A stretch of 64,000 bases of DNA. Source: Oryzomicrobium terrae (GTDB taxonomy: Bacteria; Pseudomonadota; Gammaproteobacteria; Burkholderiales; Rhodocyclaceae). A program made the position numbers and the translations under genes. This document shows positions 1 to 64,000 of this stretch, piece by piece (positions within the stretch are counted from its first letter, which is position 1; every line of letters begins with the position of its first letter). The stretch spans positions 2,604,001-2,668,000 of the forward strand of contig NZ_CP022579.1 of assembly GCF_008274805.1 (NCBI RefSeq). Reading direction: 5' to 3'. The notes beneath the pieces are model-generated. The model made no database searches. It saw only the letters and a list, made by a program, of their open reading frames with translations, and had not been told where the DNA came from.

Positions 1-521
1 AACGGCGTCACCATCCGGCCGGACAGGCGGCTGGCGACAAGCTCGCCGATGAACAGCTGGTTGGAGCGGCTGGGGGCCTGGATGAAATAGTCGAAATAGT
101 CCCGTCCCACCGCCGACAGGGGCTTGGCCGGAACCGTGCTGCCCGGGGCGTCGAGGAACACCATGCGCCCCTCGAGATCGATCACCGCCACGCTGATCTC
201 GTAGTGGCGCAGGCTGCCCTTGCGCAGCTCGGCCACGGTCTGGGCGAACATGGCCGGGCCTTCCTGCCATTCATGCTGCAAGGCCTGCAGCTGGGCATCG
301 AACAATTCGACCTGGCGCGCCAGGGCCTGCTCGTACGCCCGCACTTTGGCCACCGCGTCGGCCTCTTCGCTTTCGGCCTGTCTGACCCGGTTGAGGTGGA
401 TCTGGGTCGCCACGGCGGCCCAGATGGCAACCATGATCGCCACGGTGAAGAAAACGATCATCAGCCGCGACCGGGACTCCCGCGCGGCGATGCCCTGTTC
501 TCCCTGCAATTTCTTTTTCAT
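1..521 (-). CDS. Membrane sensor protein with N-terminal Cache-like domain (partial)
   Basis: The reading frame opens at ATG 519-521 and runs off the left edge, so only about the first 173 residues are visible. Residues about 20-42 form one hydrophobic membrane segment (MIVFFTVAIMVAIWAAVAT), followed by a Glu/Ala/Gln-rich helix and then a segment with GRDYFDYF and LFIGELVASRLSGRMV. That pattern is typical of the extracytoplasmic Cache (PDC) ligand-sensing domain of bacterial histidine kinases and diguanylate cyclases. The output domain lies outside the window, so kinase versus GGDEF/EAL cannot be decided. The start is 36 bp after the stop of the upstream dehydrogenase on the same strand, so co-transcription is possible. 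The Shine-Dalgarno is weak. Confidence 0.6.
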   Translation of the reverse strand, partial: MKKKLQGEQGIAARESRSRLMIVFFTVAIMVAIWAAVATQIHLNRVRQAESEEADAVAKVRAYEQALARQVELFDAQLQALQHEWQEGPAMFAQTVAELRKGSLRHYEISVAVIDLEGRMVFLDAPGSTVPAKPLSAVGRDYFDYFIQAPSRSNQLFIGELVASRLSGRMVTP

Positions 522-557
522 GGGTAGGGAAGGCCGCCCCCCGGCGGCCCCTTTGCC

Positions 558-1442
558 TTAATTGCCGGACATGTTCTCCAGCAGGGTCAGGGCGCGAACC
601 GAATCGTCCTCGCCGTAGCCGGCCCCCACCAGGGCGTTGAACATCTGCGCCGTGGCGGCGGTGCTGGGCAGGCACAGCCCCAGCTCATGAGCGCTATTCA
701 TGACGATGTTCAAGTCCTTCTGGTGCATCCAGGACTTGAAGCCGGGCTTGAAGTTGCCGTCGAGCATGCGCTTGCCGTGGTTTTCCAGCACGCGGCTGTA
801 GGCCGAACCGCCCATCAGGGCCTCGCGCACCTTGTAGGGATCGACGCCGGCGCGGCGCGCCAGGGTGAAGGCCTCGGCAGTGGCCATGACGTGGACGCCG
901 GTGAGGATCTGGTTGCAGGCCTTGGTGATCTGGCCGGCGCCGGAGGCGCCCACATGCACCACGGTCTTGCCCATGGCCTCGAAGGCCGGCTTGGCCTTGG
1001 CAAAACCGGCCTCGGAACCGCCGACCATGATCGACAGGGTGCCGGCAATGGCCCCCACGTCGCCGCCGGACACCGGCGCATCGAGGAAATCCACGCCCCG
1101 GGCGGCGAGCTTCTCGCCGATGGCCTTGGCGGCGGAGGGGGCGATGGTGCTCATGTCCACCGCCACCAGGTCGCGCCGGCCGGTGGCTTCGGCCCCGGCG
1201 GCGACGCTGTTGTCGCCCAGCATCACCTGCTCCACGTCGGGGGCATCGGCCACCATGGAGATGACCACCTTGACGTCGCGCACGGCCTCGGCCGGGCTCG
1301 CGGCGGTCTTGGCGCCGGCCTCGGCGAGCGGCGCCATGGATTCGGCGCGGCGGGCCCAGACGGTCACGTCATGGCCGGCCTTGAGCAAATTGAGGGCCAT
1401 CGGGCGGCCCATGATGCCCAGGCCGATGAATGCGATTTTCAT
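558..1442 (-). CDS. NAD(P)-dependent 3-hydroxyacid dehydrogenase, GarR/GlxR type
   Basis: A 294-residue protein of the 3-hydroxyisobutyrate dehydrogenase family, the usual length. The N-terminal dinucleotide fold begins with GLGIMGRPMALNLLKAGHDV, with an Arg pair after the second strand (WARR) that favours NADP. The substrate motif DAPVSGG lies near residue 120 and the catalytic lysine motif ITKACNQ near residue 170. The best specific guess is 2-hydroxy-3-oxopropionate (tartronate semialdehyde) reductase, which makes D-glycerate; 3-hydroxyisobutyrate dehydrogenase or a succinic semialdehyde reductase are alternatives. The start has a good Shine-Dalgarno (GGAGAAAG). No glyoxylate carboligase or glycerate kinase gene is visible nearby, so the pathway is not fixed by context. 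Confidence 0.8.
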   Translation of the reverse strand: MKIAFIGLGIMGRPMALNLLKAGHDVTVWARRAESMAPLAEAGAKTAASPAEAVRDVKVVISMVADAPDVEQVMLGDNSVAAGAEATGRRDLVAVDMSTIAPSAAKAIGEKLAARGVDFLDAPVSGGDVGAIAGTLSIMVGGSEAGFAKAKPAFEAMGKTVVHVGASGAGQITKACNQILTGVHVMATAEAFTLARRAGVDPYKVREALMGGSAYSRVLENHGKRMLDGNFKPGFKSWMHQKDLNIVMNSAHELGLCLPSTAATAQMFNALVGAGYGEDDSVRALTLLENMSGN

Positions 1443-1796
1443 TGTCTTTCTCCGTTGGGTGGGTAGTTGAGTGTAGCAATCAAACCAAGGCTTTCTCTAC
1501 TGCCCTTCCCCGGGTTTTTCGGGCCGCCCGTGCAATGCATCACCCCCGGCGCGAAACGTCGCCACCTGCGACGGCCGGAATGGCGGTTGCGGCCCTGGCC
1601 CTGGGTTTAACCAGGCGACACGGTGGCGTCCTGCCGGGCCCCGGCGAAGCCGCCCAAAAAAACCAAGATTCACCATTTCGAAACAACGGACACACCAACA
1701 AGCAATTACGCGCAATGCGAAAAAAATATATTTCGATCTTGTTAAATCATTAAAATCATTGAGCTACAAATTGAAATGAAAGTAAATATGGTTTTA

Positions 1797-1825
1797 TGGA
1801 AGCAATAAAAGAACGCCGGTATAAT
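1797..1825 (+). promoter_or_regulatory. Sigma-70-like promoter candidate for the chemoreceptor
   Basis: A perfect TATAAT lies at 1820-1825, in an AT-rich region 53 bp before the start codon. The hexamer 17 bp upstream (TGGAAG at 1797-1802) is only a partial match to TTGACA. No sigma-28 (FliA) arrangement of TAAA and GCCGATAA at the right spacing was found, although many chemotaxis genes use that factor. Confidence 0.45.
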
Positions 1826-1851
1826 TTTCATTGAACATTCCATAAGATTTA

Positions 1852-1862
1852 CCCCCCCCCCC
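1852..1862 (+). repeat. Homopolymer tract of 11 C between promoter and start codon
   Basis: Eleven consecutive C follow the AT-rich promoter region and end 6 bp before the AAGGAA Shine-Dalgarno of the chemoreceptor gene. G/C tracts of this length slip during replication. Here the tract would lie in the 5' untranslated leader, so a length change would alter leader structure or spacing, not the reading frame. Confidence 0.9.
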
Positions 1863-1877
1863 TTACAAGGAACATCC

Positions 1878-3506
1878 ATGCAAGCGCTTTCGGTGAAAGC
1901 CCGCCTGATCGGCGGCTTCACATTGATCATCCTGTTGCTGATCGGGGCCGCCGGCACCGCCATCGTCAATCTGCGTGCCCTGCGCGAAGATATCCGCATC
2001 ATCGTCGACGAGCGCCAGGTCAAGACCGCCATCGCCAACGAGGTCGTCATCGATCTGCTGCAGCGCTCCCGCCACACCCGCTCGGTCCTGCTGCTCACCA
2101 AGCCCGACGAAGTGCGCGACGAGATAGGAAAAGTCGAAAAGCTGCGCGATGCCACGGTCGGGCAGATGAGCAAGCTGGAAGCCAAGCTGCGGGGCGAGGA
2201 AGAGAAGGCCCTGCTCGATGCAGTGCAGGCCAGCCGCAAGCCCTACGTGGATAGCGAGGAGCGCTACCTCAACCTGGCCCGGGCCGGCCAGCGGGATGAA
2301 GCCTTTAACCTGCTCTTCAATGAAACCCGCCATCTGCAGGCCAAGTACCTGGAGGCGGTGCGCAACCTGGTCAAGTACGAAGAAGAGCAGACCGCCCAGT
2401 TCGGCGAGCACGCCCAGGACTCGGTGCAACGCCAGATCGTCACCCTGCTCGCCATTGCCGTACTCGGCGTGGTGCTCGCCGGGGTGCTGGCCAGCCTGAT
2501 CATCCGCCAGCTGTTCGCCGACCTGGGGGCGGAGCCGGCCCTGGTCAAGGAAGTGGTCGGACGGATCGCCGGCGGCGATCTGACCCACCCCCTGGCGGTG
2601 CGCCCCGGCGACCGGACCAGCCTGCTGGCCTCGGTCAAGACCATGCAGGAGCGGCTGCGCGAGCTGGTCGGCAAGATCCACGGCGACGCCGCCTCGGTGC
2701 GCGACTCCGCCGGCCAGGTGACCCACGCCGCCGGTGAAGTCTCGATCGGTGCGGCGCGGCAGAGCGAAGCCTCGTCGGCGATTGCCGCCTCGGTGGAGGA
2801 AATGACGGTGAGCGTGCGCACTCTGGCCGACAACGCCGCCGAGGCCCGCCACCTGGCCGAGGACTCGCGCCGTCTGTCGAGCGAAGGCAGCCAGGTGATC
2901 GAAGCGGCCCTGGGCGACATCGTCCAGGTGGCGGAAACGGTGAAGACCGCCGCTGGTATCGTGCAGCGCCTGGGCGAGCAATCCCAGGAGGTCTCCCAGG
3001 TGGTGACGGTGATTCGCGACATCGCCGACCAGACCAACCTGCTCGCCCTCAACGCCGCCATCGAGGCGGCCCGGGCCGGCGAAGCGGGCCGCGGTTTCGC
3101 CGTAGTGGCCGACGAAGTACGCAAACTGGCCGAGCGCACCAGCCAATCCACCGCCCAGATCGCCGATACGGTGACCCGCATCCAGGACGGCACCCGGGAA
3201 GCGGTGAGCAGCATCGAGACCGGCGTCAGCCAAGTCGAGGAAGGGGTGGTGGAAGCCCGCCAGGCCGGTGCGGCGATCCAGCAGATCCGCGACGGTTCGG
3301 AGCGGGTGCTGGAAGTGATCGGCGACATTTCCGCCGCCCTGTCGGAGCAGAGCGCCGCCTCCACCGAAATCGCCCGCAACATCGAAGCCATCGCCCAGAT
3401 GGCGGAGGAAAACGCCGCGGTGGTGAAGAGCGCCGAAGCGTCGGCCGGCGAGCTGGAGCAGTTGTCCGGCTCCCTGCGCCAGACGGTGGACGCCTTCCGC
3501 ATGTAG
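1878..3506 (+). CDS. Methyl-accepting chemotaxis protein
   Basis: A 542-residue chemoreceptor. A short cytoplasmic start is followed by a first membrane helix (about residues 10-30, [14 protein letters not shown]) and a periplasmic four-helix-bundle type sensor rich in charged helices with an [11 protein letters not shown] segment. The second membrane helix is near residues 190-212 ([20 protein letters not shown]). A HAMP linker follows, then the long coiled signalling domain with the nearly invariant hairpin tip ([20 protein letters not shown], about residues 375-395). This tip docks CheA/CheW at the inner membrane. The ligand is unknown. The start ATG has the Shine-Dalgarno AAGGAA. No CheR/CheB-binding pentapeptide is visible at the C-terminus (TVDAFRM). 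No other che genes are adjacent, so the gene is an orphan receptor. Confidence 0.93.
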
Positions 3507-3521
3507 CCACCAGGCTAAACC

Positions 3522-3614
3522 CCGCGCCAGTAGCCGATCTCCAGATGGTACCCTCTGAAAGGCAGAAGGGGCGCGGTTCTTCAGGCATGCCACCTGGAGA
3601 ACCGCGCCCCTTCT
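3522..3614. repeat. Dispersed hairpin repeat, copy 1
   Basis: Positions 3522-3540 carry the arm sequence CCGCGCCAGTAGCCGATCT, shared with copy 2 at 40.6 kb. It is followed by a perfect inverted repeat with 17-bp arms (3564-3580 and 3598-3614) around a 17-nt loop. Read on the minus strand the loop contains GGTGGCATGCCTGA, matching the GGTGCATGCCTGA loop of copy 2, although the arms differ. The element begins 15 bp after the chemoreceptor stop codon. It has no T tract, so it is not a standard terminator. Confidence 0.75.
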
Positions 3615-3799
3615 TGGTTTTCAGCCCATGCATTGTTGGCGACCAACTTCCGGATGCAGCGGCAGCGCGACAGCGGGAGCGGGAGCGGGCCGGGTACGGT
3701 GCCGGATCGGGAAAGATGGCGCCGTGGCCGGCAGCGCGGCGGGAGGGCCCGCACCGCCAGCCAGGTGGAACGGTTGGACGGTAGGACGGCCAGGCCGCC

Positions 3800-5758
3800 C
3801 TACCCGGCCGCCAGTTTTTTCTCCAGGCGCAGCAAGGCCTCGGGCGGGCCGGACAGGAGCAGCACGTCGCCGCCTTCCAGGACCAGCTCGGCCGCCGGGT
3901 TGTCGATGCGCACTTCACCCCGCTTGACCCGTTCGACCCGCACCGTGCTGCCGGCGGGCACCACCTCGCCGAGCAGGCGCCCCACGGTGGGGCTGCCGGC
4001 CTCCACCACGAACACGCCCTTTTCCTCGGCCAGCCGCTTCATGCGGTCCTTCTCGCCCCGGTAATAGCTCTTCAGCTTGCCATAGCGTTCGGCCCGGGCG
4101 GCGCGCACCTGGCCCACGGCGCGCTCCACCGGCACCCCGAGCTCGGCCAGGGTCTGGGCGGCCATCATCAGGCTGCCCTCGATCACCTCGGGAATGACCT
4201 CGGTGGCGCCCAGATTCTTCAGGTGGTCGATATGGGTGTCGTCGGCGGAACGCACCACCACCGGCATGTCGGGCCGGGCGTCCCGGGTGTGAAAGAGGGC
4301 CTTCTCGGTGGCGGCCAGGTCGTTGTAGGTGATGACCACGGCCCGGGCGCGTTGCAGGCCGGCGGCCATCAGCACTTCGAGGCGGTCGGCGTTGCCGAAC
4401 ACCACCCGCTCGCCGGCGGTCTGGGCCTGCTCGATGCGCACCGGGTCCACGTCCAAGGCGATGAAGGGAATGCCCTCCACCTCCAGGAAGCGGGCGATGG
4501 TCTGGCCGCTGCGGCCGAAACCGCAGACGATCACGTGGTCTTCGATGTCCATGGCCCGGGCCGCCACGTCCTGGACCATCTTGGCACGCTGGGCGAAGTC
4601 CTTGGCCGACAGGCGCTTGCCCACCTTGCCCGCCCGGGCGATCAGGAAGGGGGCGAGGAACATGGAGAGCAGCAAGGCGGCGGTGGTCACCTGGAAGACG
4701 TCGCCGGGCACCAGGTGCAGGTCGAGGCCCAGGGTGAGCAGCACGAAGCCGAACTCGCCCCCCTGGGCGAGCTGGACGGCGGTGCGCACCGCCGTGTCGG
4801 TGGAGTTGCGCATGGTCGCGCAGAGCAGCAGCACCACCCCGCCCTTGCCGACGATCAGCAGAGCCAGGGCGATCAGCACGCTGCCGATCGACTGGGCGAC
4901 GAAGGCCAGGTCGAGCTGCATGCCCAGGGTAATGAAGAACAGGCCGAGCAGGATGTCGCGGAAGGGCCGGATGTCGGCCTCCACCTGGTGCCGGTAGAGG
5001 GTCTCCGAGATCAGCATGCCGCCGACGAAGGCGCCCAGGGCCAGGGACAGGCCGGCGGAGGCGGTGAGGAAGGACAGGCCGACGACGATCCACAGCACGT
5101 TGAGCATGAACAGCTCGGGGGAGCGCTGCCGCACCACCGCGTCGAACCAGCGGTGCATCAGCTTCTGGCCGACGAAGATCATCGCCACCAGCACACCGCC
5201 GGCCTGGAGCATGGCCAGGGACAGAGAGGCCGCCAACCCGGAGGTCTTGGCGGCCAGGGCCGGCAGGGTGATCAGCAGGGGCACCACCGCCAGGTCCTGG
5301 AACAACAGCACCGCCATGGTCTGGCGGCCGGCGTCGGAATGCAGTTCCAGCCGCTCGGACAGCAGCTTGCTGACGATGGCGGTGGACGACATGGCCACCG
5401 CCGCCCCCACGGCAAACCCTTCGCGCCAGCCCTGGTGATAGAAGAAGCGGGCCACCGCCACGGTGCCGAGCAGGGTCAGGATCACCTGGCCGCCGCCCAG
5501 GCCGAACACCAGACGGTGCATGGCCTTGAGCTTGGCCAGACTGAATTCCAGGCCGATCGAGAACATCAGGAAGACCACCCCGAGCTCGGCCAGCACGTCG
5601 ATCTGGTGGCTTTCCGGGATCAGGGCCAGGCCGTGGGGCCCGACCAGGATGCCAGCCGCCAGGTAGGCGAGCAGCGGCGGCAGCTTGAGCCGCAACGTGA
5701 TGGCGACGAACAGCACCCCCATCGAGAGCAGGATCAGGGCGCCCCGTAAGCTTTCCAC
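3800..5758 (-). CDS. KefB/KefC-type cation:proton antiporter (CPA2) with TrkA-N and TrkA-C domains
   Basis: A 652-residue inner-membrane transporter. The first about 380 residues hold the repeated hydrophobic helices of a Na+/H+ exchanger domain, with PPLLAYLAAGILVGPHGL and FSIGLEFSLAKLK, typical of glutathione-gated K+/H+ efflux proteins and of YbaL. A cytoplasmic RCK (TrkA-N) nucleotide-binding fold follows with GFGRSGQTIARFLE near residue 415 and LDVDP at the end of its second strand. A TrkA-C ligand-binding domain ends the protein (VLEGGDVLLLSGPPEAL). It probably exports K+ in exchange for H+ under redox or pH control. The start is GTG; the alternative is an internal codon. It begins 12 bp after the upstream antiporter gene, so the two are likely one operon of ion exchangers. 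No KefF/KefG subunit gene is present. Confidence 0.88.
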   Translation of the reverse strand: MESLRGALILLSMGVLFVAITLRLKLPPLLAYLAAGILVGPHGLALIPESHQIDVLAELGVVFLMFSIGLEFSLAKLKAMHRLVFGLGGGQVILTLLGTVAVARFFYHQGWREGFAVGAAVAMSSTAIVSKLLSERLELHSDAGRQTMAVLLFQDLAVVPLLITLPALAAKTSGLAASLSLAMLQAGGVLVAMIFVGQKLMHRWFDAVVRQRSPELFMLNVLWIVVGLSFLTASAGLSLALGAFVGGMLISETLYRHQVEADIRPFRDILLGLFFITLGMQLDLAFVAQSIGSVLIALALLIVGKGGVVLLLCATMRNSTDTAVRTAVQLAQGGEFGFVLLTLGLDLHLVPGDVFQVTTAALLLSMFLAPFLIARAGKVGKRLSAKDFAQRAKMVQDVAARAMDIEDHVIVCGFGRSGQTIARFLEVEGIPFIALDVDPVRIEQAQTAGERVVFGNADRLEVLMAAGLQRARAVVITYNDLAATEKALFHTRDARPDMPVVVRSADDTHIDHLKNLGATEVIPEVIEGSLMMAAQTLAELGVPVERAVGQVRAARAERYGKLKSYYRGEKDRMKRLAEEKGVFVVEAGSPTVGRLLGEVVPAGSTVRVERVKRGEVRIDNPAAELVLEGGDVLLLSGPPEALLRLEKKLAAG

Positions 5759-5770
5759 CGCCGGCCCCGC

Positions 5771-7036
5771 TTACAGCAACTGGAAGGCGAGGATGGCGAC
5801 GAGGGTCGGCGGCAGGGCCGACAGGAACAGCCCGAGGGGATGCACCGACTCGTCGTGGAAGTGGCCCTTGAGAATGGAGAACCCCGCCGGGTTGGGGGCG
5901 TTGGCGATGATGGTCAGGCCGCCGCCGGTGACCGCACCGGCCACCAGGGCGTATTTGTAGGCCTCGGTCACCCCGTCCACCAGGGAGCCCAGGTAGGTCA
6001 GGGCGGCATTGTCGGTGATGGCGGTGAGGGCCGTGGCACCGTAGTACAGGGCCACCGGCGAGAGGCCGGCAAGCACGTCCTGCAGCCACCACTTCTGCAT
6101 GCCGCCCAGGGTCACCAGGCCAGCCAGGAAGAAGGCCACCATCAGCCCTTCGCGCAGGATCAGCCGGTCGTGGTAGCGCTGGTAGGCGTGGGCGAAGCCG
6201 AGGAAGAACAGGAACAGGCCCATGAACACCTTGGGATGATGGGCGGTCAGCACCACACCGCCAAGGAAGAGCAGGTGCAGGGCGATCATGGTCAGGGGCA
6301 TCGGCTCATGGTTGGCCGCCGGTGCCAGGGCCGGCACCTTGCGCAGCTCCTTGGCGAACAGCAGGGTCGCGGCGAAGGCGTTGATCACCACCGCCAGCCA
6401 GGCCTTCCAGCCGAAGTGGGTGAACATGAAGGCCAGGTCCCAGTTCCACTTGCCCGCCACCATCAGCACCGGCGGCGCCGCGTAGGGGGTCAGGGTGCCG
6501 CCGATCGAGACGTTGACGAACAGCACGCCGATGGTGACGTACTTGAGCCGGTTGGAGATCCCCGGGGCATAGAAGCGCTCGCGCAGCATCAGGGCCGCCA
6601 GGGTCATGGCCGCCGGCTCGGTGATGAAGGAGCCGAGCAAGGGCACCAGGGACAGCACGACGAAATAGAAGGCCATCTGCCGCGGCATGGGCAACAGGCT
6701 GGCGTTGACCTTCACGCACCAGGAGGCGAAGCGCAGGATCGGCCGACTGGCGGCGATCACCATGATGACGAAGACGAACAAGGGCTCGGTGAAATCGCGC
6801 CCGTCCAGGTAGGCCACCGCCTCGTGCCAGCCATCGTGGGAGGCCAGCACGAGCACCAGAACCATGGCCCAGAAACCGAACACCGCCTCCACCTCGCCGA
6901 GTAGGTGCCACATCCCGGCATGCTTGGGCTGGGCATGGGCGAGGCGCTCGAAGAACTTGGTGGAAAAGGTATGAATGACCGCGATGGCAAACAGGGCGGC
7001 AGCGATGATCTCGAGGGTCGTCGGCACGATCGTCAT
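5771..7036 (-). CDS. Putative Na+/H+ antiporter (PF07399-like)
   Basis: A 421-residue, highly hydrophobic protein with about 11-12 membrane segments. It resembles the putative Na+/H+ antiporter family PF07399, with FITEPAAMTLAALMLRERFY and the Gly/Pro-rich IGGTLTPYAAPPVLMVAGKW, comparable to the discontinuous helices of the ion transporter superfamily. I place the start at ATG 7036 (MTIVPTTLEI), because the frame upstream of it encodes an Arg/Cys-rich stretch without membrane character; the ATG at 7081 would add 15 residues. It lies directly upstream of the KefC-type gene on the same strand (12 bp gap), suggesting joint control of cytoplasmic pH or cations. Ion specificity cannot be read from the sequence. 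Confidence 0.75.
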   Translation of the reverse strand: MTIVPTTLEIIAAALFAIAVIHTFSTKFFERLAHAQPKHAGMWHLLGEVEAVFGFWAMVLVLVLASHDGWHEAVAYLDGRDFTEPLFVFVIMVIAASRPILRFASWCVKVNASLLPMPRQMAFYFVVLSLVPLLGSFITEPAAMTLAALMLRERFYAPGISNRLKYVTIGVLFVNVSIGGTLTPYAAPPVLMVAGKWNWDLAFMFTHFGWKAWLAVVINAFAATLLFAKELRKVPALAPAANHEPMPLTMIALHLLFLGGVVLTAHHPKVFMGLFLFFLGFAHAYQRYHDRLILREGLMVAFFLAGLVTLGGMQKWWLQDVLAGLSPVALYYGATALTAITDNAALTYLGSLVDGVTEAYKYALVAGAVTGGGLTIIANAPNPAGFSILKGHFHDESVHPLGLFLSALPPTLVAILAFQLL

Positions 7037-7220
7037 GGGGAATCCGCAGGGGGAAGCAAGGCAGGAACGGCGGGGAGCCAACTGCTGCCGTTGCGAAAGC
7101 GACTCCCGAACGGCGGCCGCCGACGCCGCTAGCGCCGGGCACCCCTGTATTTACGGGATTTTTACACAAAGTCCCGCCTGCGCCCCCATGGCGCGGCGAA
7201 AAAACATGACAAAGAAATAT

Positions 7221-7246
7221 GCCGGCCCGCCGTACGGCAGGCCGGT
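7221..7246 (-). terminator. Probable terminator after the MarR-type regulator
   Basis: A near-perfect GC-rich palindrome with 13-14-bp arms meeting at GCCGTACGGC begins 12 bp after the regulator stop codon. Read on the minus strand it is followed by a T-rich run (ATATTTCTTTG). The T tract is imperfect, so efficiency is uncertain. Confidence 0.5.
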
Positions 7247-7257
7247 GCGGAGACGGC

Positions 7258-7788
7258 TTACAGATCGTCGCCGTGATCGCCCAGGGTGACGGCGCGGGTG
7301 GCGTCGTGGCCGGGCTGACCTTGCATCAGACCGGTAAGCTCAGTGAGCAGTAGCGACAGCTGCAGGCGCTTGGCCGGCGTCAGCGCCGCCAGGGCATCGG
7401 GCAGCACGCCGCGCAGGGGCTCGGGGGCCCGGCCCAGGGCCGTCGTACCGGCATGGGACGGATACAGCTCGACCACCCGCTGGTCCCGGGTGGAACGGCG
7501 GCGCTCGATGAAGCCGGACCGGGTCAGGCGGTCCACCAGGTTACTGGCGGTGGTCTGGTGCACCGCCAGGGCCTTGGCCAGTTCCCCCACCTTGATACCG
7601 GGCTGGCCGGCGATCTGGGCCAGAGCCCACAGCTGGGCACCGGACACGCCACAGGCTTCCTCGACGCTCTGGAAGTGGCGCTTCACGGCGCGGAAGATCA
7701 AACGGAACTGCTGCAAGACCTCCACTTCGGAGGGGGCCGCATCATGGCGCAGTGCATCGGGAAGGGGGGGGGTGAGCGGGGAGTTCAA
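7258..7788 (-). CDS. MarR-family transcriptional regulator
   Basis: A 176-residue regulator, slightly longer than the usual 140-160. A dimerisation helix region is followed by a winged helix-turn-helix: GIKVGELAKALAVHQTTASNLVDRL (recognition helix about residues 70-95) and then the wing with the typical basic RRRSTRDQRVVEL. This matches MarR/SlyA proteins, which are usually autorepressors released by small aromatic or oxidising molecules. A perfect 19-bp palindrome at 7841-7859 lies upstream and is a likely binding site. The gene is divergent from a small DUF3429 membrane protein gene at 8043, which may be the co-regulated partner. The ligand is unknown. Confidence 0.85.
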   Translation of the reverse strand: MNSPLTPPLPDALRHDAAPSEVEVLQQFRLIFRAVKRHFQSVEEACGVSGAQLWALAQIAGQPGIKVGELAKALAVHQTTASNLVDRLTRSGFIERRRSTRDQRVVELYPSHAGTTALGRAPEPLRGVLPDALAALTPAKRLQLSLLLTELTGLMQGQPGHDATRAVTLGDHGDDL

Positions 7789-7840
7789 GGCGGTATAAGT
7801 TTGTTTTTAATTGGATTTTTAAACTTAACACCGGCTATAT

Positions 7841-7859
7841 ATTTGCCACCATGGCAAAT
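7841..7859. promoter_or_regulatory. Palindromic operator candidate (MarR-type)
   Basis: Perfect inverted repeat ATTTGCCA-CCA-TGGCAAAT with 8-bp arms and a 3-bp centre, abutting a TATATA element, in the divergent region between the MarR regulator (start 7788) and the DUF3429 gene (start 8043). Length and symmetry fit MarR-family operators. Autoregulation is inferred from position only. Confidence 0.5.
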
Positions 7860-8042
7860 CTCACGCTCGGCCAAAAGTAATACCAAATCCGGCAAAAACT
7901 CGAACCGGATTTGTCGTAAATCAAAACAAACGGTTGCACATCCGGGGCAGAACTTGCCCGCCCCCGGCGGGTCTGAACAGGGGATCAATAGTAGAGATTA
8001 CCCCCCATCCAGTCCCGCGCCTCGTCCGGGAGGAGTTGCACC

Positions 8043-8597
8043 ATGACCGCCCACATCGCAAACGACGCCTTCCCCAGGGAGGCGACCATGCCGGTCGCCG
8101 TACGGTGGCTGGGCTTTGGCGGGTTGGTACCCTTTTTCACCCTGGTCGGAGCCATGGCCCTGTTCGGCACCGACTACCGGGGGTTCCTGCTCTTCGTCCT
8201 GGTGTCCTACGGGGCGGTCATACTCAGCTTCGTCGGTGCCCTGCACTGGGCCTTCGCCATGACGGCGGCGGCGGATCAACCCGCCATCCGTACCCGCTTG
8301 CTGGCCTGGAGCGTGGTGCCGGCCCTGTGCGCCTGGGCCGCGATGGTGCTGCCGGCCGGCTTCGACCTGATTCTGCTGGTGACGATGTTCTGGGTGCACT
8401 TCGCGGTGGACGCAGTCTGGGCCCGGCGCCTGGGCCTGCCCTCCTGGTACGTCACCCTGCGCACGGTGCTGACCGTGGGCGCCACCCTGGCGCTGACCCT
8501 GGCGATCGCCATGCTGCTGCTCAACCCGGCCGGCCCGCCGGACCTGGTGCCGGCCCAACTGACCTGTCCGGCCGAGTCCGTCGGCCTGGAGGTTTGA
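8043..8597 (+). CDS. DUF3429-like integral membrane protein
   Basis: A 184-residue protein with five probable membrane helices: residues about 22-42 (LGFGGLVPFFTLVGAMALFG), 47-66, 85-105, 108-125 and 142-162. It carries the family's recognisable YGAVILSFVGALHWAFAM segment with a buried His-Trp. Proteins of this type have no assigned biochemical role. The start ATG has a strong Shine-Dalgarno (GGAGGAG, 7 bp upstream). It is divergent from the MarR gene, so it may be that regulator's target. A G/C hairpin without a T tract follows the stop. Confidence 0.75.
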   Translation: MTAHIANDAFPREATMPVAVRWLGFGGLVPFFTLVGAMALFGTDYRGFLLFVLVSYGAVILSFVGALHWAFAMTAAADQPAIRTRLLAWSVVPALCAWAAMVLPAGFDLILLVTMFWVHFAVDAVWARRLGLPSWYVTLRTVLTVGATLALTLAIAMLLLNPAGPPDLVPAQLTCPAESVGLEV

Positions 8598-8621
8598 GCC
8601 CGATCCGGCACAGGATCGGGC
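8598..8621 (+). terminator. Hairpin after the DUF3429 gene, no T tract
   Basis: Perfect 9-bp stem GCCCGATCC/GGATCGGGC with a 6-nt loop immediately after the stop codon. It may slow or end transcription, but lacks the downstream T run of an intrinsic terminator. Confidence 0.4.
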
Positions 8622-8691
8622 GGCGATGCCCCGATAGCAACGACGAATCGCCGCGCCACGCCGTCAATCGGCACGAGGGGGCAAAACCCCA

Positions 8692-8732
8692 CTTCCACCG
8701 CTTCCACCGCCTCCCTTCCACCGCCTCCACCG
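8692..8732. repeat. Short 9-bp tandem repeat (CTTCCACCG)
   Basis: Four copies of a 9-bp unit: CTTCCACCG twice in tandem, again after 5 bp, then the variant CCTCCACCG. The tract lies between the convergent DUF3429 and lutC genes. It is a candidate site of length variation, with no sign of coding. Confidence 0.7.
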
Positions 8733-8767
8733 GCCTGGGGGCCGGTTGCGGCGGGAGGTAGCGGCGT

Positions 8768-9463
8768 TCAGGCGCCGCGGATCAGAATCAAATGGACCCG
8801 GTACGGGCCGTGGGCGCCAAGCACCAGAGTCTGTTCGATATCCCCGGTACGGGACGGTCCGGAAATGAAGTTCACTGCCCGCGGCGGCTGGCCTCCCGGG
8901 GCCGTTTCCCGCAACCGGGCGAAGGCGGCTTCCATGGTCGGTACCAGGCGGGAAACCGGGATCAGGGCCACATGGGTTTCCGGCAGCAGGCTGACCGTGG
9001 CCGGCGATCCGGGGGCCGACAGCAGCATCAGGGTGCCGGTTTCGGCGATGGCGCAGAAGCAGCCGGTGATGCCGAGCAGGTCGGCGTCCCGCGCCTCCCG
9101 GGGTTCCACTGCCAGGCCGGCTCCGGCCCAGGGCAGCGCCGCCAGTTCCGGGGCGATCACCCCCTGGGTATCCAACCCCTTTTCCGCCAGATAGGCGGCC
9201 ACGGCCGCCGGTACGCTGCCCCAGCCTTCCACCACGGCGACCGTCGATGCCAATTGTTCCGCCTCGCCCTGGAAGCGGCTCAGGAGCGCCTCCGGGTCAT
9301 CGGCCAGGGCGGGCGCCGTGGCCGGCACGGCGAGGCCCAGGCGGGCCTCCACCGAGGCGCGGCGCGCAGCCACGGCGGCCGGATCGGCGCCCAGGGTGTC
9401 GCGCAGGCGACCGAGAATGGAAGCCCGGATATCGGCCCGGGCAGCGGGATCGGAAAGGCTCAT
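8768..9463 (-). CDS. lutC: Lactate utilization protein C (LUD domain)
   Basis: A 231-residue LUD-domain protein of the LutC/YkgG family. LutA, LutB and LutC together oxidise L-lactate to pyruvate in the cytoplasm and feed electrons to the respiratory chain; LutC's own reaction is not established. The fold core is seen in GITGCFCAIAETGTLMLL (about residues 130-150) and AVNFISGPSRTGDIEQTLVLGAHGP near the end. I choose ATG 9463 (MSLSDPAAR) because the frame upstream of it is antisense to the dehydrogenase gene. It is the last gene of a leftward run and is separated from lutB by three unrelated genes, which is unusual. Confidence 0.85.
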   Translation of the reverse strand: MSLSDPAARADIRASILGRLRDTLGADPAAVAARRASVEARLGLAVPATAPALADDPEALLSRFQGEAEQLASTVAVVEGWGSVPAAVAAYLAEKGLDTQGVIAPELAALPWAGAGLAVEPREARDADLLGITGCFCAIAETGTLMLLSAPGSPATVSLLPETHVALIPVSRLVPTMEAAFARLRETAPGGQPPRAVNFISGPSRTGDIEQTLVLGAHGPYRVHLILIRGA

Positions 9464-9498
9464 GAAAACAGGACCACAGCGGAAGGGGAAAGGCGGGA

Positions 9499-10455
9499 TC
9501 AGGCCACGCGGTTGCGCGGCTCGCCCCGGGCGAAGGCTTCGATGTTGTCGATCAGCTGATCGGCCAGGGCCTGCATGGCCGGGGCGCTGGCCCAGGCCAC
9601 GTGGGGCGTGAGGATGAAGTTGGGCAGGGCCAGGACGTCCGGTGCCAGCAGCGGGTTGTCGTCCTTGGGCGGCTCCTCGGTGAGCACATCGAAACCGGCG
9701 CCGCCGATGGTGCCGGCGCGCAGGGCGGCGGCCAGGGCGGCCTCGTCCACCAGCCCGCCCCGGGCGGTATTGATGAGCAGGGCCGTGGGCTTCATCGCCG
9801 CCAGTTCGGCCGCGCCGATCAGGTGGCGGGTTTCCGGCGTCAGGGGGCAATGCAGGGAGATGGCGTCGCTCGCGGCAATCACCCGGTCGAAGGCGGTGTA
9901 GCCAGGGCGTACCGTGGCGGCACCCTTGCGCTCGGCCTTGAGCACGGTCATGCCCAGGGCCTCGGCCAGGCGGGCGAAGCCATCGCCCAGGTCGCCGGAG
10001 CCGATCACGCCCAGGGTCTGGCCGTGCAGGTCGCGGATCGGGTGGTCGAAGAAGCAGAACTGGTCGGAACGCTGCCAGCGCCCGTCCTGCACGCTGGCCC
10101 GGTAGGCCACCAGGTTGCGCGACAGGGCCATGAGCAGGGCCAGGGCATGCTCGGGCACGGTCTGGCGGGCGTAGCCGCGGATGTTGGAAACGACGATGCC
10201 GCGGGCCTGGCAGGCGGCCAGGTCCACGTTGTTGGTGCCGGTGGCGGCCACGGCGATCATCTTCAGGTCCGGCAACCGGCCGATCAGCTCGGCGGTGAAC
10301 GGCAGCTTATTGACGATGGCGATGGTCACGCCGGCCAGCCGGGCGTCGAGCTCGGCCGGCACGGTGCGGGAATATTCCACCCACTCATGGGCAAACGCCG
10401 GGCGGCGCACGTCCGCCCGGATCGATTCCCGCTCGAGGTACGCGATGCGGTGCAT
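9499..10455 (-). CDS. D-2-hydroxyacid dehydrogenase (hydroxypyruvate/glycerate dehydrogenase type)
   Basis: A 318-residue NAD-dependent dehydrogenase, full length. The visible motifs are the substrate loop AATGTNNVDLAACQARGI, the Rossmann motif VIGSGDLGDGFARL (about residues 145-158), the catalytic Arg in LINTARGGLVDE, the Glu in LTEEPP and the His in TPHVAWAS. It reduces a 2-oxoacid to the D-2-hydroxyacid, or the reverse. By overall pattern it is closest to HprA-type glycerate dehydrogenases. Lying inside the lactate locus, it could act on D-lactate, glyoxylate or hydroxypyruvate; the sequence does not decide this. It is 16 bp downstream of dps and 35 bp upstream of lutC, so it is probably co-transcribed. 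Confidence 0.85.
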   Translation of the reverse strand: MHRIAYLERESIRADVRRPAFAHEWVEYSRTVPAELDARLAGVTIAIVNKLPFTAELIGRLPDLKMIAVAATGTNNVDLAACQARGIVVSNIRGYARQTVPEHALALLMALSRNLVAYRASVQDGRWQRSDQFCFFDHPIRDLHGQTLGVIGSGDLGDGFARLAEALGMTVLKAERKGAATVRPGYTAFDRVIAASDAISLHCPLTPETRHLIGAAELAAMKPTALLINTARGGLVDEAALAAALRAGTIGGAGFDVLTEEPPKDDNPLLAPDVLALPNFILTPHVAWASAPAMQALADQLIDNIEAFARGEPRNRVA

Positions 10456-10471
10456 GGCAGGGTGCCCGGGA

Positions 10472-10942
10472 TTACTTTTCGAGCAGGCTGCGCAGCATCC
10501 ACGCGGTCTTCTCGTGGAGCTGGATGCGCTGGGTGAGCAGGTCGGCAGTGGCTTCGTCGCGGGCCTTCTCGGCGGCGGGGAAGATCGCCCGGGCGGTGCG
10601 CACCACGGCTTCCTGGCCGGCCACCAGCTCCTCGATCATCTTCTCGGCCTTGGGCACGCCCTTGGGCTCGGGGATGGAGGACAGCTTGGCGTACTCGGAG
10701 TAGGTGCCCGGGGCGGGGAAGCCCAGGGAGCGGATGCGCTCGGCCACCAGGTCCACGGCCAGAGCCAGTTCGTTGTACTGCGCCTCGAACATCAGGTGCA
10801 AGGTGTTGAACATGGGGCCGGTGACGTTCCAGTGGAAGTTGTGGGTCTTCAGGTAGAGCGTGTAGGTGTCGGCGAGGAGCTTGGAGAGGCCCTCGGCGAT
10901 TTTCTTGCGGTCCTTCTCGGTGATGCCGATATCGATCTGCAT
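10472..10942 (-). CDS. dps: Dps-family DNA-protection / mini-ferritin protein
   Basis: A 156-residue four-helix Dps protein, the usual size. The ferroxidase signature is present: the first helix has [16 protein letters not shown] (His and Trp of the intersubunit iron site), followed by the second-helix acidic residues in [19 protein letters not shown]. Dps dodecamers oxidise Fe2+ with H2O2, store iron and often coat DNA in stationary phase. The start at 10942 has a perfect AAGGAG Shine-Dalgarno 6 bp upstream. It sits between an aldehyde dehydrogenase fragment and a hydroxyacid dehydrogenase gene in the lut island, which suggests coupling of lactate oxidation to oxidative protection; that is inference. 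It may also have its own promoter in the 142-bp gap upstream. Confidence 0.92.
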
Positions 10943-11084
10943 GGTCTTCTCCTTGTGATTGCGTACAGACGGAAACGCACGAACTACGAGTACATCATGA
11001 ACCGGGTGGCAGGCGCTGTCAGGTCGGCCCCAACGTCCGTGGCGCGGCCCGAGGGGGCGGCCACAAACTACCCGACCCGGGTCT

Positions 11085-11789
11085 TTATGCTGCCACCAAA
11101 CGGTCGCCGAGTTTTTGCCGAAGTTTGACCGCCAGGGCCTCCTCGCCGGCAAACAACACCCGGGCCACTTCCGGGCTGGCGGCCAGGGCGGCCACCAAGG
11201 CATCGTCGCCGTGCACCAGGTTCACCGCGCCATCGGGCAAACCGGCCCGGGTCGCCAGTTCGGCCAGGGCCACCGCCGCGGAGGGGCCCCGGGGGCTGGG
11301 TTTCAAAATCACCACCCCGCCAAACGCCAATACTGGCGCGGACTTTGCGACCAGTCCCTCGAAACACCGCGTGGAATCTGCCATTACAGCCACCACCTCT
11401 GGAGATTGGCTTGTGGCCTTGGTTTCCAGGGTGCCGGCTGCGGCGCGCAGGGCGGCGACGGCGGCGGCCACTTCGGCCTGGGCGGCGTCCATGGCAGCGC
11501 CGGTATCCTCGGTAATCAACTTGACCAGATGCCCGGCATAGGTTTCGACGCTCTCCGCCAGGGCAAGCAGGCGGGCAGCGCGCTCGGCCGGGGCGGTGGC
11601 GGACCAGCCGGGCAAGGCGCGCTGGCAGGAGCGCACCGCCTCGGCCAGTTCGTCGGCGCCGCCCAGGGGCACCCGGTAGCGTACCTGGCCGCTGGCGTCG
11701 GCCAGGTCGAAAAAGCCCGGGGTGACGGTGAGGAAGGCGCGTCCGCCGATCCAGAGCGGCAGGGCGGGGGCGTCGGAAGAGGTCATCAT
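11085..11789 (-). CDS. Truncated aldehyde dehydrogenase-like protein
   Basis: A 234-residue product that aligns only with the N-terminal half of the aldehyde dehydrogenase superfamily (normally about 480 residues). Residues about 50-100 match the family start ([27 protein letters not shown]). Residues about 160-215 match the cofactor-binding part ([35 protein letters not shown]). The piece between them that normally carries the PWNFP-like motif is missing, and the frame ends before the catalytic Cys and Glu region. It cannot be an active dehydrogenase in the usual way. It may be a remnant or a repurposed cofactor-binding domain. At the internal break the DNA carries 16 bp of the dispersed repeat. 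It lies 66 bp downstream of lutB on the same strand. Confidence 0.6.
11331..11346. repeat. 16-bp piece of the dispersed hairpin repeat arm
   Basis: On the minus strand the sequence reads AAAGTCCGCGCCAGTA. Fifteen of these bases equal the right arm of repeat copy 2 (40661-40685, read in reverse), and the block matches its left arm with one mismatch. It falls within the aldehyde dehydrogenase fragment, coding for AKSAPV, where family homology is interrupted. Confidence 0.5.
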
Positions 11790-11855
11790 GGGAAGCAGCC
11801 TGTGGAAACGGAACGGACGGTGGCGTCAGTCGCGGAAGAGGTTCGAAAACGGAGG

Positions 11856-13289
11856 TCAGCCGCGCCGGGCGGCCCGTTGCGCGTACAGCTCGCGGAAGGT
11901 CTTGCCCTCGGGGGCGGGAAAATCGCGACCCTTGGTCCATTCCGGCACCATGCTGAGGGTCTGGATGCGGTCTTTGCCGCCGGCCAGCCACTTCAGGTAG
12001 CGGGTGGCAATCCGGGTGCCGAAGGCGTACAGCCGCGGGTGACGTGCTGCGAAGCCCCACAGCTTGAGGGCGCGCCGCTCGGCCTTGGCCGTGGCGGTGC
12101 CGACGCCGGTCTGCACCTGCTTCTCGCGCAGCTTGCGCAACAGCTCGGGCAAGGGGATCTTGACCGGGCAGACCACGCCGCACTGGTTGCACAGAGTAGC
12201 GGCGTGGGGCAGGTCCGGCGCCTTGTCCAGGCCGGTGTACAGCGGCGTCAGCACCGAGCCCATGGGACCGGGGTAGACCCAGCCGTAGGCGTGGCCGCCG
12301 ATGGTCTGGTACACCGGGCAATGGTTCATGCAGGCGCCGCAGCGGATGCAGCGCAGCATCTCCTGGAATTCGGAGCCGACCAGGCCGACCCGGCCGTTAT
12401 CCACCAGGATGAAGTAGAGGTGCTCGGGACCGTCCCGGTCGGCCTCGGCCTTGACCCCGGTGAGCAGCGACACGTAGTTGGAGATGGTCTGGCCGGTGGC
12501 CGAGCGGGGCAGCAGGCGCATCAGCGCCGCCAGGTCGTTGAGGCTGGGGATGACCTTTTCCACCCCCACTACCGCCACGTGCACCTTGGGCAGGGTGGTG
12601 ACCATGCGGCCGTTGCCCTCGTTGGTCACTAGGGCCACCGAGCCGGTCTCGGCCACCAGGAAGTTGCCGCCGGTGATGCCCATGTCGGCGGAGACGAAAT
12701 GGCTGCGCAGCACCTCCCGTGCCTCCCGGGTCATCTCGGCGATCTCGGTCTTGCGCGGCTTGTGGTGGTGCTGTTCGAAGAGGTCGGCGACCTCTTCCTT
12801 GTTCTTGTGGATGGCCGGGGCAATGATGTGGGACGGCGGCTCCTTGGCGAGCTGGATGATGTACTCGCCCAGGTCGGTCTCGATCGAGGCGACGCCTACG
12901 GCCTCCAGGGCCTCGTTCAGCCCGGCCTCTTCCGAGAGCATGGACTTGGACTTGATGGCCTTCTTCACCCCGTGGCGCTGGGCGATCTCCACCACCAGGC
13001 GGCTGATCTCGGCCCCGTCCCGGGCCCACAGCACGGTGGCGCCCCGGGCGGTGGCGTTCTGCTCGAAGGTTTCCAGCCACACGTCCAGGTTGTCGAGCAC
13101 CTCGTCGCGGATGCCGCGGCCGATGTCGCGCAGGGCCTCGAAGTCGCCGCCCTCGGCGTCGAAGCGGGCCACGGCGCGGGCCCGGCCGCCGACGAACAGG
13201 CCCTTGGCGGTCTTCAGCTTGCCCTGCAGGGAACCGTCGATGGCGCGCTCGGAGGCGCGCTGCTTGAATTCGATGGAACGGACTTCCAC
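11856..13289 (-). CDS. lutB: Lactate utilization iron-sulfur protein B
   Basis: A 477-residue protein of the LutB/YkgF family: an N-terminal LUD-like domain followed by a ferredoxin-like domain with two [4Fe-4S] cysteine motifs, CIRCGACMNHCPVY (about residue 310) and CNQCGVVCPVKI (about residue 360). It works with LutA and LutC in NAD-independent oxidation of L-lactate to pyruvate. The start is GTG at 13289, which has the Shine-Dalgarno GGGGAG and lies 2 bp after the lutA stop; the open frame continues further upstream but only over lutA. LutA and LutB are thus translationally close, as in known lut operons. Confidence 0.9.
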   Translation of the reverse strand: MEVRSIEFKQRASERAIDGSLQGKLKTAKGLFVGGRARAVARFDAEGGDFEALRDIGRGIRDEVLDNLDVWLETFEQNATARGATVLWARDGAEISRLVVEIAQRHGVKKAIKSKSMLSEEAGLNEALEAVGVASIETDLGEYIIQLAKEPPSHIIAPAIHKNKEEVADLFEQHHHKPRKTEIAEMTREAREVLRSHFVSADMGITGGNFLVAETGSVALVTNEGNGRMVTTLPKVHVAVVGVEKVIPSLNDLAALMRLLPRSATGQTISNYVSLLTGVKAEADRDGPEHLYFILVDNGRVGLVGSEFQEMLRCIRCGACMNHCPVYQTIGGHAYGWVYPGPMGSVLTPLYTGLDKAPDLPHAATLCNQCGVVCPVKIPLPELLRKLREKQVQTGVGTATAKAERRALKLWGFAARHPRLYAFGTRIATRYLKWLAGGKDRIQTLSMVPEWTKGRDFPAPEGKTFRELYAQRAARRG

Positions 13290-13291
13290 GG

Positions 13292-14032
13292 TCAGTTCTC
13301 CCCACCGTTGCCGGCGCCGGCCAGCACCTCGGCCACGTGCAGCACCCGGGTGGTCTCGTCGCCCATGCGGCGCAGCTTGCCCTCGATGTGCAGCAGACAG
13401 CCCAGGTCGCCGCCGACCACGGCGTCGGTAGCGGCGGCGCGGATGTTGTTGCACTTGCGCTCACCGATGGCCGCCGAGACGTCGCCGTACTTGATCGAGA
13501 AGGTGCCGCCGAAGCCGCAGCACTCCTCGCAGGCCTCCATTTCGCTGAGGGTCAGGCCGGGCACCTTGGCCAGCAGGTCCCGGGGCTGGGACTTGATCTT
13601 CAGGCTGCGCAGGCCGGTGCAAGAATCGTGATAGGTGACGCTGCCGTCGAAACGGCCGGGCACGGCCTCGACCTTGAGGACGTTGGCCAGAAAATCGGTC
13701 AGCTCGAACACTTTCGGCGCCAGGGCCTCGGCGCGGCGGCGCCAGTCGGAGCCTTCGTCAAACAACCCGGGGTATTCGGTACGGATCTGGTCGGCGCAGG
13801 AGCCGGAGGGGGCGACGACGTAGTCGAAACCTTCGAACTCGGCGATGGTCTTTTCCGCCAGCTGACGGGCCAGGGCACGATCCCCGGAATTGAAGGCCGG
13901 CTGGCCGCAGCAGGTCTGGGCGGCGGGAACCGTCACCTCACAACCGGCGGATTCGAGCAGATCCAGGGCGGCAAAGCCGATACGGGGACGCATCAGGTCC
14001 ACCAGACAGGTGACGAAGAGGGCAACACGCAT
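13292..14032 (-). CDS. lutA: Lactate utilization protein A (cysteine-rich CCG-domain protein)
   Basis: A 246-residue protein with two cysteine-rich CCG domains, as in LutA/YkgE and the C-terminal parts of HdrB and GlpC. The first ends in QTCCGQPAFNSG and the second in HDSCTGLRSL ... CEECCGFGGTFS. These bind iron-sulfur clusters and take part in electron transfer during L-lactate oxidation. The ATG at 14032 (MRVALFVTCLVD) places the first Cys at the usual distance; the ATG at 14056 would add eight atypical residues. It is the first gene of the leftward lut run and is divergent from an IclR regulator. A TATAAT on the minus strand lies about 70 bp upstream. Confidence 0.9.
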   Translation of the reverse strand: MRVALFVTCLVDLMRPRIGFAALDLLESAGCEVTVPAAQTCCGQPAFNSGDRALARQLAEKTIAEFEGFDYVVAPSGSCADQIRTEYPGLFDEGSDWRRRAEALAPKVFELTDFLANVLKVEAVPGRFDGSVTYHDSCTGLRSLKIKSQPRDLLAKVPGLTLSEMEACEECCGFGGTFSIKYGDVSAAIGERKCNNIRAAATDAVVGGDLGCLLHIEGKLRRMGDETTRVLHVAEVLAGAGNGGEN

Positions 14033-14101
14033 GGGGTAGAATATTGCGACGCACAAGCCTGCACGGTGGAAGGCCGGAAGCGCCGATTTGGCAAAAAACC
14101 G

Positions 14102-14144
14102 ATTATAGTTCCGCGCGCCCGGTTTCGCCCCCCTCGGGAAACCG
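14102..14144 (-). promoter_or_regulatory. lutA promoter with IclR-type operator candidate
   Basis: On the minus strand a perfect TATAAT occupies 14107-14102. The position of its -35 (14125-14130) is a poor match to consensus and overlaps an inverted repeat, CGGTTTC (14120-14126) and GAAACCG (14138-14144) with an 11-bp spacer. A weak -35 covered by dyad symmetry next to a divergent IclR gene is the arrangement expected for regulator-controlled transcription. The binding assignment is inference. Confidence 0.45.
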
Positions 14145-14202
14145 CACCAGTGCTTGAAAGCAGATTTTTTGACCCCCCGCAGATTTCACAGAAAGAACAT
14201 TC

Positions 14203-14979
14203 ATGGCCGAAAGGCAAGAAGGGAAGAATTCGATTCAGGTGATTGAGCGCATGATGGCGCTCCTCGACGCCCTGTCCGAATCTCCCGACGCGGTCAGCCT
14301 CAAGCAGCTGGCCCAAACCACCGGACTCCATCCTTCCACGGCACACCGCATCCTGGCCGCCATGACCGGGTCGCGCTTCGTCGAACGGCACGACCCGGGC
14401 ACCTACCGGCTGGGCATCCGCCTGCTGGAGCTGGGCAACCTGGTCAAATCGCGCCTCAACCTGCGCGAAGTGGCCCAGCCCTACATGCAAAGCCTGCACG
14501 AGCAGGTCGGCGAGAGCGTCAACCTGGGTATTCGCCACGACGACGAAATCATCTACATCGAGCGGACCTCCAGCGGCCGCTCCCTGATCCGGGTGGTTTA
14601 CCTGGTGGGCGGTCGCGCGCCCCTGCACCTGACCTCCGCCGGCAAGCTGTTCCTCGCCGAGGATGGGCCGCAAAAGGTCAAGGAATACGCCAAACGCACC
14701 GGTCTGCCGGGCAAGACCCCCCATTCCCTGACCTCCCTACCCGCCTTGGAGAAGGAACTGGACTGGATCCGCCGCCACGGGGTCTCGTTCGACAACGAGG
14801 AAGCCGAGGCCGGCCTGAAGTGCGTCGCCGTCCCGGTGCGCGACGATGAAGGCAATCTGGTGGCCGGCCTGTCGGTCTCGGCCCCCACCGACCGGCACAA
14901 CGCCGACTGGATCGACATGCTGCGGACCACCGCCGACGAAATTTCCCATGCCCTCGGCTACACCAAGCCCCGTAAATAA
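14203..14979 (+). CDS. IclR-family transcriptional regulator
   Basis: A 258-residue regulator of standard IclR length. The N-terminal winged helix-turn-helix is at about residues 10-65 (VSLKQLAQTTGLHPSTAHRIL as recognition part). The C-terminal GAF-like effector domain follows, with DDEIIYIERTSS and AGLKCVAVPVRDDEGNLVAGLSV, where IclR proteins bind small acids. It is divergent from lutA, so regulation of the lactate genes by lactate or a related 2-oxoacid is the natural reading. In many other bacteria a GntR-type regulator does this job, so IclR control is a variation. The start ATG has AGAAAGAA upstream. A terminator lies 30 bp after the stop. Confidence 0.88.
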   Translation: MAERQEGKNSIQVIERMMALLDALSESPDAVSLKQLAQTTGLHPSTAHRILAAMTGSRFVERHDPGTYRLGIRLLELGNLVKSRLNLREVAQPYMQSLHEQVGESVNLGIRHDDEIIYIERTSSGRSLIRVVYLVGGRAPLHLTSAGKLFLAEDGPQKVKEYAKRTGLPGKTPHSLTSLPALEKELDWIRRHGVSFDNEEAEAGLKCVAVPVRDDEGNLVAGLSVSAPTDRHNADWIDMLRTTADEISHALGYTKPRK

Positions 14980-15008
14980 GGCCGAGGAACCGGAGCCGAC
15001 AAACGCAA

Positions 15009-15032
15009 CGGGCGCCCCAGGGCGCCCGTTTT
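15009..15032 (+). terminator. Intrinsic terminator after the IclR gene
   Basis: Stem CGGGCGCC/GGCGCCCG with a 4-nt loop (CCAG) followed by TTTT. It lies between the convergent IclR gene and TRAP binding-protein gene and may serve both, although the T tract is only good on the plus strand. Confidence 0.8.
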
Positions 15033-15056
15033 GCTTGGCCGGATCTTGGCCGGCCC

Positions 15057-16151
<1,095 letters not shown>

Positions 16152-16171
16152 GGGGTCTCCTTTCAACAGGC

Positions 16172-16201
16172 AAAAAAAAGCCGCGGTCAGTCGCCGCGGC
16201 C
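16172..16201 (-). terminator. Intrinsic terminator after pbpG
   Basis: Read on the minus strand: stem GCCGCGG/CCGCGGC with a 7-nt loop followed by eight T. It lies 18 bp past the PbpG stop codon and just before the TRAP binding-protein gene, isolating the two units. Confidence 0.85.
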
Positions 16202-16219
16202 TTATGGGTAAAACCGAAA

Positions 16220-17293
16220 TCAGGCGCGGGTCGCCTTGGCCCCGCTGGATTCCATCCAGCGCTTGAGGCGGTTGGCATCACCGATGCGGGTCATCTTACC
16301 GGCAGAATCGAGCAGCACGATGGCCACCGGACGACCGGCCACATGGGCCTGCATCACCAAGCACTTGCCCGCTTCCTGGATGAAGCCGGTCTTGGACAGG
16401 CCAATCTCCCAGCTATCGCTCTTCACCAGGGCATTGGTGTTGTTGAAGGCCATCGGCCGGCCCGCCACCTCCACGGTAGCGCCGGGGGTGGTGGAAAACT
16501 CGCGGATCAGGGGGTAGTGGTGTGCCGCGGAAACCATCTTAGCCAGATCCCGGGCGGTGGAGACGTTGTTGGCGGTCAGGCCGGTAGGATCTTCAAAGCG
16601 GGTGTGGGTCATCCCCAGAGACTGGGCCTTGCGGTTCATCGCCGCGACAAAGGCGGCGGTGCCCCCCGGATAGTGGCGCGACAGGGCATGGGCGGCGCGG
16701 TTTTCCGAAGACATCAGGGCCAGCAACAGGGCCTGCTCGCGGCTGAGCTGGGTGCCGACATGCAGGCGCGAGCGGCTGCCCTTGAGGGTGTCCACATCCT
16801 CTTCGCCAATGGTCAGCGTTTCGTTCAGGTTGGGGTTGGCATCGAGAGTCACCATGGCGGTCATCAGCTTGGTGATCGAGGCGATCGGTACCACCGTGCT
16901 GCCGTTCTTTTCGAACACGAACTCGCCGGTAGTCAGATCCTGCACCAAGGCGGCACTGGACTGCAGCCCCAGGTTGCGGGCGGCGCCGACCCAGTCGCCG
17001 GAGTCCACGGCGACGACCTTATGCACGTTCTTGCGCACGCTCTTGGCCACCGGCGCCGGCTTGGCTGCGACGCTCGCCTGGCTGGCACGGCGGCTGCCGG
17101 CGCTCAATTTCTCGGCCTTGGGCTTGGCTGCGGTTTTCGCCGGAGCCTTGGCAACGGACTTGCTCGCCTTGGCCTTCTTGGCAGTGGTTTCAGATTTCTT
17201 TTCGACGGCGAGAGAGGCGCTCGGAGCGGCCAGGGTCGCGACAGAAACCATCAGAGTGGCGCACAGCCAGGCACGAAGAGAAGGAGCGGGCAT
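16220..17293 (-). CDS. pbpG: D-alanyl-D-alanine endopeptidase (PBP7/PbpG type)
   Basis: A 357-residue low-molecular-weight penicillin-binding protein. Residues 1-29 form a signal peptide (LCATLMVSVATLAAPSASLA). A Lys/Ala-rich linker of about 65 residues, much longer than in E. coli PBP7, follows. The serine peptidase domain has all three motifs: SITK (Ser139, Lys142), SEN (196-198) and KTG (301-303). It cleaves D-Ala-meso-DAP cross-links in periplasmic peptidoglycan. The KASKSVAKAPAKTAAKPKA linker is positively charged and may bind the cell wall or its polymers. The start at ATG 17293 is set by the signal peptide; the open frame upstream lacks one. The gene is monocistronic, with a terminator at each side. 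Confidence 0.9.
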   Translation of the reverse strand: MPAPSLRAWLCATLMVSVATLAAPSASLAVEKKSETTAKKAKASKSVAKAPAKTAAKPKAEKLSAGSRRASQASVAAKPAPVAKSVRKNVHKVVAVDSGDWVGAARNLGLQSSAALVQDLTTGEFVFEKNGSTVVPIASITKLMTAMVTLDANPNLNETLTIGEEDVDTLKGSRSRLHVGTQLSREQALLLALMSSENRAAHALSRHYPGGTAAFVAAMNRKAQSLGMTHTRFEDPTGLTANNVSTARDLAKMVSAAHHYPLIREFSTTPGATVEVAGRPMAFNNTNALVKSDSWEIGLSKTGFIQEAGKCLVMQAHVAGRPVAIVLLDSAGKMTRIGDANRLKRWMESSGAKATRA

Positions 17294-17430
17294 CGGGGCT
17301 CTCCGGGCCGGGATTTGTGGGAAATCCCGACTCAATACAGGGGTGAAAATTTCGTGACGACAGCCGGGAAAAGGACCGGCCAAAACCGCGCTGGATTTTA
17401 CGCCAGTTTATCAGCCGAGCTTGCTAAATC

Positions 17431-17467
17431 AAGAAAAATAAGGGGATAGGTTATTAACCTAATCCCC
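17431..17467 (-). terminator. Intrinsic terminator after maeB
   Basis: On the minus strand a 12-13-bp stem (GGGGATTAGGTTA against TAACCTATCCCC, one bulge) is followed by TTATTTTTC. It starts 27 bp after the malic enzyme stop codon. Confidence 0.85.
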
Positions 17468-17493
17468 TTTCTTGAATCAATGCTCTGATGCGG

Positions 17494-19770
17494 TCAGCGC
17501 GCTGTCCCCGCATCAACCACCGTCAGCGCGGTCATGTTGACGATGCGGCGTACCGTGGCGGTAGGCGTCAGGATGTGCACCGGACGGGCCGTACCAATGA
17601 GGATGGGCCCCACGGTCAAGTTATCCCCGGCGGAACTCTTGAGCAGGTTGAAGGAGATGTTGGCGGCGTCCAGGGTCGGCATCACCAGCAGGTTGGCCTG
17701 GCCCTTGAGGCGGGAATTGGGGAAGCCCTGCAGACGGATCTGCTCGTCCAGCGCCGCATCGCCGTGCATCTCGCCCTCGGCTTCCAAGTCCGGCGCCTGT
17801 TCGGCCAGCAGCTCCAGGACCTTGCGCATCTTCAGGGAAGTGGGGGTGTCCTCGGTGCCGAAACTGGAATGGGAAAGCAGCGCCACCTTGGGCGTGATGC
17901 CGAAGCGGCGGATTTCCTCGGCTGCCAGCAGGGTCATCTCGGCCAGCTGCTCCGCCGTCGGGTCGTAGTTCACATAGGTGTCGCCGATGAACACGGTGCG
18001 GCCCGGCAGGATCAGCAGGTTGAGGGTGTAGTAGCTGCTGGAGCGGTCGTTGGTGCCGATGACGTGCTTGACGTAGAAGCGGTGCAGCTGATGCCGGCCG
18101 AAGGTGCCGCAGATCAGGCCATCGGCCACGCCCAGGCGCACGGCCAGGGAGCCGCACAGGGTATGGCGACGGCGCACTTCGCGCTTGGCGTAGTCGAGGG
18201 AAACGCCGCGGCGCTCCATGATCCGGTGGTACTCCTGCCAGAACTCGTCGTAGCGGGGGTTGTTGTCCGGGTCCAGCACCTCGAAGTCCAGGCTTTCGCG
18301 GATACGCAGGCCAGCGGCCTCGATCTTGGCGTTGATCACGGCCGGGCGACCGATGAGGATGGGCCGGGCGATGCGCTCTTCCACCACCACCTGCACGGCC
18401 CGCAGCACCCGCTCGTCTTCGCCTTCGGCGTAGATGATGCGCTTGGGGGCGGCCTTGGCCTGGGCGAACACCGGCTTCATGATCAGGCCGGAGTGGTACA
18501 CGAATTCGTTGAGGCTCTGCAGGTAGGCCGGCCAGTCGGCGATGGGCCGGGTGGCCACGCCGGAATCCATGGCGGCCTTGGCCACGGCCGGGGCGATCTT
18601 GACGATGAGGCGGGGATCGAAGGGCTTGGGAATCAGGTATTCGGGGCCGAAGCCGGAAACCTTCTCGCCATAAGCGGCAGCCACGATTTCGCTCTGCTCG
18701 GCCCGGGCCAGCTCAGCGATGGCCTTCACCGCCGCCAGCTTCATTTCTTCGGTGATGGTGGTGGCCCCTACGTCCAGGGCACCACGGAAGATGAAGGGGA
18801 AGCAGAGGACGTTATTGACCTGGTTGGGGTAGTCGGAACGGCCAGTGGCGATAATGGCGTCGTCGCGCACCGATTTGACCACGTCGGGCAGAATTTCCGG
18901 CGTCGGGTTGGCCAGGGCCAGGATCAGGGGGTTCTTGGCCATCTTGGCGACCATTTCGGCCTTGAGCACGCCACCGGCGGAGAGGCCGAGGAAGACGTCG
19001 GCGCCCTCGATGACTTCGCCCAGGGTGCGAGCATCGGTCTTCTTGGCGTAGCGCGCCTTGATCTCGTCCATCTCCTCGACGCGACCTTCATAGACCACGC
19101 CCTTGATGTCGGTGACCCAGATGTTTTCCACCGGCACGCCGAGCATCACCAACAGATCGAGACAGGCCAGGGCGGCAGCACCAGCGCCGGAGGTCACCAG
19201 CTTGACCTGCTTCAGGTCCTTACCCAGATAAGTAAGGCCGTTGAGGATGGCGGCGCCGACGACGATGGCGGTGCCGTGCTGGTCGTCGTGGAAGACGGGA
19301 ATCTTCATCCGCTCGCGCAGCTTCTTCTCGATGTAGAAGCACTCGGGGGCCTTGATGTCTTCCAGGTTGATGCCGCCGAAGGTGGGCTCCAGGCTGGCGA
19401 TGGTCTCGATCAGCTGGTCCGGGTCGTTCTGCTCGATTTCCAGGTCGAAGACGTCGATGTTGGCGAACTTCTTGAACAGCACCCCCTTGCCTTCCATCAC
19501 TGGCTTGGCGGCCAGAGGACCAATGTTGCCCAGCCCCAGCACAGCAGTGCCATTGGTGATGACGCCCACCAGGTTGGCCCGTGCGGTAACGGTGGAGGCC
19601 TCCGCCGGGTTAGCGACGATTTCCTCGCAGGCGGCCGCCACTCCCGGGGAGTAGGCCATGGAAAGGTCGTACTGGTTGGTCAGCTGCTTGGTCGGGGTGA
19701 CGGAGATTTTTCCCGGTTTCGGATTGCGGTGGTAGTACAGCGCGGCGTCGCGCAGTTGATCCTTGTCCAT
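17494..19770 (-). CDS. maeB: NADP-dependent malic enzyme with C-terminal phosphotransacetylase-like domain
   Basis: A 758-residue two-domain protein of the MaeB type, full length. Residues 1 to about 430 are malic enzyme: [15 protein letters not shown], the catalytic region [18 protein letters not shown], metal-binding [13 protein letters not shown] and a dinucleotide-binding [16 protein letters not shown]. The C-terminal 320 residues resemble phosphate acetyltransferase ([34 protein letters not shown]) and act as a regulatory domain for acetyl-CoA. It decarboxylates malate to pyruvate with NADPH formation. The start [11 protein letters not shown] at 19770 has AGAGGA upstream; the open frame extends further but lacks family sequence. 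It lies close to pckG, so two gluconeogenic/anaplerotic enzymes are neighbours on opposite strands. Confidence 0.93.
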
Positions 19771-19927
19771 TGAGCCAGTCCTCTGGTGCGGTGGGTAAAA
19801 ACGAAACGGCGGGCGTTGGTGAAGCGGCGAAGAGACTATGGAATGCGCGCGGTTGGGTAGGCAACTGCGCAAATTTTCGCTTCACTCGGCCCGTCTTTTT
19901 ATTTCGCCTGATGAATTGTCATTCCGG

Positions 19928-19936
19928 ATTATAGCA
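19928..19936 (-). promoter_or_regulatory. Extended -10 promoter candidate for maeB
   Basis: On the minus strand the sequence reads TGCTATAAT, a perfect extended -10 element, about 160 bp before the maeB start. No good -35 hexamer is present, which extended -10 promoters tolerate. Confidence 0.45.
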
Positions 19937-19939
19937 ACA

Positions 19940-20510
19940 CGATTGCAGGTCGAGCGCCCAAGCGGCCCGCAAAGCAACCCGCCAGAAAGCGGGGCGCCTT
20001 CCGTGAGAGGCGGCAAAATGGCATAATTACGCGCTTTACTGCTCTTGCGGCAGTGGTTCGCAGCGTTCGCCATCGTGGCTCTCGCACCATGAACCCACTG
20101 CCCAGATTCGCCCAAAGCATGCTGTCCCGCAACCACTGCCCTCGTATCGACGCTCCCGTGTCGGGAACGCGGGGGCGGGGCGCGTCGGAGAAGCGTGGCG
20201 AATCGTGCCGGTCCACCGCGACATCCCATCTCCCCTCCCCGCTCAGGCTGCAGCCGAATCCCGGCCGCAGCGGCGGCCCGATGACGGCGGCCTGCGACCA
20301 GTCCCTCATGCAGCCGACTTTGGCACAGAGGGAGCCCTGCTCCTCTGCCCGCCTCGGCCTTGTCTCACAGAATCCCCCCACCGGCTCCCAGTCCGCGCCC
20401 TGTCTGCGGCATGCCCGGGAATCGGCCATAATTATTAATTTTGAACCCCCAGCTTTTCTGATTCGCTCTTTACCCTTATAGCCACAGGCACATTCCGAGG
20501 AGACTTTCCC
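19940..20510. other. Rest of a 740-bp gene-free region between maeB and pckG
   Basis: The open frames here have no recognisable family features and no convincing Shine-Dalgarno; the 142-codon frame at 20053-20481 has an irregular composition and runs almost to the pckG start. A -10-like CATAAT at 20023-20028 has a TTCCGT 17 bp upstream. The last 80 bp before pckG are AT-rich and probably hold its promoter. A small RNA or long leader cannot be excluded. Confidence 0.4.
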
Positions 20511-22340
20511 ATGGTGCAACTGAACGCCCCCGCCTACGTGAAAAACGAACGGCTCAAACAGTGGGTCGCCCAGATCGCTGAACTGACTCAGCCCGATTCC
20601 ATCTATTGGGCCGACGGCTCCCAGGAAGAGTACGACCAGTTGTGCGCCCAGATGGTCGAAGCGGGCACGCTGATCAAGCTCAACGACGCCAAGCGCAAGA
20701 ACTCCTACCTGGCCTGGTCCGACCCCTCCGACGTCGCCCGGGTCGAGGACCGTACCTATATCTGCTCTGCCCAGAAGGAAGACGCCGGCCCGACCAACAA
20801 CTGGGAAGACCCGGCCAAGATGCGCGAGACCCTCAACGGCCTGTTCAAGGGCTGCATGAAGGGACGCACCATGTACGTCATCCCCTTCTCCATGGGCCCC
20901 CTCGGTTCGCCTATCGCCCACATCGGCGTCGAAATTTCCGACTCCCCCTACGTGGTCGTCAACATGCGCACCATGACCCGCATGGGCAAGGCCGTGTTCG
21001 ACGTGCTCGGCGCCGACGGCGAGTTCGTGCCCTGCGTGCATACCGTGGGCGCCCCCCTGGAACCGGGCCAGAAAGACTCCCGCTGGCCTTGCAATCCGGA
21101 TGTGAAATACATCGTGCACTACCCGGAAACCCGCGAGATCTGGTCCTACGGATCCGGCTACGGCGGCAACGCCCTGCTCGGCAAGAAATGCTTCGCCTTG
21201 CGCATCGCCTCGACCATGGCCCGCGACGAAGGCTGGATGGCCGAACACATGCTGATCCTCGGCGTTGAATCCCCCAAGGGCGAGAAGACCTACGTGGCCG
21301 CCGCCTTCCCCTCCGCCTGCGGCAAGACCAACTTCGCCATGCTGATCCCGCCCAAGTCGTTCAACGGCTGGAAGATCACCACCATCGGCGATGACATCGC
21401 CTGGATCAAGCCGGGCAAGGACGGCAAGTTCTACGCCATCAACCCGGAAGCCGGCTTCTTCGGCGTGGCTCCCGGCACCAGCGAGAAGACCAACTACAAC
21501 GCCCTGGCAACCCTCAAGGAAAACGTCATCTTCACCAACGTGGCCCTGACCGACGAGGGTGACGTGTGGTGGGAAGGCCTGACCAAGGAAGCCCCGGCCC
21601 ACCTGATCGACTGGCAGGGCAAGGACTGGACCCCGGAAGACGGCAAGGCCGGCCGCAAGGCTGCCCATGCCAACTCCCGCTTCACCGCCCCGGCCAGCCA
21701 GTGCCCGTCCATCGACGCCGCCTGGGAAGATCCCGCCGGCGTGCCCATCTCCGCCTTCATCTTCGGTGGCCGCCGCGCCACCACCGTGCCGCTCGTCTAC
21801 GAAGCCTTCAACTGGGACTTTGGCGTGTACCTGGCCTCGACCCTCGGCTCCGAAACCACCGCCGCCGCCTTCGGCGCCCAGGGTGTGGTGCGCCGCGACC
21901 CCTTCGCCATGCTGCCCTTCTGCGGCTACAACATGGGCGACTACTTCGCCCACTGGCTGCAAATGGGCCGCACCGTCGAACATGCGCCGCGCATCTACTG
22001 CGTGAACTGGTTCCGCCAGAACGACAAGGGCGAGTTCCTGTGGCCTGGCTTTGGCGACAACATGCGCGTGCTGGAATGGATCGTGGACCGGGTCCACGGC
22101 CGCGTCGGCGCCAAGGAAACCCAACTCGGCTGGATGCCCAAGTTCGAGGACATCGACTGGAACGGTCTGGAGTTCTCCAAGGATGACTTCGACGCCCTGA
22201 CCAAGGTCGATGCCGAAGCTTGGCGCACCGAAGTGGCCTCCCACAAGGAATGGTTCGAGAAATTCGGCGACCGTCTGCCCAAGCAACTGGCGCTCAAGCG
22301 CGAATTGCTGGAACTGGCGTTCCAACCCAAGGCTGCCTAA
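20511..22340 (+). CDS. pckG: Phosphoenolpyruvate carboxykinase (GTP)
   Basis: A 609-residue enzyme matching GTP-type PEP carboxykinases in length and sequence. It converts oxaloacetate and GTP to PEP, CO2 and GDP in the cytoplasm, the entry step of gluconeogenesis. The P-loop and reactive cysteine are in [13 protein letters not shown] (about residue 272). Nearby are [10 protein letters not shown] for metal binding, and the substrate region [22 protein letters not shown] near residue 125. The nucleotide region has [20 protein letters not shown]. The start has a GGAGA Shine-Dalgarno. A strong terminator follows. Gluconeogenic PckG beside MaeB, the lut genes and DctB/D suggests a lifestyle based on organic acids. 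Confidence 0.96.
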
Positions 22341-22360
22341 GCTTTACGGCACTCCGGCAG

Positions 22361-22388
22361 GCCGCCCCACCCGGGGCGGCCTTTTTCT
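22361..22388 (+). terminator. Intrinsic terminator after pckG
   Basis: GC-rich stem (GCCGCCCC/GGGGCGGC, extended by flanking pairs) with a short loop and CTTTTTC downstream, 20 bp past the stop codon. Confidence 0.9.
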
Positions 22389-22430
22389 TTGGTCAGCCTA
22401 ACCAGACCGCCACCTCCCGCGTCCCCAACC

Positions 22431-23615
22431 ATGACTGCTCCGACAGCCCCGTACCTCTCCGCCGTCTCGCGACGGGCCCAGGAAATCGCCCCCTTTCACG
22501 TCATGGAGCTGATGGCCCGGGCCGCAGCCCTGGAAGCGACGGGGCATGACATCGTGCACATGGAAGTCGGCGAACCGGATTTCCCCACGCCAGCGCCGGT
22601 AGTCGAAGCCGCACGCGACTTTCTCGCCAGCGGGCACGTCCACTACACTTCGGCCCTCGGCCTGCCGCGATTGCGCGAGGCCATCGCCGGCTTTTACCAG
22701 GAACATTACGGCATCGCCCTGCCCGCTTCCCGGGTTGTGGTCACCGCCGGCGGCTCTGGCGCACTGTTGCTGGCCCTGGGCGCTTTGGTCAATCCTGGCG
22801 ACGAATGGCTGGTGACAGACCCTGGCTACCCATGCAATCGCCATTTCATCCGCACCTTCGAAGGCCAAGCCAAAGCCATCGTGGTCGGGCCGGAAAACCG
22901 CTTTCAGCCCACGCCGGAACAAGTCGCCAGCCATTGGACGGCACACACACGGGGCGCCCTCTTTGGCTCCCCTTCCAATCCCACCGGTACCGTCCTGCGC
23001 GGTCATGAGCTGCGGGGACTCACCGAGGCCGTCGAGTCCCGCGGCGGCACCCTGATTCTCGATGAGATCTATCACGGCCTGACCTACGGCGGCTGCGACG
23101 AAAGCGTCCTGACCTACTCACAGCAGGCCTGCGTGGTGCAGAGCTTCTCCAAGTACTTCAACATGACCGGCTGGCGACTCGGTTGGCTGATCGTCCCCGA
23201 AGCGTTCATTCGCCCTGTGGAAAAGCTCGCCCAGAATCTTTTCATCGCACCATCGACACCGGCACAGCATGCGGCCCTGGCGGCATTCCTGCCGGAAACC
23301 CGCGCCATCCTGGAGGCACGCCGCACCGAATTTCGCCAGCGTCGCGACTTCCTTCTCGGCGAACTGCTGCGTCTGGGCTTCACCATCCCGGCACAGCCCG
23401 AGGGGGCTTTCTACATCTATGCCGATATCTCGGCCTTCAGCGGCGACAGCTTCGCCTTTGCCAGCCGACTGCTCGACGAAGCCGGAATTGCCGCCACGCC
23501 CGGCCTGGATTTCGGCAACGCCGACCCGGCCCGGTATATGCGTTTCGCCTACACAACCAATCTGGAACGCCTCGCCGAAGGCATTGCCCGCCTGGAAAAA
23601 ATGCTTGGCCGCTAA
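22431..23615 (+). CDS. PLP-dependent aminotransferase, class I/II
   Basis: A 394-residue fold-type I aminotransferase. Motifs: VGEPDFPTPAPVVEAA (about residues 46-62), HYTSALGLPRLREAI, the PLP phosphate and ring contacts in SPSNPTGT and ILDEIYHGLTYGG, and the Schiff-base lysine in SFSKYFNMTGWRLGW (about Lys241). The GWRLGW segment and the arginine near the C-terminus (ARYMRFAYTTN) bind the substrate carboxylate. This subgroup includes aspartate, alanine and LL-DAP-like aminotransferases; the exact amino donor is not clear. The start is ATG 22431; the TTG at 22389 overlaps the pckG terminator and is unlikely. There is no clear Shine-Dalgarno before it. Confidence 0.85.
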   Translation: MTAPTAPYLSAVSRRAQEIAPFHVMELMARAAALEATGHDIVHMEVGEPDFPTPAPVVEAARDFLASGHVHYTSALGLPRLREAIAGFYQEHYGIALPASRVVVTAGGSGALLLALGALVNPGDEWLVTDPGYPCNRHFIRTFEGQAKAIVVGPENRFQPTPEQVASHWTAHTRGALFGSPSNPTGTVLRGHELRGLTEAVESRGGTLILDEIYHGLTYGGCDESVLTYSQQACVVQSFSKYFNMTGWRLGWLIVPEAFIRPVEKLAQNLFIAPSTPAQHAALAAFLPETRAILEARRTEFRQRRDFLLGELLRLGFTIPAQPEGAFYIYADISAFSGDSFAFASRLLDEAGIAATPGLDFGNADPARYMRFAYTTNLERLAEGIARLEKMLGR

Positions 23616-23620
23616 GCAAT

Positions 23621-23658
23621 AAAAAAGCGCCGCCGACCCGTGACCGGGTGGCGGCGCC
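23621..23658 (-). terminator. Intrinsic terminator after the KPAA-repeat gene
   Basis: On the minus strand a long GC stem (GGCGGCGC... paired arms of 8 plus 4 bp with two mismatches and a 4-nt loop) is followed by six T. It lies between convergent genes and may also halt transcripts coming from the aminotransferase side. Confidence 0.85.
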
Positions 23659-23675
23659 GATGGTACGCACCGGAA

Positions 23676-24722
23676 TTACTTGGGGCGGGAGCCCGTCGGG
23701 AAAGGCCAAGCCGCCGCCGGATTGAGCGCGGACTTGAGCCCCGGCGTGGCGGCCGTAGACGGCGTGGCCGGAGCCGTCACCGGAGTGGCCACCAGCTTGG
23801 CCGCGGGAACGGCTGCCGACTTGGCCGGAGCCTTGGGCGCGGCAGGCTTTTTCGCGGCCGTCTTGGCTGCCGGTTTAGCCGGAGTTTTAGCCGCAGCAGG
23901 TTTGGCCGCCGGTTTGGCCACAGCTTTAGCCGCCGGTTTGGCGGCAGCAGCCTTGGCCGCAGGCTTGGCAACCGCCTTGGGAGCCGCAGCAGGTTTGGCT
24001 GCAACCTTGGCCGGTGCCTTTGCAGCCGGTTTAGCAGCAGCGGTTTTCGCCGCCGGTTTCGCGGCGGGCTTGGCAACGGCCTTGGCCGGCGCTTTGGTGG
24101 CAGGCTTAGCAACAGCAGCCTTGGTTGCCGGCTTGGCGGCGGCTTTCGCCGGAGCCTTGGCAGCGGCGGCGGGCTTGGTCACGGGCTTCGCGGTAGCCTT
24201 CGGTGCAACTTTAGCCACCGGTTTGGCGGCAGGCTTCGCGGCGGCTTTGCTGACCGCGGCCTTCACCGGAGCTTTTGCTGCCGCTGCCGGTTTGGCAGCT
24301 GCTTTCGGTGCAGCCTTGGCTACTGGTTTGGCTGCAGCCTTGGCAGCTACCTTCGTCGCAGGCTTCACTGCAGCCTTGGCCGGAGCTTTGGCTGCCGGCT
24401 TGGCGACCGTCTTCGCGGCAGGCTTTGCTGCCACGGCTTTCTTCACAGCCGGTTTGGCTGCGGGCTTGGCCTCGGCTTTCTTGGCAGGAGCCTTGGCCGC
24501 CGGCTTGGCAGCGGCCTTCTTGGCCGGAGCCTTCTCCGCTGCTTTCTTGGCGACAGGCTTGGCAGCCGCCTTTTTCTCAGCCTTCTTTTCGACCTTCTTC
24601 TCGGCCTTGGCAGCGCTCTTCACTTCGGCCTTTTTAGCAGCAGCCTTCGGCGCTGCGGCTTTCTTGGCCGCGGGCTTCTTGACCTTCTCGTCCTCGCTCT
24701 TTGCTTTCTTCGTGGTTGCCAT
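23676..24722 (-). CDS. Histone H1-like / AlgP-like KPAA-repeat protein
   Basis: A 348-residue, extremely basic, low-complexity protein made almost wholly of Lys, Ala and Pro. After [21 protein letters not shown] the chain is a run of KPAAK, KAPAK and KPVAK units to about residue 310, ending in a less repetitive tail ([20 protein letters not shown]). Such proteins resemble eukaryotic histone H1 tails and Pseudomonas AlgP, bind DNA without sequence preference and are common in betaproteobacteria. The start has an ideal GGAGGTGATC Shine-Dalgarno. The repeats at DNA level could recombine and vary in number. A function in nucleoid compaction is likely but inferred. Confidence 0.8.
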
Positions 24723-24854
24723 GATCACCTCCGTAGCTATGGGTGTGAGGGGTATTCCCTCATCAGTACCGAACGGGCAGTCCGGTGTGGTCCGCGGCTC
24801 GCCATGCGAGCTCCGCCGGATAGGAAAAGCCAGGCCAGGAACAACGGAACGACA

Positions 24855-24896
24855 ACAACAAAAACGCCCCGGCACGAAAAGCGTACCGGGGCGTTT
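24855..24896 (-). terminator. Strong terminator not paired with a nearby coding gene
   Basis: On the minus strand an 11-bp perfect stem AAACGCCCCGG/CCGGGGCGTTT is followed by TTGTTGTTGT. It lies 294 bp beyond the ampD stop and 133 bp before the KPAA-repeat gene start. It may end the pilS-pilR-ampD transcript or a separate small RNA. Confidence 0.8.
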
Positions 24897-25115
24897 GGCC
24901 AGGCGATGAATGGGTAGAGAATGGGGTGCAGATGATTTCTTGTTTGCCCAGCAAAAACGCTTGCACCATCGAGTGGAAAGAAATGCGGGGGAGACGCCAC
25001 CTTGCGAGCCCATGCCGGAGGCTCGTCGAGAAGCCGCGTCGCAGCAGGCTTCGAGGTCGAAAAGGGGCGAGGACGATCAAGCGTTGAACCCTCGTTTATG
25101 CCGATGGCAGGCCAC
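24862..25115 (-). ncRNA. Candidate small RNA or long 3' leader between ampD and the KPAA gene
   Basis: About 250 bp with no convincing ORF end at a strong terminator and begin just after a promoter-like and palindromic segment (minus-strand TTGGAT, 16 bp, TATATC). The internal sequence can form several GC-rich hairpins. I do not recognise it; it does not resemble 6S, tmRNA, RNase P or SRP RNA. It could equally be the untranslated 3' end of the ampD message. Confidence 0.3.
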
Positions 25116-25128
25116 TAGATATAGTAGT

Positions 25129-25151
25129 AATTAGTTGGTATCCAACTAATT
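25129..25151. promoter_or_regulatory. 23-bp AT-rich perfect palindrome
   Basis: AATTAGTTGG-TAT-CCAACTAATT: 10-bp perfect arms around 3 bp, 38 bp past the ampD stop. On the minus strand it contains the TTGGAT element 16 bp before TATATC, so a protein bound here would cover the -35 of a promoter reading away from ampD. Alternatively it is a weak terminator stem for ampD, though it lacks a T tract. Confidence 0.5.
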
Positions 25152-25189
25152 CTAGGGGTGTATTCCTGGCACTGCAAGATGTTGTTTGA

Positions 25190-25795
25190 TCAACTTTCAC
25201 GCCAAGGGAATAGAAGCTCGGGATGAGCCGCGGCAACCACTGACCAATCGAACAATGGCCCTGGATCCGTCTTGCGTTGCGGGGCGATATGACAGTGCCC
25301 GACAACCTCCTTCACCGGATAGTTTGTACCGAGCGCCCCAAGCAGAACATCCAGCGCCGCGTATTGCGCCGCCTCGAATGGCAAGGTGTCGCAGCCCTCA
25401 AGCTCGATGCCGATCGAAAAATCGTTGCAGCGCTCCCGGCCCCACCAGGTGGATACGCCCGCGTGCCAGGCCCGCTCGTCGCACGAGACGAACTGCACGA
25501 GCTGGCCATCGCGGCGAATCAGGAAATGACTGGAAACGCGCAACTGATGAATACCCGCGAAATAGGGATGGGCATCCGGATCCAGGGTATTGGTGAACAG
25601 TCGCAGGATGTCGTCGCTACCGAATTGGTCCGGCGGCAGGCTGATCGCATGAATCACCACCAGGCCCGGGATCTCGCCGCCAGGACGCGCATCGTGATTG
25701 GGCGACGCGACCCGCACAGCGCTCTGGAGCCAGCCATCCCGCCAGACCGGCGCTGCCGGGGAAGAAGGCGAGCACAAGGTTTCAGAACTCCGCAT
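25190..25795 (-). CDS. ampD: 1,6-anhydro-N-acetylmuramyl-L-alanine amidase
   Basis: A 201-residue cytoplasmic zinc amidase of the AmpD family. It splits the lactyl-Ala bond of anhydro-muropeptides during peptidoglycan recycling and lowers the signal that induces AmpR-controlled beta-lactamase. The zinc ligands fit VVIHAIS (first His), VGHCHIAPQRKTDPGPLFDW (second His and the Asp in KTDPG). The core SSHFLIRRDGQLVQFV and NDFSIGIELEG are typical. The ATG at 25795 shares one base with the pilR stop (TGATG), so translation is probably coupled; a GTG at 25798 is also possible. Co-expression with pilSR is common in betaproteobacteria. Confidence 0.92.
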   Translation of the reverse strand: MRSSETLCSPSSPAAPVWRDGWLQSAVRVASPNHDARPGGEIPGLVVIHAISLPPDQFGSDDILRLFTNTLDPDAHPYFAGIHQLRVSSHFLIRRDGQLVQFVSCDERAWHAGVSTWWGRERCNDFSIGIELEGCDTLPFEAAQYAALDVLLGALGTNYPVKEVVGHCHIAPQRKTDPGPLFDWSVVAAAHPELLFPWRES

Positions 25796-27162
25796 CACTC
25801 TATTCCCAGGCGCTCGAGGCGATAGCGTAGTGAGCGGAAGGTAATGCCAAGCACCCGGGCGGCAGCGGTACGGTTGTTCTGCGTCTGCTGCAAGGCTTCG
25901 AGGATCGCCTGGCGCTCCACCCGGTTGAGATAATCGTCGAGGCTCTCCTCGCTGCGTCCCACGACCGGCTCGCTGTCGCCCTGGGGTTGAAGCTGCAAAT
26001 CATCGACATCGATGACATCGCCATCGCACAGGGCATGGGCGCGCTCCAAGATATTTTCCAGCTCGCGCACATTGCCCGGAAAGGAATAGGACTGTAGCGC
26101 CCGCAATGCGGCCTCAGTGACGCGGGGCCGCTGCGATCCGGCGGCGGCCACGATCCGCGACAGGACCGCTTCAACCAGATCGGGAATGTCTTCCTGTCGC
26201 TCGCGCAGAGGTGGCAAGCGCAATTCGATGACATTGAGCCGGTAGTACAAGTCCTGACGAAATGTCCCGGCGTCCACACAGGCCCGCAGATCCTTGTGCG
26301 TTGCGCTGATGATGCGCACATCGACAGCTTCTTCTTGGGTCGCCCCCACCTTGCGCACCCGCTTTTCCTGAATCGCCCGCAGCAGCTTGACCTGCATTGC
26401 CAGCGGCAGGTCGGCCACCTCATCAAGAAAAAGGGTTCCGCTGTCGGCCGCTTGAAAAAAGCCGTCCCGATCACTCTCGGCACCGGTAAACGCCCCTTTG
26501 CGGTAGCCGAAGAACTCGCTCTCCATCAGATTCTCGGGAATGGCGCCACAGTTCACCGCCACGAACGCACCTCCCGCACGCGGCCCTTGTCCATGCATGA
26601 GACGAGCGGCCCGTTCCTTACCCGTCCCCGACTCCCCCGAGATGTACACCGGCGCCAGATTGCGGGCCAGCTTAGCAATGGTTTCCTTGACCTGGACCAT
26701 TACAGCCGAATCACCAACCAGCCCGGCAATACGGGTCGCAGTATCTTTTTCCCCGGGCACCTCCAGGGCGGACTTGACCAGGGTGCGCAACTGGTCGAGG
26801 GCCACCGGCTTGGCCAGATAATCAAAGGCCCCCGCCTTGAGAGCCGCCACGGCATTCTCGGTGCTCCCGAAGGCGGTAATGACGGCCACCGGGGTCTGGC
26901 TATGGCATTCGCCGATATGCCGGACGATATCGAGCCCTTCGCCATCCGGCAGGCGCATGTCGGTAAGGCACAACTGATAATCGTGGTTGGCCAGCAGGGT
27001 GCGGGCCTCGGCCACAGAACCGGCACTGTCGCAGCGCAGGCCCATGCGGGCCAGGGTCAGATCGAGGAGCTCCCGGATGTCGGGCTCGTCGTCGACAACG
27101 AGGACCCGGGCGACATGGTCGCAGGTGCGTCGTTCGTTGCGCGCGGGGGGCTGAGGGGGCAC
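25795..27162 (-). CDS. pilR: Sigma-54-dependent type IV pilus response regulator PilR
   Basis: A 455-residue NtrC-type regulator. The receiver domain (residues about 18-130) has acidic DDEPD and the phospho-acceptor Asp near 68 in LTDMRLPDGEG. The AAA+ domain contains Walker A GESGTGKE, the sigma-54 contact GAFTGA (GYRKGAFTGAESDRDG), Walker B GTLFLDEVADLPL and the arginine finger region. A Fis-type helix-turn-helix ends the protein (NNRTAAARVLGITFRSLRYRL). It activates sigma-54 promoters, classically pilA. The start is GTG 27162 with a perfect AAGGAG Shine-Dalgarno; no later start keeps the DDE motif. It therefore overlaps the pilS frame by 106 bp. Confidence 0.93.
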   Translation of the reverse strand: MPPQPPARNERRTCDHVARVLVVDDEPDIRELLDLTLARMGLRCDSAGSVAEARTLLANHDYQLCLTDMRLPDGEGLDIVRHIGECHSQTPVAVITAFGSTENAVAALKAGAFDYLAKPVALDQLRTLVKSALEVPGEKDTATRIAGLVGDSAVMVQVKETIAKLARNLAPVYISGESGTGKERAARLMHGQGPRAGGAFVAVNCGAIPENLMESEFFGYRKGAFTGAESDRDGFFQAADSGTLFLDEVADLPLAMQVKLLRAIQEKRVRKVGATQEEAVDVRIISATHKDLRACVDAGTFRQDLYYRLNVIELRLPPLRERQEDIPDLVEAVLSRIVAAAGSQRPRVTEAALRALQSYSFPGNVRELENILERAHALCDGDVIDVDDLQLQPQGDSEPVVGRSEESLDDYLNRVERQAILEALQQTQNNRTAAARVLGITFRSLRYRLERLGIE

Positions 27163-28799
27163 GTGGTACTCCTTGCGACGATACGGAAGTGGGCGCCGGG
27201 ATTGTTTTCCAACAGATCGAGTCGTGCGCCATTGGCCTCGCAGAGTTCGCGGGCGATGTACAACCCCAGTCCGGTGCCCTGGTGCTGGGTGGTGAAGAAA
27301 GGTTCGAAGACCTGGATCCGCTGGGCCTCATCGATACCCGGACCATCATCGAGGATATGCAATTCTATCTGCCCTTCCGCCACCGTCGCGAAGACGAGCA
27401 CACTGCCGGGACGGCGTTGGCAATGACGCAAGGCATTGCGCAGCAGATTGGCCAGGACCTGATAGAGATGGGAACGATCGAAAGTAATCGCCAAACCCGC
27501 GGGAACATCGGACCGGATCATGCCCTCTTTGGCCTGTACCAGGGTATTGTCCGGATTCCCCTCGGCCACGGCAGCCGCCGGCACCAGCTCTTCGACCAAC
27601 GACGCCACGAATCCTTGTAATTCAATGCCCTCCGGATTCGCCCGGTCGCGCCGCCCCAGTTGCAGCACATCGGTGACGATCCGGTCGATCCGCGCGGTAT
27701 TGTCGAGAATGATGCGGATCAAGCGCTCCTGCAGCGCATCGCGCCGCTCCTCGCGCAGCAACTCGCCGGCGTGAGAAATGGCAGCCAGAGGATTGCGCAC
27801 CTCGTGTGCGATGGAGCCGGTCAGACGCCCCAGGGCGGCCAGCTTGAGTTGTTGGGCCTGCGCTTGGAGGGACGAAAGATCCTCAAGGAAAACCAAGGCC
27901 TCGTCGCTGGTGCTGTCTGTTCCGACGAAACGCACGCGCAGGGCCACGACGCCACCGGGGCGACGGATATCCAGCAGGGCCGCCCCGCCGGTCCGCCATG
28001 CCGCCAAGGCATTGAACACCTCCGGAGCGCTCCCCGCCAACGCCCCGGCAAACCCAGGGGGAAGGCCGAGCAATTCAGCCGCCCGGGGGTTGTACTGGAT
28101 CACGGTATTACCGCCGCTGACCAGCAATACGCCATCCTGCATCTCTTCCATGACGCGCTGGCTGATGCGCACCTGGTTTTGCAATGCAATGCCGCGGCGC
28201 CGGGCAAGCTCTTCGTTGGCCACGACCCGGCGCGCCACCAGACGGGCAGAAATAGCCGACGTAAAAAACCCGGCCGACAACAAGCCCGCCTGGAAGAAGC
28301 CGACTGCGTCGAATTCGCTGTTCACTCCTCGCATGAACTCGCCGAACAGCAACGACAGGGTTGCCAGCGCCGCGTAGAACAACACCCAGCGCGCCTCTCC
28401 GACCAGTCCGGCAGCGGCCAGGCTGACCAGGAGCATGGCCCCCAGACCGGTACGGATACCGCCGCCGAGATACATCAGGGTCGTCATCACCAGGATGTCG
28501 ACGCCGACTTGCAGGGTCAGCTGCAGGGTGAAGCGTTGCCGGATACGGGTTCCGAGCATTACTGCAGCAAGGGTTTCCGTGGCATAGCCGACACTAATCC
28601 ACCACCCCAGCACGGGGTTGTGCTGGTAAGCCGACGCCCAGGCGTAAAGAACCAGGAAACCGGCAATCAGGAGCCGGTAGAGATTGAAGTAGCGGAACGA
28701 GGTCCAGTAGGAATCCGGCAACTCCCCTGCTACGCGCCCTCCAACGGCAGGGTCGGCCGGATGAGGGGGCGGAAAGAAGGGAGGCAGCGCCGAACTCAT
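27057..28799 (-). CDS. pilS: Sensor histidine kinase PilS
   Basis: A 580-residue inner-membrane kinase. Six membrane helices occupy about residues 40-190, as in PilS, followed by a PAS-like segment (MEEMQDGVLLVSGGNTVIQYNPRA is its core). The HisKA dimerisation helix has the phospho-acceptor His in GSIAHEVRNPLAAISHAGEL. The ATPase domain has N-box LYQVLANLLRNALRH, DDGPGID, FEPFFTT and GTGLGLYIA. It phosphorylates PilR in response to pilin levels in the membrane. The last about 38 residues (Ser/Pro/Thr-rich) are encoded over the start of pilR and lack family similarity, so the functional protein probably ends near HFRIVA. The start is 3 bp after the upstream small gene. Confidence 0.92.
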   Translation of the reverse strand: MSSALPPFFPPPHPADPAVGGRVAGELPDSYWTSFRYFNLYRLLIAGFLVLYAWASAYQHNPVLGWWISVGYATETLAAVMLGTRIRQRFTLQLTLQVGVDILVMTTLMYLGGGIRTGLGAMLLVSLAAAGLVGEARWVLFYAALATLSLLFGEFMRGVNSEFDAVGFFQAGLLSAGFFTSAISARLVARRVVANEELARRRGIALQNQVRISQRVMEEMQDGVLLVSGGNTVIQYNPRAAELLGLPPGFAGALAGSAPEVFNALAAWRTGGAALLDIRRPGGVVALRVRFVGTDSTSDEALVFLEDLSSLQAQAQQLKLAALGRLTGSIAHEVRNPLAAISHAGELLREERRDALQERLIRIILDNTARIDRIVTDVLQLGRRDRANPEGIELQGFVASLVEELVPAAAVAEGNPDNTLVQAKEGMIRSDVPAGLAITFDRSHLYQVLANLLRNALRHCQRRPGSVLVFATVAEGQIELHILDDGPGIDEAQRIQVFEPFFTTQHQGTGLGLYIARELCEANGARLDLLENNPGAHFRIVARSTTCPLSPPRATNDAPATMSPGSSLSTTSPTSGSSSI

Positions 28800-28802
28800 C
28801 GA

Positions 28803-29054
28803 TCAGGCCGGCCCGTGGCCGCCGTCTTCAAGCTGGCGATGGGCTTCGCCACAAAAGAAGCGCCCCGGCCGGTCACCGGCGACGGCTTCGCTTTCGGGGA
28901 CGAAAACGCCGCAATGCGAACAGGCCACCATGCGCTCCGGCGCAGCAGGCAAATTCGGCCCTTGCCGCTCGTCACGCCGCAGACGCTTGGCCGGACGAAA
29001 AAAAACCGCCCAGACGACAAAGAGAGTCAGGAGAAAAAGGAGGAATTTAGCCAC
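28803..29054 (-). CDS. Small PP0621-type protein with one membrane helix and a cysteine motif
   Basis: An 83-residue protein: one N-terminal membrane helix (AKFLLFLLTLFVVWAVFF), a basic linker, then a small domain with MVACSHCGVFVPESEAV and GRFFCGEAHRQ, a probable zinc site of three Cys and a His. Homologues of this kind sit upstream of pilS in many proteobacteria, but no function is established. I choose GTG 29054, which has GGGAG upstream and starts the protein directly before the membrane helix; an ATG at 29096 would add 14 basic residues. It is 3 bp from pilS, so it is the first gene of a pilS-pilR-ampD operon. Confidence 0.7.
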   Translation of the reverse strand: MAKFLLFLLTLFVVWAVFFRPAKRLRRDERQGPNLPAAPERMVACSHCGVFVPESEAVAGDRPGRFFCGEAHRQLEDGGHGPA

Positions 29055-29169
29055 AAACGCTCCCAAGCGCTTCAGGACGCACCGGAACCGAATCAATCGC
29101 GATCAACCGGCACGATAGCAGAAAGCGCCGCACTTCCTGCCAGGCTGCGGCATTGGCGCCGCACAAATG

Positions 29170-29202
29170 AAAAAAGCCGGAGACGAATCTCCGGCTTTTT
29201 TG
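29170..29202 (-). terminator. Terminator after tRNA-Pro
   Basis: Perfect symmetrical hairpin GCCGGAGA/TCTCCGGC flanked by six A and six T, so it can act in both directions. It begins 3 bp past the tRNA 3' end. Confidence 0.92.
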
Positions 29203-29205
29203 AAT

Positions 29206-29282
29206 TGGTCGGGGAAAGAGGATTCGAACCTCCGGCCCCTGCGTCCCGAACGCAGTGCTCTACCAGGCTGAGCTATTCCCCG
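29206..29282 (-). tRNA. tRNA-Pro (anticodon CGG)
   Basis: A 77-nt cloverleaf on the minus strand: acceptor CGGGGAA paired with TTCCCCG, D-arm AGCTCAGCCTGGTAGAGC, anticodon stem CTGCG/CGCAG with loop TTCGGGA (anticodon CGG, reading CCG), T-arm with GGTTCGAATCC and an encoded 3' CCA. It reads the proline codon preferred in this high-GC genome. Confidence 0.95.
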
Positions 29283-29341
29283 TACAGTTGGCGCGGGTGA
29301 AACTCGGGAAGCGAATCTCACCGCAAAGCTGCGGTTTTGAT

Positions 29342-30310
29342 TCAATAAGACCGCGCAACTGCGAAGGACGACAATTCTAACAGCGAATCCTTGTAAGTGG
29401 AAGAGGGAAGTGCAGCAATTGCGGCTTCAGCCTTGGCCACCTCCACTTTGGCCTGCTCACGGGTGTGGTCCAGGGCACCCGTGGCACGGATCGCGGCGAG
29501 CACGGCGGGAAAGTCATCGCGACCGCCCTCTTCGATGGCATGACGAACCGCAGCAGCCTGCTCGGGGGTACCGTGCTGCATGGCGTAGATCAGCGGCAGG
29601 GTCGGCTTACCTTCGGCCAGGTCGTCGCCCAGATGCTTGCCGGTTTCCGCTTCCTCGCCCGAGTAGTCGAGCACATCGTCGATCAACTGGAAGGCAGTGC
29701 CGACGTGCATACCGTAGGCGGCCAACCCCGCCTCGAGTTCAGCAGAGGCTCCGCCTAGGATGGCGCCCAACTGGGTGGCCGCTTCGAACAGTTTGGCCGT
29801 CTTGTAATGAATCACCTGCAGGTAGCGCGCCTCATCCACGTTGGCATCGTGACAGTTCATCAACTGCAGCACTTCACCTTCGGCAATGATGTTGGTGGCA
29901 CTGGAGAGCACTTCCATCACCCTCATGTTGCCCACCGAGACCATCATCTGGAAGGCGCGGGAATAGAGGAAATCGCCCACCAGGACACTGGCCGCGTTGC
30001 CAAACAAGGCATTGGCCGTGTCGCGGCCACGGCGCAGAGAAGATTCATCCACCACGTCGTCGTGCAGCAGGGTGGCGGTATGAATGAATTCGACCACTGC
30101 CGCCAGCTCATGGTGGCGCGTTCCCTGATACCCCAGGGCTCCCGCCGACAGCAGCACCAGTGCTGGACGCAAACGCTTGCCGCCGCTATTGACAATGTAC
30201 TCGGCCACCTGACGCACCAGCACCACGTCGGAGTGAAGTTGCTGGCGGATGACGGCGTCCACCGCCTTCATGTCGGGGGCGATGAGCGCGTAAAGCTGGT
30301 CGAGATTCAC
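29342..30310 (-). CDS. ispB: Octaprenyl diphosphate synthase (polyprenyl synthetase)
   Basis: A 322-residue trans-prenyltransferase, the expected size. Motifs: GGKRLRPALVLLSAG, the first aspartate-rich motif LLHDDVVDESSLRRG and the second in FQLIDDVLDYSG. It extends farnesyl diphosphate with isopentenyl units to make the ubiquinone side chain. I choose GTG 30310 because the product then begins VNLDQLYALIAPDM, in register with E. coli IspB (MNLEKINELTAQDM); there is no strong Shine-Dalgarno. It is divergent from the rplU-rpmA unit, as in many proteobacteria. Confidence 0.9.
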   Translation of the reverse strand: MNLDQLYALIAPDMKAVDAVIRQQLHSDVVLVRQVAEYIVNSGGKRLRPALVLLSAGALGYQGTRHHELAAVVEFIHTATLLHDDVVDESSLRRGRDTANALFGNAASVLVGDFLYSRAFQMMVSVGNMRVMEVLSSATNIIAEGEVLQLMNCHDANVDEARYLQVIHYKTAKLFEAATQLGAILGGASAELEAGLAAYGMHVGTAFQLIDDVLDYSGEEAETGKHLGDDLAEGKPTLPLIYAMQHGTPEQAAAVRHAIEEGGRDDFPAVLAAIRATGALDHTREQAKVEVAKAEAAIAALPSSTYKDSLLELSSFAVARSY

Positions 30311-30411
30311 GATATTCAGGGAGATAGCAGGCGGGAGCGCCGAAACCGCGGGATAGTAGGCGGCCACAACCCGCAGCGTCAAGCGCACCCGGGCAAAAAC
30401 GGCGGAACCCT

Positions 30412-30439
30412 TTGACCCGGAAACAAAAATCCGTATAAT
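30412..30439 (+). promoter_or_regulatory. Sigma-70 promoter of rplU-rpmA
   Basis: TTGACC at 30412-30417 and a perfect TATAAT at 30434-30439 with 16-bp spacing. Transcription would start near 30446, giving a leader of about 60 nt before rplU. This is the best promoter match in the window, as expected for a ribosomal protein unit. Confidence 0.85.
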
Positions 30440-30505
30440 CGCGGGTTCTTTGTCTGACCCCCATTGGCCTTCTGGGTCGTTTGGGATTTTTGTTTGGAGT
30501 CCAAC

Positions 30506-30817
30506 ATGTACGCGGTCGTAAAAACCGGGGGCAAGCAGTATCGCGTGTCCGCCGGCGAAAAACTTAAAGTAGAACAGATACCTGCAGACGTTGGCGCCCA
30601 GATCACTCTCGACCAGGTCCTCATGGTAGGCGAAGGCGAGTCGGTGAAGATCGGCGCCCCGCTGGTTGCCGGGGCCAAGGTCACCGCCACCGTGGTTTCC
30701 CACGGTCGCCACGACAAGGTCAAGATTTTCAAGATGCGCCGCCGCAAGCACTACCAGAAGCACCAGGGCCATCGTCAGAATTACACCGAGCTCAAGATCG
30801 AAGCGATCTCGGCTTAA
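30506..30817 (+). CDS. rplU: 50S ribosomal protein L21
   Basis: A 103-residue protein matching bL21 from end to end: [20 protein letters not shown], the KVTATVV strand, the basic loop [17 protein letters not shown] and the closing TELKIEAI. It binds 23S rRNA in the large subunit. The ATG at 30506 has TTGGAGT upstream and is the conserved start; the open frame before it is the leader. It is followed 16 bp later by rpmA. Confidence 0.98.
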
Positions 30818-30833
30818 TTAAGGAGCTACCGAC

Positions 30834-31094
30834 ATGGCACACAAAAAGGCAGGCGGTTCTTCCCGCAACGGCCGCGACTCAGAAGCTAAACGCCTTGGCG
30901 TAAAGCGCTACGGCGGCCAAGTGGTTCTGGCTGGCAACATTCTGGTTCGTCAGCGCGGCACCCAGTTCCACGCCGGTGAAGGCGTTGGCGTTGGCAAGGA
31001 TCACACCCTGTTCGCCCTGGTGGACGGCAAGGTGCAATTCTCCGTCAAGGGTGAAAAGCAGCGCCGTTTCGTGAGCATCGTTCCCGCTCAGTAA
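30834..31094 (+). CDS. rpmA: 50S ribosomal protein L27
   Basis: An 86-residue bL27: [20 protein letters not shown] at the N-terminus, which reaches the peptidyl transferase centre, then [15 protein letters not shown]. It begins with the short proteobacterial form MAHKKAGG, so no N-terminal processing by a Prp-type protease is needed. It has an AAGGAG Shine-Dalgarno. It is co-transcribed with rplU and followed by a terminator. Confidence 0.98.
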
Positions 31095-31113
31095 GCGCGA
31101 ACAGCTCAGGAAG

Positions 31114-31142
31114 AAGCCCTATCCTTGCGGTAGGGCTTTTTC
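31114..31142 (+). terminator. Intrinsic terminator after rpmA
   Basis: Stem AGCCCTA/TAGGGCT with a 9-nt loop followed by five T, 20 bp past the L27 stop. It allows separate control of obgE-proB. Confidence 0.88.
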
Positions 31143-31213
31143 GTTTCTACCCTCTTCATTTATATCCGGCGTCGGCCAGGGAAATTCCCCGCCACCGGAA
31201 CGAGACAGACCTC

Positions 31214-32344
31214 ATGAAATTCATCGACGAAGCAAAAATCGAAGTGATCGCCGGCAAGGGTGGCGACGGGTCCGCCTCGTTCCGCCGCGAAAAGTTCATC
31301 CCTTTCGGCGGACCGGATGGCGGCGACGGCGGTCGTGGCGGCAGCATCTACGCCGTAGCCGACCGCAACATCAACACCCTGGTCGATTACCGCTATACGC
31401 GCAAGTTCAAGGCCAACAACGGCGAAAAGGGGCGCGGCTCGGACTGCTACGGCAAGGGTGCCGAGGATCTGATCCTGCGGGTGCCGGTCGGCACCGTAAT
31501 CTCGGACCTGAACAGCGGCGACGTGGTCGCCGACCTGGCGGTAGACGGCCAGAAGGCGCGCATCGCCCGAGGTGGACGCGGCGGCCTGGGCAACCTGCAC
31601 TTCAAGTCCAGCACCAACCGGGCGCCGCGCCAATTCACCCGGGGTGAGCCCGGTGAAGAGCGCGAGCTGAAGATGGAACTAAAGGTGCTGGCCGACGTGG
31701 GTCTGCTCGGCCTGCCCAATGCCGGCAAGAGCACTTTCATCCGCTCCGTTTCCGCCGCCAAGCCCAAGGTGGCCGATTATCCCTTCACCACCCTGCACCC
31801 CAACCTGGGGGTGGTGCGCACCGATGAGAATCGCAGCTTCGTCATCGCCGACGTACCCGGCCTGATCGAAGGTGCCGCCGACGGCGCCGGCCTGGGCCAC
31901 CGCTTCCTCAAGCACCTGCAACGCACCCGCATCCTGCTGCACCTGGTGGATCTGGCCCCCCTGGACCCGGATGCCGATCCGGTGCGCGATGCCCTGGCCA
32001 TCGTTGCCGAACTGGCCAAGTACGACGCCCGCCTGGCCGATAAGCCGCGCTGGCTGGTGCTCAACAAACTCGACCTGATCCCGGAGGAAGAACGGGATCA
32101 GCGCGTCGCCGATTTCCTCGCCGCCTTCAAGGCCGCAGGCCACAGCGAAACCGGTCGGGTATTCCGCATTGCCGCCATCAGCGGCGAGGGCACCCGCCCC
32201 CTGGTATACGCCATCCAGGATGCCCTCGACGCCATGGGACCGGCCCTGCCGGAAGTGGGCGAGGAGCAGGACGACGACTTCGGCGACACCCTGCCCGCCC
32301 CCATCGAAGAACTCCCCCTGGAGGGCGAGGAGGACGGGCAATGA
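31214..32344 (+). CDS. obgE: GTPase Obg/CgtA, ribosome assembly
   Basis: A 376-residue Obg GTPase. The glycine-rich Obg fold covers residues 1-158 ([31 protein letters not shown]). The G domain follows with G1 [10 protein letters not shown]2 in [12 protein letters not shown]3 DVPGLIEGA and G4 NKLD. An acidic C-terminal tail of about 40 residues ends the protein ([17 protein letters not shown]), as in other Obg proteins. It binds the 50S subunit and links GTP level to ribosome maturation and replication. The order rplU-rpmA-obgE is conserved widely. The stop overlaps the proB start by 4 bp. Confidence 0.96.
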
Positions 32345-33486
32345 GCGCCATCTCCTGCCTTTCCAGCCACACCCCGACCCGGCTCGCCGAAGCCAGCCGC
32401 TTGGTCGCCAAGGTCGGCTCCGCCCTGGTCACCGCCAACGGCCAAGGGCTGGACGAAGCCGCCATCGGCGAGTGGGCACGGCAAATCGCCGCTCTGGTGG
32501 CCAGCGGCCGCCAAGTGGTGCTGGTCTCCTCCGGGGCCATCGCCTGCGGCATGCAACGCCTGGGCTGGAGCAAGCGCCCGAGTACCGTCCCCGAACTCCA
32601 GGCCGCCGCTGCCGTGGGGCAGATGGGCTTGGCCCAGATCTACGAGAGCGCCTTCGGCAGCCATGGCCTGAAGACCGCCCAGGTACTGCTCACCCACGAG
32701 GATCTGGCCGACCGCACCCGCTACCTGAACGCCCGCTCCACCCTGACCACCCTGCTCTCCCTCGGCGTGGTGCCGATCATCAACGAGAACGACACGGTGG
32801 TCACCGCCGAGATCAAGTTCGGCGACAACGACACCCTGGGCGCCCTGGTGGCCAACCTGGTGGAAGCCGATGCCCTGGTCATCCTCACCGACCAGATCGG
32901 TCTGTTCACCGCCGACCCGCGCAAGGACCCGAACGCCACCCTGATCCAGGAAGCCGCCGCCGGCGAGCCTGCCCTGGAGGCCATGGCCGGCGGCGCCGGC
33001 ACGACGGTGGGCACCGGCGGCATGATCACCAAGGTGCTGGCCGCCAAGCGCGCCGCCCGCAGCGGGGCTGACACGGTCATCGCCAGCGGCCGCGAACGGG
33101 ACGTGCTGACCCGACTGGCAGCCGGCGAACCCATCGGCACCCTGCTGGTGGCGCAGCAGGAGCCCCTGGCCGCCCGCAAGCAATGGCTGGCAGACCACCT
33201 GCAACTGGCCGGCCGTCTGCACCTGGACGCCGGCGCCGTCGCGGCCCTGGCCGAAGGCAAGAGCCTGCTGCCGGTAGGGGTGGTCGAGGTGGACGGCGAG
33301 TTCGAGCGCGGTGCCGCCGTGGCCTGCCTCGGCCCGGACGGCCGGGAAGTGGCGCGGGGCCTGACCAACTACGGTTCCAGCGACGCCCGCCGCATTGCCC
33401 GGCGCGGCAGCCACGAGATCGCCGACCTGCTCGGCTACGTGGACGCCCCGGAACTGATCCACCGGGACAACCTGGTCACCCTCTGA
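32341..33486 (+). CDS. proB: Glutamate 5-kinase
   Basis: A 381-residue protein: an amino acid kinase domain (about residues 20-265) with KVGSALVT for [26 protein letters not shown] and [15 protein letters not shown], followed by a C-terminal PUA domain ([19 protein letters not shown]). It phosphorylates L-glutamate in the first step of proline synthesis and is normally feedback-inhibited by proline. It overlaps obgE by ATGA, so translation is coupled. No proA is present next to it. Confidence 0.95.
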
Positions 33487-33515
33487 GCCGTTGCGGCCAG
33501 TGCCGCACAACCGGA

Positions 33516-34640
33516 TCAGGCGCCCGCCGCCGCAACCGCAGTCCGGTCTGGGCCGCGCCGCCCGAGCCGGCGCCCCAGGGCGGCGGCGGGCAACTCGACC
33601 CAGCGGTAGAAGAGCCGGGCCAGCACCAGGCTGAGGCCGAAGGTCAGGCCAAGGGCAAGAACCGCCAGCTCCGGGGAGTCCAATTCCAGCCGGGCCCACA
33701 GGGCGCCGACGAATACCAGCACCGGAAAGTGCACCAGGAAGAGGCTGAAGGAAATCCGCCCCAGCCCCAGCACGGCCTTGTGCCGCGGCCAGCTGGCGCC
33801 CCAGCCGCGCCATTCCCCGTGCCATAGCACCATCCCGACCAGCAAGGCGCTGAGCAGCCGCCAGCGCCACTCGAACCCCATGGCCACCACCAGCAACAGG
33901 GCGTAAAGCCAGAAGGACCATGGCGAGCGGGCGCGATGCACGGCATGGTGGATGACGATGCCCATGAAGAAATAGGGAAAGAAGTACAGCCACCAGCTGT
34001 CCCAGTCGGGATTCAGGTTGAAATGGAACAGGGAGAAGACTGCCAGGGGCCAGCCCAGTAACAGGGGCGCATCGATCCACCCCCGCCCGGGACCGTCCCG
34101 CAGCCACAGGCTGGCTGCATAGACCAAGGCCAGCTGGAAATTGACACAGATGAACCAGAAGCCTGCCGACAGGTGCTCGTAGCCAAGAATGGCCTGAAGA
34201 AAAAAGAGGTGGGCCAGCACCTGGGGCACAGTCACGGGGGCGCCGGTAACTTCCTCCGGCAGCCAGTCCCGGCCGTAGAGGTAGGCCAGCCCCACCAGCA
34301 CCATGGCCGCCAGGTAGGGCAAGCCCAGGCGGCAATAGCGCCGTACCACGTAGCGCCCCAGGGCTGGCAGGCGCCAATCCCGCCCGCTCATGCTCAAGGC
34401 CATCACGTAACCTCCGACCACGAAGAACACCTGGGTGGCCCGACCGTGCTCGGCCAGCCAATCGAGCAGATGGCCCAGCACCGGCGCCGCCCAGTCCTTG
34501 AGCGGCGGATAAAGGGCGAAGTGATGCCAAGCAATGACCACTGCTGCCACGGCTCGCAGGCCAATGACGAAATAGCGCGTATCGGCGGGGGTTTTGGGTG
34601 AAAGGTTGGAATTGGCAGAAACGACAACGGGGACAGACAT
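33516..34640 (-). CDS. Acyltransferase 3 family membrane protein (OafA/YrhL type)
   Basis: A 374-residue protein with about ten membrane helices and the family signature near the start (FVIGLRAVAAVVIAWHHFALYP, with the conserved Arg and His). Later helices include YLAAMVLVGLAYLYGRDWLP and FSLFLVHFPVLVFVGALW. Such proteins O-acylate sugars of lipopolysaccharide, capsule, peptidoglycan or secondary metabolites at the inner membrane. The substrate is not evident because no polysaccharide genes are nearby. The ATG at 34640 has AGGA at a suitable distance; the frame could also start at 34667. It is convergent with proB. Confidence 0.82.
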   Translation of the reverse strand: MSVPVVVSANSNLSPKTPADTRYFVIGLRAVAAVVIAWHHFALYPPLKDWAAPVLGHLLDWLAEHGRATQVFFVVGGYVMALSMSGRDWRLPALGRYVVRRYCRLGLPYLAAMVLVGLAYLYGRDWLPEEVTGAPVTVPQVLAHLFFLQAILGYEHLSAGFWFICVNFQLALVYAASLWLRDGPGRGWIDAPLLLGWPLAVFSLFHFNLNPDWDSWWLYFFPYFFMGIVIHHAVHRARSPWSFWLYALLLVVAMGFEWRWRLLSALLVGMVLWHGEWRGWGASWPRHKAVLGLGRISFSLFLVHFPVLVFVGALWARLELDSPELAVLALGLTFGLSLVLARLFYRWVELPAAALGRRLGRRGPDRTAVAAAGA

Positions 34641-34748
34641 AAATCGACATCCTGACTTCGAGAACAACCGACAACCAAGGTGAAGCGGTACGTCAATGGG
34701 GAGGCGAAAGGCTGCAGGGACTGAACGGCGGCAACCGCCTCCAGAAAG

Positions 34749-34778
34749 GACAAAGCCTTCGCAAAGGAAGGCTTTGTC
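34749..34778 (-). terminator. Perfect 12-bp hairpin after dsbB
   Basis: GACAAAGCCTTC/GAAGGCTTTGTC with a 6-nt loop, 47 bp past the dsbB stop and about 110 bp before the acyltransferase start. On the minus strand it is followed by CTTTCT, a weak T tract. It may terminate dsbB or protect its 3' end. Confidence 0.5.
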
Positions 34779-34824
34779 AGCGGCTAAGGCGCCCTACTGC
34801 GCGCCTCGTTCTGGCCCGCGGGGA

Positions 34825-35349
34825 TCAGGGCTGGTGCAAACTGCGCCGCGCCACCGCCACCAGGGCGGCCCCATAGGCGACATAGACCAGCAAGGACCAG
34901 TGCGCCATGGACAGCCCCAGCAACTCCCATTCCTTGCTGCTGCAAAAGCCCGTAGCGAGGAACAACCGGGGCCAGCGCTCGCCCAGCCATTCCACCGACT
35001 GCTCGATCAGGTTGGGCGGGCCAAAGCCGCATTCCAGGGCCGGATCGGCCATCCATTGCAGCCAGCCCTGGTAGCCCGCCGCGGCGATGCCGCCCAAGGC
35101 CGCCATCAGGGCGATCAGCAGCCCCCAGGGGCGCAACGGGCGCCCTGCCGCCGCCAACAGGGCACCGACGCCGATGGCCAGGTACAGCACCCGCTGGAAG
35201 ATGCACAAGGGGCAGGGGTTGAGGCGTAGGGCTTCACCCAGGACGATGCCCACGACCACCAGGGCGAAGGCACCGATGCCGAGAATGAGGCAGGCCGTGC
35301 GATCCGAAATACGGCCACAGAGACGGCCACAGAGCGACGACAGGGACAT
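34825..35349 (-). CDS. dsbB: Disulfide bond formation protein B
   Basis: A 174-residue membrane protein with four helices: about residues 18-38, 47-65, 72-92 and 145-165. The first periplasmic redox pair is in LNPCPLCIFQR. The second pair is in the loop ALECGFGP and ATGFCSSKEW. It re-oxidises DsbA and passes electrons to ubiquinone. The arginine after the first pair (IFQR), which helps bind quinone, is present. The ATG at 35349 has AGGAG 6 bp upstream; an earlier ATG at 35367 would add six residues. It is a single gene with no dsbA beside it. Confidence 0.93.
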   Translation of the reverse strand: MSLSSLCGRLCGRISDRTACLILGIGAFALVVVGIVLGEALRLNPCPLCIFQRVLYLAIGVGALLAAAGRPLRPWGLLIALMAALGGIAAAGYQGWLQWMADPALECGFGPPNLIEQSVEWLGERWPRLFLATGFCSSKEWELLGLSMAHWSLLVYVAYGAALVAVARRSLHQP

Positions 35350-35439
35350 GAATTCTCCTGGGAACAAAAAAACGGGCGGCCCGCGACCTGTCCAGGTCCG
35401 GTGCCGCCCGCAGTTTATGTCAATCGTGGAGCGGTCGCG

Positions 35440-36615
35440 TTACACCGCGTAACGGCGCAAGCGCAGAGCGATCTCCTCAAGTTGCCGGATACCGGAGGCC
35501 TCGGCACGCTGGCACCAGTCCTGGAGCTGCTTGACCAGCTGATCGGAAGAGGCGCTGGTGCGTTCCCACACCTGGGCCAGTTCGTCGCGCATGGCGTGTA
35601 GGGTAGCCAGAGGGCGGCTCTCCTTGAACAGTGTCTCCAGGGCGGCGCGGCGCTCGGCCCCCAGCTTGGCGGGATCGGCGTTGAGCAGTCCCGCCAGCCC
35701 CTTGAAGCGCTGCACCTCCTGCTTGCCGAGTCGCTGCTTGAGGGCCTTCAATTCCTCACCGTAGGTGCGGCGCAGGGAGGCGGCGTAGCGCGACAGCAGA
35801 TCGTAGCGATGGGTGATCACCGCCTGCAGGCTGTCCAGATCGAGCACGGGCTTGGGAGCGACGAAGCGGGGCTTGGGAATGACCTTCTTGATCGTCGCCA
35901 GCTTGAGTGCCGACAAAATCCGCAGGTACATCCAGCCCAGGTCGAATTCGTGCCACTTGGTGGAGAACTTGGCCGAGGTGGCGAAGGAGTGGTGGTTGTT
36001 GTGCAGTTCCTCGCCGCCGACGATGATCCCCCAGGGGATGAGATTGGTGGAAGCATCGGCGCAATCGAAGTTGCGGTAGCCCCAGTAGTGGCCCACGCCG
36101 TTGATGACGCCGGCCGCCCAGAAGGGAATCCACGCCATCTGCACGGCCCAGATGGTCAGGCCGATCGGCCCGAACAACACCACGTTGAGCACCAGCAGGA
36201 TGGAAACGCCCAACGCCGAATGCCGCGAATAGAGCTTGCGCTCGATCCAGTCGTCCGGGGTGCCGTGGCCGTAGCGGCGCAGGGTTTCCTCATTCTTGGC
36301 CTCGGCCCGGTACAGCTCGGCGCCTTCAAAAAAGACCTTCTTCAACCCCTTGGCCTGGGGACTGTGGGGATCGTCAGCGGTCTCGCACTTGGCGTGGTGC
36401 TTGCGGTGGATGGCCGCCCACTGTTTGGTCACCATGCCGGTGGTGAACCACAGCCAGAACCGGAAGAAATGGGAGACGACCGGATGCAGGTCCAGCGCCC
36501 GGTGGGCCTGGTGGCGGTGGAGAAAGATGGTGACCGCGGCAATGGTGACGTGGGTGAGGGCCAGGGTAACGAGCACATACCCCCACCAGGGAAGGTCCAG
36601 CAGACCGGAATACAT
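35440..36615 (-). CDS. Fatty acid desaturase with C-terminal transposase-like extension
   Basis: A 391-residue protein. Residues 1 to about 255 form an acyl-CoA/acyl-lipid desaturase with membrane helices and the three histidine boxes: HRHQAH (33-38), HRKHH (70-74) and HNNHH (205-209), plus NGVGHYWGYRNFDCAD (about 172-187). These ligate the di-iron centre that inserts a double bond, probably at position 9. Residues about 265-391 are extra and helical. Their pattern (LLNADPAKLGAERRAALETL, RDELAQVW, QDWCQRAEASGIRQLEEIAL) resembles the C-terminal end of ISL3-family transposases. That resemblance is my inference. The start ATG 36615 directly precedes the first membrane helix; an earlier start in frame would give a 23-residue prefix. 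Confidence 0.88.
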   Translation of the reverse strand: MYSGLLDLPWWGYVLVTLALTHVTIAAVTIFLHRHQAHRALDLHPVVSHFFRFWLWFTTGMVTKQWAAIHRKHHAKCETADDPHSPQAKGLKKVFFEGAELYRAEAKNEETLRRYGHGTPDDWIERKLYSRHSALGVSILLVLNVVLFGPIGLTIWAVQMAWIPFWAAGVINGVGHYWGYRNFDCADASTNLIPWGIIVGGEELHNNHHSFATSAKFSTKWHEFDLGWMYLRILSALKLATIKKVIPKPRFVAPKPVLDLDSLQAVITHRYDLLSRYAASLRRTYGEELKALKQRLGKQEVQRFKGLAGLLNADPAKLGAERRAALETLFKESRPLATLHAMRDELAQVWERTSASSDQLVKQLQDWCQRAEASGIRQLEEIALRLRRYAV

Positions 36616-36722
36616 CGACAACACCTTTCCGCCCGAAGGCGAAGACAAAAACAAGCCGCCGATTTTACGCGCCAACCCGGCCACTCACCGCCTGCTCCGG
36701 ACGAAGCATGACGTCGGGGCAG

Positions 36723-36748
36723 GTCCGGCGCGGCAAGCCGCGCCGGAC
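36723..36748 (-). terminator. Perfect 12-bp hairpin after gdhA
   Basis: GTCCGGCGCGGC/GCCGCGCCGGAC with a 2-nt centre, 14 bp beyond the gdhA stop and before the desaturase start. It has no T tract. It may be a transcription pause, a 3' end stabiliser or a factor-dependent end. Confidence 0.45.
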
Positions 36749-36761
36749 GGGGCTTGCCGGG

Positions 36762-38189
<1,428 letters not shown>

Positions 38190-38293
38190 TTAGTGCATCC
38201 TTGCCGAGTACCGGTGAGCGGATCGTCATCGTGACTTAGTTCCCCTCCGGGAGCACACCGTTCCCTCGGCCCCTTCTCCTCCTCCGGGGGTTT

Positions 38294-38300
38294 GTTACAC
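38294..38300 (+). promoter_or_regulatory. GTTACAC box upstream of the GGDEF-EAL gene
   Basis: A GTTACAC heptamer, the core of the RstA box known from E. coli (TACATNTNGTTACA), lies 78 bp before the GTG start; the TACAT half is not matched. It is one of several such cores in this neighbourhood. TATAAC follows at 38308-38313. Confidence 0.25.
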
Positions 38301-38377
38301 TCCAGTCTTATAACTTTTAGCAAGCCACCCCAACGGTTTGCCAACAACGATAAAAACCACCCGTACTGGGAGGAGAC

Positions 38378-40606
38378 GTGACACCACCGCCGACGCTACA
38401 CCCCGGCGGCCAGTTGGATCCCCTGCTGACGGCCCTGCGCCGCGCCGGGGAACTGGCCTGCCGCGCCGTCGATCTGGGCGACCTGGCCCGCACCACCTGC
38501 GAAATCCTGCTCCAGGGCGGACTGACCCTGGCCGCCCTGGCACGCCTGGCGCCGAACCTGCCCGAACCCGTACTGGTGGCCTGCCGCGACGTGCACGCCC
38601 TGCCCCATGCCGCCGACTCCCGGGGGCCGGCAGACACCTGGTCCGACTGCGGCCGCCTCGCCGAAGCCCGCTCCTGGCAGCGCCAGTGGCCGTGTAACTG
38701 GCGCGGCCGTACCCACGGCCTGCTGCTGATCGGCGGCGACGAGGCGGACAGCGCCGAACTGCCGCCCCGGGTGGTGGACGCCCTGGACACCCTGGCCGCG
38801 ACTCTGGGCGCCGTCCTCGCCCTGCATTACTGCGAGGAAGAATCGGTGCGCCTGCGCCACGCCCTGGACCAAGGACGCCCCGCCGGCAACCGCGGCGGCA
38901 CGGCCAAGGAATCCACCGCCGAAGAACAGCTGCGCCTCAAGACCCGGGCCCTGGAATCGAGCCTGAACGGGGTGATGATCACCTCCGCCGTGCTGCTCGA
39001 CCACCCCATCACCTACGTCAACCCCGCCTTCGAGCGCATCACCGGCTACCGGGCCGACGAGGTCATCGGCAAGGCCGGCCGCTTCCTGGTGCGCGACGAC
39101 CTCAACCAGCGCGGCCTCAACGAAATCCGCGCCGCCCTGCGCGACAAGCGCGAGGGCCACGCCATCGTGCGCAACTACCGGCGCGACGGCAGCCTGTTCT
39201 GGAACGAGCTGCACATCGCCCCGGTGCGCGACGAATCGGGCACCCACACCACCCACTTCGTCTCGATCATTTCCGACGTCACCGAGCGGGTGCGCTACCA
39301 GGAACAGCTCGAATACCAGGCCCACCACGACGTGCTCACCGGCCTGGCCAACCGGGCCCTGCTCGCCGACCGCATCGGTCAGGCCATCGCCCAGGCGCGC
39401 CGCGACAAGAGCCAGGTGGCGGTGCTGCTGCTCGACCTGGACCGCTTCAAGCTGGTCAACGACGGCCTTGGCCACGGCCCCGCCGACGAACTGCTCAAGA
39501 CCGTAGCCACCCGCCTGATGGCCTGCGTGCGCGACACCGACACGGTGGCGCGGCTGGGGGGCGACGAATTCGTCATCGTGGTGCGCGACATCCGCCACCC
39601 GGAAGACGCCGCCGGGGTAGCCGACAAGGTGCTCAAGTCCCTGGCCCTGCCGTTCACCATCGCCGACAAGGAAGTGTTCATCGGCGCCTCCATCGGCATT
39701 TCCCTCTACCCGCGGGACGGCGACCACGACGAAATCCTGATGCGCAACGCCGACGTGGCCATGTACCGGGTCAAGGAGCACGGCCGCAACAGCTACCGCT
39801 TCTTCCTGCCGGAAATGGGTGGCATGGCCCTGGACAAGCTGGACATGGAAGGCAACCTGCGCCGCGCCCTGGAAAACGACGAACTGGTGCCCTACTACCA
39901 GCCCAAGGTGAATATCGCCACCGGCCGCATCGTCGGTGCCGAAGCCCTGGTGCGCTGGCGCCACCCCAAGATCGGCGTGGTCAGCCCCAACGAGTTCATT
40001 CCCCTGGCCGAGGAAACCGGCCTGATCCTGCCCATCGGCGAACAGATGCTCTACCAGGTCTGCCGCCAGATCCGCGCCTGGGACGAAGCGGGCCTGCCGC
40101 GCATCCCGGTGGCGGTGAACATCTCGGCCCGCCAGTTCCGCCAGGACGACCTGGCCCAGCGCATCCGCCGCGCCATCGAAGAATCCGGCCTGGACCCGGC
40201 CCGGCTCGAACTGGAACTGACCGAGAGCATGGTCATGCACGACGCCGACGGCGCCGTGGGCACCCTGCGCGAACTGCGCCTGATGGGCCTGCAGCTGTCC
40301 CTCGACGACTTTGGCACCGGCTACTCCAACCTCACCTACCTGAAGCGCTTCCCGATCAACACCCTGAAGATCGACCGTTCCTTCGTCTCCGACCTGACCA
40401 CCAACCCGGACGACGCGGCCATCGCCGCCGCCGTGGTGGCCATGTCGCACCAGCTCGGTCTGACCGTGGTGGCCGAGGGGGTGGAAAGCGAAGAGCAGCT
40501 GCAACTGCTGGCAGCCAACGGCTGCGACCAGTACCAGGGCTTCCTCTTCTCCCGGCCGGTACCGGCCGAGGATTTCGAGAAGCTGCTGCGTCGCGACCTG
40601 GAGTAG
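38378..40606 (+). CDS. PAS-GGDEF-EAL cyclic di-GMP signalling protein
   Basis: A 742-residue cytoplasmic protein. Residues 1-160 may form a divergent GAF-like sensor domain. A PAS domain lies at about 190-305 (YVNPAFERITGYRADEVIG). The GGDEF domain follows with an intact active site (LGGDEF, 394-398) and an RxxD inhibitory site (RDTD, 385-388). The EAL domain has EAL at 522-524, NISARQF, the DDFG metal ligands (643-646), KIDRSFV and VAEGVES, so phosphodiesterase residues are complete. Both synthesis and breakdown of c-di-GMP are possible. The start is GTG with the strong Shine-Dalgarno GGGAGGAG. It has no membrane helix. A repeat hairpin lies just after the stop. Confidence 0.93.
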   Translation: MTPPPTLHPGGQLDPLLTALRRAGELACRAVDLGDLARTTCEILLQGGLTLAALARLAPNLPEPVLVACRDVHALPHAADSRGPADTWSDCGRLAEARSWQRQWPCNWRGRTHGLLLIGGDEADSAELPPRVVDALDTLAATLGAVLALHYCEEESVRLRHALDQGRPAGNRGGTAKESTAEEQLRLKTRALESSLNGVMITSAVLLDHPITYVNPAFERITGYRADEVIGKAGRFLVRDDLNQRGLNEIRAALRDKREGHAIVRNYRRDGSLFWNELHIAPVRDESGTHTTHFVSIISDVTERVRYQEQLEYQAHHDVLTGLANRALLADRIGQAIAQARRDKSQVAVLLLDLDRFKLVNDGLGHGPADELLKTVATRLMACVRDTDTVARLGGDEFVIVVRDIRHPEDAAGVADKVLKSLALPFTIADKEVFIGASIGISLYPRDGDHDEILMRNADVAMYRVKEHGRNSYRFFLPEMGGMALDKLDMEGNLRRALENDELVPYYQPKVNIATGRIVGAEALVRWRHPKIGVVSPNEFIPLAEETGLILPIGEQMLYQVCRQIRAWDEAGLPRIPVAVNISARQFRQDDLAQRIRRAIEESGLDPARLELELTESMVMHDADGAVGTLRELRLMGLQLSLDDFGTGYSNLTYLKRFPINTLKIDRSFVSDLTTNPDDAAIAAAVVAMSHQLGLTVVAEGVESEEQLQLLAANGCDQYQGFLFSRPVPAEDFEKLLRRDLE

Positions 40607-40622
40607 CACTGCCACCAGCCCA

Positions 40623-40685
40623 AAGTCCGCACCAGTAGCCGATCTTCACGGTGCATGCCTGAAGATCGGCTACTGGCGCGGACTT
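40623..40685. repeat. Dispersed hairpin repeat, copy 2
   Basis: An inverted repeat with 25-bp arms (40623-40647 and 40661-40685) that differ at one position, around the 13-nt loop ACGGTGCATGCCT. It starts 17 bp after the GGDEF-EAL stop codon. Downstream, TTCCGGGCACCCC (40684-40696) is also found at the end of copy 3. There is no T tract. Confidence 0.8.
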
Positions 40686-40757
40686 CCGGGCACCCCTACC
40701 CAAGACCCAATAACGGCGCGGGCTTTGCACCACCACCCCGCAGGGTGGCCGGCTCGC

Positions 40758-40764
40758 GTTACAC
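40758..40764 (+). promoter_or_regulatory. GTTACAC box upstream of the RstA-like regulator
   Basis: The GTTACAC core lies 32 bp before the regulator's start codon, a position where autoregulation by an OmpR-family regulator would act. The other half of the RstA consensus is not matched. Confidence 0.3.
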
Positions 40765-40795
40765 TCTGGGCCATCGCAACTTCTCCACATCGACC

Positions 40796-41494
40796 ATGGC
40801 ACAGCGCATCCTGCTGGTGGAAGACGACGAGCGTCTCGCCGCCCTCATCGCCGAATACCTGACCAAGAACGGGTTCGAGGTGGCCATCGAGCCCCGCGGC
40901 GACACTGCCGCCGAACGCATTCCCAGGGAAGCCCCGGATCTGGTCGTGCTCGACCTGATGCTGCCCGGCCTGGACGGCTTCGAGGTATGCAAGCAGGTGC
41001 GCAGCAAGTTCGACGGCATCCTGCTCATGCTCACCGCCCGGGACGAGGACATGGATCAGATCCTCGGTCTGGAACTGGGGGCCGACGACTTCATCGCCAA
41101 GCCGGTGCAGCCCCGGGTGCTGCTCGCCCGCATCCGCGCCCTGCTGCGCCGCGCCCCGGCAGCGGGCGGCGAGGCCGGCGAAGGCAGCGACGAAGTGATC
41201 GACATCGCCGACTTCCACATCAGCCAGGCCACCCGCACCGCCCACCTGGCCGGCGAGCCCCTCGACCTGACCACCGCCGAGTTCGACCTGCTCTGGCTGC
41301 TGGCCAAGAACGCCGGCTCGGTGCTGTCCCGGGACGACCTGCTGCAGGCCCTGCGCGGCATCGGCTTCGACGGCCTCGACCGTTCCATCGATGCCCGCAT
41401 CTCGCGGCTGCGGCGCAAGCTCGGCGACGACCCGGACAATCCGGAGCGGATCAAGACGGTGCGCGGCAAGGGCTACCTGTTCAGCAAGGGCTGA
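40796..41494 (+). CDS. rstA: OmpR-family response regulator, RstA-like
   Basis: A 232-residue regulator. The receiver domain has VEDDERL and the phospho-acceptor Asp near 53 (VVLDLMLPGLDG), then KPVQPRVLLARI with its conserved Lys. The winged helix-turn-helix DNA-binding domain ends with LRGIGFDGLDRSIDARISRLRRKL and IKTVRGKGYLF. Shared features with E. coli RstA include the EPRGD motif near residue 32 and the GxxFDGLDRSID segment, which are more specific than generic OmpR traits. RstA of enterobacteria acts under PhoPQ in acid and iron responses; the input here is unknown. The ATG at 40796 starts the receiver fold directly. A terminator separates it from the kinase gene. Confidence 0.85.
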   Translation: MAQRILLVEDDERLAALIAEYLTKNGFEVAIEPRGDTAAERIPREAPDLVVLDLMLPGLDGFEVCKQVRSKFDGILLMLTARDEDMDQILGLELGADDFIAKPVQPRVLLARIRALLRRAPAAGGEAGEGSDEVIDIADFHISQATRTAHLAGEPLDLTTAEFDLLWLLAKNAGSVLSRDDLLQALRGIGFDGLDRSIDARISRLRRKLGDDPDNPERIKTVRGKGYLFSKG

Positions 41495-41524
41495 CCCGCA
41501 CCGGCGCACCGCCCCTCCCAGCCA

Positions 41525-41550
41525 CGGCGCCCTTTGCGGCGCCGTTTTTT
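41525..41550 (+). terminator. Intrinsic terminator between the regulator and kinase genes
   Basis: Stem CGGCGCC with loop CTTTG and CGGCGCCG followed by six T, 30 bp past the regulator stop and 30 bp before the kinase start. It would reduce kinase expression relative to the regulator. Confidence 0.85.
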
Positions 41551-41580
41551 CCTGCTGTAGCGCTTTCGCCCCCACCCGCC

Positions 41581-43020
41581 ATGTCCGCCGCCACTCCCGA
41601 CGCCAAGCCGAGCAAACCCCGCATCCGCAGCCGCCTGCCGATGCTGCCCCGGGGCCGCTACTCCCTGTCCCGGCTGTTCTTCAACTTCTACCTGTTCGTG
41701 ATGGGGTCCTTCGTCCTCATCGCCTTCTTCGCCGACATCGTCATCAACACGGCCCTGCAGGGGATCACCGACGACTACGCGCGGCGCTTCATGCGCGGCA
41801 CCATCCTGCTCATCGAAGAAGAACTGAACCGGCACCCGGCGGCGGAATGGCCGGATACCCTGAAGCGCCTCGACGACAAGTTTTCCTACCGCCTCGCCCT
41901 GGTCAAACGCAACCAGATGCGCCTGGCCGAAGCCCAGCTCGACCGGCTCGACAGCGGCGACATCGCCATCGACAACGTCAAGGACGTGATGTACCACCGC
42001 CTCACCAAGCACGCCGACCTGGTGCTCGAAGTTGGCCCCCTGTCGCCGGACCGCAACCCGGAGATGAAGCGCACCATTCCCTTGGAACTGCGCATCCGCC
42101 TGCTCACCTGGAGCATCATCGGCGTCGGCTTCGGCGTGGTCGCCTGGCTGTGGCTGCGCCCCATCTGGCGCGACCTGGAATCGATCCGCGAGACCGCCAA
42201 GTCCCTGGCCGAGGGCGAATTCGCCGCCCGCGCCCCCCTGCCCCGCACCCGCACCTTCGCCCTGCTGGCGCGGACCCTGAATGGCATGGCCGAGCGCATC
42301 CAGCGGCTGATCGCCACGCAAAAGGAAATGTCCTCGGCCATCTCCCACGAACTGCGCACCCCTATCGCCCGGCTGCGCTTCGCCCTCGACATGCTCGGCG
42401 AAACCGAGGAACGGGCCGAGCGCGAGCGGCTGTGGGCGGGCATGGAAGCCGATCTGGATGAATTGGACACCCTGATCGACTCCAGCCTGACCTACGCCCG
42501 CCTGGAGCGGGAACAGCCGGAGCCGGTCCTCGCCCCGGTGACCCTGCGCCCCTGGCTGGAAGACCAGCTCGCCGCAGTGCGCCCCCTGGCCGGCGCCCTG
42601 CGCCTGGAGCTCGATGCCGGGCAGCTCGATGAACGGCAGCAGGTCGCCTTCGACCGCAAGGTGATGCCCTTCGCCCTGTCCAACCTGCTGCGCAACGGCG
42701 TCAAGTACGCCAAGAGCGGCATCGTCATCCGTCCCGAGCTGGACCCGGCCAGCGGCTGGGTACGATTGCACGTGGACGACGACGGCATCGGCATTCCCGC
42801 CGACGAGCGGGAACACATTTTCACCGCCTTCACCCGCCTCGACCGCTCCCGGGACCGGGCCACCGGCGGCTACGGCCTGGGCCTGGCCATCGCCCGCCAG
42901 GTGATGGAGGCCCACGGTGGCAGCGCCACCGCCGGCGAATCCCCGGAGGGCGGTGCCCGTCTGACCCTGGCCTGGCCAGGGCTGGCGTACCTGACGACCA
43001 AGGACGAATGCGACGGCTGA
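41581..43020 (+). CDS. rstB: Sensor histidine kinase, RstB-like
   Basis: A 479-residue inner-membrane kinase. Membrane helices lie at about residues 35-55 (LFVMGSFVLIAFFADIVI) and 175-195 (WSIIGVGFGVVAWLWL), with a periplasmic domain between them of about 120 residues. HAMP follows, then HisKA with the His in SSAISHELRTPIARLRFAL. The ATPase domain has FALSNLLRNGVKYA, DDDGIGIPADEREHIFTAF and GGYGLGLAIARQV. The RstB-like traits are the periplasmic domain pattern (LLIEEELNRHPAAEWPDTLKRL) and LRPIWRDLESI after the second helix. It should phosphorylate the regulator encoded before it. The start ATG 41581 has no strong Shine-Dalgarno. Confidence 0.87.
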   Translation: MSAATPDAKPSKPRIRSRLPMLPRGRYSLSRLFFNFYLFVMGSFVLIAFFADIVINTALQGITDDYARRFMRGTILLIEEELNRHPAAEWPDTLKRLDDKFSYRLALVKRNQMRLAEAQLDRLDSGDIAIDNVKDVMYHRLTKHADLVLEVGPLSPDRNPEMKRTIPLELRIRLLTWSIIGVGFGVVAWLWLRPIWRDLESIRETAKSLAEGEFAARAPLPRTRTFALLARTLNGMAERIQRLIATQKEMSSAISHELRTPIARLRFALDMLGETEERAERERLWAGMEADLDELDTLIDSSLTYARLEREQPEPVLAPVTLRPWLEDQLAAVRPLAGALRLELDAGQLDERQQVAFDRKVMPFALSNLLRNGVKYAKSGIVIRPELDPASGWVRLHVDDDGIGIPADEREHIFTAFTRLDRSRDRATGGYGLGLAIARQVMEAHGGSATAGESPEGGARLTLAWPGLAYLTTKDECDG

Positions 43021-43187
43021 CCTCTGGCAGCCCCGCCCCCTGGCCGGCATGCACCGGTCCCACCGTTACACAGCGTCAAGCTTCCTCACCCACCGTCACC
43101 CCGGCAGCAACGAATGCCCATAGATGCCGCCCGGGGCAACGGCCTAGACTGGCTCCTGCCTCGACCAGTTTGCGATTGGAGTCCGTC

Positions 43188-43385
43188 ATGTCCCATACAT
43201 CCCCTGCCAACCACCGCGGTGCTTCCCCCGCCCTCCCCCTGTGGACGCGGCTGACCCGGGATCTGGGCGACTTTCTCGGACGCCTGCTGTTCCCCGTCGC
43301 CCCCCCGGCGCTACGTCCCGTAACGATCCACAGCCAGCGTCAGCACCGTCAGCGCCGGCCGTTCGTCACCCATGGCGAATGGTAA
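43188..43385 (+). CDS. Small hypothetical protein, 65 residues
   Basis: A 65-codon frame with ATG 43188 preceded by TTGGAG at a good distance. The product is basic (pI clearly above neutral) with a central amphipathic stretch (WTRLTRDLGDFLGRLLFPV) and a His/Arg/Gln-rich end (HSQRQHRQRRPFVTHGEW). No signal peptide or known domain is evident. A GTTACAC core lies at 43065-43071, 117 bp upstream. It could be a regulated small protein of the RstAB locus. I do not recognise a family, and it could still be a chance frame. Confidence 0.4.
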   Translation: MSHTSPANHRGASPALPLWTRLTRDLGDFLGRLLFPVAPPALRPVTIHSQRQHRQRRPFVTHGEW

Positions 43386-43477
43386 GCCACCAGCCCCGCA
43401 CCACGCCCCGACTCCCCATGAATGTCACGGCCACGCCGGCACCCGCAACGGTGCCGCTGCGGGCAGCGTAGTTGTCC

Positions 43478-43630
43478 ATGCGTTTCCCCCGTCCTGAACT
43501 GCTCGGTATCGCCCTTGGCCTGCTCGCCTGGGAATGGCTCGATACCGGCGAAAACGAAGCGCTCCAAGTGGCCGTCATCGGTGTGGTCACGGCCCTGGCG
43601 GTAGTGATGTACCGCAAGTGGAAGGAATGA
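43478..43630 (+). CDS. Small membrane protein, 50 residues
   Basis: A 50-codon frame (MRFPRPELLGIALGLLAWEW ... VMYRKWKE). It has a hydrophobic start, then an acidic DTGENEAL turn, and a second hydrophobic helix (VAVIGVVTALAVVMY) with a positive end (RKWKE), so one or two membrane passes with a cytoplasmic C-terminus are likely. The Shine-Dalgarno is poor. A terminator follows 74 bp after the stop, supporting a transcription unit ending here. It is too short for usual gene calls. No family is recognised. Confidence 0.45.
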   Translation: MRFPRPELLGIALGLLAWEWLDTGENEALQVAVIGVVTALAVVMYRKWKE

Positions 43631-43703
43631 GCCGAGACGCTGACCTGGGCGTTCTCTAACCCCTTTGTCGTATCGACCTCATCGCCATTTCAACATGGCG
43701 TTA

Positions 43704-43727
43704 CCCGCGCCCCGGCGCGGGTTTTTT
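43704..43727 (+). terminator. Intrinsic terminator after the small membrane protein
   Basis: Stem CCCGCGC/GCGCGGG with loop CCCG followed by six T. It separates the small ORFs from the tandem small-RNA region. The C-rich loop is reminiscent of the loops in those RNAs. Confidence 0.85.
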
Positions 43728-43778
43728 ATGGCCGCGCCGTCCGAGCGGCCCCCCTTACGCCACCACTCCACCCCAACG

Positions 43779-43792
43779 CACACTTGGTTACA
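43779..43792 (+). promoter_or_regulatory. RstA-box-like site before small-RNA candidate 1
   Basis: CACACTTGGTTACA matches the E. coli RstA box TACATNTNGTTACA at 10 of 12 defined positions. A second GTTAC core lies 21 bp further (43808), two helical turns away. The same geometry precedes copy 2. Confidence 0.45.
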
Positions 43793-43814
43793 TCGGTAGC
43801 ATCGGACGTTACGC

Positions 43815-43952
43815 GAGCCGAACCGAACTGCCACAGATTTCGCCGCACGACCGGTCCATACTGCGATGGTGCGTTTCACGCATGCAGACTCCCCCTGAGG
43901 CCCGCTCCCCGCGGGCACTTCAAGGCCCGCATCCCCCTGCGGGCTTTTTTTT
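43815..43952 (+). ncRNA. Tandem small-RNA candidate 1
   Basis: Part of a 146-bp block (43807-43952) repeated 263 bp downstream. No shared ORF explains the conservation. The 3' half has a small hairpin (TGCG-TTTC-ACGCA), the unpaired motif ACTCCCCCTGAG, a hairpin GCCCGC-TCCCC-GCGGGC and a terminator GCCCGCA-TCCCCC-TGCGGGC followed by eight T. The exposed runs of C could pair with Shine-Dalgarno sequences, as in known C-rich-loop bacterial sRNAs. The 5' end is not certain: the RstA-box-like site suggests a start near 43815-43820, giving about 135 nt, while a CATACT element at 43857 would give about 85 nt. The name and targets are unknown. Confidence 0.65.
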
Positions 43953-44041
43953 GTCCAACGCTTTCAAGCCAGCGCGGGGCAACGAAACCACCACCCAGTG
44001 CGAGCGCCACAGGGGCGGCAACACAGCGCGATCAGGAGTTT

Positions 44042-44055
44042 TACCTCCGGTTACA
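44042..44055 (+). promoter_or_regulatory. RstA-box-like site before small-RNA candidate 2
   Basis: TACCTCCGGTTACA matches TACATNTNGTTACA at 10 of 12 defined positions, and GTTAC recurs 21 bp downstream (44071). The half-site differences from copy 1 are in other positions, while GGTTACA and the spacing are kept. Confidence 0.45.
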
Positions 44056-44077
44056 ACCCGCGCATTAGGCGTTACGC

Positions 44078-44216
44078 GAGCCGAACCGAACTGCCACAGA
44101 TTCCGTGGCGCGACCGGTCCATACTGCGATGGTGCGTTTCACGCATGCAGACTCCCCCTGAGGCCCGCTCCCCGCGGGCATTTAGAGGCCCGCTCCCCCC
44201 AGTGGGCCTTTTTTTT
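44078..44216 (+). ncRNA. Tandem small-RNA candidate 2
   Basis: Second copy of the block (44070-44216). About 70 nt in the centre are identical to copy 1, including the ACTCCCCCTGAG segment and the GCCCGC-TCCCC-GCGGGC hairpin. The terminator differs but keeps pairing: GGCCCGCT-CCCCCC-AGTGGGCC with T8. Compared with copy 1, an A-T pair became T-A and a G-C pair became G-U, while the loop stays C-rich. This is the pattern of a conserved RNA, not of a conserved protein or promoter. Sibling sRNAs in tandem are known elsewhere (for example NmsR in Neisseria), but I see no evidence that these are homologous to any named family. Confidence 0.65.
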
Positions 44217-44303
44217 CGCCAGCCCGGCCCAAGCCCACCCCCTGCCAGGAGGAACGCCCCGCCCTCACTGCGGCACCCGGGGGGAAATCGCCCATCCAGC
44301 CGG

Positions 44304-45308
44304 TCACGTCACTACACGCGGCCGCTCCCGGGGCAGCAGGATAAAACCGAACAGCGGCACGCCCCCTTCGCTTTGTCGCGCCAGGGCCACCCCGGGCAGG
44401 ATCAGGGCCAGCCCGGCCAGGTGGAAGCTGTGGAGCGTTTCCCCCAACAAGGGCCAGGCCAGCAGGGCCGCATAGACTGGCACCAGGTACATGGAGGTGC
44501 TGGCGCCGGCGGCGCCGGCCACGGCAATCAGGCGGTCATAGAGGAAATAGGCCCCCAGGCTGGGTACCAGGGCCAGAAAGGCCAGGGCGCCATACAGCGC
44601 CGGAGCACTGAAGTCCGGGCGGGCCCCGGCCAGTGCTTCACCGGCGGCAAACGGCGTGAGAGCCACGATGCCGCCCAGCATCAGGGCGGCCAGACGAACG
44701 TCGCAGGGCATGGCAGGCAAGGGGCAGCGCCGGGACAGCAGGGTGTACAACGCCCAGCCCGCCGCCGCCCCCATCACCCACAGATCACCCCGGCCAAAGG
44801 TCAGCTGCACCAGGGCATGGGCCTCGCCCCGGGTCAGGATCACCACTACGCCGGCCAGAGCCATCGCCAGACCGGCGACGCTACGGGGGCGCAGCGGCAC
44901 GCGCCACAGCAGGGTGTCGAGCAGCACCACCAGAATCGGTGAGGCGGCAAAAATCAGGGCGATATTGGTGGCGCTGGTGGTACGGGCGCCGATGTACTGC
45001 GGCGCCACCGCCATCCCCATGCCCAGGGCGCTGAGCAGGAGCAGCCGCGGCAGGGCCGGCCGCAGCCGTGGACGCTCGGCCCACAGTCGACGCGCCACCC
45101 AGGGCAAGAGCAGCAGGAACGCCAGGGTCCAGCGCCCCCAGGCCAGGAACAGGGGCGGAATATCCGCCTGCTGGGCCCAGCGCGCCGCCACCATGTTGGC
45201 GGCAAACAGGGCCGGTGCAGTGAGGAGTAGCAGGGGTAAAGCGGCCCGGGAGAGCGGCGCACTGGCAGGCGGGGCGACGTGGAGGGCGGGAGAGGAAGCG
45301 GCAAGCAT
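44304..45308 (-). CDS. EamA-family (DMT) transporter
   Basis: A 334-residue membrane protein with ten helices in two EamA repeats: repeat 1 about residues 25-160 (FAANMVAARWAQQADIPPLF, NIALIFAASPILVVLLDTLL) and repeat 2 about 170-310 (GASTSMYLVPVYAALLAWPL). These carriers commonly export amino acids or other metabolites. It is divergent from an Lrp-type regulator gene with palindromic sequence between them, so amino-acid efflux under Lrp-type control is the likely role. The start is uncertain: ATG 45308 begins shortly before the first helix, and ATG 45383 would add 25 residues. Confidence 0.85.
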   Translation of the reverse strand: MLAASSPALHVAPPASAPLSRAALPLLLLTAPALFAANMVAARWAQQADIPPLFLAWGRWTLAFLLLLPWVARRLWAERPRLRPALPRLLLLSALGMGMAVAPQYIGARTTSATNIALIFAASPILVVLLDTLLWRVPLRPRSVAGLAMALAGVVVILTRGEAHALVQLTFGRGDLWVMGAAAGWALYTLLSRRCPLPAMPCDVRLAALMLGGIVALTPFAAGEALAGARPDFSAPALYGALAFLALVPSLGAYFLYDRLIAVAGAAGASTSMYLVPVYAALLAWPLLGETLHSFHLAGLALILPGVALARQSEGGVPLFGFILLPRERPRVVT

Positions 45309-45421
45309 GGCGTTGATCCGTCGCAACAGCGCAGGGGAGGACGGAAAAAGTGTAGGGCCGTCCGGGAAAAATAGGCTTTCCATCCTTCCGGTAAAAACGG
45401 ATCAGCAGAGAATTTTCATCC

Positions 45422-45431
45422 TTGAATTCAA
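45422..45431. promoter_or_regulatory. AT-rich operator region between the EamA and Lrp genes
   Basis: TTGAATTCAA is a perfect 10-bp palindrome at the centre of an AT-rich region. GAGAATTTT to its left (45408-45416) and AAAATTCTTTTCTC to its right (45445-45458) are partly inverted. Lrp/AsnC proteins bind such AT-rich dyads as octamers, so this is a plausible site for the neighbouring regulator. Confidence 0.4.
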
Positions 45432-45475
45432 ATCAATTAAGATAAAAATTCTTTTCTCACTCAAAAATCAAGACA

Positions 45476-45955
45476 ATGACCCTAGCCTCGACAGATGCCC
45501 GCCTGGACGATTACGACCGCAAGATCCTGCGCGAACTGCGTCGCGACGGGCGCATCAGCAACCAGAAGCTGGCCGAGCGCATCGGCCTCTCCCCCACCCC
45601 CTGCTGGAACCGGGTACGCGCCCTGGAAAAGGCCGGGGTGATCACCGACTACGTGGCCATCCTCGACCAGCGCGCCCTGGGCCTGCCGGACACGGTGATC
45701 ATCGAGGTCACCCTGGACCACCACGACGACAACATGCTGGAGCGCTTCGGCCAGGCCCTCGCCGCCCTGCCGGAAGTGATGGAGGCGTTTCTCGTCACCG
45801 GCGAGTACGACTACCTGATCAAGGTGGCGGTAGCCGGGACCGAAGGCTATGAGCGTTTCCTGCGCACCAAGCTGTACAAACTGCCGGGCATCCGCCACAG
45901 CCGCTCGACCTTCGCCCTGCGCTGCATGAAGCGGGTTCATTCGGTCGAGCCGTAA
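45476..45955 (+). CDS. Lrp/AsnC-family transcriptional regulator
   Basis: A 159-residue regulator of standard length. The helix-turn-helix is at about residues 12-60 (LDDYDRKILRELRRDGRISN and LAERIGLSPTPCWNRVRALE). The RAM effector domain follows (GEYDYLIKVAVAGTEGYERF, with the Gly-Asp-Tyr-Asp-like ligand turn). These proteins sense amino acids and act as dimers to octamers. It is divergent from the EamA exporter, matching the common exporter-regulator pair. The ATG has no clear Shine-Dalgarno; the AT-rich upstream region carries palindromic sequence. A 11-bp hairpin lies just past the stop. Confidence 0.9.
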   Translation: MTLASTDARLDDYDRKILRELRRDGRISNQKLAERIGLSPTPCWNRVRALEKAGVITDYVAILDQRALGLPDTVIIEVTLDHHDDNMLERFGQALAALPEVMEAFLVTGEYDYLIKVAVAGTEGYERFLRTKLYKLPGIRHSRSTFALRCMKRVHSVEP

Positions 45956-45959
45956 ACGG

Positions 45960-45986
45960 CCACGCCCCGCGCAAGGCGGGGCGTGG
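45960..45986. terminator. Hairpin between convergent lrp-type and mscS genes
   Basis: Perfect 11-bp stem CCACGCCCCGC/GCGGGGCGTGG with a 5-nt loop, located between convergent stop codons. It lacks T tracts but is well placed to end transcription from both sides. Confidence 0.55.
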
Positions 45987-46005
45987 TGTCGGGGTGAGGA
46001 GCGGA

Positions 46006-47331
46006 TCAGCCGCCGGCCTGGGCGGCAGCCCGGGCCACTGCCGGCGACGGCGGTGGATGGCCATCTTCGCCCACGACCCGCACCTCGCGCTGCGGGAAGG
46101 GGATTTCCACCTTCATCTCGTTGAAGCGGCGCAGGATCGCCAGATTCACCGCCGAACGCACGCTGCCGGTGCCGGCCTCGGGATCGGCGATCCAGAAGCC
46201 CACTTCCAGGTTGATGCCCGAATCGGCAAAGGCAGTCAGGTAGGGGAACGGCGCCGGGTCCTTGAGCACCCGGGGCACCGAGGCCGCCGCTTCGACCAGG
46301 GCCGCCATGGCCGCCTCGACATCGGTACCGTAGGCCACCTGGATGGCATTCTTGAGGAACACCCGGGAATCGGTATAGGTCTGGTTCTGCACGATGGTGG
46401 TCATCAGCAGCTCGTTGGGCACGATGAACTCGGTGCCGGCCAGGGAGCGCAGCACCGTGTAGCGGGTGGTGATCTGGGTCACCACGCCGCTGGTGTTGGC
46501 GTCCAGGGCGATGACGTTGCCCAGGCGGATCGAGCGGTCCATCAGGATGACGAAGCCCGACAGGTAGTTGCTGGCGATGCGCTGCAGCGAAAAGCCCAGA
46601 CCGACGCCCAGGGCGCCGCCGAAGATGGAGAAGGTGGTGAGATCCACCCCCACCATGGAAATCGCCGCCAGCACCGTCACCACCAGGATCAGGGCCTGGA
46701 GGAAGCGGGACATCACCACCCGCACGCTGGAATCGAGCTTCTCGGCCTTCGCCAGGCGCAGTTCCACCAGGTTGCCGGCCCACATGCCCAGGATCAGGGC
46801 CATGCCGATGGTGAAGGTGCTGTGCAGGATGTCCCACAGGTTGAAGCGCTGCTTGCCCAAAGCGAAGCTGACCGACTCCAGCCCGGCAATCACGTCGGGC
46901 AGCAAGCCGGTGATATGCAGCGCCACCCCGGCCCACACGCAGGTGGCAATCAAGCGCTCCCAGGGCGCCAGGGCGTTGGACTGGTCGAAGGCCTGGCGCA
47001 GCACGTAGATGGTCAGGCGCACCGCCACCGCGGCGATCAGCAGGGCCGACACCAGGTTGAGCAGGCTGACGTGCATGTGCGGCTTGAGGAAGAAGCGCGC
47101 CACCACCACCAGGAGGTAGGCCGTCAGCGGCAGGGCCACCCGGGTGGCCACCGAGCGCAGGCTCTCCCAGCGCGCCGCATTCCCCTTCATCAGGAAGCGG
47201 CGGTAGTGGTGACGCACCAGCCAGCCGACGAACAGGGCCGCCAGCACCGTGGTCAGCTGCCACAGTACCGACGGTTCCTGGATATCGTTGAAGACCTCGC
47301 GCAGCAGGCCCGGCAGCATCTCCGGATTCAT
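46006..47331 (-). CDS. MscS-family mechanosensitive channel
   Basis: A 441-residue protein. Four to five membrane helices precede the pore region, where the family signature appears: GGALGVGLGFSLQRIASNYLSGFVILMDRSIRLGNVI (shown in part: GVGLGFSLQRIASNYLSG), with the Gly/Ala-rich pore helix TM3. The beta domain follows (VVTQITTRYTVLRSLAGTEF), then the C-terminal mixed domain. It is longer than E. coli MscS (286) because of the additional N-terminal helices. It opens on hypo-osmotic shock. The gene is 12 bp downstream of the rRNA methyltransferase gene, in an operon with purN. Confidence 0.88.
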   Translation of the reverse strand: MNPEMLPGLLREVFNDIQEPSVLWQLTTVLAALFVGWLVRHHYRRFLMKGNAARWESLRSVATRVALPLTAYLLVVVARFFLKPHMHVSLLNLVSALLIAAVAVRLTIYVLRQAFDQSNALAPWERLIATCVWAGVALHITGLLPDVIAGLESVSFALGKQRFNLWDILHSTFTIGMALILGMWAGNLVELRLAKAEKLDSSVRVVMSRFLQALILVVTVLAAISMVGVDLTTFSIFGGALGVGLGFSLQRIASNYLSGFVILMDRSIRLGNVIALDANTSGVVTQITTRYTVLRSLAGTEFIVPNELLMTTIVQNQTYTDSRVFLKNAIQVAYGTDVEAAMAALVEAAASVPRVLKDPAPFPYLTAFADSGINLEVGFWIADPEAGTGSVRSAVNLAILRRFNEMKVEIPFPQREVRVVGEDGHPPPSPAVARAAAQAGG

Positions 47332-47343
47332 CGTCGCCCCCCC

Positions 47344-48789
47344 TTATTCGGCGGCAGCGGCCGTCGCTTCGGCCCGTTCCACGCGGCGTTCGAACACGGC
47401 GGCGAAAAAGCCGTCGGTACCGTGGCGCTGGGGCAACAGCTCCAGACGCTCGCCAGCGCCGGCAATGTCGATGCCCTGGCGTGCCAGTGCCTCGGCCGCC
47501 GACACCGACACGAAGCCCGGATGGGCGGCGAGGAAGGCGTCGGCCACCTCGTTGTTTTCCGCCGCCAGCAGGCTGCAGGTGGCGTACACCAGGCGGCCGC
47601 CCGGCTTCACCAGCTTGGCCGCGGCCGCCAGAATGGCGCCCTGCTTGGCCGCCAGCTCGGCCACGTCACCCTCCCCCTGGCGCCACTTCAGGTCCGGGTT
47701 GCGACGCAGGGTGCCAAGGCCCGAGCAGGGAGCATCCACCAACACCCGGTCGAGCTTGCCGGCCAGACGCGAGAGCTTCACGTCCCGCTCGTTGTCGATG
47801 CGGATCGGATGGACGTTGGACAGGCCGGAGCGGGCCAGGCGCGGTTTGAGGTTGGCCAGGCGCTTTTCCGACACATCGCAGGCGTAGAGGCGGCCCAGGG
47901 ACTTCATCTGGGCGCCGAGCATGAGGGTCTTGCCGCCGGCCCCGGCGCACAGGTCCATGACCATCTCGCCACGCTTGGGGGCCACCAGGAAGCCGAGCAG
48001 CTGGCTGCCCTCGTCCTGGACTTCGACGCTGCCGTCGATGAACAGGGGATGACGTTGCAGCGCCGGCTTGTCGGCCAGGCGGATGCCCAGGGGCGACAGG
48101 GGCGTCGGCTCGGCGGCGATGCCGTCAGCGCGCAGCCGCTCCAGCACCGCGTCGCGCTCGGCCTTGAGGGTATTGACGCGCAGATCCAGGGGCGCGGGCC
48201 GATTGAGCGCCGCCGCCAGGGCGTCGGCCTCGCTCTCGCCGAGCTGGGCGGCCAAGCGCGCATTGAGCCAGTCCGGCCAGTCGCGGCGCACCGCGGCGGG
48301 CACCTCCGCCTCGCCCTTGGCCGCCTTCAGGGTCGGCAGCCACTCGGCTTCGGCCTTGGTCAGGCCGCTGCCCAGGGCCTCGCTCAGCTCCCGCGTGCTC
48401 ATGCCGCGGTGACGCAGCAGGGCGGCCAGGATCAGGCGGCGCGGCGTGGCGCCCCCGCCGTCGGCCTGGCAGGCCGCGTCCAGGCTGCGCAGGCGGCGCA
48501 ACACCAGGAACACGGTCTCGGCGATGAAGCCCCGGTCGTTATGGCCGAGGGTACGGTTCTCACGGAAGTAGCGCGATACCACCGCATCGGCCGGATGGGC
48601 GAAGGTCAGCACCTCACCCAACACCATGGCGGTGTGGAACATCAGGCCCGCGGGCAGGCGCGCCCCGTCGGTCTGCTGGGCCGCCGCGTGGCGGCTGGTC
48701 GGACGGGTCTCGCCGGCGGAGCGGGCACCCTGACGACGGGCGGCATTGGCGGTCTTGCTGGGATTGGATTTGCGGGTCGGTCGATTCAT
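47344..48789 (-). CDS. RsmB-family rRNA/tRNA (cytosine-5)-methyltransferase
   Basis: A 481-residue protein with a helical N-terminal NusB-like domain (about residues 50-200) and a C-terminal RsmB/NOP2 SAM-dependent methyltransferase domain. Motifs: MVMDLCAGAGGKTLMLGAQM for SAM, DAPCSGLGTLRRNPDLKW with the release Cys, and ATCSLLAAENNEV with the catalytic Cys. E. coli RsmB methylates C967 of 16S rRNA, a fitting but not proven substrate. A Lys/Arg-rich tail of about 45 residues precedes the domain. The start ATG 48789 overlaps the DUF3108 stop by ATGA, so translation is coupled. The open frame upstream is antiparallel to other genes and not considered. Confidence 0.85.
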   Translation of the reverse strand: MNRPTRKSNPSKTANAARRQGARSAGETRPTSRHAAAQQTDGARLPAGLMFHTAMVLGEVLTFAHPADAVVSRYFRENRTLGHNDRGFIAETVFLVLRRLRSLDAACQADGGGATPRRLILAALLRHRGMSTRELSEALGSGLTKAEAEWLPTLKAAKGEAEVPAAVRRDWPDWLNARLAAQLGESEADALAAALNRPAPLDLRVNTLKAERDAVLERLRADGIAAEPTPLSPLGIRLADKPALQRHPLFIDGSVEVQDEGSQLLGFLVAPKRGEMVMDLCAGAGGKTLMLGAQMKSLGRLYACDVSEKRLANLKPRLARSGLSNVHPIRIDNERDVKLSRLAGKLDRVLVDAPCSGLGTLRRNPDLKWRQGEGDVAELAAKQGAILAAAAKLVKPGGRLVYATCSLLAAENNEVADAFLAAHPGFVSVSAAEALARQGIDIAGAGERLELLPQRHGTDGFFAAVFERRVERAEATAAAAE

Positions 48790-49949
48790 GGCTGGGCGGG
48801 TCCGGTAGTCGGGGCCACCGCGTCGCGGGACGCGGCGTTGGCATTGGGTGGCGCGGGCGGAGTGGCCGGCGCAGCAGGCGCGCTGCTGCGGATGTCCACC
48901 GCGAGTTGGTCGTAGCGGTCGCCGCGCCGGTCGGTATAACGCATTTTGACCGGCAGGGCGTAGTAATCGAGGGCCAGCCACAGTTCGATGGGCTCGCTGT
49001 CCTCGGTCTTGACGTGGAGTGTACGAAAAGTGCCGGCGGGAATCTCCACGATTTCTTCCCCTTGCACGATGATCAGTTGTTGAGAAATCTTCTTGCCGGT
49101 GGCCACCGTCAGGCTATAGGACGGCATCAGGGGAAATCCGGGCAGCCAGGCGAACTGGAAGAACAGGCTGAGAAAATCCTGGGCACCCCGCTCCACGGTG
49201 GCATCGCCCTTGGCATAGCTGACCCGGGCGCTGTCCTGGTCGGGAATGCCGGCCTGGACGTCGCCGCCCCAGTCGAAATCGGCCCAGTCCTGGCGCCGCC
49301 CATCCCGGGCCGTGAAGAAATGGCGCGGCTTCAGCCCCGCGGCAGTGACGTCGCCCTGGCTTTCCTGGGTGACCTGCACCGGCTTGATCAGCGCCGCCAG
49401 GCCGGCGGTTTCGGTCGTCATGGCGGCCCGGTAACGGCGCGGTGTAGCAACACCACTGGCATCGGCCGGCGCCGCCGCGTGGCTCTCCCAGCTGAGCCGG
49501 GTGCGGCCCAACTCGAAGCCCGGCTCGCCGCGGAACACCGCATAGCGGATGCGCACCTCGTCCGGCAGGCTGGCCGGAGCCACGGCGTGAAGCGCCGACA
49601 GATCCCCTTCCCCTGCCCCCGGCTCGGCGGTGCGTCCCCCATATTCGCGCCCGTTCCCGCCCCCGACGGCGACCGCCGGGACGTCCCCACCGGCGGCCGG
49701 CGTGGCCAGCAACGGCCGCGTCGGGCGGGGCAGGCGTCGGGCGGCGCGGCGTTGCGCCCCCGCAGCCCGCGGCCCCGTCACCGGCGGCGCAGGCACGGCG
49801 CGAGGGGGAGGCGGCAGCAGTTCGGCGCGCAACGGCGGCTCATGGTCGATCTCGTCGTGCAGCCCGGGCAACTCCAGGTCCGGGCCGAACAGCGCCGCCG
49901 TATGCAGGCCTAGGGAGGCGACCAGGGCGATGAGCAGGGCGATGGGCAT
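48786..49949 (-). CDS. DUF3108 domain protein with proline-rich N-terminal linker
   Basis: A 387-residue probable envelope protein. A single N-terminal hydrophobic segment (ALLIALVASLGLHTAALFG) acts as an anchor or signal. A linker rich in Pro and Ala (LLPPPPRAVPAPPVTGP) follows, as in TonB-like spanning proteins. The remaining 250 residues match DUF3108: VRIRYAVFRGEPGFELGRTRL and YSLTVATGKKISQQLIIVQG, ending YYALPVKMRYTDRRGDRYDQ. The domain has no defined role but is thought to be periplasmic. It is 51 bp after purN and overlaps the methyltransferase start. Confidence 0.72.
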   Translation of the reverse strand: MPIALLIALVASLGLHTAALFGPDLELPGLHDEIDHEPPLRAELLPPPPRAVPAPPVTGPRAAGAQRRAARRLPRPTRPLLATPAAGGDVPAVAVGGGNGREYGGRTAEPGAGEGDLSALHAVAPASLPDEVRIRYAVFRGEPGFELGRTRLSWESHAAAPADASGVATPRRYRAAMTTETAGLAALIKPVQVTQESQGDVTAAGLKPRHFFTARDGRRQDWADFDWGGDVQAGIPDQDSARVSYAKGDATVERGAQDFLSLFFQFAWLPGFPLMPSYSLTVATGKKISQQLIIVQGEEIVEIPAGTFRTLHVKTEDSEPIELWLALDYYALPVKMRYTDRRGDRYDQLAVDIRSSAPAAPATPPAPPNANAASRDAVAPTTGPAQP

Positions 49950-50000
49950 GGAACACCAGGGGGCGTTGCGCGGCCGGTAGAACGGAAACGGCGCGGACCG

Positions 50001-50696
50001 TCAGGCCCCGCTCGGCGAATGCAGGACGGCTCCGGACTGGCTGGCGCTACCGGCGACCTGGACGCGGCCATCGACCACGCTCAGGCGCCCGGCGGCAAAC
50101 CAGGCTACGGCCCGGGGATAGATGCGGTGCTCCTCGGCCAGCACCCGGGCGGACAGGGTCGGCTCGGTGTCGCCATCGAGCACCGGCACGGCGGCCTGCA
50201 GAATGATCGGCCCGTGGTCGAGCTTGGCGGTGACGAAGTGCACCGTGCAACCATGGACGCGCACCCCCTCTTCCAGGGCGCGACGATGCGTATGGAGGCC
50301 GGGGAAGGAGGGCAGCAGCGAGGGATGGATGTTCATCAGGCGGCCCTCGTAGCGGGACACGAAGCCCGGGGTGAGGATGCGCATGAAGCCGGCCAGCACC
50401 ACCAGGTCCGGTGCCAGGCTGTCCACTGCCTCGGCCAAGGCCGCGTCGAAGGGCGCGCGCCCGGCCTCGCCGGCGGGAAAATCCTTGTGGTTCACCACCC
50501 GGGTGGGGATGCCGCGGGCCTGGGCGGTGGCCAGGCCCGCGGCATCGGGTCGGTTGGAGACCACACCCACCACCCGGGCCGGGTAGTCAGGAGCGTCGCT
50601 GGCGGCGAGGATGGCCTCCATGTTGCTGCCCCGTCCGGAAATGAGGACGACGACGGCCAGTTTGTTGCGGGCGGGGGAAAGGGTCGGGGAAGACAT
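50001..50696 (-). CDS. purN: Phosphoribosylglycinamide formyltransferase
   Basis: A 231-residue enzyme. The substrate region VLISGRGSNMEAIL, the folate region VLAGFMRIL and NIHPSLLPSFPGLHTHRRAL (with the catalytic Asn, His and nearby Asp in HGCTVHFVTAKLDHGPIILQ) are all intact. It transfers a formyl group from 10-formyl-tetrahydrofolate to GAR in purine synthesis. About 30 extra residues at each end are low-complexity; the C-terminal tail (SQSGAVLHSPSGA) is longer than usual. It begins the purN-DUF3108-rsmB-mscS run. Confidence 0.93.
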   Translation of the reverse strand: MSSPTLSPARNKLAVVVLISGRGSNMEAILAASDAPDYPARVVGVVSNRPDAAGLATAQARGIPTRVVNHKDFPAGEAGRAPFDAALAEAVDSLAPDLVVLAGFMRILTPGFVSRYEGRLMNIHPSLLPSFPGLHTHRRALEEGVRVHGCTVHFVTAKLDHGPIILQAAVPVLDGDTEPTLSARVLAEEHRIYPRAVAWFAAGRLSVVDGRVQVAGSASQSGAVLHSPSGA

Positions 50697-50736
50697 GGCT
50701 GAGATCGGTGAAACGCGCGGGTGCGCTTGAAAGTAA

Positions 50737-50769
50737 AAACAAAAGGGCAGCGGGGCGGTGCCGCCCCGC
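50737..50769 (-). terminator. Intrinsic terminator after the lipoprotein gene
   Basis: On the minus strand: stem GCGGGGCGG/CCGCCCCGC with a 2-nt centre, then TGCCC and TTTTGTTTTT. It lies directly at the lipoprotein stop and upstream of purN. Confidence 0.75.
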
Positions 50770-50771
50770 GC

Positions 50772-51515
50772 TCAGAACTTGACCGGCAGGAAGATGGCGG
50801 TGGCCAGGCTGTGGGTCACCCGGGTGACGGCCCGCCCGTTCTTGTCCACCACGATGCGGGCCAGGGTATCGAGCAAGCCGACCGTGCGCCCCACTTCACG
50901 CTCGAACGTCAGGTTGCGCACCGGCCCATCGACGTTGGCGTAGAGCAGCGGCTCACCGTTGCCGTCCCGGGCCGAATTGAGCTTCCAGGCCGCCACCTCG
51001 ACGTTGCGCGCGCAGTTGTAGAGCTTTTGCGCATCGAGGGAATCGAGCAGGTAGAAGGCCTCCTTGTTTTCGAAAGCGCCGTCCACCATGTCCATCAGGC
51101 CGCCCATCAGGGCCAGCACCCGGTCGCCGGTGTAATCCTCGCGGAAAGCCAGCAGGGCCGCTTCCCGCTCGCGTCGGCCGCCCAGGGCCTGGCGCGCCGC
51201 CGGCAGGTCGAAGACCAGGGCCACCGCCGCTTCCAGGGAAGGCTGGTTGCCCTTGCGCCATTCCCGGGGATTGCGCCGGTAGAGCTTGTCGGTCAGGCGG
51301 CGCAGGCTGGCGACCACTTCGGTCCGGTGGATCTCCACCACCCGATCGATATCGGTCTTGGCCAGCAAGGACGGGTCAAAGGTGGTTTCGCGCCGCCCAT
51401 CCGGCAATTGCCGGGTGGCACAGCCGGCCCCTATGCCCACGGCGGCGAGGAGAAAGCCGCTCCCCAGCGCCAGGAAACAGCGGCGTCGCGGGGGGGAGAA
51501 GGGAGCGCAACCCAT
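50772..51515 (-). CDS. Putative lipoprotein, function unknown
   Basis: A 247-residue protein with an N-terminal hydrophobic segment (CFLALGSGFLLAAVGIGAGC) ending in a lipobox-like IGAGC, so processing at Cys32 and attachment to the outer membrane are probable. The rest is mostly helical, with many Arg and Leu residues: EIHRTEVVASLRRLTDKLYR and NPREWRKG. It has no domain I can name. Proteins of this shape occur upstream of purN in other betaproteobacteria only as far as my memory goes; that is not checked. It lies 53 bp after dedA on the same strand. Confidence 0.6.
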   Translation of the reverse strand: MGCAPFSPPRRRCFLALGSGFLLAAVGIGAGCATRQLPDGRRETTFDPSLLAKTDIDRVVEIHRTEVVASLRRLTDKLYRRNPREWRKGNQPSLEAAVALVFDLPAARQALGGRREREAALLAFREDYTGDRVLALMGGLMDMVDGAFENKEAFYLLDSLDAQKLYNCARNVEVAAWKLNSARDGNGEPLLYANVDGPVRNLTFEREVGRTVGLLDTLARIVVDKNGRAVTRVTHSLATAIFLPVKF

Positions 51516-51568
51516 GCGGCATCATACCTGAGCCCCCCGGACGCACCTACCGGGCGCGACGGGCCGGT

Positions 51569-52210
51569 TCAGGCGCTGCCGGCGCGGCGATGACGCAGGT
51601 ATTCCAGCCCGGCCGGAACGAAGGACAGGACGATGATCGCCACGATCACCAGGGACAGGTTGTTCTTGACCAGGGGCAGGTTGCCGAACCAGTAGCCGGC
51701 CAGGGTCAGGGACACTACCCAGCCCAGGGCACCGGTCACGTTGAACAGGGTGAAACGGGCGGCGTTCATGCTGCTCACCCCGGCGACGAAGGGCACGAAG
51801 GTGCGGAACAGGGGCAGGAAGCGGGACAGCACCACCGCCTTGCCACCGTGGCGTTCGTAGAAGGCGTGGGTCTTGGCCAGGTTCTCGGCATTGAGGAAGC
51901 GGCCGCCCCGGGCGAACACCTTGGGGCCGAGCCAACGGCCGATGGCGTAGTTGGCGCTGTTGCCGAGGATGGCGGCCAGGGTCAGGGACACCATCAGGGT
52001 CGGCGCATCCATGCCGCCGACGGCGGCCAGAGCCCCGGCGACGAAGAGCAGGGAATCCCCGGGCAGGAAGGGGAACACCACCAACCCGGTCTCGGCGAAG
52101 ACGATGAAGAACAGGATGGCGTAGATCCAGGGACCGTACTGCTGCACCAGCATGGCCAGGTGCTTGTCCAGGTGCAGGACGATATCGACGAAGGCGGAGA
52201 GAAATTCCAT
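51569..52210 (-). CDS. DedA-family membrane protein
   Basis: A 213-residue inner-membrane protein with about five helices. It has the VTT/SNARE-associated features: ETGLVVFPFLPGDSLLFVAG near residues 42-62, NSANYAIGRWLGPKVF, FYERHGGKAVVLSRFLPLFRTFVPFVAG with its re-entrant loop. DedA proteins act in lipid-carrier (undecaprenyl phosphate) or phosphatidylethanolamine transport and in membrane potential maintenance. I choose ATG 52210; an alternative TTG is 15 bp upstream. It is likely co-transcribed with the downstream lipoprotein gene. Confidence 0.88.
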   Translation of the reverse strand: MEFLSAFVDIVLHLDKHLAMLVQQYGPWIYAILFFIVFAETGLVVFPFLPGDSLLFVAGALAAVGGMDAPTLMVSLTLAAILGNSANYAIGRWLGPKVFARGGRFLNAENLAKTHAFYERHGGKAVVLSRFLPLFRTFVPFVAGVSSMNAARFTLFNVTGALGWVVSLTLAGYWFGNLPLVKNNLSLVIVAIIVLSFVPAGLEYLRHRRAGSA

Positions 52211-52448
52211 CAGGAGGGCGCCCAAGGCGCGGCAACGGTAAAGCCGGCTATTTTACCCGAACGGCCGGCCGCGCCTGTGACAGTACTTACGCCCTGCCCC
52301 GCCCAGGCGGGAAGCGAGTCGCAGCCTGGCCGGACGACGCTGACGGGGCCGCAGCGGGGCGCAGCGACCAGGCCCGCCAGAACACCACGGCAGCGCCCCC
52401 AGGGCGGAGAACGGCTCAGGTGTGGGACCGCCCCAGTTCGGGCGCCCC

Positions 52449-53420
52449 TCAGGCGCCGATCACGGCCCGCACCCGGGCCTCGCCGGCAGCAGCCAGGTCG
52501 GGGCGCAGGCAGTCGAGGGCCTCGTTGGCCAGGGTGTTGGTCAGCCAGGTGATCTGGCGCTTGGCCAACTGGCGGGTGGCGAAGATGCCCCGGTCGCACA
52601 GTTCGCCCGGGGGGATGCGGCCGTCGAGCATGTCCCAGGTCTGGCGGTAGCCGACGCAGCGCATCGACGGCAGGTCCGGGTGCAGGGCGTAGCGCGTGCG
52701 CAGGCCTTCCACCTCGCCCACCAGCCCGGCGTCGAGCATCTGGGCGAAGCGCTCGGCGATGCGCTGGTGCAGCACGCCCCGATCCGAAGGCAGCAGGGCC
52801 AGGGAGAGAAAACGGTAAGGCGGCGGGGCGGCGGTCTGCTCGGCCAGCAGGGCCGACATGGGCCGGCCGGTGAGGCGCAGGATCTCGATGGCTCGCTGCA
52901 AGCGCTGGGAGTCGTTGGGGGCCAACCGGGCCGCCGTGGTCGGGTCGAAGCGGGCCAGCTCGGCGTGCAGCGCCGGCCAACCGTGGGCGGCGGCCTCGGC
53001 ATCGATGGCGGCACGCAGGGCCGGGTCGGCCTGGGGCAAATCCGACAGCCCTTCGAGCAGGGCCTTGTAGTAGAGCATGGTGCCCCCCACCAGCAGGGGC
53101 ACCTTGCCCCGGGCGGTGATGGCGGCCATCTCGGCCAGGGCGTCGCTGCGGAAGCGGGCGGCGGAGTAGGCCTCCTCCGGGCTGATCACGTCCACCAGGG
53201 CATGGGGGAAGCGGGCCAGGGTTTCGGCGTCCGGCTTGGCCGTGCCGATGTCCATGTCGCGGAAAACCAGGGCCGAATCGACGCTGATCAGTTCCACCGG
53301 CAGACGCTCGGCCAGGTGCAGGGCCAGGCCGGTCTTGCCGCTGGCGGTGGGGCCCATCAGCAGGATGGCGGGCGGCAGGGCCTCCGGCCCGTTTGCCGGA
53401 GTGGCGGTGTGCGGCGCCAT
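52449..53420 (-). CDS. miaA: tRNA dimethylallyltransferase
   Basis: A 323-residue enzyme. The P-loop is [15 protein letters not shown]; next are [17 protein letters not shown], containing the DxD-like catalytic segment, [31 protein letters not shown] and the tRNA-binding GYRQTWDML near residue 248. It adds an isopentenyl group to A37 of tRNAs that read UNN codons. The start is 3 bp after the mutL stop, so mutL-miaA form an operon, as in many gammaproteobacteria and betaproteobacteria. Confidence 0.95.
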
Positions 53421-53423
53421 GGG

Positions 53424-55592
53424 TCAGCGGCCGTGCAGGAAGAAGGCCCCCACCTGCTCGGTGGTGAGCTGGACCCAGGTGGGCCGGCCGTGGTTGCAGC
53501 TGCCAGCCCGCTCGGTGGCCTCCATGCGGCGCAGCAGGGCGTTCATCTCCGGCACGGTCATGGGCCGGCGGCCGCGCACCGCGCCGTGGCAGGCGCAGGT
53601 GGCGAGCAGCTCGTTGCGCCAGGCCTCCAGCTCCCGGCCGGCACCGTGGTCGCCGGCCTGGCCCAGGGCGTCGAGCACCGCCCGCACCAGCTCCGCCGGG
53701 TTGGCCCGGCCGAGCAGCACCGGCACGGCCCGCACCGCCACTTCGCCGGGGCCGGCGGGAGACAGCTCGAAGCCGAAGCCGGCCAGTTCCTCCTGATGCT
53801 CCTCGGCGGCTGCCACCAGCAGCGGGTCGGCGCGCACCACCACGGGAATCAACAGGGGCTGGGAGGCCACCTGGCGGCCGTCGAAGGCGGCCTTCAATTC
53901 TTCATAGAGCACCCGCTCGTGGGCGGCGTGCTGATCGACGATCACCAGGCCCTGGGCGTTCTGGGCCAGGATGAACATGTCCTGGAGCTGGGCCATGGCG
54001 TAGCCCAGGGGCGGCGGGGCGTTGTCGGCGGCGGCCGGCATGCTGGCTGAGGCCGCCCCCCCGGCGCGGGGGGCGCCGGCCAGGGCCGCAGCCGCCAGGT
54101 TGGCCATTCCCTCGCCCCCGGCGGTGGCCAGTGCGGACGGGCCGTCAGCCGGCAGTGGCGATGCGGCGGCGACGCTCCCTGCCTCGCCCTCCCCTGCCCG
54201 CCCAGCGGGCGGAACGGCCGCCAGCGCCGCCGAGGCGGCATCGGGCCGCGCCTCGCCGCGGGCCGAGGCCTGGGCCGCATCTGTGCCCTCCTCGGCGCTG
54301 ACGTAGAGCGCCTCGGTGGAGAGGCCCGAAGCGCCAATATCCACGCGGGTTTCCTGGGCGGCATGGACGAAGGCCAGGTAGGACGCGGCTTGCGCCGGGG
54401 TCGGCCGGGAGGCCCAGTCCTGGCGCGGGGTTTGGCCCGAGGGTTGCCCCACGGTACCGGCGGGCCGGGGCACATAGGCGGGAGGCGCCGGCTCGCGGAT
54501 GCCCAGTGCGCCCTGTTGCGGTGCCGGCGCAGCGGGCACCGCCGGCGCCACGGGGGGCCGGGGCGCATAGGCGGCGCCGCCCTGGGCGGCGGCCTGCACG
54601 GCGGCCTGGGCGATGGGGGTGGCCAGGGCCTGGCGCAGGGCGTGGAAGACGAACTGGTGCACCGCCCGGCTGTCGCGGAAGCGTACCTCGGTCTTGGCCG
54701 GATGCACGTTCACGTCCACCGCCGCCGGGTCGATGTCGAGAAAGACGCACCAGGAGGGCTGGCGGCTGCCGTGCAGGATGTCCCGGTAGGCCTCGCGCAG
54801 GGCGTGCTGCAGCAGCTTATCGCGCACGTAGCGGCCGTTAACGAAGCAGTACTGGACCTCCTTGGTCCCATCCACAGCGGTGGGGCGCAGGGCCAGGCCG
54901 GTGACGCGCAGGGCGCCGGCGTCCGCATCCACCTCCACCGACTCGGTGAGGAAGGCAGCGCCGAGCAGGTCGGCGATACGCTGCTTGGGCTCGCCCCGGG
55001 CCAGGCGCAGGATCTCGCGGCCGTCCCGGGTGACGGTGAAGGCCACGTCGGCGTGGGACAGGGCGACCCGCTTGACCGCTTCCAGGCAGTGGGCGGCCTC
55101 GGTAGCGGCGGCCTTGAGGAATTTCCGCCGCGCCGGGGTGTTGTAGTAGAGGTCGCGCATCTCCACCACGGTGCCGGCCAGAAGCGCCGCCGGCTCGGCC
55201 TCGCCGGCCGCGTCGGTCAATTTCCAGGCGTGGGGGGCGCTGCGCTCCCGGGAGGTGAGGGTCAGGCGCGACACCGCCGCCACCGAGGCCAGGGCCTCGC
55301 CGCGAAAGCCCAGGGTGGCGACCCGTTCCAGGTCGAGCAGGTTGGCGATCTTGCTGGTGGCGTGGCGGGTCAGGGCCAGGGGCAACTCGTCCTTGGGTAT
55401 GCCGCCGCCGTCGTCAGTGACCCGGATCAGGGCCACGCCGCCTTCTTCCAGGTCGATGCGCAGGGCGGTGCTGCCCGCGTCCAGGGCGTTTTCCAGCAGC
55501 TCTTTCAGCACCGAGGCGGGGCGTTCCACCACTTCGCCGGCGGCGATCTGGCTGATGAGGAGGTCGGGCAGGGGGCGGATCGGATTGCGCAT
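53424..55592 (-). CDS. mutL: DNA mismatch repair protein MutL, endonuclease type
   Basis: A 722-residue MutL. The N-terminal GHKL ATPase (residues 1 to about 330) has LISQIAAGEVVERPASVLKE, ENALDAGST, DDGGGIPKDEL, HATSKI and TLGFRGEALASV. A linker of about 180 residues rich in Ala, Pro and Gly follows. The C-terminal domain contains DQHAAHERVLYEE, which fits the metal-binding endonuclease motif DQHA(X)2E(X)4E, plus ACHGAVR and CNHGRPTW. This marks a self-nicking MutL, as in bacteria without MutH. The ATG at 55592 starts the conserved fold; the open frame upstream overlaps the divergent chemoreceptor gene and is not coding. Confidence 0.94.
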   Translation of the reverse strand: MRNPIRPLPDLLISQIAAGEVVERPASVLKELLENALDAGSTALRIDLEEGGVALIRVTDDGGGIPKDELPLALTRHATSKIANLLDLERVATLGFRGEALASVAAVSRLTLTSRERSAPHAWKLTDAAGEAEPAALLAGTVVEMRDLYYNTPARRKFLKAAATEAAHCLEAVKRVALSHADVAFTVTRDGREILRLARGEPKQRIADLLGAAFLTESVEVDADAGALRVTGLALRPTAVDGTKEVQYCFVNGRYVRDKLLQHALREAYRDILHGSRQPSWCVFLDIDPAAVDVNVHPAKTEVRFRDSRAVHQFVFHALRQALATPIAQAAVQAAAQGGAAYAPRPPVAPAVPAAPAPQQGALGIREPAPPAYVPRPAGTVGQPSGQTPRQDWASRPTPAQAASYLAFVHAAQETRVDIGASGLSTEALYVSAEEGTDAAQASARGEARPDAASAALAAVPPAGRAGEGEAGSVAAASPLPADGPSALATAGGEGMANLAAAALAGAPRAGGAASASMPAAADNAPPPLGYAMAQLQDMFILAQNAQGLVIVDQHAAHERVLYEELKAAFDGRQVASQPLLIPVVVRADPLLVAAAEEHQEELAGFGFELSPAGPGEVAVRAVPVLLGRANPAELVRAVLDALGQAGDHGAGRELEAWRNELLATCACHGAVRGRRPMTVPEMNALLRRMEATERAGSCNHGRPTWVQLTTEQVGAFFLHGR

Positions 55593-55751
55593 GGGGCGGA
55601 TTATACGTGGGCCACTCCGGCACGCCCCGGAGGCGAGGACGGAAAGGATGGCGGGAGAAAGAGGCGCAGAAAGGCGCCGCCCCATGCTGACAGCTGTAAC
55701 AGGGCGGTGGCACACTGCGCATTCCCCACATTTCCCGCCATATAACAAAAC

Positions 55752-57392
55752 ATGAATGTGTTCGCTGCGGCCCGTATCGGCCAACGACTCGCCCTCGGCT
55801 TCGCCGCCGTGCTGGTCCTCTTCCTGATCACCAACGGCCTGGGCCTGTGGCAATTGCAGAAAGTGGCGGAATCGACCCGGGCGATGATGGAGGTCCCCCT
55901 GCAGAAGGAGCGCCTGACCAGCGACTGGAACCGCAACATCACCGCCGGGGTGGCCCGCACCACCGCCATCGCCAAGAGCAGCGACCCGGCCCTGGCCCAG
56001 TTCTTCGCCGAGGCCGCCGCCCAATCGACCAAGCAGTCGAGCGAATACCAGAAGGCCATCGAGGCCCTGCTCTCCAGCGACGCCGAAAAGGCCCTGTTCG
56101 CCGAGGTGGGCGAAGCGCGCAAGGTGTACCTGTCGTCCCGGGACGCCATCATGAAGGCCAAGAAGGAAGGCCAGGTGGAGGAAGCCAACCAGATCCTGGA
56201 ATCCACCTTCGTGCCCGGTTCCAAGCGTTTCCTGGAAAAGGTCCAGGCCCTCACCGACATGCAGCGCCAGACCATCGACGCCACCGCCCGCCAGGTGGAA
56301 GAGGCCAACGCCCGGGGCCAGCAGATGGTGATGATCATGGCCGCCCTGGCGATCGCCCTCGGCGTGACCGTCTCCTGGCTGATCTCGCGCAGCATCCGCG
56401 GCCCCCTCGACGAGACCGTGGCCGCCCTGGAGCGGGTCGCCGCCGGCGACCTGACCGTGAGCCTGCGCGCCCACCCGAGCCACCAGGATGAAATCTCCCG
56501 GCTACAGCGCGCCACCGCCACCATGGTGCGCGAGCTGTCCGGGCTGCTGCGCGACCTGAAGGGCCAGTCCGGCCAGTTGTCGGACGCCGCCACCACCCTG
56601 TCCGGCGCTTCCCACCAGGTCAAGCAGGGCTCGGAGCACCAGTCCGAAGCCACCGCCTCGATGGCCGCCGCCCTGGAAGAAATGAGCACCAGCATCAACC
56701 ACGTCGCCGACCTGAGCCGCGACGCCCAGCAGATCTCCAGCGCCTCCGGCCAGCAGGCCCGGGACGGTGCCGACACCATCCACCGCATGATGGACGACAT
56801 CGGTCGCATCGCCGACAGCATCCAGGAAGCCGCCGGCACCGCCGCCGACCTGGGCGCCTCGTCGGAGCGCATCTCCGGCATCACCCAGGTGATCAAGGAC
56901 GTGGCCGACCAGACCAACCTGCTCGCCCTCAACGCCGCCATCGAAGCCGCCCGGGCCGGCGAAGCAGGCCGTGGCTTCGCCGTGGTGGCCGACGAAGTGC
57001 GCCAGCTGGCGGAAAAGACTCGCCAGTCGGCCCTGGAAATCGCCGACATGATCACCTCCATCCAGCACGGTGCCAAAACCATGGCGGCCCAGATGGAAGT
57101 CTCGGTGCAGCGCGTCGGCGAAGGCCGGGCCATGGCCGCCGCCGCCGGCGAGGCCATCCACGGCATCAACGACGGCACCGAGCGGGTCGTCGGGGTAATC
57201 GACGACGTGTCCACCGCCCTCAAGGAACAGGCCGCCGCCAGCCAGGAAATCGCCGGCCGGGTCGAGAACATCGTGCAGATGATCGAGGAGAACAACGTCT
57301 CCATGGGCGCCGTGGCCGACACCGCCGGCAGCCTGGACGCCCTGGCCGCCCAACTCAAGCGCGACGTGGAGCGTTTCCGCATCGCCGGCTGA
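55752..57392 (+). CDS. Methyl-accepting chemotaxis protein (four-helix-bundle sensor)
   Basis: A 546-residue chemoreceptor. Two membrane helices flank a periplasmic helical-bundle domain: about residues 10-32 ([20 protein letters not shown]) and 190-212 ([20 protein letters not shown]). A HAMP domain ([13 protein letters not shown]) and the coiled signalling domain follow, with the tip [20 protein letters not shown] near residues 380-400. The receptor does not carry the CheR/CheB-binding pentapeptide at its end (RFRIAG). The sensor is of the type found in Tar-like receptors but without a recognisable amino-acid-binding motif. No clear Shine-Dalgarno precedes the ATG. The gene is divergent from mutL and is followed by a strong terminator. 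Confidence 0.93.
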
Positions 57393-57412
57393 GCCGGACG
57401 GCGGTACGCCCC

Positions 57413-57448
57413 AACGACAAAGGCCCCCGGATGGGGGCCTTTGTCGTT
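57413..57448 (+). terminator. Long perfect hairpin terminator after the chemoreceptor
   Basis: A perfect 16-bp stem (AACGACAAAGGCCCCC / GGGGGCCTTTGTCGTT) with loop GGAT, 20 bp past the stop. The T tract is short (GTTATT), but the stem is exceptionally stable. Confidence 0.75.
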
Positions 57449-57484
57449 ATTGCGGCCGATGACGTGTGGAGGGCATTAGGCAAA

Positions 57485-57599
57485 CCCCGCGCCAGTACTT
57501 GATCTTGGCGATGCATGCCTGGAAACCCTCGGCAATGCTTGCGTCTAGAGAACGCACCTTGGAGCGCCTTAATCCACGCGCCTTTCCGGGCACCCCATC
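57485..57599. repeat. Dispersed hairpin repeat, copy 3 (degenerate)
   Basis: CCCGCGCCAGTACTTGATCTT and the loop-like GCGATGCATGCCTGGA match copies 1 and 2. The right end TTCCGGGCACCCC equals the sequence after copy 2. The interior has diverged: the arms no longer pair fully, although a shorter dyad GCGT-CTAGAGA-ACGC remains near 57540. It lies 92 bp after the chemoreceptor stop, beyond the terminator, so it is between convergent genes. Confidence 0.65.
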
Positions 57600-57671
57600 A
57601 TGCAACCCTCCTGGCACCTGGCCAGGCCGGCGCCAAGTCGCCAGCACGGCATCCGGGAATCCGCGGCCCGC

Positions 57672-58340
57672 TCACCAGCGCGCACGCACCTCGGCGGACC
57701 AGCGCATCGCCACCACTTCGCCGTCCCGGCTCAGGGCGTGGCAGCCGTCCACCAGGGGCGGTTTTTCCTCGCCGGAGAGGCCCTGACCGGCGGCTTCGCG
57801 GCGCTCGGCCAGGAGCGGCCAGATGGTCTGGAAGGCGGTGGTGGCCACCGGGCCGAGCAGTTCGGTGAGATGGGTGCAGCCCTTCACCCCCGCGAACATC
57901 TCCTTCACCCGGCGGGTGAAGCCCGGGCCGATGCGCAGGCCGATCAGGCCGTCGTAGGCCGCATTGACCTCGCGGCACACCCGGTAGGGGCTTTGTTCGG
58001 TCAGGGCCTGGGCGTCGCGGATCACCAGCTCGTCGTCCACGGTGAGGCGCAGGGTCATGCGATGGATGCCCTCCCCTGCCGGGATATGGCCCCGGTGCAC
58101 GGTGTGGAAGGGGTAGGTCTTGGTGTCGAGCAGGCTGCCCTCGATCTCCCACAGGCCGTCCTCTCGCTCGTAGCCGCGGCACACCACTTCCCGGGTATGG
58201 GTCAGGCGGCGCGGCACGTCCCGAGGGGGGCGGGCAAGGGATGCGGGGGCCGCGGCAACGGGGGCGGCGGCGGTGCTGGAAGTGTCGGATTCGGCCACCT
58301 GGGCGGCCAATTCCGGGGTGAAGCGAACCTTAGAATCCAT
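57672..58340 (-). CDS. DUF2889 domain protein
   Basis: A 222-residue soluble protein. After an Ala-rich start the DUF2889 pattern is clear: RLTHTREVVCRGYEREDGLW, then LLDTKTYPFHTVHRGHIPAGE, MTLRLTVDDELVI, GCTHLTELLGPVATTAFQT. The family has no known function and is common in beta- and alphaproteobacteria, often near catabolic or redox genes. The start at 58340 overlaps the end of the nitroreductase frame by 11 bp on the same strand. A role in the same process as the nitroreductase is possible but unproven. Confidence 0.78.
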   Translation of the reverse strand: MDSKVRFTPELAAQVAESDTSSTAAAPVAAAPASLARPPRDVPRRLTHTREVVCRGYEREDGLWEIEGSLLDTKTYPFHTVHRGHIPAGEGIHRMTLRLTVDDELVIRDAQALTEQSPYRVCREVNAAYDGLIGLRIGPGFTRRVKEMFAGVKGCTHLTELLGPVATTAFQTIWPLLAERREAAGQGLSGEEKPPLVDGCHALSRDGEVVAMRWSAEVRARW

Positions 58341-59088
58341 GAAAACTCCCGAAGGCGGCGACCGGCTCGCGCTCGCTGACCAGCCGGTTAGCCGGCTCGT
58401 CCGGGTCCGGCAGGCCCAGGGCCATGGCACAGACCACGATCTGGTCGTCGGGGATGGCCAGGTGCTGGCGCAGGATGCGGTGGTAACGGGCGAAGGCCTG
58501 CTGTGGGCAGGTCTCCAGGCCGTAGGCGCGGGCGGCGAGCATGACGTTCTGCATGAACATGCCCAGGTCGATCCAGCTGCCCACCGACAGGTCCCGGTCC
58601 AGGGTGAATACCAGGCCCACCGGGGCACCGAAGAAGCTGAAGTTGCGGCCGCGCTGGCGGTGCATCTTGTCGTTCTCGCCCCGGGCGATGCCGACGGCGC
58701 CGTAAAGCGCCCAGCCCAGGTCGCGACGCCGCGTGAGGTAGGGATCGCGCCACTTTTCCGGGTAATAGCGGTACTCGTCCCGGTGCGGCTCCCCTGCCGC
58801 CGGGTCGGCGGCTTCGGCGTCATGGGCGGCGAGCACCTCGCGACAGATGGCGTCGCGCACCGGGCCAGCGCAGACGTGCACTTTCCAGGGCTGGATGTTG
58901 GAGCCGCTCGGCGCCCGGCTGGCCACCGCCAGGATGGCCTCGACCGTTTCCCGGGGCACCGGGGTAGGCAAAAAGCCGCGCACGCTGCGCCGCTCCAGGA
59001 TGGTGGTGAGGACGGACTGGGCCGGGGCCGGAACGGCGGACAGGTCGATGCCGGCCAGAACGGCGGCCGGGGCGCGGGGATCGCCCAT
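58330..59088 (-). CDS. Nitroreductase-family flavoprotein
   Basis: A 252-residue FMN enzyme of the nitroreductase superfamily. FMN-binding elements are ILERRSVRGFLPTPVPRETV near residue 30, ASRAPSGSNIQPWKVHV, and GSWIDLGMFMQNVMLAARAY with the LGMFMQN contact. It reduces nitroaromatics, quinones or similar compounds with NAD(P)H. Compared with NfsB it has an insertion of about 40 residues around YYPEKWRDPYLTRRRDLGWA. The ATG at 59088 has an AAGGAG Shine-Dalgarno. The open frame upstream belongs to another frame of dctD. It is the first gene of a two-gene unit with the DUF2889 gene. Confidence 0.87.
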   Translation of the reverse strand: MGDPRAPAAVLAGIDLSAVPAPAQSVLTTILERRSVRGFLPTPVPRETVEAILAVASRAPSGSNIQPWKVHVCAGPVRDAICREVLAAHDAEAADPAAGEPHRDEYRYYPEKWRDPYLTRRRDLGWALYGAVGIARGENDKMHRQRGRNFSFFGAPVGLVFTLDRDLSVGSWIDLGMFMQNVMLAARAYGLETCPQQAFARYHRILRQHLAIPDDQIVVCAMALGLPDPDEPANRLVSEREPVAAFGSFHGF

Positions 59089-59144
59089 GGGAACTCCTTG
59101 TTTCTGCAATGGGGAAACGACGTGTAGTGTTTTTATGCGGCCGC

Positions 59145-60562
<1,418 letters not shown>

Positions 60563-60566
<4 letters not shown>

Positions 60567-62557
60567 GCGGCGGGCAACTCCAGGATGAATTCGGCGCCGC
60601 CCTCGGGGCGGTTGCGCGCCGCCAGGGTGCCGCCGAAGCTTTCGGCAATGGTCAGGGAGATCGACAGCCCCAGGCCCAGCCCATCGCCCACCGGCTTGGT
60701 GGTGAAGAAGGGCTCGAACAACTGGGGCAGCACCTCGGGCGGAATTCCGGGGCCCTGGTCGGCGATGACGATACGCACCAGGCTGACGCCGGTGCTGCCC
60801 CGGGGCTCGCCGCCCTCGTCCTCGGGATCATGGTAGGCCGGCACGCGGCTGACGCTGACCAGCAGGCGCCGCCCGCCCGGGCGCTGGGGGTCGCCGGCGT
60901 CCACCTCGGCCACGGCATCGAGGCCGTTGCGCAGCAGGTTCACCAGCACCTGTTCCAGGCGTACCGGGTCGGCCAACACCTGGGGGGACGGCTCGGGCAG
61001 GGCCAGGGCGATGGTGGCATCGAGCTCGCGGCGGCGCAGTTCGACGATGAACAGGGCGTGGTCGAGAGCCTCGCGCACCGACACCGGCGCCAGCTCGCTC
61101 TGGCCCCGCCGGGCGAAGGCCTTCAGTTCGCCGACGATGCGCCCCATGCGCCCGGCCAGCTGGCTGATCAGGCGCAGGTTGTCCACCGCCCCCTCGGGCT
61201 TGCCCCGCTGCAAAAAGGCCACGGCATTGTCCGACAGGGTGTTGAGGGCGGCCAGGGGCTGGTTCAGTTCATGGGTGATGCCCGCCGCCATCTGACCCAG
61301 GGCCGCCAACCGGCCGGCCTGGAGCGCCCGATCCTGGGTGGCGCGCAGGATGCGCTCGGCATCGGCCTGGGCCTCCAGCTGCTCTTCGAGGCGGGCGTTG
61401 GTGGCGGTGAGCAGGGCGGTGCGCTCGGCCACCTTGGCCTCCAGCTCGGCGTTCACCCGGGCCAGCTCGGCCCGGGCGGCGCGGCGCTCCTGCAGGCGCG
61501 AATGGCGCTGCCGGGCGAAGAAGCCCAGGGCGAGCAGAAAGGCCGTGGCAAAGCCCAGGGCAGTGGCCTGGGCGGCCGCCAGGCCGTAGGCGCTGGCTAG
61601 GTCGGAAAAGAGCACCAGGCGCCAACCCAGGGGGCCCACCGGCAGGGTCTGCATCAGGGCCTCGTGGCGGCCGCCGCCGTTGTCCCACAGGGTGATCGGC
61701 CGGACCGGATCGGCAAAGCTCAGGGCCGCACTGGCCTTCACCGGCAGCAGGGGATAGGGGCCGTACTGGCGGGTTTCGTGCAGTTCGGCTTCCACCGCCG
61801 GGGGCAGAGGCGCCAAGGAACGGTAGCGCCAGTCGGGCAGGCTGGCGAGGAACAGCACGCCGTGGGCGTCGGCCAGGTTGAGGGCGTCGCCGCTCTCGCG
61901 CCAGGCGGTCTCGAAAGCGGCCAGGCTGACCTTGACCACTACCACGCCGCGGATCGTGCCGTTCTGCTGTACCGGCGCGGAAATGAAATAGCCCGGATCG
62001 CCGGTGGTGGCGCCGACGCCGTAGAAGCGGCCGGGACGCCCTTCCATGGCTTCGGTGAAATAGGGGCGGAAGGTGTAGTGCTGGCCGATGAAGCTCTGGG
62101 AGGTGGCCCAGTTGCTCGCCGCCAGGGTCAAGCCGGCGGCGTCGGTCAGGTAGGCGGCGGTGACGCCGGCACGGCCCTGGACCAGCTCCAGGTAGCGGTT
62201 GACCGTATCGACCCGGCCCGGGTCGTTGGGGTGGTCGAGCAGGTCGTGGAGGCGGTGGTCCTGGGCCAGCACGAAAGGCAGGGTCTCGTGGCGGGCCAGG
62301 GCGTTTTCCAGGCTGACGCCGTAGGCCCCCAGGCGCTGGGCGTTGGTGTGGGCCAGCTGGGCCACCTGCCAGCCGGACAGCAGGCGGTAGCTGCCCAGGC
62401 CCACGGCCAGGCAGGCCAGGGCGGCGAGCAGCCCGGCCAGGGTGCTGTTACTGACGAAAAAGTACCTCCCCGGCGCGGAGCCGCGGCCGGAGAGGAAAGG
62501 GGGTAGTTGAAAACGGGGGATCAAGGGACGAGCCAGCGGAATGGAGGGCGGACGCAC
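60563..62557 (-). CDS. dctB: C4-dicarboxylate sensor histidine kinase
   Basis: A 664-residue inner-membrane kinase. Membrane helices are at about residues 40-60 (LAGLLAALACLAVGLGSYRL) and 320-342 (AAQATALGFATAFLLALGFF), flanking a large periplasmic double-Cache domain (QGRAGVTAAYLTDAAGLTLA, SQSFIGQHYTFRPYFTEAM). DctB binds succinate or malate there. A coiled linker leads to HisKA with the His in AAGITHELNQPLAALNTLS, and the ATPase domain with LVNLLRNGLDA, DQGPGIPPEVLP and GDGLGLGLSIS. The start is unclear: GTG 62557 is the longest option, with no Shine-Dalgarno; about 25 Pro-rich residues precede the first helix. It is upstream of dctD with an ATGA overlap. Confidence 0.9.
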
Positions 62558-62642
62558 GGCGGGGCGTGGGCCCGGCAGCGCCGCAGCAGTGCCGGGCCAG
62601 GCCGGCGGAGCGGAGATTTTACCGCCCCGGCCCGGCCCGCCG

Positions 62643-63437
62643 TCAGTCCACCGCGGCCAGCTTCAGCTCATCGGCGGCGTGGCGCTGCTGCTCTTCCATC
62701 ACCAGGCGGCCCAGTTCGCGCTTGAGCTCATTGAAGGCCGGCGCGGCCGGGTCCCGGGGGCGGGGAATGTCCACCCACTGGTCGCGCTTGATGGTGCCGG
62801 GCCGGTAGGTCATGACCACGATGCGGTCGGCCAGGTAGATCGATTCCTCGATCGAGTGGGTGACGAACAGGATGGTCTTGCCGAACTCCTTCCAGATGCG
62901 CAGCAGCTCGTCCTGCAGGTTGCGCCGGGTCAGGGCGTCCAGGGCGCCGAAGGGCTCGTCCATGAGCATGATCGGCGAATCCAGGGCCAGCACCCGGGCG
63001 ATGGCCACCCGCTGGCGCATGCCGCCGGACAGGTCCTTGGGGAAGCGGTTGCGGAAGTCCTTGAGGCTCAGGGTGTCGAGCAGGCTTTCCACCTTGGCGG
63101 CGATCTCGGCCTTGCCCAGGCCCTTCACCTCCAGACCGAAGGCGATGTTCTGGGCCACGGTCATCCAGGGGAACAGGGCGTATTCCTGGAACACCATGCC
63201 CCGCTCCGGCCCGGGGCCGGTAACGGTGGCCCCGGCGGCGGTAATCGAACCGCTGCTCGGCAGGGAAAAGCCGGCCACGGCGTTGAGCAGGGTGGATTTG
63301 CCGCAGCCCGAGGGGCCGAGCAGGCAGACGAACTCACCGGGGTTGATGGTGAGGTTGATGTCCTTGAGGGCGATGACGTCTTTTTCCGGGGTGCGGAAAA
63401 CCTTGTTCACGCCGCTGACGATGATTTGGCTGGACAT
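62643..63437 (-). CDS. ABC transporter ATP-binding protein, nitrate/sulfonate/taurine type
   Basis: A 264-residue ATPase. Walker A GPSGCGKSTLLNAVAGF (near residue 40), Q-loop VFQEYALFPWMTVAQNI, signature LSGGMRQRVAIARVLA, Walker B PIMLMDEPFGALDALTR and the switch His in LFVTHSIEES are intact. It resembles SsuB, TauB and NrtD, which power import of sulfonates, taurine, nitrate or related anions. It is 19 bp downstream of the permease gene. The substrate is open because the binding protein is outside the window. Confidence 0.92.
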   Translation of the reverse strand: MSSQIIVSGVNKVFRTPEKDVIALKDINLTINPGEFVCLLGPSGCGKSTLLNAVAGFSLPSSGSITAAGATVTGPGPERGMVFQEYALFPWMTVAQNIAFGLEVKGLGKAEIAAKVESLLDTLSLKDFRNRFPKDLSGGMRQRVAIARVLALDSPIMLMDEPFGALDALTRRNLQDELLRIWKEFGKTILFVTHSIEESIYLADRIVVMTYRPGTIKRDQWVDIPRPRDPAAPAFNELKRELGRLVMEEQQRHAADELKLAAVD

Positions 63438-63456
63438 GGGGTCTCTCCTTGGCCGG

Positions 63457-64000
63457 TCAGTGTTCCAGGCCGCGGTGCCAGCGCAGCAGGTGGTTGTTCA
63501 GCTTGTTCATGGCCACGTCGATGGCCAGGCCGAGCAGGCCGATGGTGATCATCCCGGCGATGATCTTGTCGGACCACATGAACTCGCGCGCCTCCAGGAT
63601 GCGGAAGCCCAGGCCGTCGTTCACCGCGATCATCTCGGAGACGATCACCACGATGAAGGCGGTGCCGATGCCGATGCGCACCCCGGCCAGGATGTAGGGG
63701 GTGGCCGCCGGCAGGATCACCCGGGCGAACATGGTCAGCGGCTTGACCCCCAGGTTGCGCGCGGCGCGCAGGTAGATACCGTCCACGTGACGCACCCCGG
63801 CGATGGTGTTCATCAGCACCGGGAAGAAGGCGCCCAGGGAGATGAGGAAGAACGACGGCGGGTTGCCCAGGCCGAACCACAGGATCGCCAGGGGGATGTA
63901 GGCGATCGGCGGGATCGGGCGCAGCACCTGGACCAGGGGGTTGAACAGGTCGTAGATGCGGGCGTTGGCACCCATCAACAGGCCCACCGGCAGGGCCAGG
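63457..64000 (-). CDS. ABC transporter permease, SsuC/TauC type (partial)
   Basis: The C-terminal about 181 residues of a membrane permease; the beginning lies beyond the right edge. The EAA loop that contacts the ATPase is in AARNLGVKPLTMFARVILPAATPYILAGV, with GxxxAxxxxxLP spacing. Hydrophobic helices include IPPIAYIPLAILWFGLG and GMITIGLLGLAIDVAMNKL. It pairs with the ATPase encoded 19 bp downstream. The frame is open to the last base. Confidence 0.88.
   Translation of the reverse strand, partial: LALPVGLLMGANARIYDLFNPLVQVLRPIPPIAYIPLAILWFGLGNPPSFFLISLGAFFPVLMNTIAGVRHVDGIYLRAARNLGVKPLTMFARVILPAATPYILAGVRIGIGTAFIVVIVSEMIAVNDGLGFRILEAREFMWSDKIIAGMITIGLLGLAIDVAMNKLNNHLLRWHRGLEH

Follow-up and report, generated by a model that had tools for sequence, protein, structure and literature searches.

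An ISL3-type transposase insertion domain at the C terminus of DesA-family fatty acid desaturases

In many Proteobacteria, double bonds are introduced into membrane lipids by DesA-type desaturases. The activity expected of this family, delta-9 desaturation of acyl chains in membrane phospholipids, has been reported for the Pseudomonas enzymes (PMC4975390; PMC10634369), and with a Pseudomonas member of 394 aa unsaturated fatty acids go up in E. coli, palmitoleic acid rising twofold at 15 °C (PMC4975390). Judging by this length, the Pseudomonas enzyme includes the C-terminal tail considered here. When a sister enzyme was modelled, residues 253-394 were treated as an extension and omitted because the template lacked them (PMC5863719). 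The joining of a desaturase to an ISL3-type tail is already known, as it is recorded in NCBIfam (NF049918, NF049919), and the name of NF049919, "DesA/ISL3 alpha bundle tail domain", indicates that the curators had already recognised the kinship. Neither this name nor the description gives borders relative to the DDE triad, a direction of transfer or a function, which are worked out or inferred here. Among open-licence papers, we found no published description of the architecture. The present analysis adds the identity of the tail as an insertion domain, the loss of its DxxH motif, the single clade formed by the tails, the likely ISL3 subgroup of origin and the losses of the tail.

ISCth4 carries a helical insertion domain within its RNase H fold, together with a C/DxxH motif that matters for catalysis (PMC7780238). 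In transposases and RAG1, such domains are said, among other things, to bind partners, control multimerisation and contact DNA (PMC7780238). The passages on these domains make no mention of ISL3.

We analysed a window of 64,000 nucleotides from Oryzomicrobium terrae (contig NZ_CP022579.1, positions 2,604,001 to 2,668,000), whose desA gene lies on the reverse strand at 35440..36615, stop included. The open reading frame runs from 35440 to 36684 on this strand with a GTG start, and an internal ATG at 36615 gives a protein of 391 aa. This protein matches the DesA family model NF049918 over its entire length (641.6 bits against a cut-off of 400, profile positions 1-385 of 385). DesA of Pseudomonas (PA0286), a member of the same family, has the same three histidine boxes and the same C-terminal tail, with a full-length match. 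We saw no substantial difference between the window protein and this family, of which the gene is an ordinary member. Its closest relative among the best 80 named ones comes from an Azoarcus metagenome-assembled genome (68% identity), and the closest named ones are Betaproteobacteria. At E ≤ 0.001, desA is the sole match to PF00487 and the sole match to PF01610 in the 3.5-Mb genome, so that no second ISL3-type match was found in the genome from which the window was taken.

The desaturase core occupies residues 1-255 (35851..36615, reverse strand), within which residues 9-222 match PF00487 (FA_desaturase) above the Pfam cut-off (E = 2e-13). As originally predicted, it contains all histidine boxes. 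Box 1 (HxxxxH) is at residues 33-38 (36502..36519), box 2 (HxxHH) at residues 70-74 (36394..36408) and box 3 (HxxHH) at residues 205-209 (35989..36003), all on the reverse strand. The eight box histidines (H33, H38; H70, H73, H74; H205, H208, H209) are invariant in an alignment of 58 sequences, the window protein and 57 of its 80 named relatives. Searched against the PDB, the full DesA model matched solely four SCD1 chains at E ≤ 0.001; these matches concern the core and are uninformative on the tail. The histidine boxes and the similarity to SCD1 structures mark the core as being of the di-iron type, and the gene product is predicted from its sequence to be a DesA-type acyl-lipid desaturase.

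The end of the core had been put near residue 255. This is approximate, and conservation together with the predicted helices places the start of the tail nearer to 259-265. We define the tail as residues 265-390 (35446..35823, reverse strand), which match NF049919 over the full profile (117.3 bits against a cut-off of 30, E = 5.1e-34, positions 1-122 of 122). Residues 291-389 (35449..35745, reverse strand) match positions 100-196 of the 240 in PF01610 (DDE_Tnp_ISL3), with E = 2.6e-10 and 40.9 bits against a cut-off of 23. When the tail is searched alone, the E-value is 2.6e-11. The original prediction had judged the similarity by eye and named PF00487 and PF01610 as the profiles to search; both are thus matched above their cut-offs. 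The three stretches that it quoted, LLNADPAKLGAERRAALETL, RDELAQVW and QRAEASGIRQLEEIALRLRR, are all located in the tail, and the tail is helical as had been read from the letters, with seven helices predicted from residue 270 in an AlphaFold2 model. The model for complete ISL3 transposases, NF033550, is matched over positions 219-323 of 370 at 36.7 bits, far under its cut-off of 180, which indicates that the DesA protein is no transposase. Searched at E ≤ 10, the window protein gives no match to the PF14690 zinc ribbon or to the PF13542 helix-turn-helix domain.

Since library models may include DesA proteins in their training sets, we built an HMM from 33 ISL3 transposases without any DesA sequence and searched with Z set to 10,000. 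This ISL3-only HMM matched the window protein with E = 1.7e-9. All 128 DesA rows, which had been picked by core similarity and length with the tail left out of the choice (127 distinct), were matched at E < 1e-3, 125 of them at E < 1e-5. No match was obtained in 640 shuffled tails or in 41 rows of tail-less desaturases, seven of which are more remotely related and in which two genes occur twice (L150 in L259, L151 in L278). BLASTP with the window tail alone likewise reached single ISL3 transposases, down to E = 2e-9. The tail and a part of the ISL3 transposase are thus homologous. Both regions are short and all-helical, which could produce a chance likeness between two helical bundles, but this explanation is practically refuted by the E-values for PF01610 and NF049919 and by the ISL3-only HMM with its 0 hits in 640 shuffles. 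The proposal that the tail resembles domesticated mobile DNA is accordingly borne out by PF01610, NF049919, the ISL3-only HMM and a tree of the tails described below.

We then located the corresponding part of the transposase. The DDE triad of ISL3 consists of D157, D211 and E369 in the numbering of L129, an ISL3 transposase, and is kept in 33/33, 32/33 and 33/33 sequences, respectively. The window tail aligns to residues 259-350 of L129 and 234-348 of a second ISL3 transposase, L183. As the second aspartate is at 211 in L129 and 210 in L183, and the glutamate at 369 and 366, both alignments fall between the two. We also considered that the tail might be the transposase C terminus, as first proposed, and rejected this placement since in the alignments the tail follows the second D and precedes the catalytic E. 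The kinship with ISL3 was therefore read correctly and the position was not: the segment is internal, and the tail is the all-helical insertion domain of ISL3.

Predicted structures agree with this assignment. In the AlphaFold2 model of DesA (mean pLDDT 81.2), the helices of the tail span residues 270-296, 298-304, 308-311, 320-332, 334-350, 357-373 and 377-386, and an additional helix at 260-268 follows the core. The model of L195, an ISL3 transposase encoded on a viral contig (mean pLDDT 88.5), has RNase H strands, then seven helices at 238-259, 262-269, 272-276, 284-296, 298-315, 319-334 and 339-350, then one more helix at 352-359 and the helix that carries E369. The seven helices have the same order and nearly equal lengths in both, as read from each model separately. 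In the DesA model, confidence is low around the third histidine box (pLDDT about 40, residues 191-224), so the modelled placing of the tail relative to the core is not to be trusted. The ISL3 model aligns to ISCth4 (IS256 family; Z = 14.7, rmsd 6.1, 298 residues) and to Hermes (hAT; Z = 10.4, rmsd 5.5, 240 residues), both of which have helical insertion domains. The Hermes match weighs less than that to ISCth4, since Z below about 13 is possible for common helical-bundle arrangements. We also looked by sequence for an ISL3 relative of solved structure and found none, the sole row at E ≤ 1 being an unrelated kinase chain (0.077). In ISCth4 and Hermes the domain lies inside an active transposase, whereas in DesA it is found on its own, as the last part of an enzyme.

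The tail shares with the ISL3 family (PF01610, NF033550), and with its ISVa10/ISAeme19/L129-like subgroup, the order of the seven helices and a significant sequence similarity, but it has no DDE triad, no DxxH and no match to a zinc ribbon or helix-turn-helix domain. Both ISL3 transposases that we scanned for these domains, L129 and L195, match PF13542 above its cut-off; PF14690 is above cut-off in L129 and slightly under it in L195 (24.2 against 25.5). The captured piece extends from about the DxxH to shortly before the catalytic E, and as a consequence none of the three catalytic acids lies inside it. Where ISL3 has the motif D-x-[F]-H, the window protein reads HRYD at residues 269-272 (35800..35811, reverse strand; placed by ISL3 alignment columns). 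The D and H are present in 35/35 ISL3 rows (33 distinct ones) and occur together in 0/128 DesA rows. An arginine at the column of residue 285 follows the same pattern, with 35/35 ISL3 rows and 0/53 DesA. The borders of the tail, like the loss of the catalytic motifs, are shown by computation, and the tail cannot act on DNA like a transposase. The inner leucines, W350 and W367 are largely retained. W367 opens a C-terminal signature at residues 367-389 (35449..35517, reverse strand) that comprises A371, E372, G375, I376, L379, I382, L386, R387 and Y389. Position 382 is F in most DesA and I in the window protein, and the signature is partly common to one ISL3 subgroup. Among the ISL3 transposases, L115 and L118 stand out by spacers of 277 and 320 residues between the second D and the E, as compared with 148-170 in the other 31.

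To place the tails relative to ISL3, we computed a tree of 53 of the 128 DesA tails and 35 ISL3 insertion domains over 127 columns, excluding L115 and L118 with their long spacers here and in the ISL3 core tree below. This tail tree is unrooted and has several long branches. All DesA tails form a single clade (99/93). Another branch (98/93) separates 27 ISL3 rows from the DesA tails together with eight ISL3 rows, hereafter the near ones: L185 (ISVa10), L184 (ISAeme19), L116, L117, L121, L124, L129 and L183. Mean identity to the DesA tails is 24.7% for the near eight and 15.7% for other ISL3, and BLASTP of the window tail reaches 7/8 near ISL3 and 0/25 of the other ISL3 searched at E < 1e-3. 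Residues of the C-terminal signature show the same division: L379 and F382 each occur in 7/8 near rows and 0/27 others, I376 in 6/8 and 1/27, and G375 in 6/8 and 2/27. The donor thus likely belonged to this ISVa10/ISAeme19/L129-like subgroup. As an observation on ISL3 elements within the order of Oryzomicrobium, one genome there (G224, contig C1) holds fifteen ISL3-like element copies with equal scores.

The unrooted tail tree shows two groups facing each other across one branch, which would also fit ISL3 having received its insertion domain from a DesA-like protein. We find this reversed direction highly improbable. The spacer between the second D and the E is at least 148 residues in all 33 ISL3, which come from Pseudomonadota, Desulfovibrionales, Actinomycetota and Bacillota, and ISCth4 and Hermes have insertion domains at the equivalent position, whereas DesA exceeds its cut-off in one class only, with phyla other than Pseudomonadota represented by control genomes only. 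In a tree of the ISL3 core with the insertion removed, the midpoint separates 15 rows, all of them far, from 20 others, the near ones among them (98/97), and is distant from the DesA-like subgroup. We used this midpoint, drawn for display, because no outgroup sequence of the ISAon1 family was found: 0/120 genomes reached the cut-off of that family. Rooted in this way, the DesA tails lie inside ISL3 diversity. Taken with the distribution, this makes it very probable that transfer went from ISL3 to DesA.

DesA exceeds the cut-off in 133/274 genomes of the class of the window. In a sample of 299 genomes of the phylum, for which the make-up by class is not broken down, 39 have it, all in this class; none of the control genomes outside Pseudomonadota does. 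All but seven of the class matches listed above the cut-off extend beyond profile position 380 of 385. The tail thus belongs to the whole DesA family and is a family trait. For the original prediction, which had read it as a fusion at this gene and asked whether related genomes conserve it, this means that the homology stands while the local fusion falls, the tail being normal in the family and named as such by NCBIfam. A local or recent fusion, or a mis-assembly, is likewise ruled out by the 133/274 genomes and by matches that mostly reach the profile end.

The seven shorter matches are of two kinds. Two run off contig ends (G060, G187), and five are tail-less (G026, G172, G121, G236 and contig C72 of G028). 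Natural tail-less relatives thus exist, and five of them, L143 to L147, are DesA-family desaturases without a tail. L143-L146 stop after the core, the third histidine box is kept in tail-less relatives, and no remnant of a tail was found in the six frames of 3.3 kb at each of these four loci. In two trees L143-L146 form a clade (100/94, 100/95) beside the tailed L177 (93/87, 99/94), indicating that the tail was lost at least once, unless recombination gave a tail back to L177. A second loss would be represented by L147. A further tail-less clade is found in the order of G041, where 27/112 genomes gave a fetched locus with at most 85 residues past the third histidine box. Two sequences of this clade branch first in one tree, with a value of 89/95 for the branch uniting the other 71 rows. 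With 15 such sequences in a second tree, the family root becomes a comb, with a very long outgroup branch of 3.71, and in neither tree had the bootstrap converged; the clade is thus a candidate for the tail-less sister of all tailed DesA, which a late gain of the tail would predict. Since tail-less relatives occur, the tail is dispensable for some enzymes of this kind. In the same order, some tail-less DesA-like desaturases carry a further domain at the other end: in L263 (688-2355, forward strand) and L266 (1372-3201, reverse strand) the N terminus matches PF04116, a fatty acid hydroxylase (E = 3e-27 and 7e-24, respectively), which makes two histidine-box enzymes per chain, and L265, L269 and L270 have frames of similar length.

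The tail appears to be kept under purifying selection. In 20 loci of Burkholderia, Paraburkholderia and Caballeronia, tail and core have median dN/dS values (Nei-Gojobori) of 0.137 and 0.105, respectively, over the 174 of 190 pairs whose dS does not exceed 1.2. A complete DesA with its tail (L289 and L290) is also encoded in two genomes from one genus that measure only 0.53 Mb (G563 and G571); these tails score 112 and 114 bits with a DesA tail HMM.

These results suggest how the tail may have arisen and what it may do. A DesA ancestor would have acquired the insertion domain of an ISL3-family DDE transposase in frame, and the captured tail would then have lost DxxH while retaining its packed helices. 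It would now be cytosolic and non-catalytic, binding a partner or holding DesA in an oligomer. On balance we think it probable that the domain now serves as an exapted accessory module for partner binding or assembly. A more detailed scenario, in which the domain was excised along its structural borders, fused once, stripped of DxxH and is now a docking or assembly module, has somewhat less than an even chance of holding in all its parts.

The most attractive partner would be an electron-donor protein, yet we consider this version of the accessory module unlikely. DesB requires DesC, its presumed partner in electron transfer. In P. putida F1, DesA did not restore the growth of a fabA mutant, and it supported such a mutant no better when DesC was added (PMC10634369); the passages on DesA name no donor. 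We found no ferredoxin or flavoprotein reductase gene beside desA in the window, and no reductase or ferredoxin among six neighbours elsewhere, a very small survey that took in one gene beside L149, a tailed gene truncated at the contig end, and five genes beside tail-less ones.

Alternatively, the tail could act within its own molecule, packing on the cytosolic face of the desaturase to stabilise the fold or shield the di-iron site with no partner involved. We hold this for doubtful while still a real possibility. The residues that DesA tails have in common with ISL3 (L311, L326, L336, L346, W350 and W367) look like the core of a bundle, and nearly all DesA matches over the cut-off in the class are full length with the tail included; on the other hand, tail-less relatives keep box 3 and, with just the core, reach scores above or close to the DesA model, and the DesA-conserved E372, R387 and Y389 are polar and may be exposed. 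Continued binding of nucleic acid, by which the tail would regulate the activity of DesA or its mRNA, is very unlikely. In most cases the tail carries a positive net charge (53 DesA: median +7, range -1 to +15), close to that of the ISL3 domains (median +6, range -4 to +15, n = 35), as such binding would lead one to expect, but DxxH is missing from 128/128 DesA rows, the arginine of column 285, common to all ISL3 rows, is absent from the DesA rows compared, and DesA is a membrane protein.

Identifying the tail as the insertion domain of a transposase provides it with a fold, an origin and surfaces that can be tested, and adds a further case in which a structural, rather than a DNA-cutting, part of a transposase was recruited, here into a lipid enzyme. 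If the accessory-module reading is true, this would represent a route of domestication in which a non-catalytic transposase part finds new use beyond DNA metabolism, with the tail as a possible docking site for the electron donor of DesA.

The genes beside desA find no match at E ≤ 1 in the 80 named loci, which extend up to 3 kb per side, in a neighbour search that does recover the window's own loci. In the window these genes, all on the reverse strand, are gdhA (NADP-glutamate dehydrogenase, 36762-38105), dsbB (34825-35367) and an acyltransferase gene (PF01757, 33516-34667).
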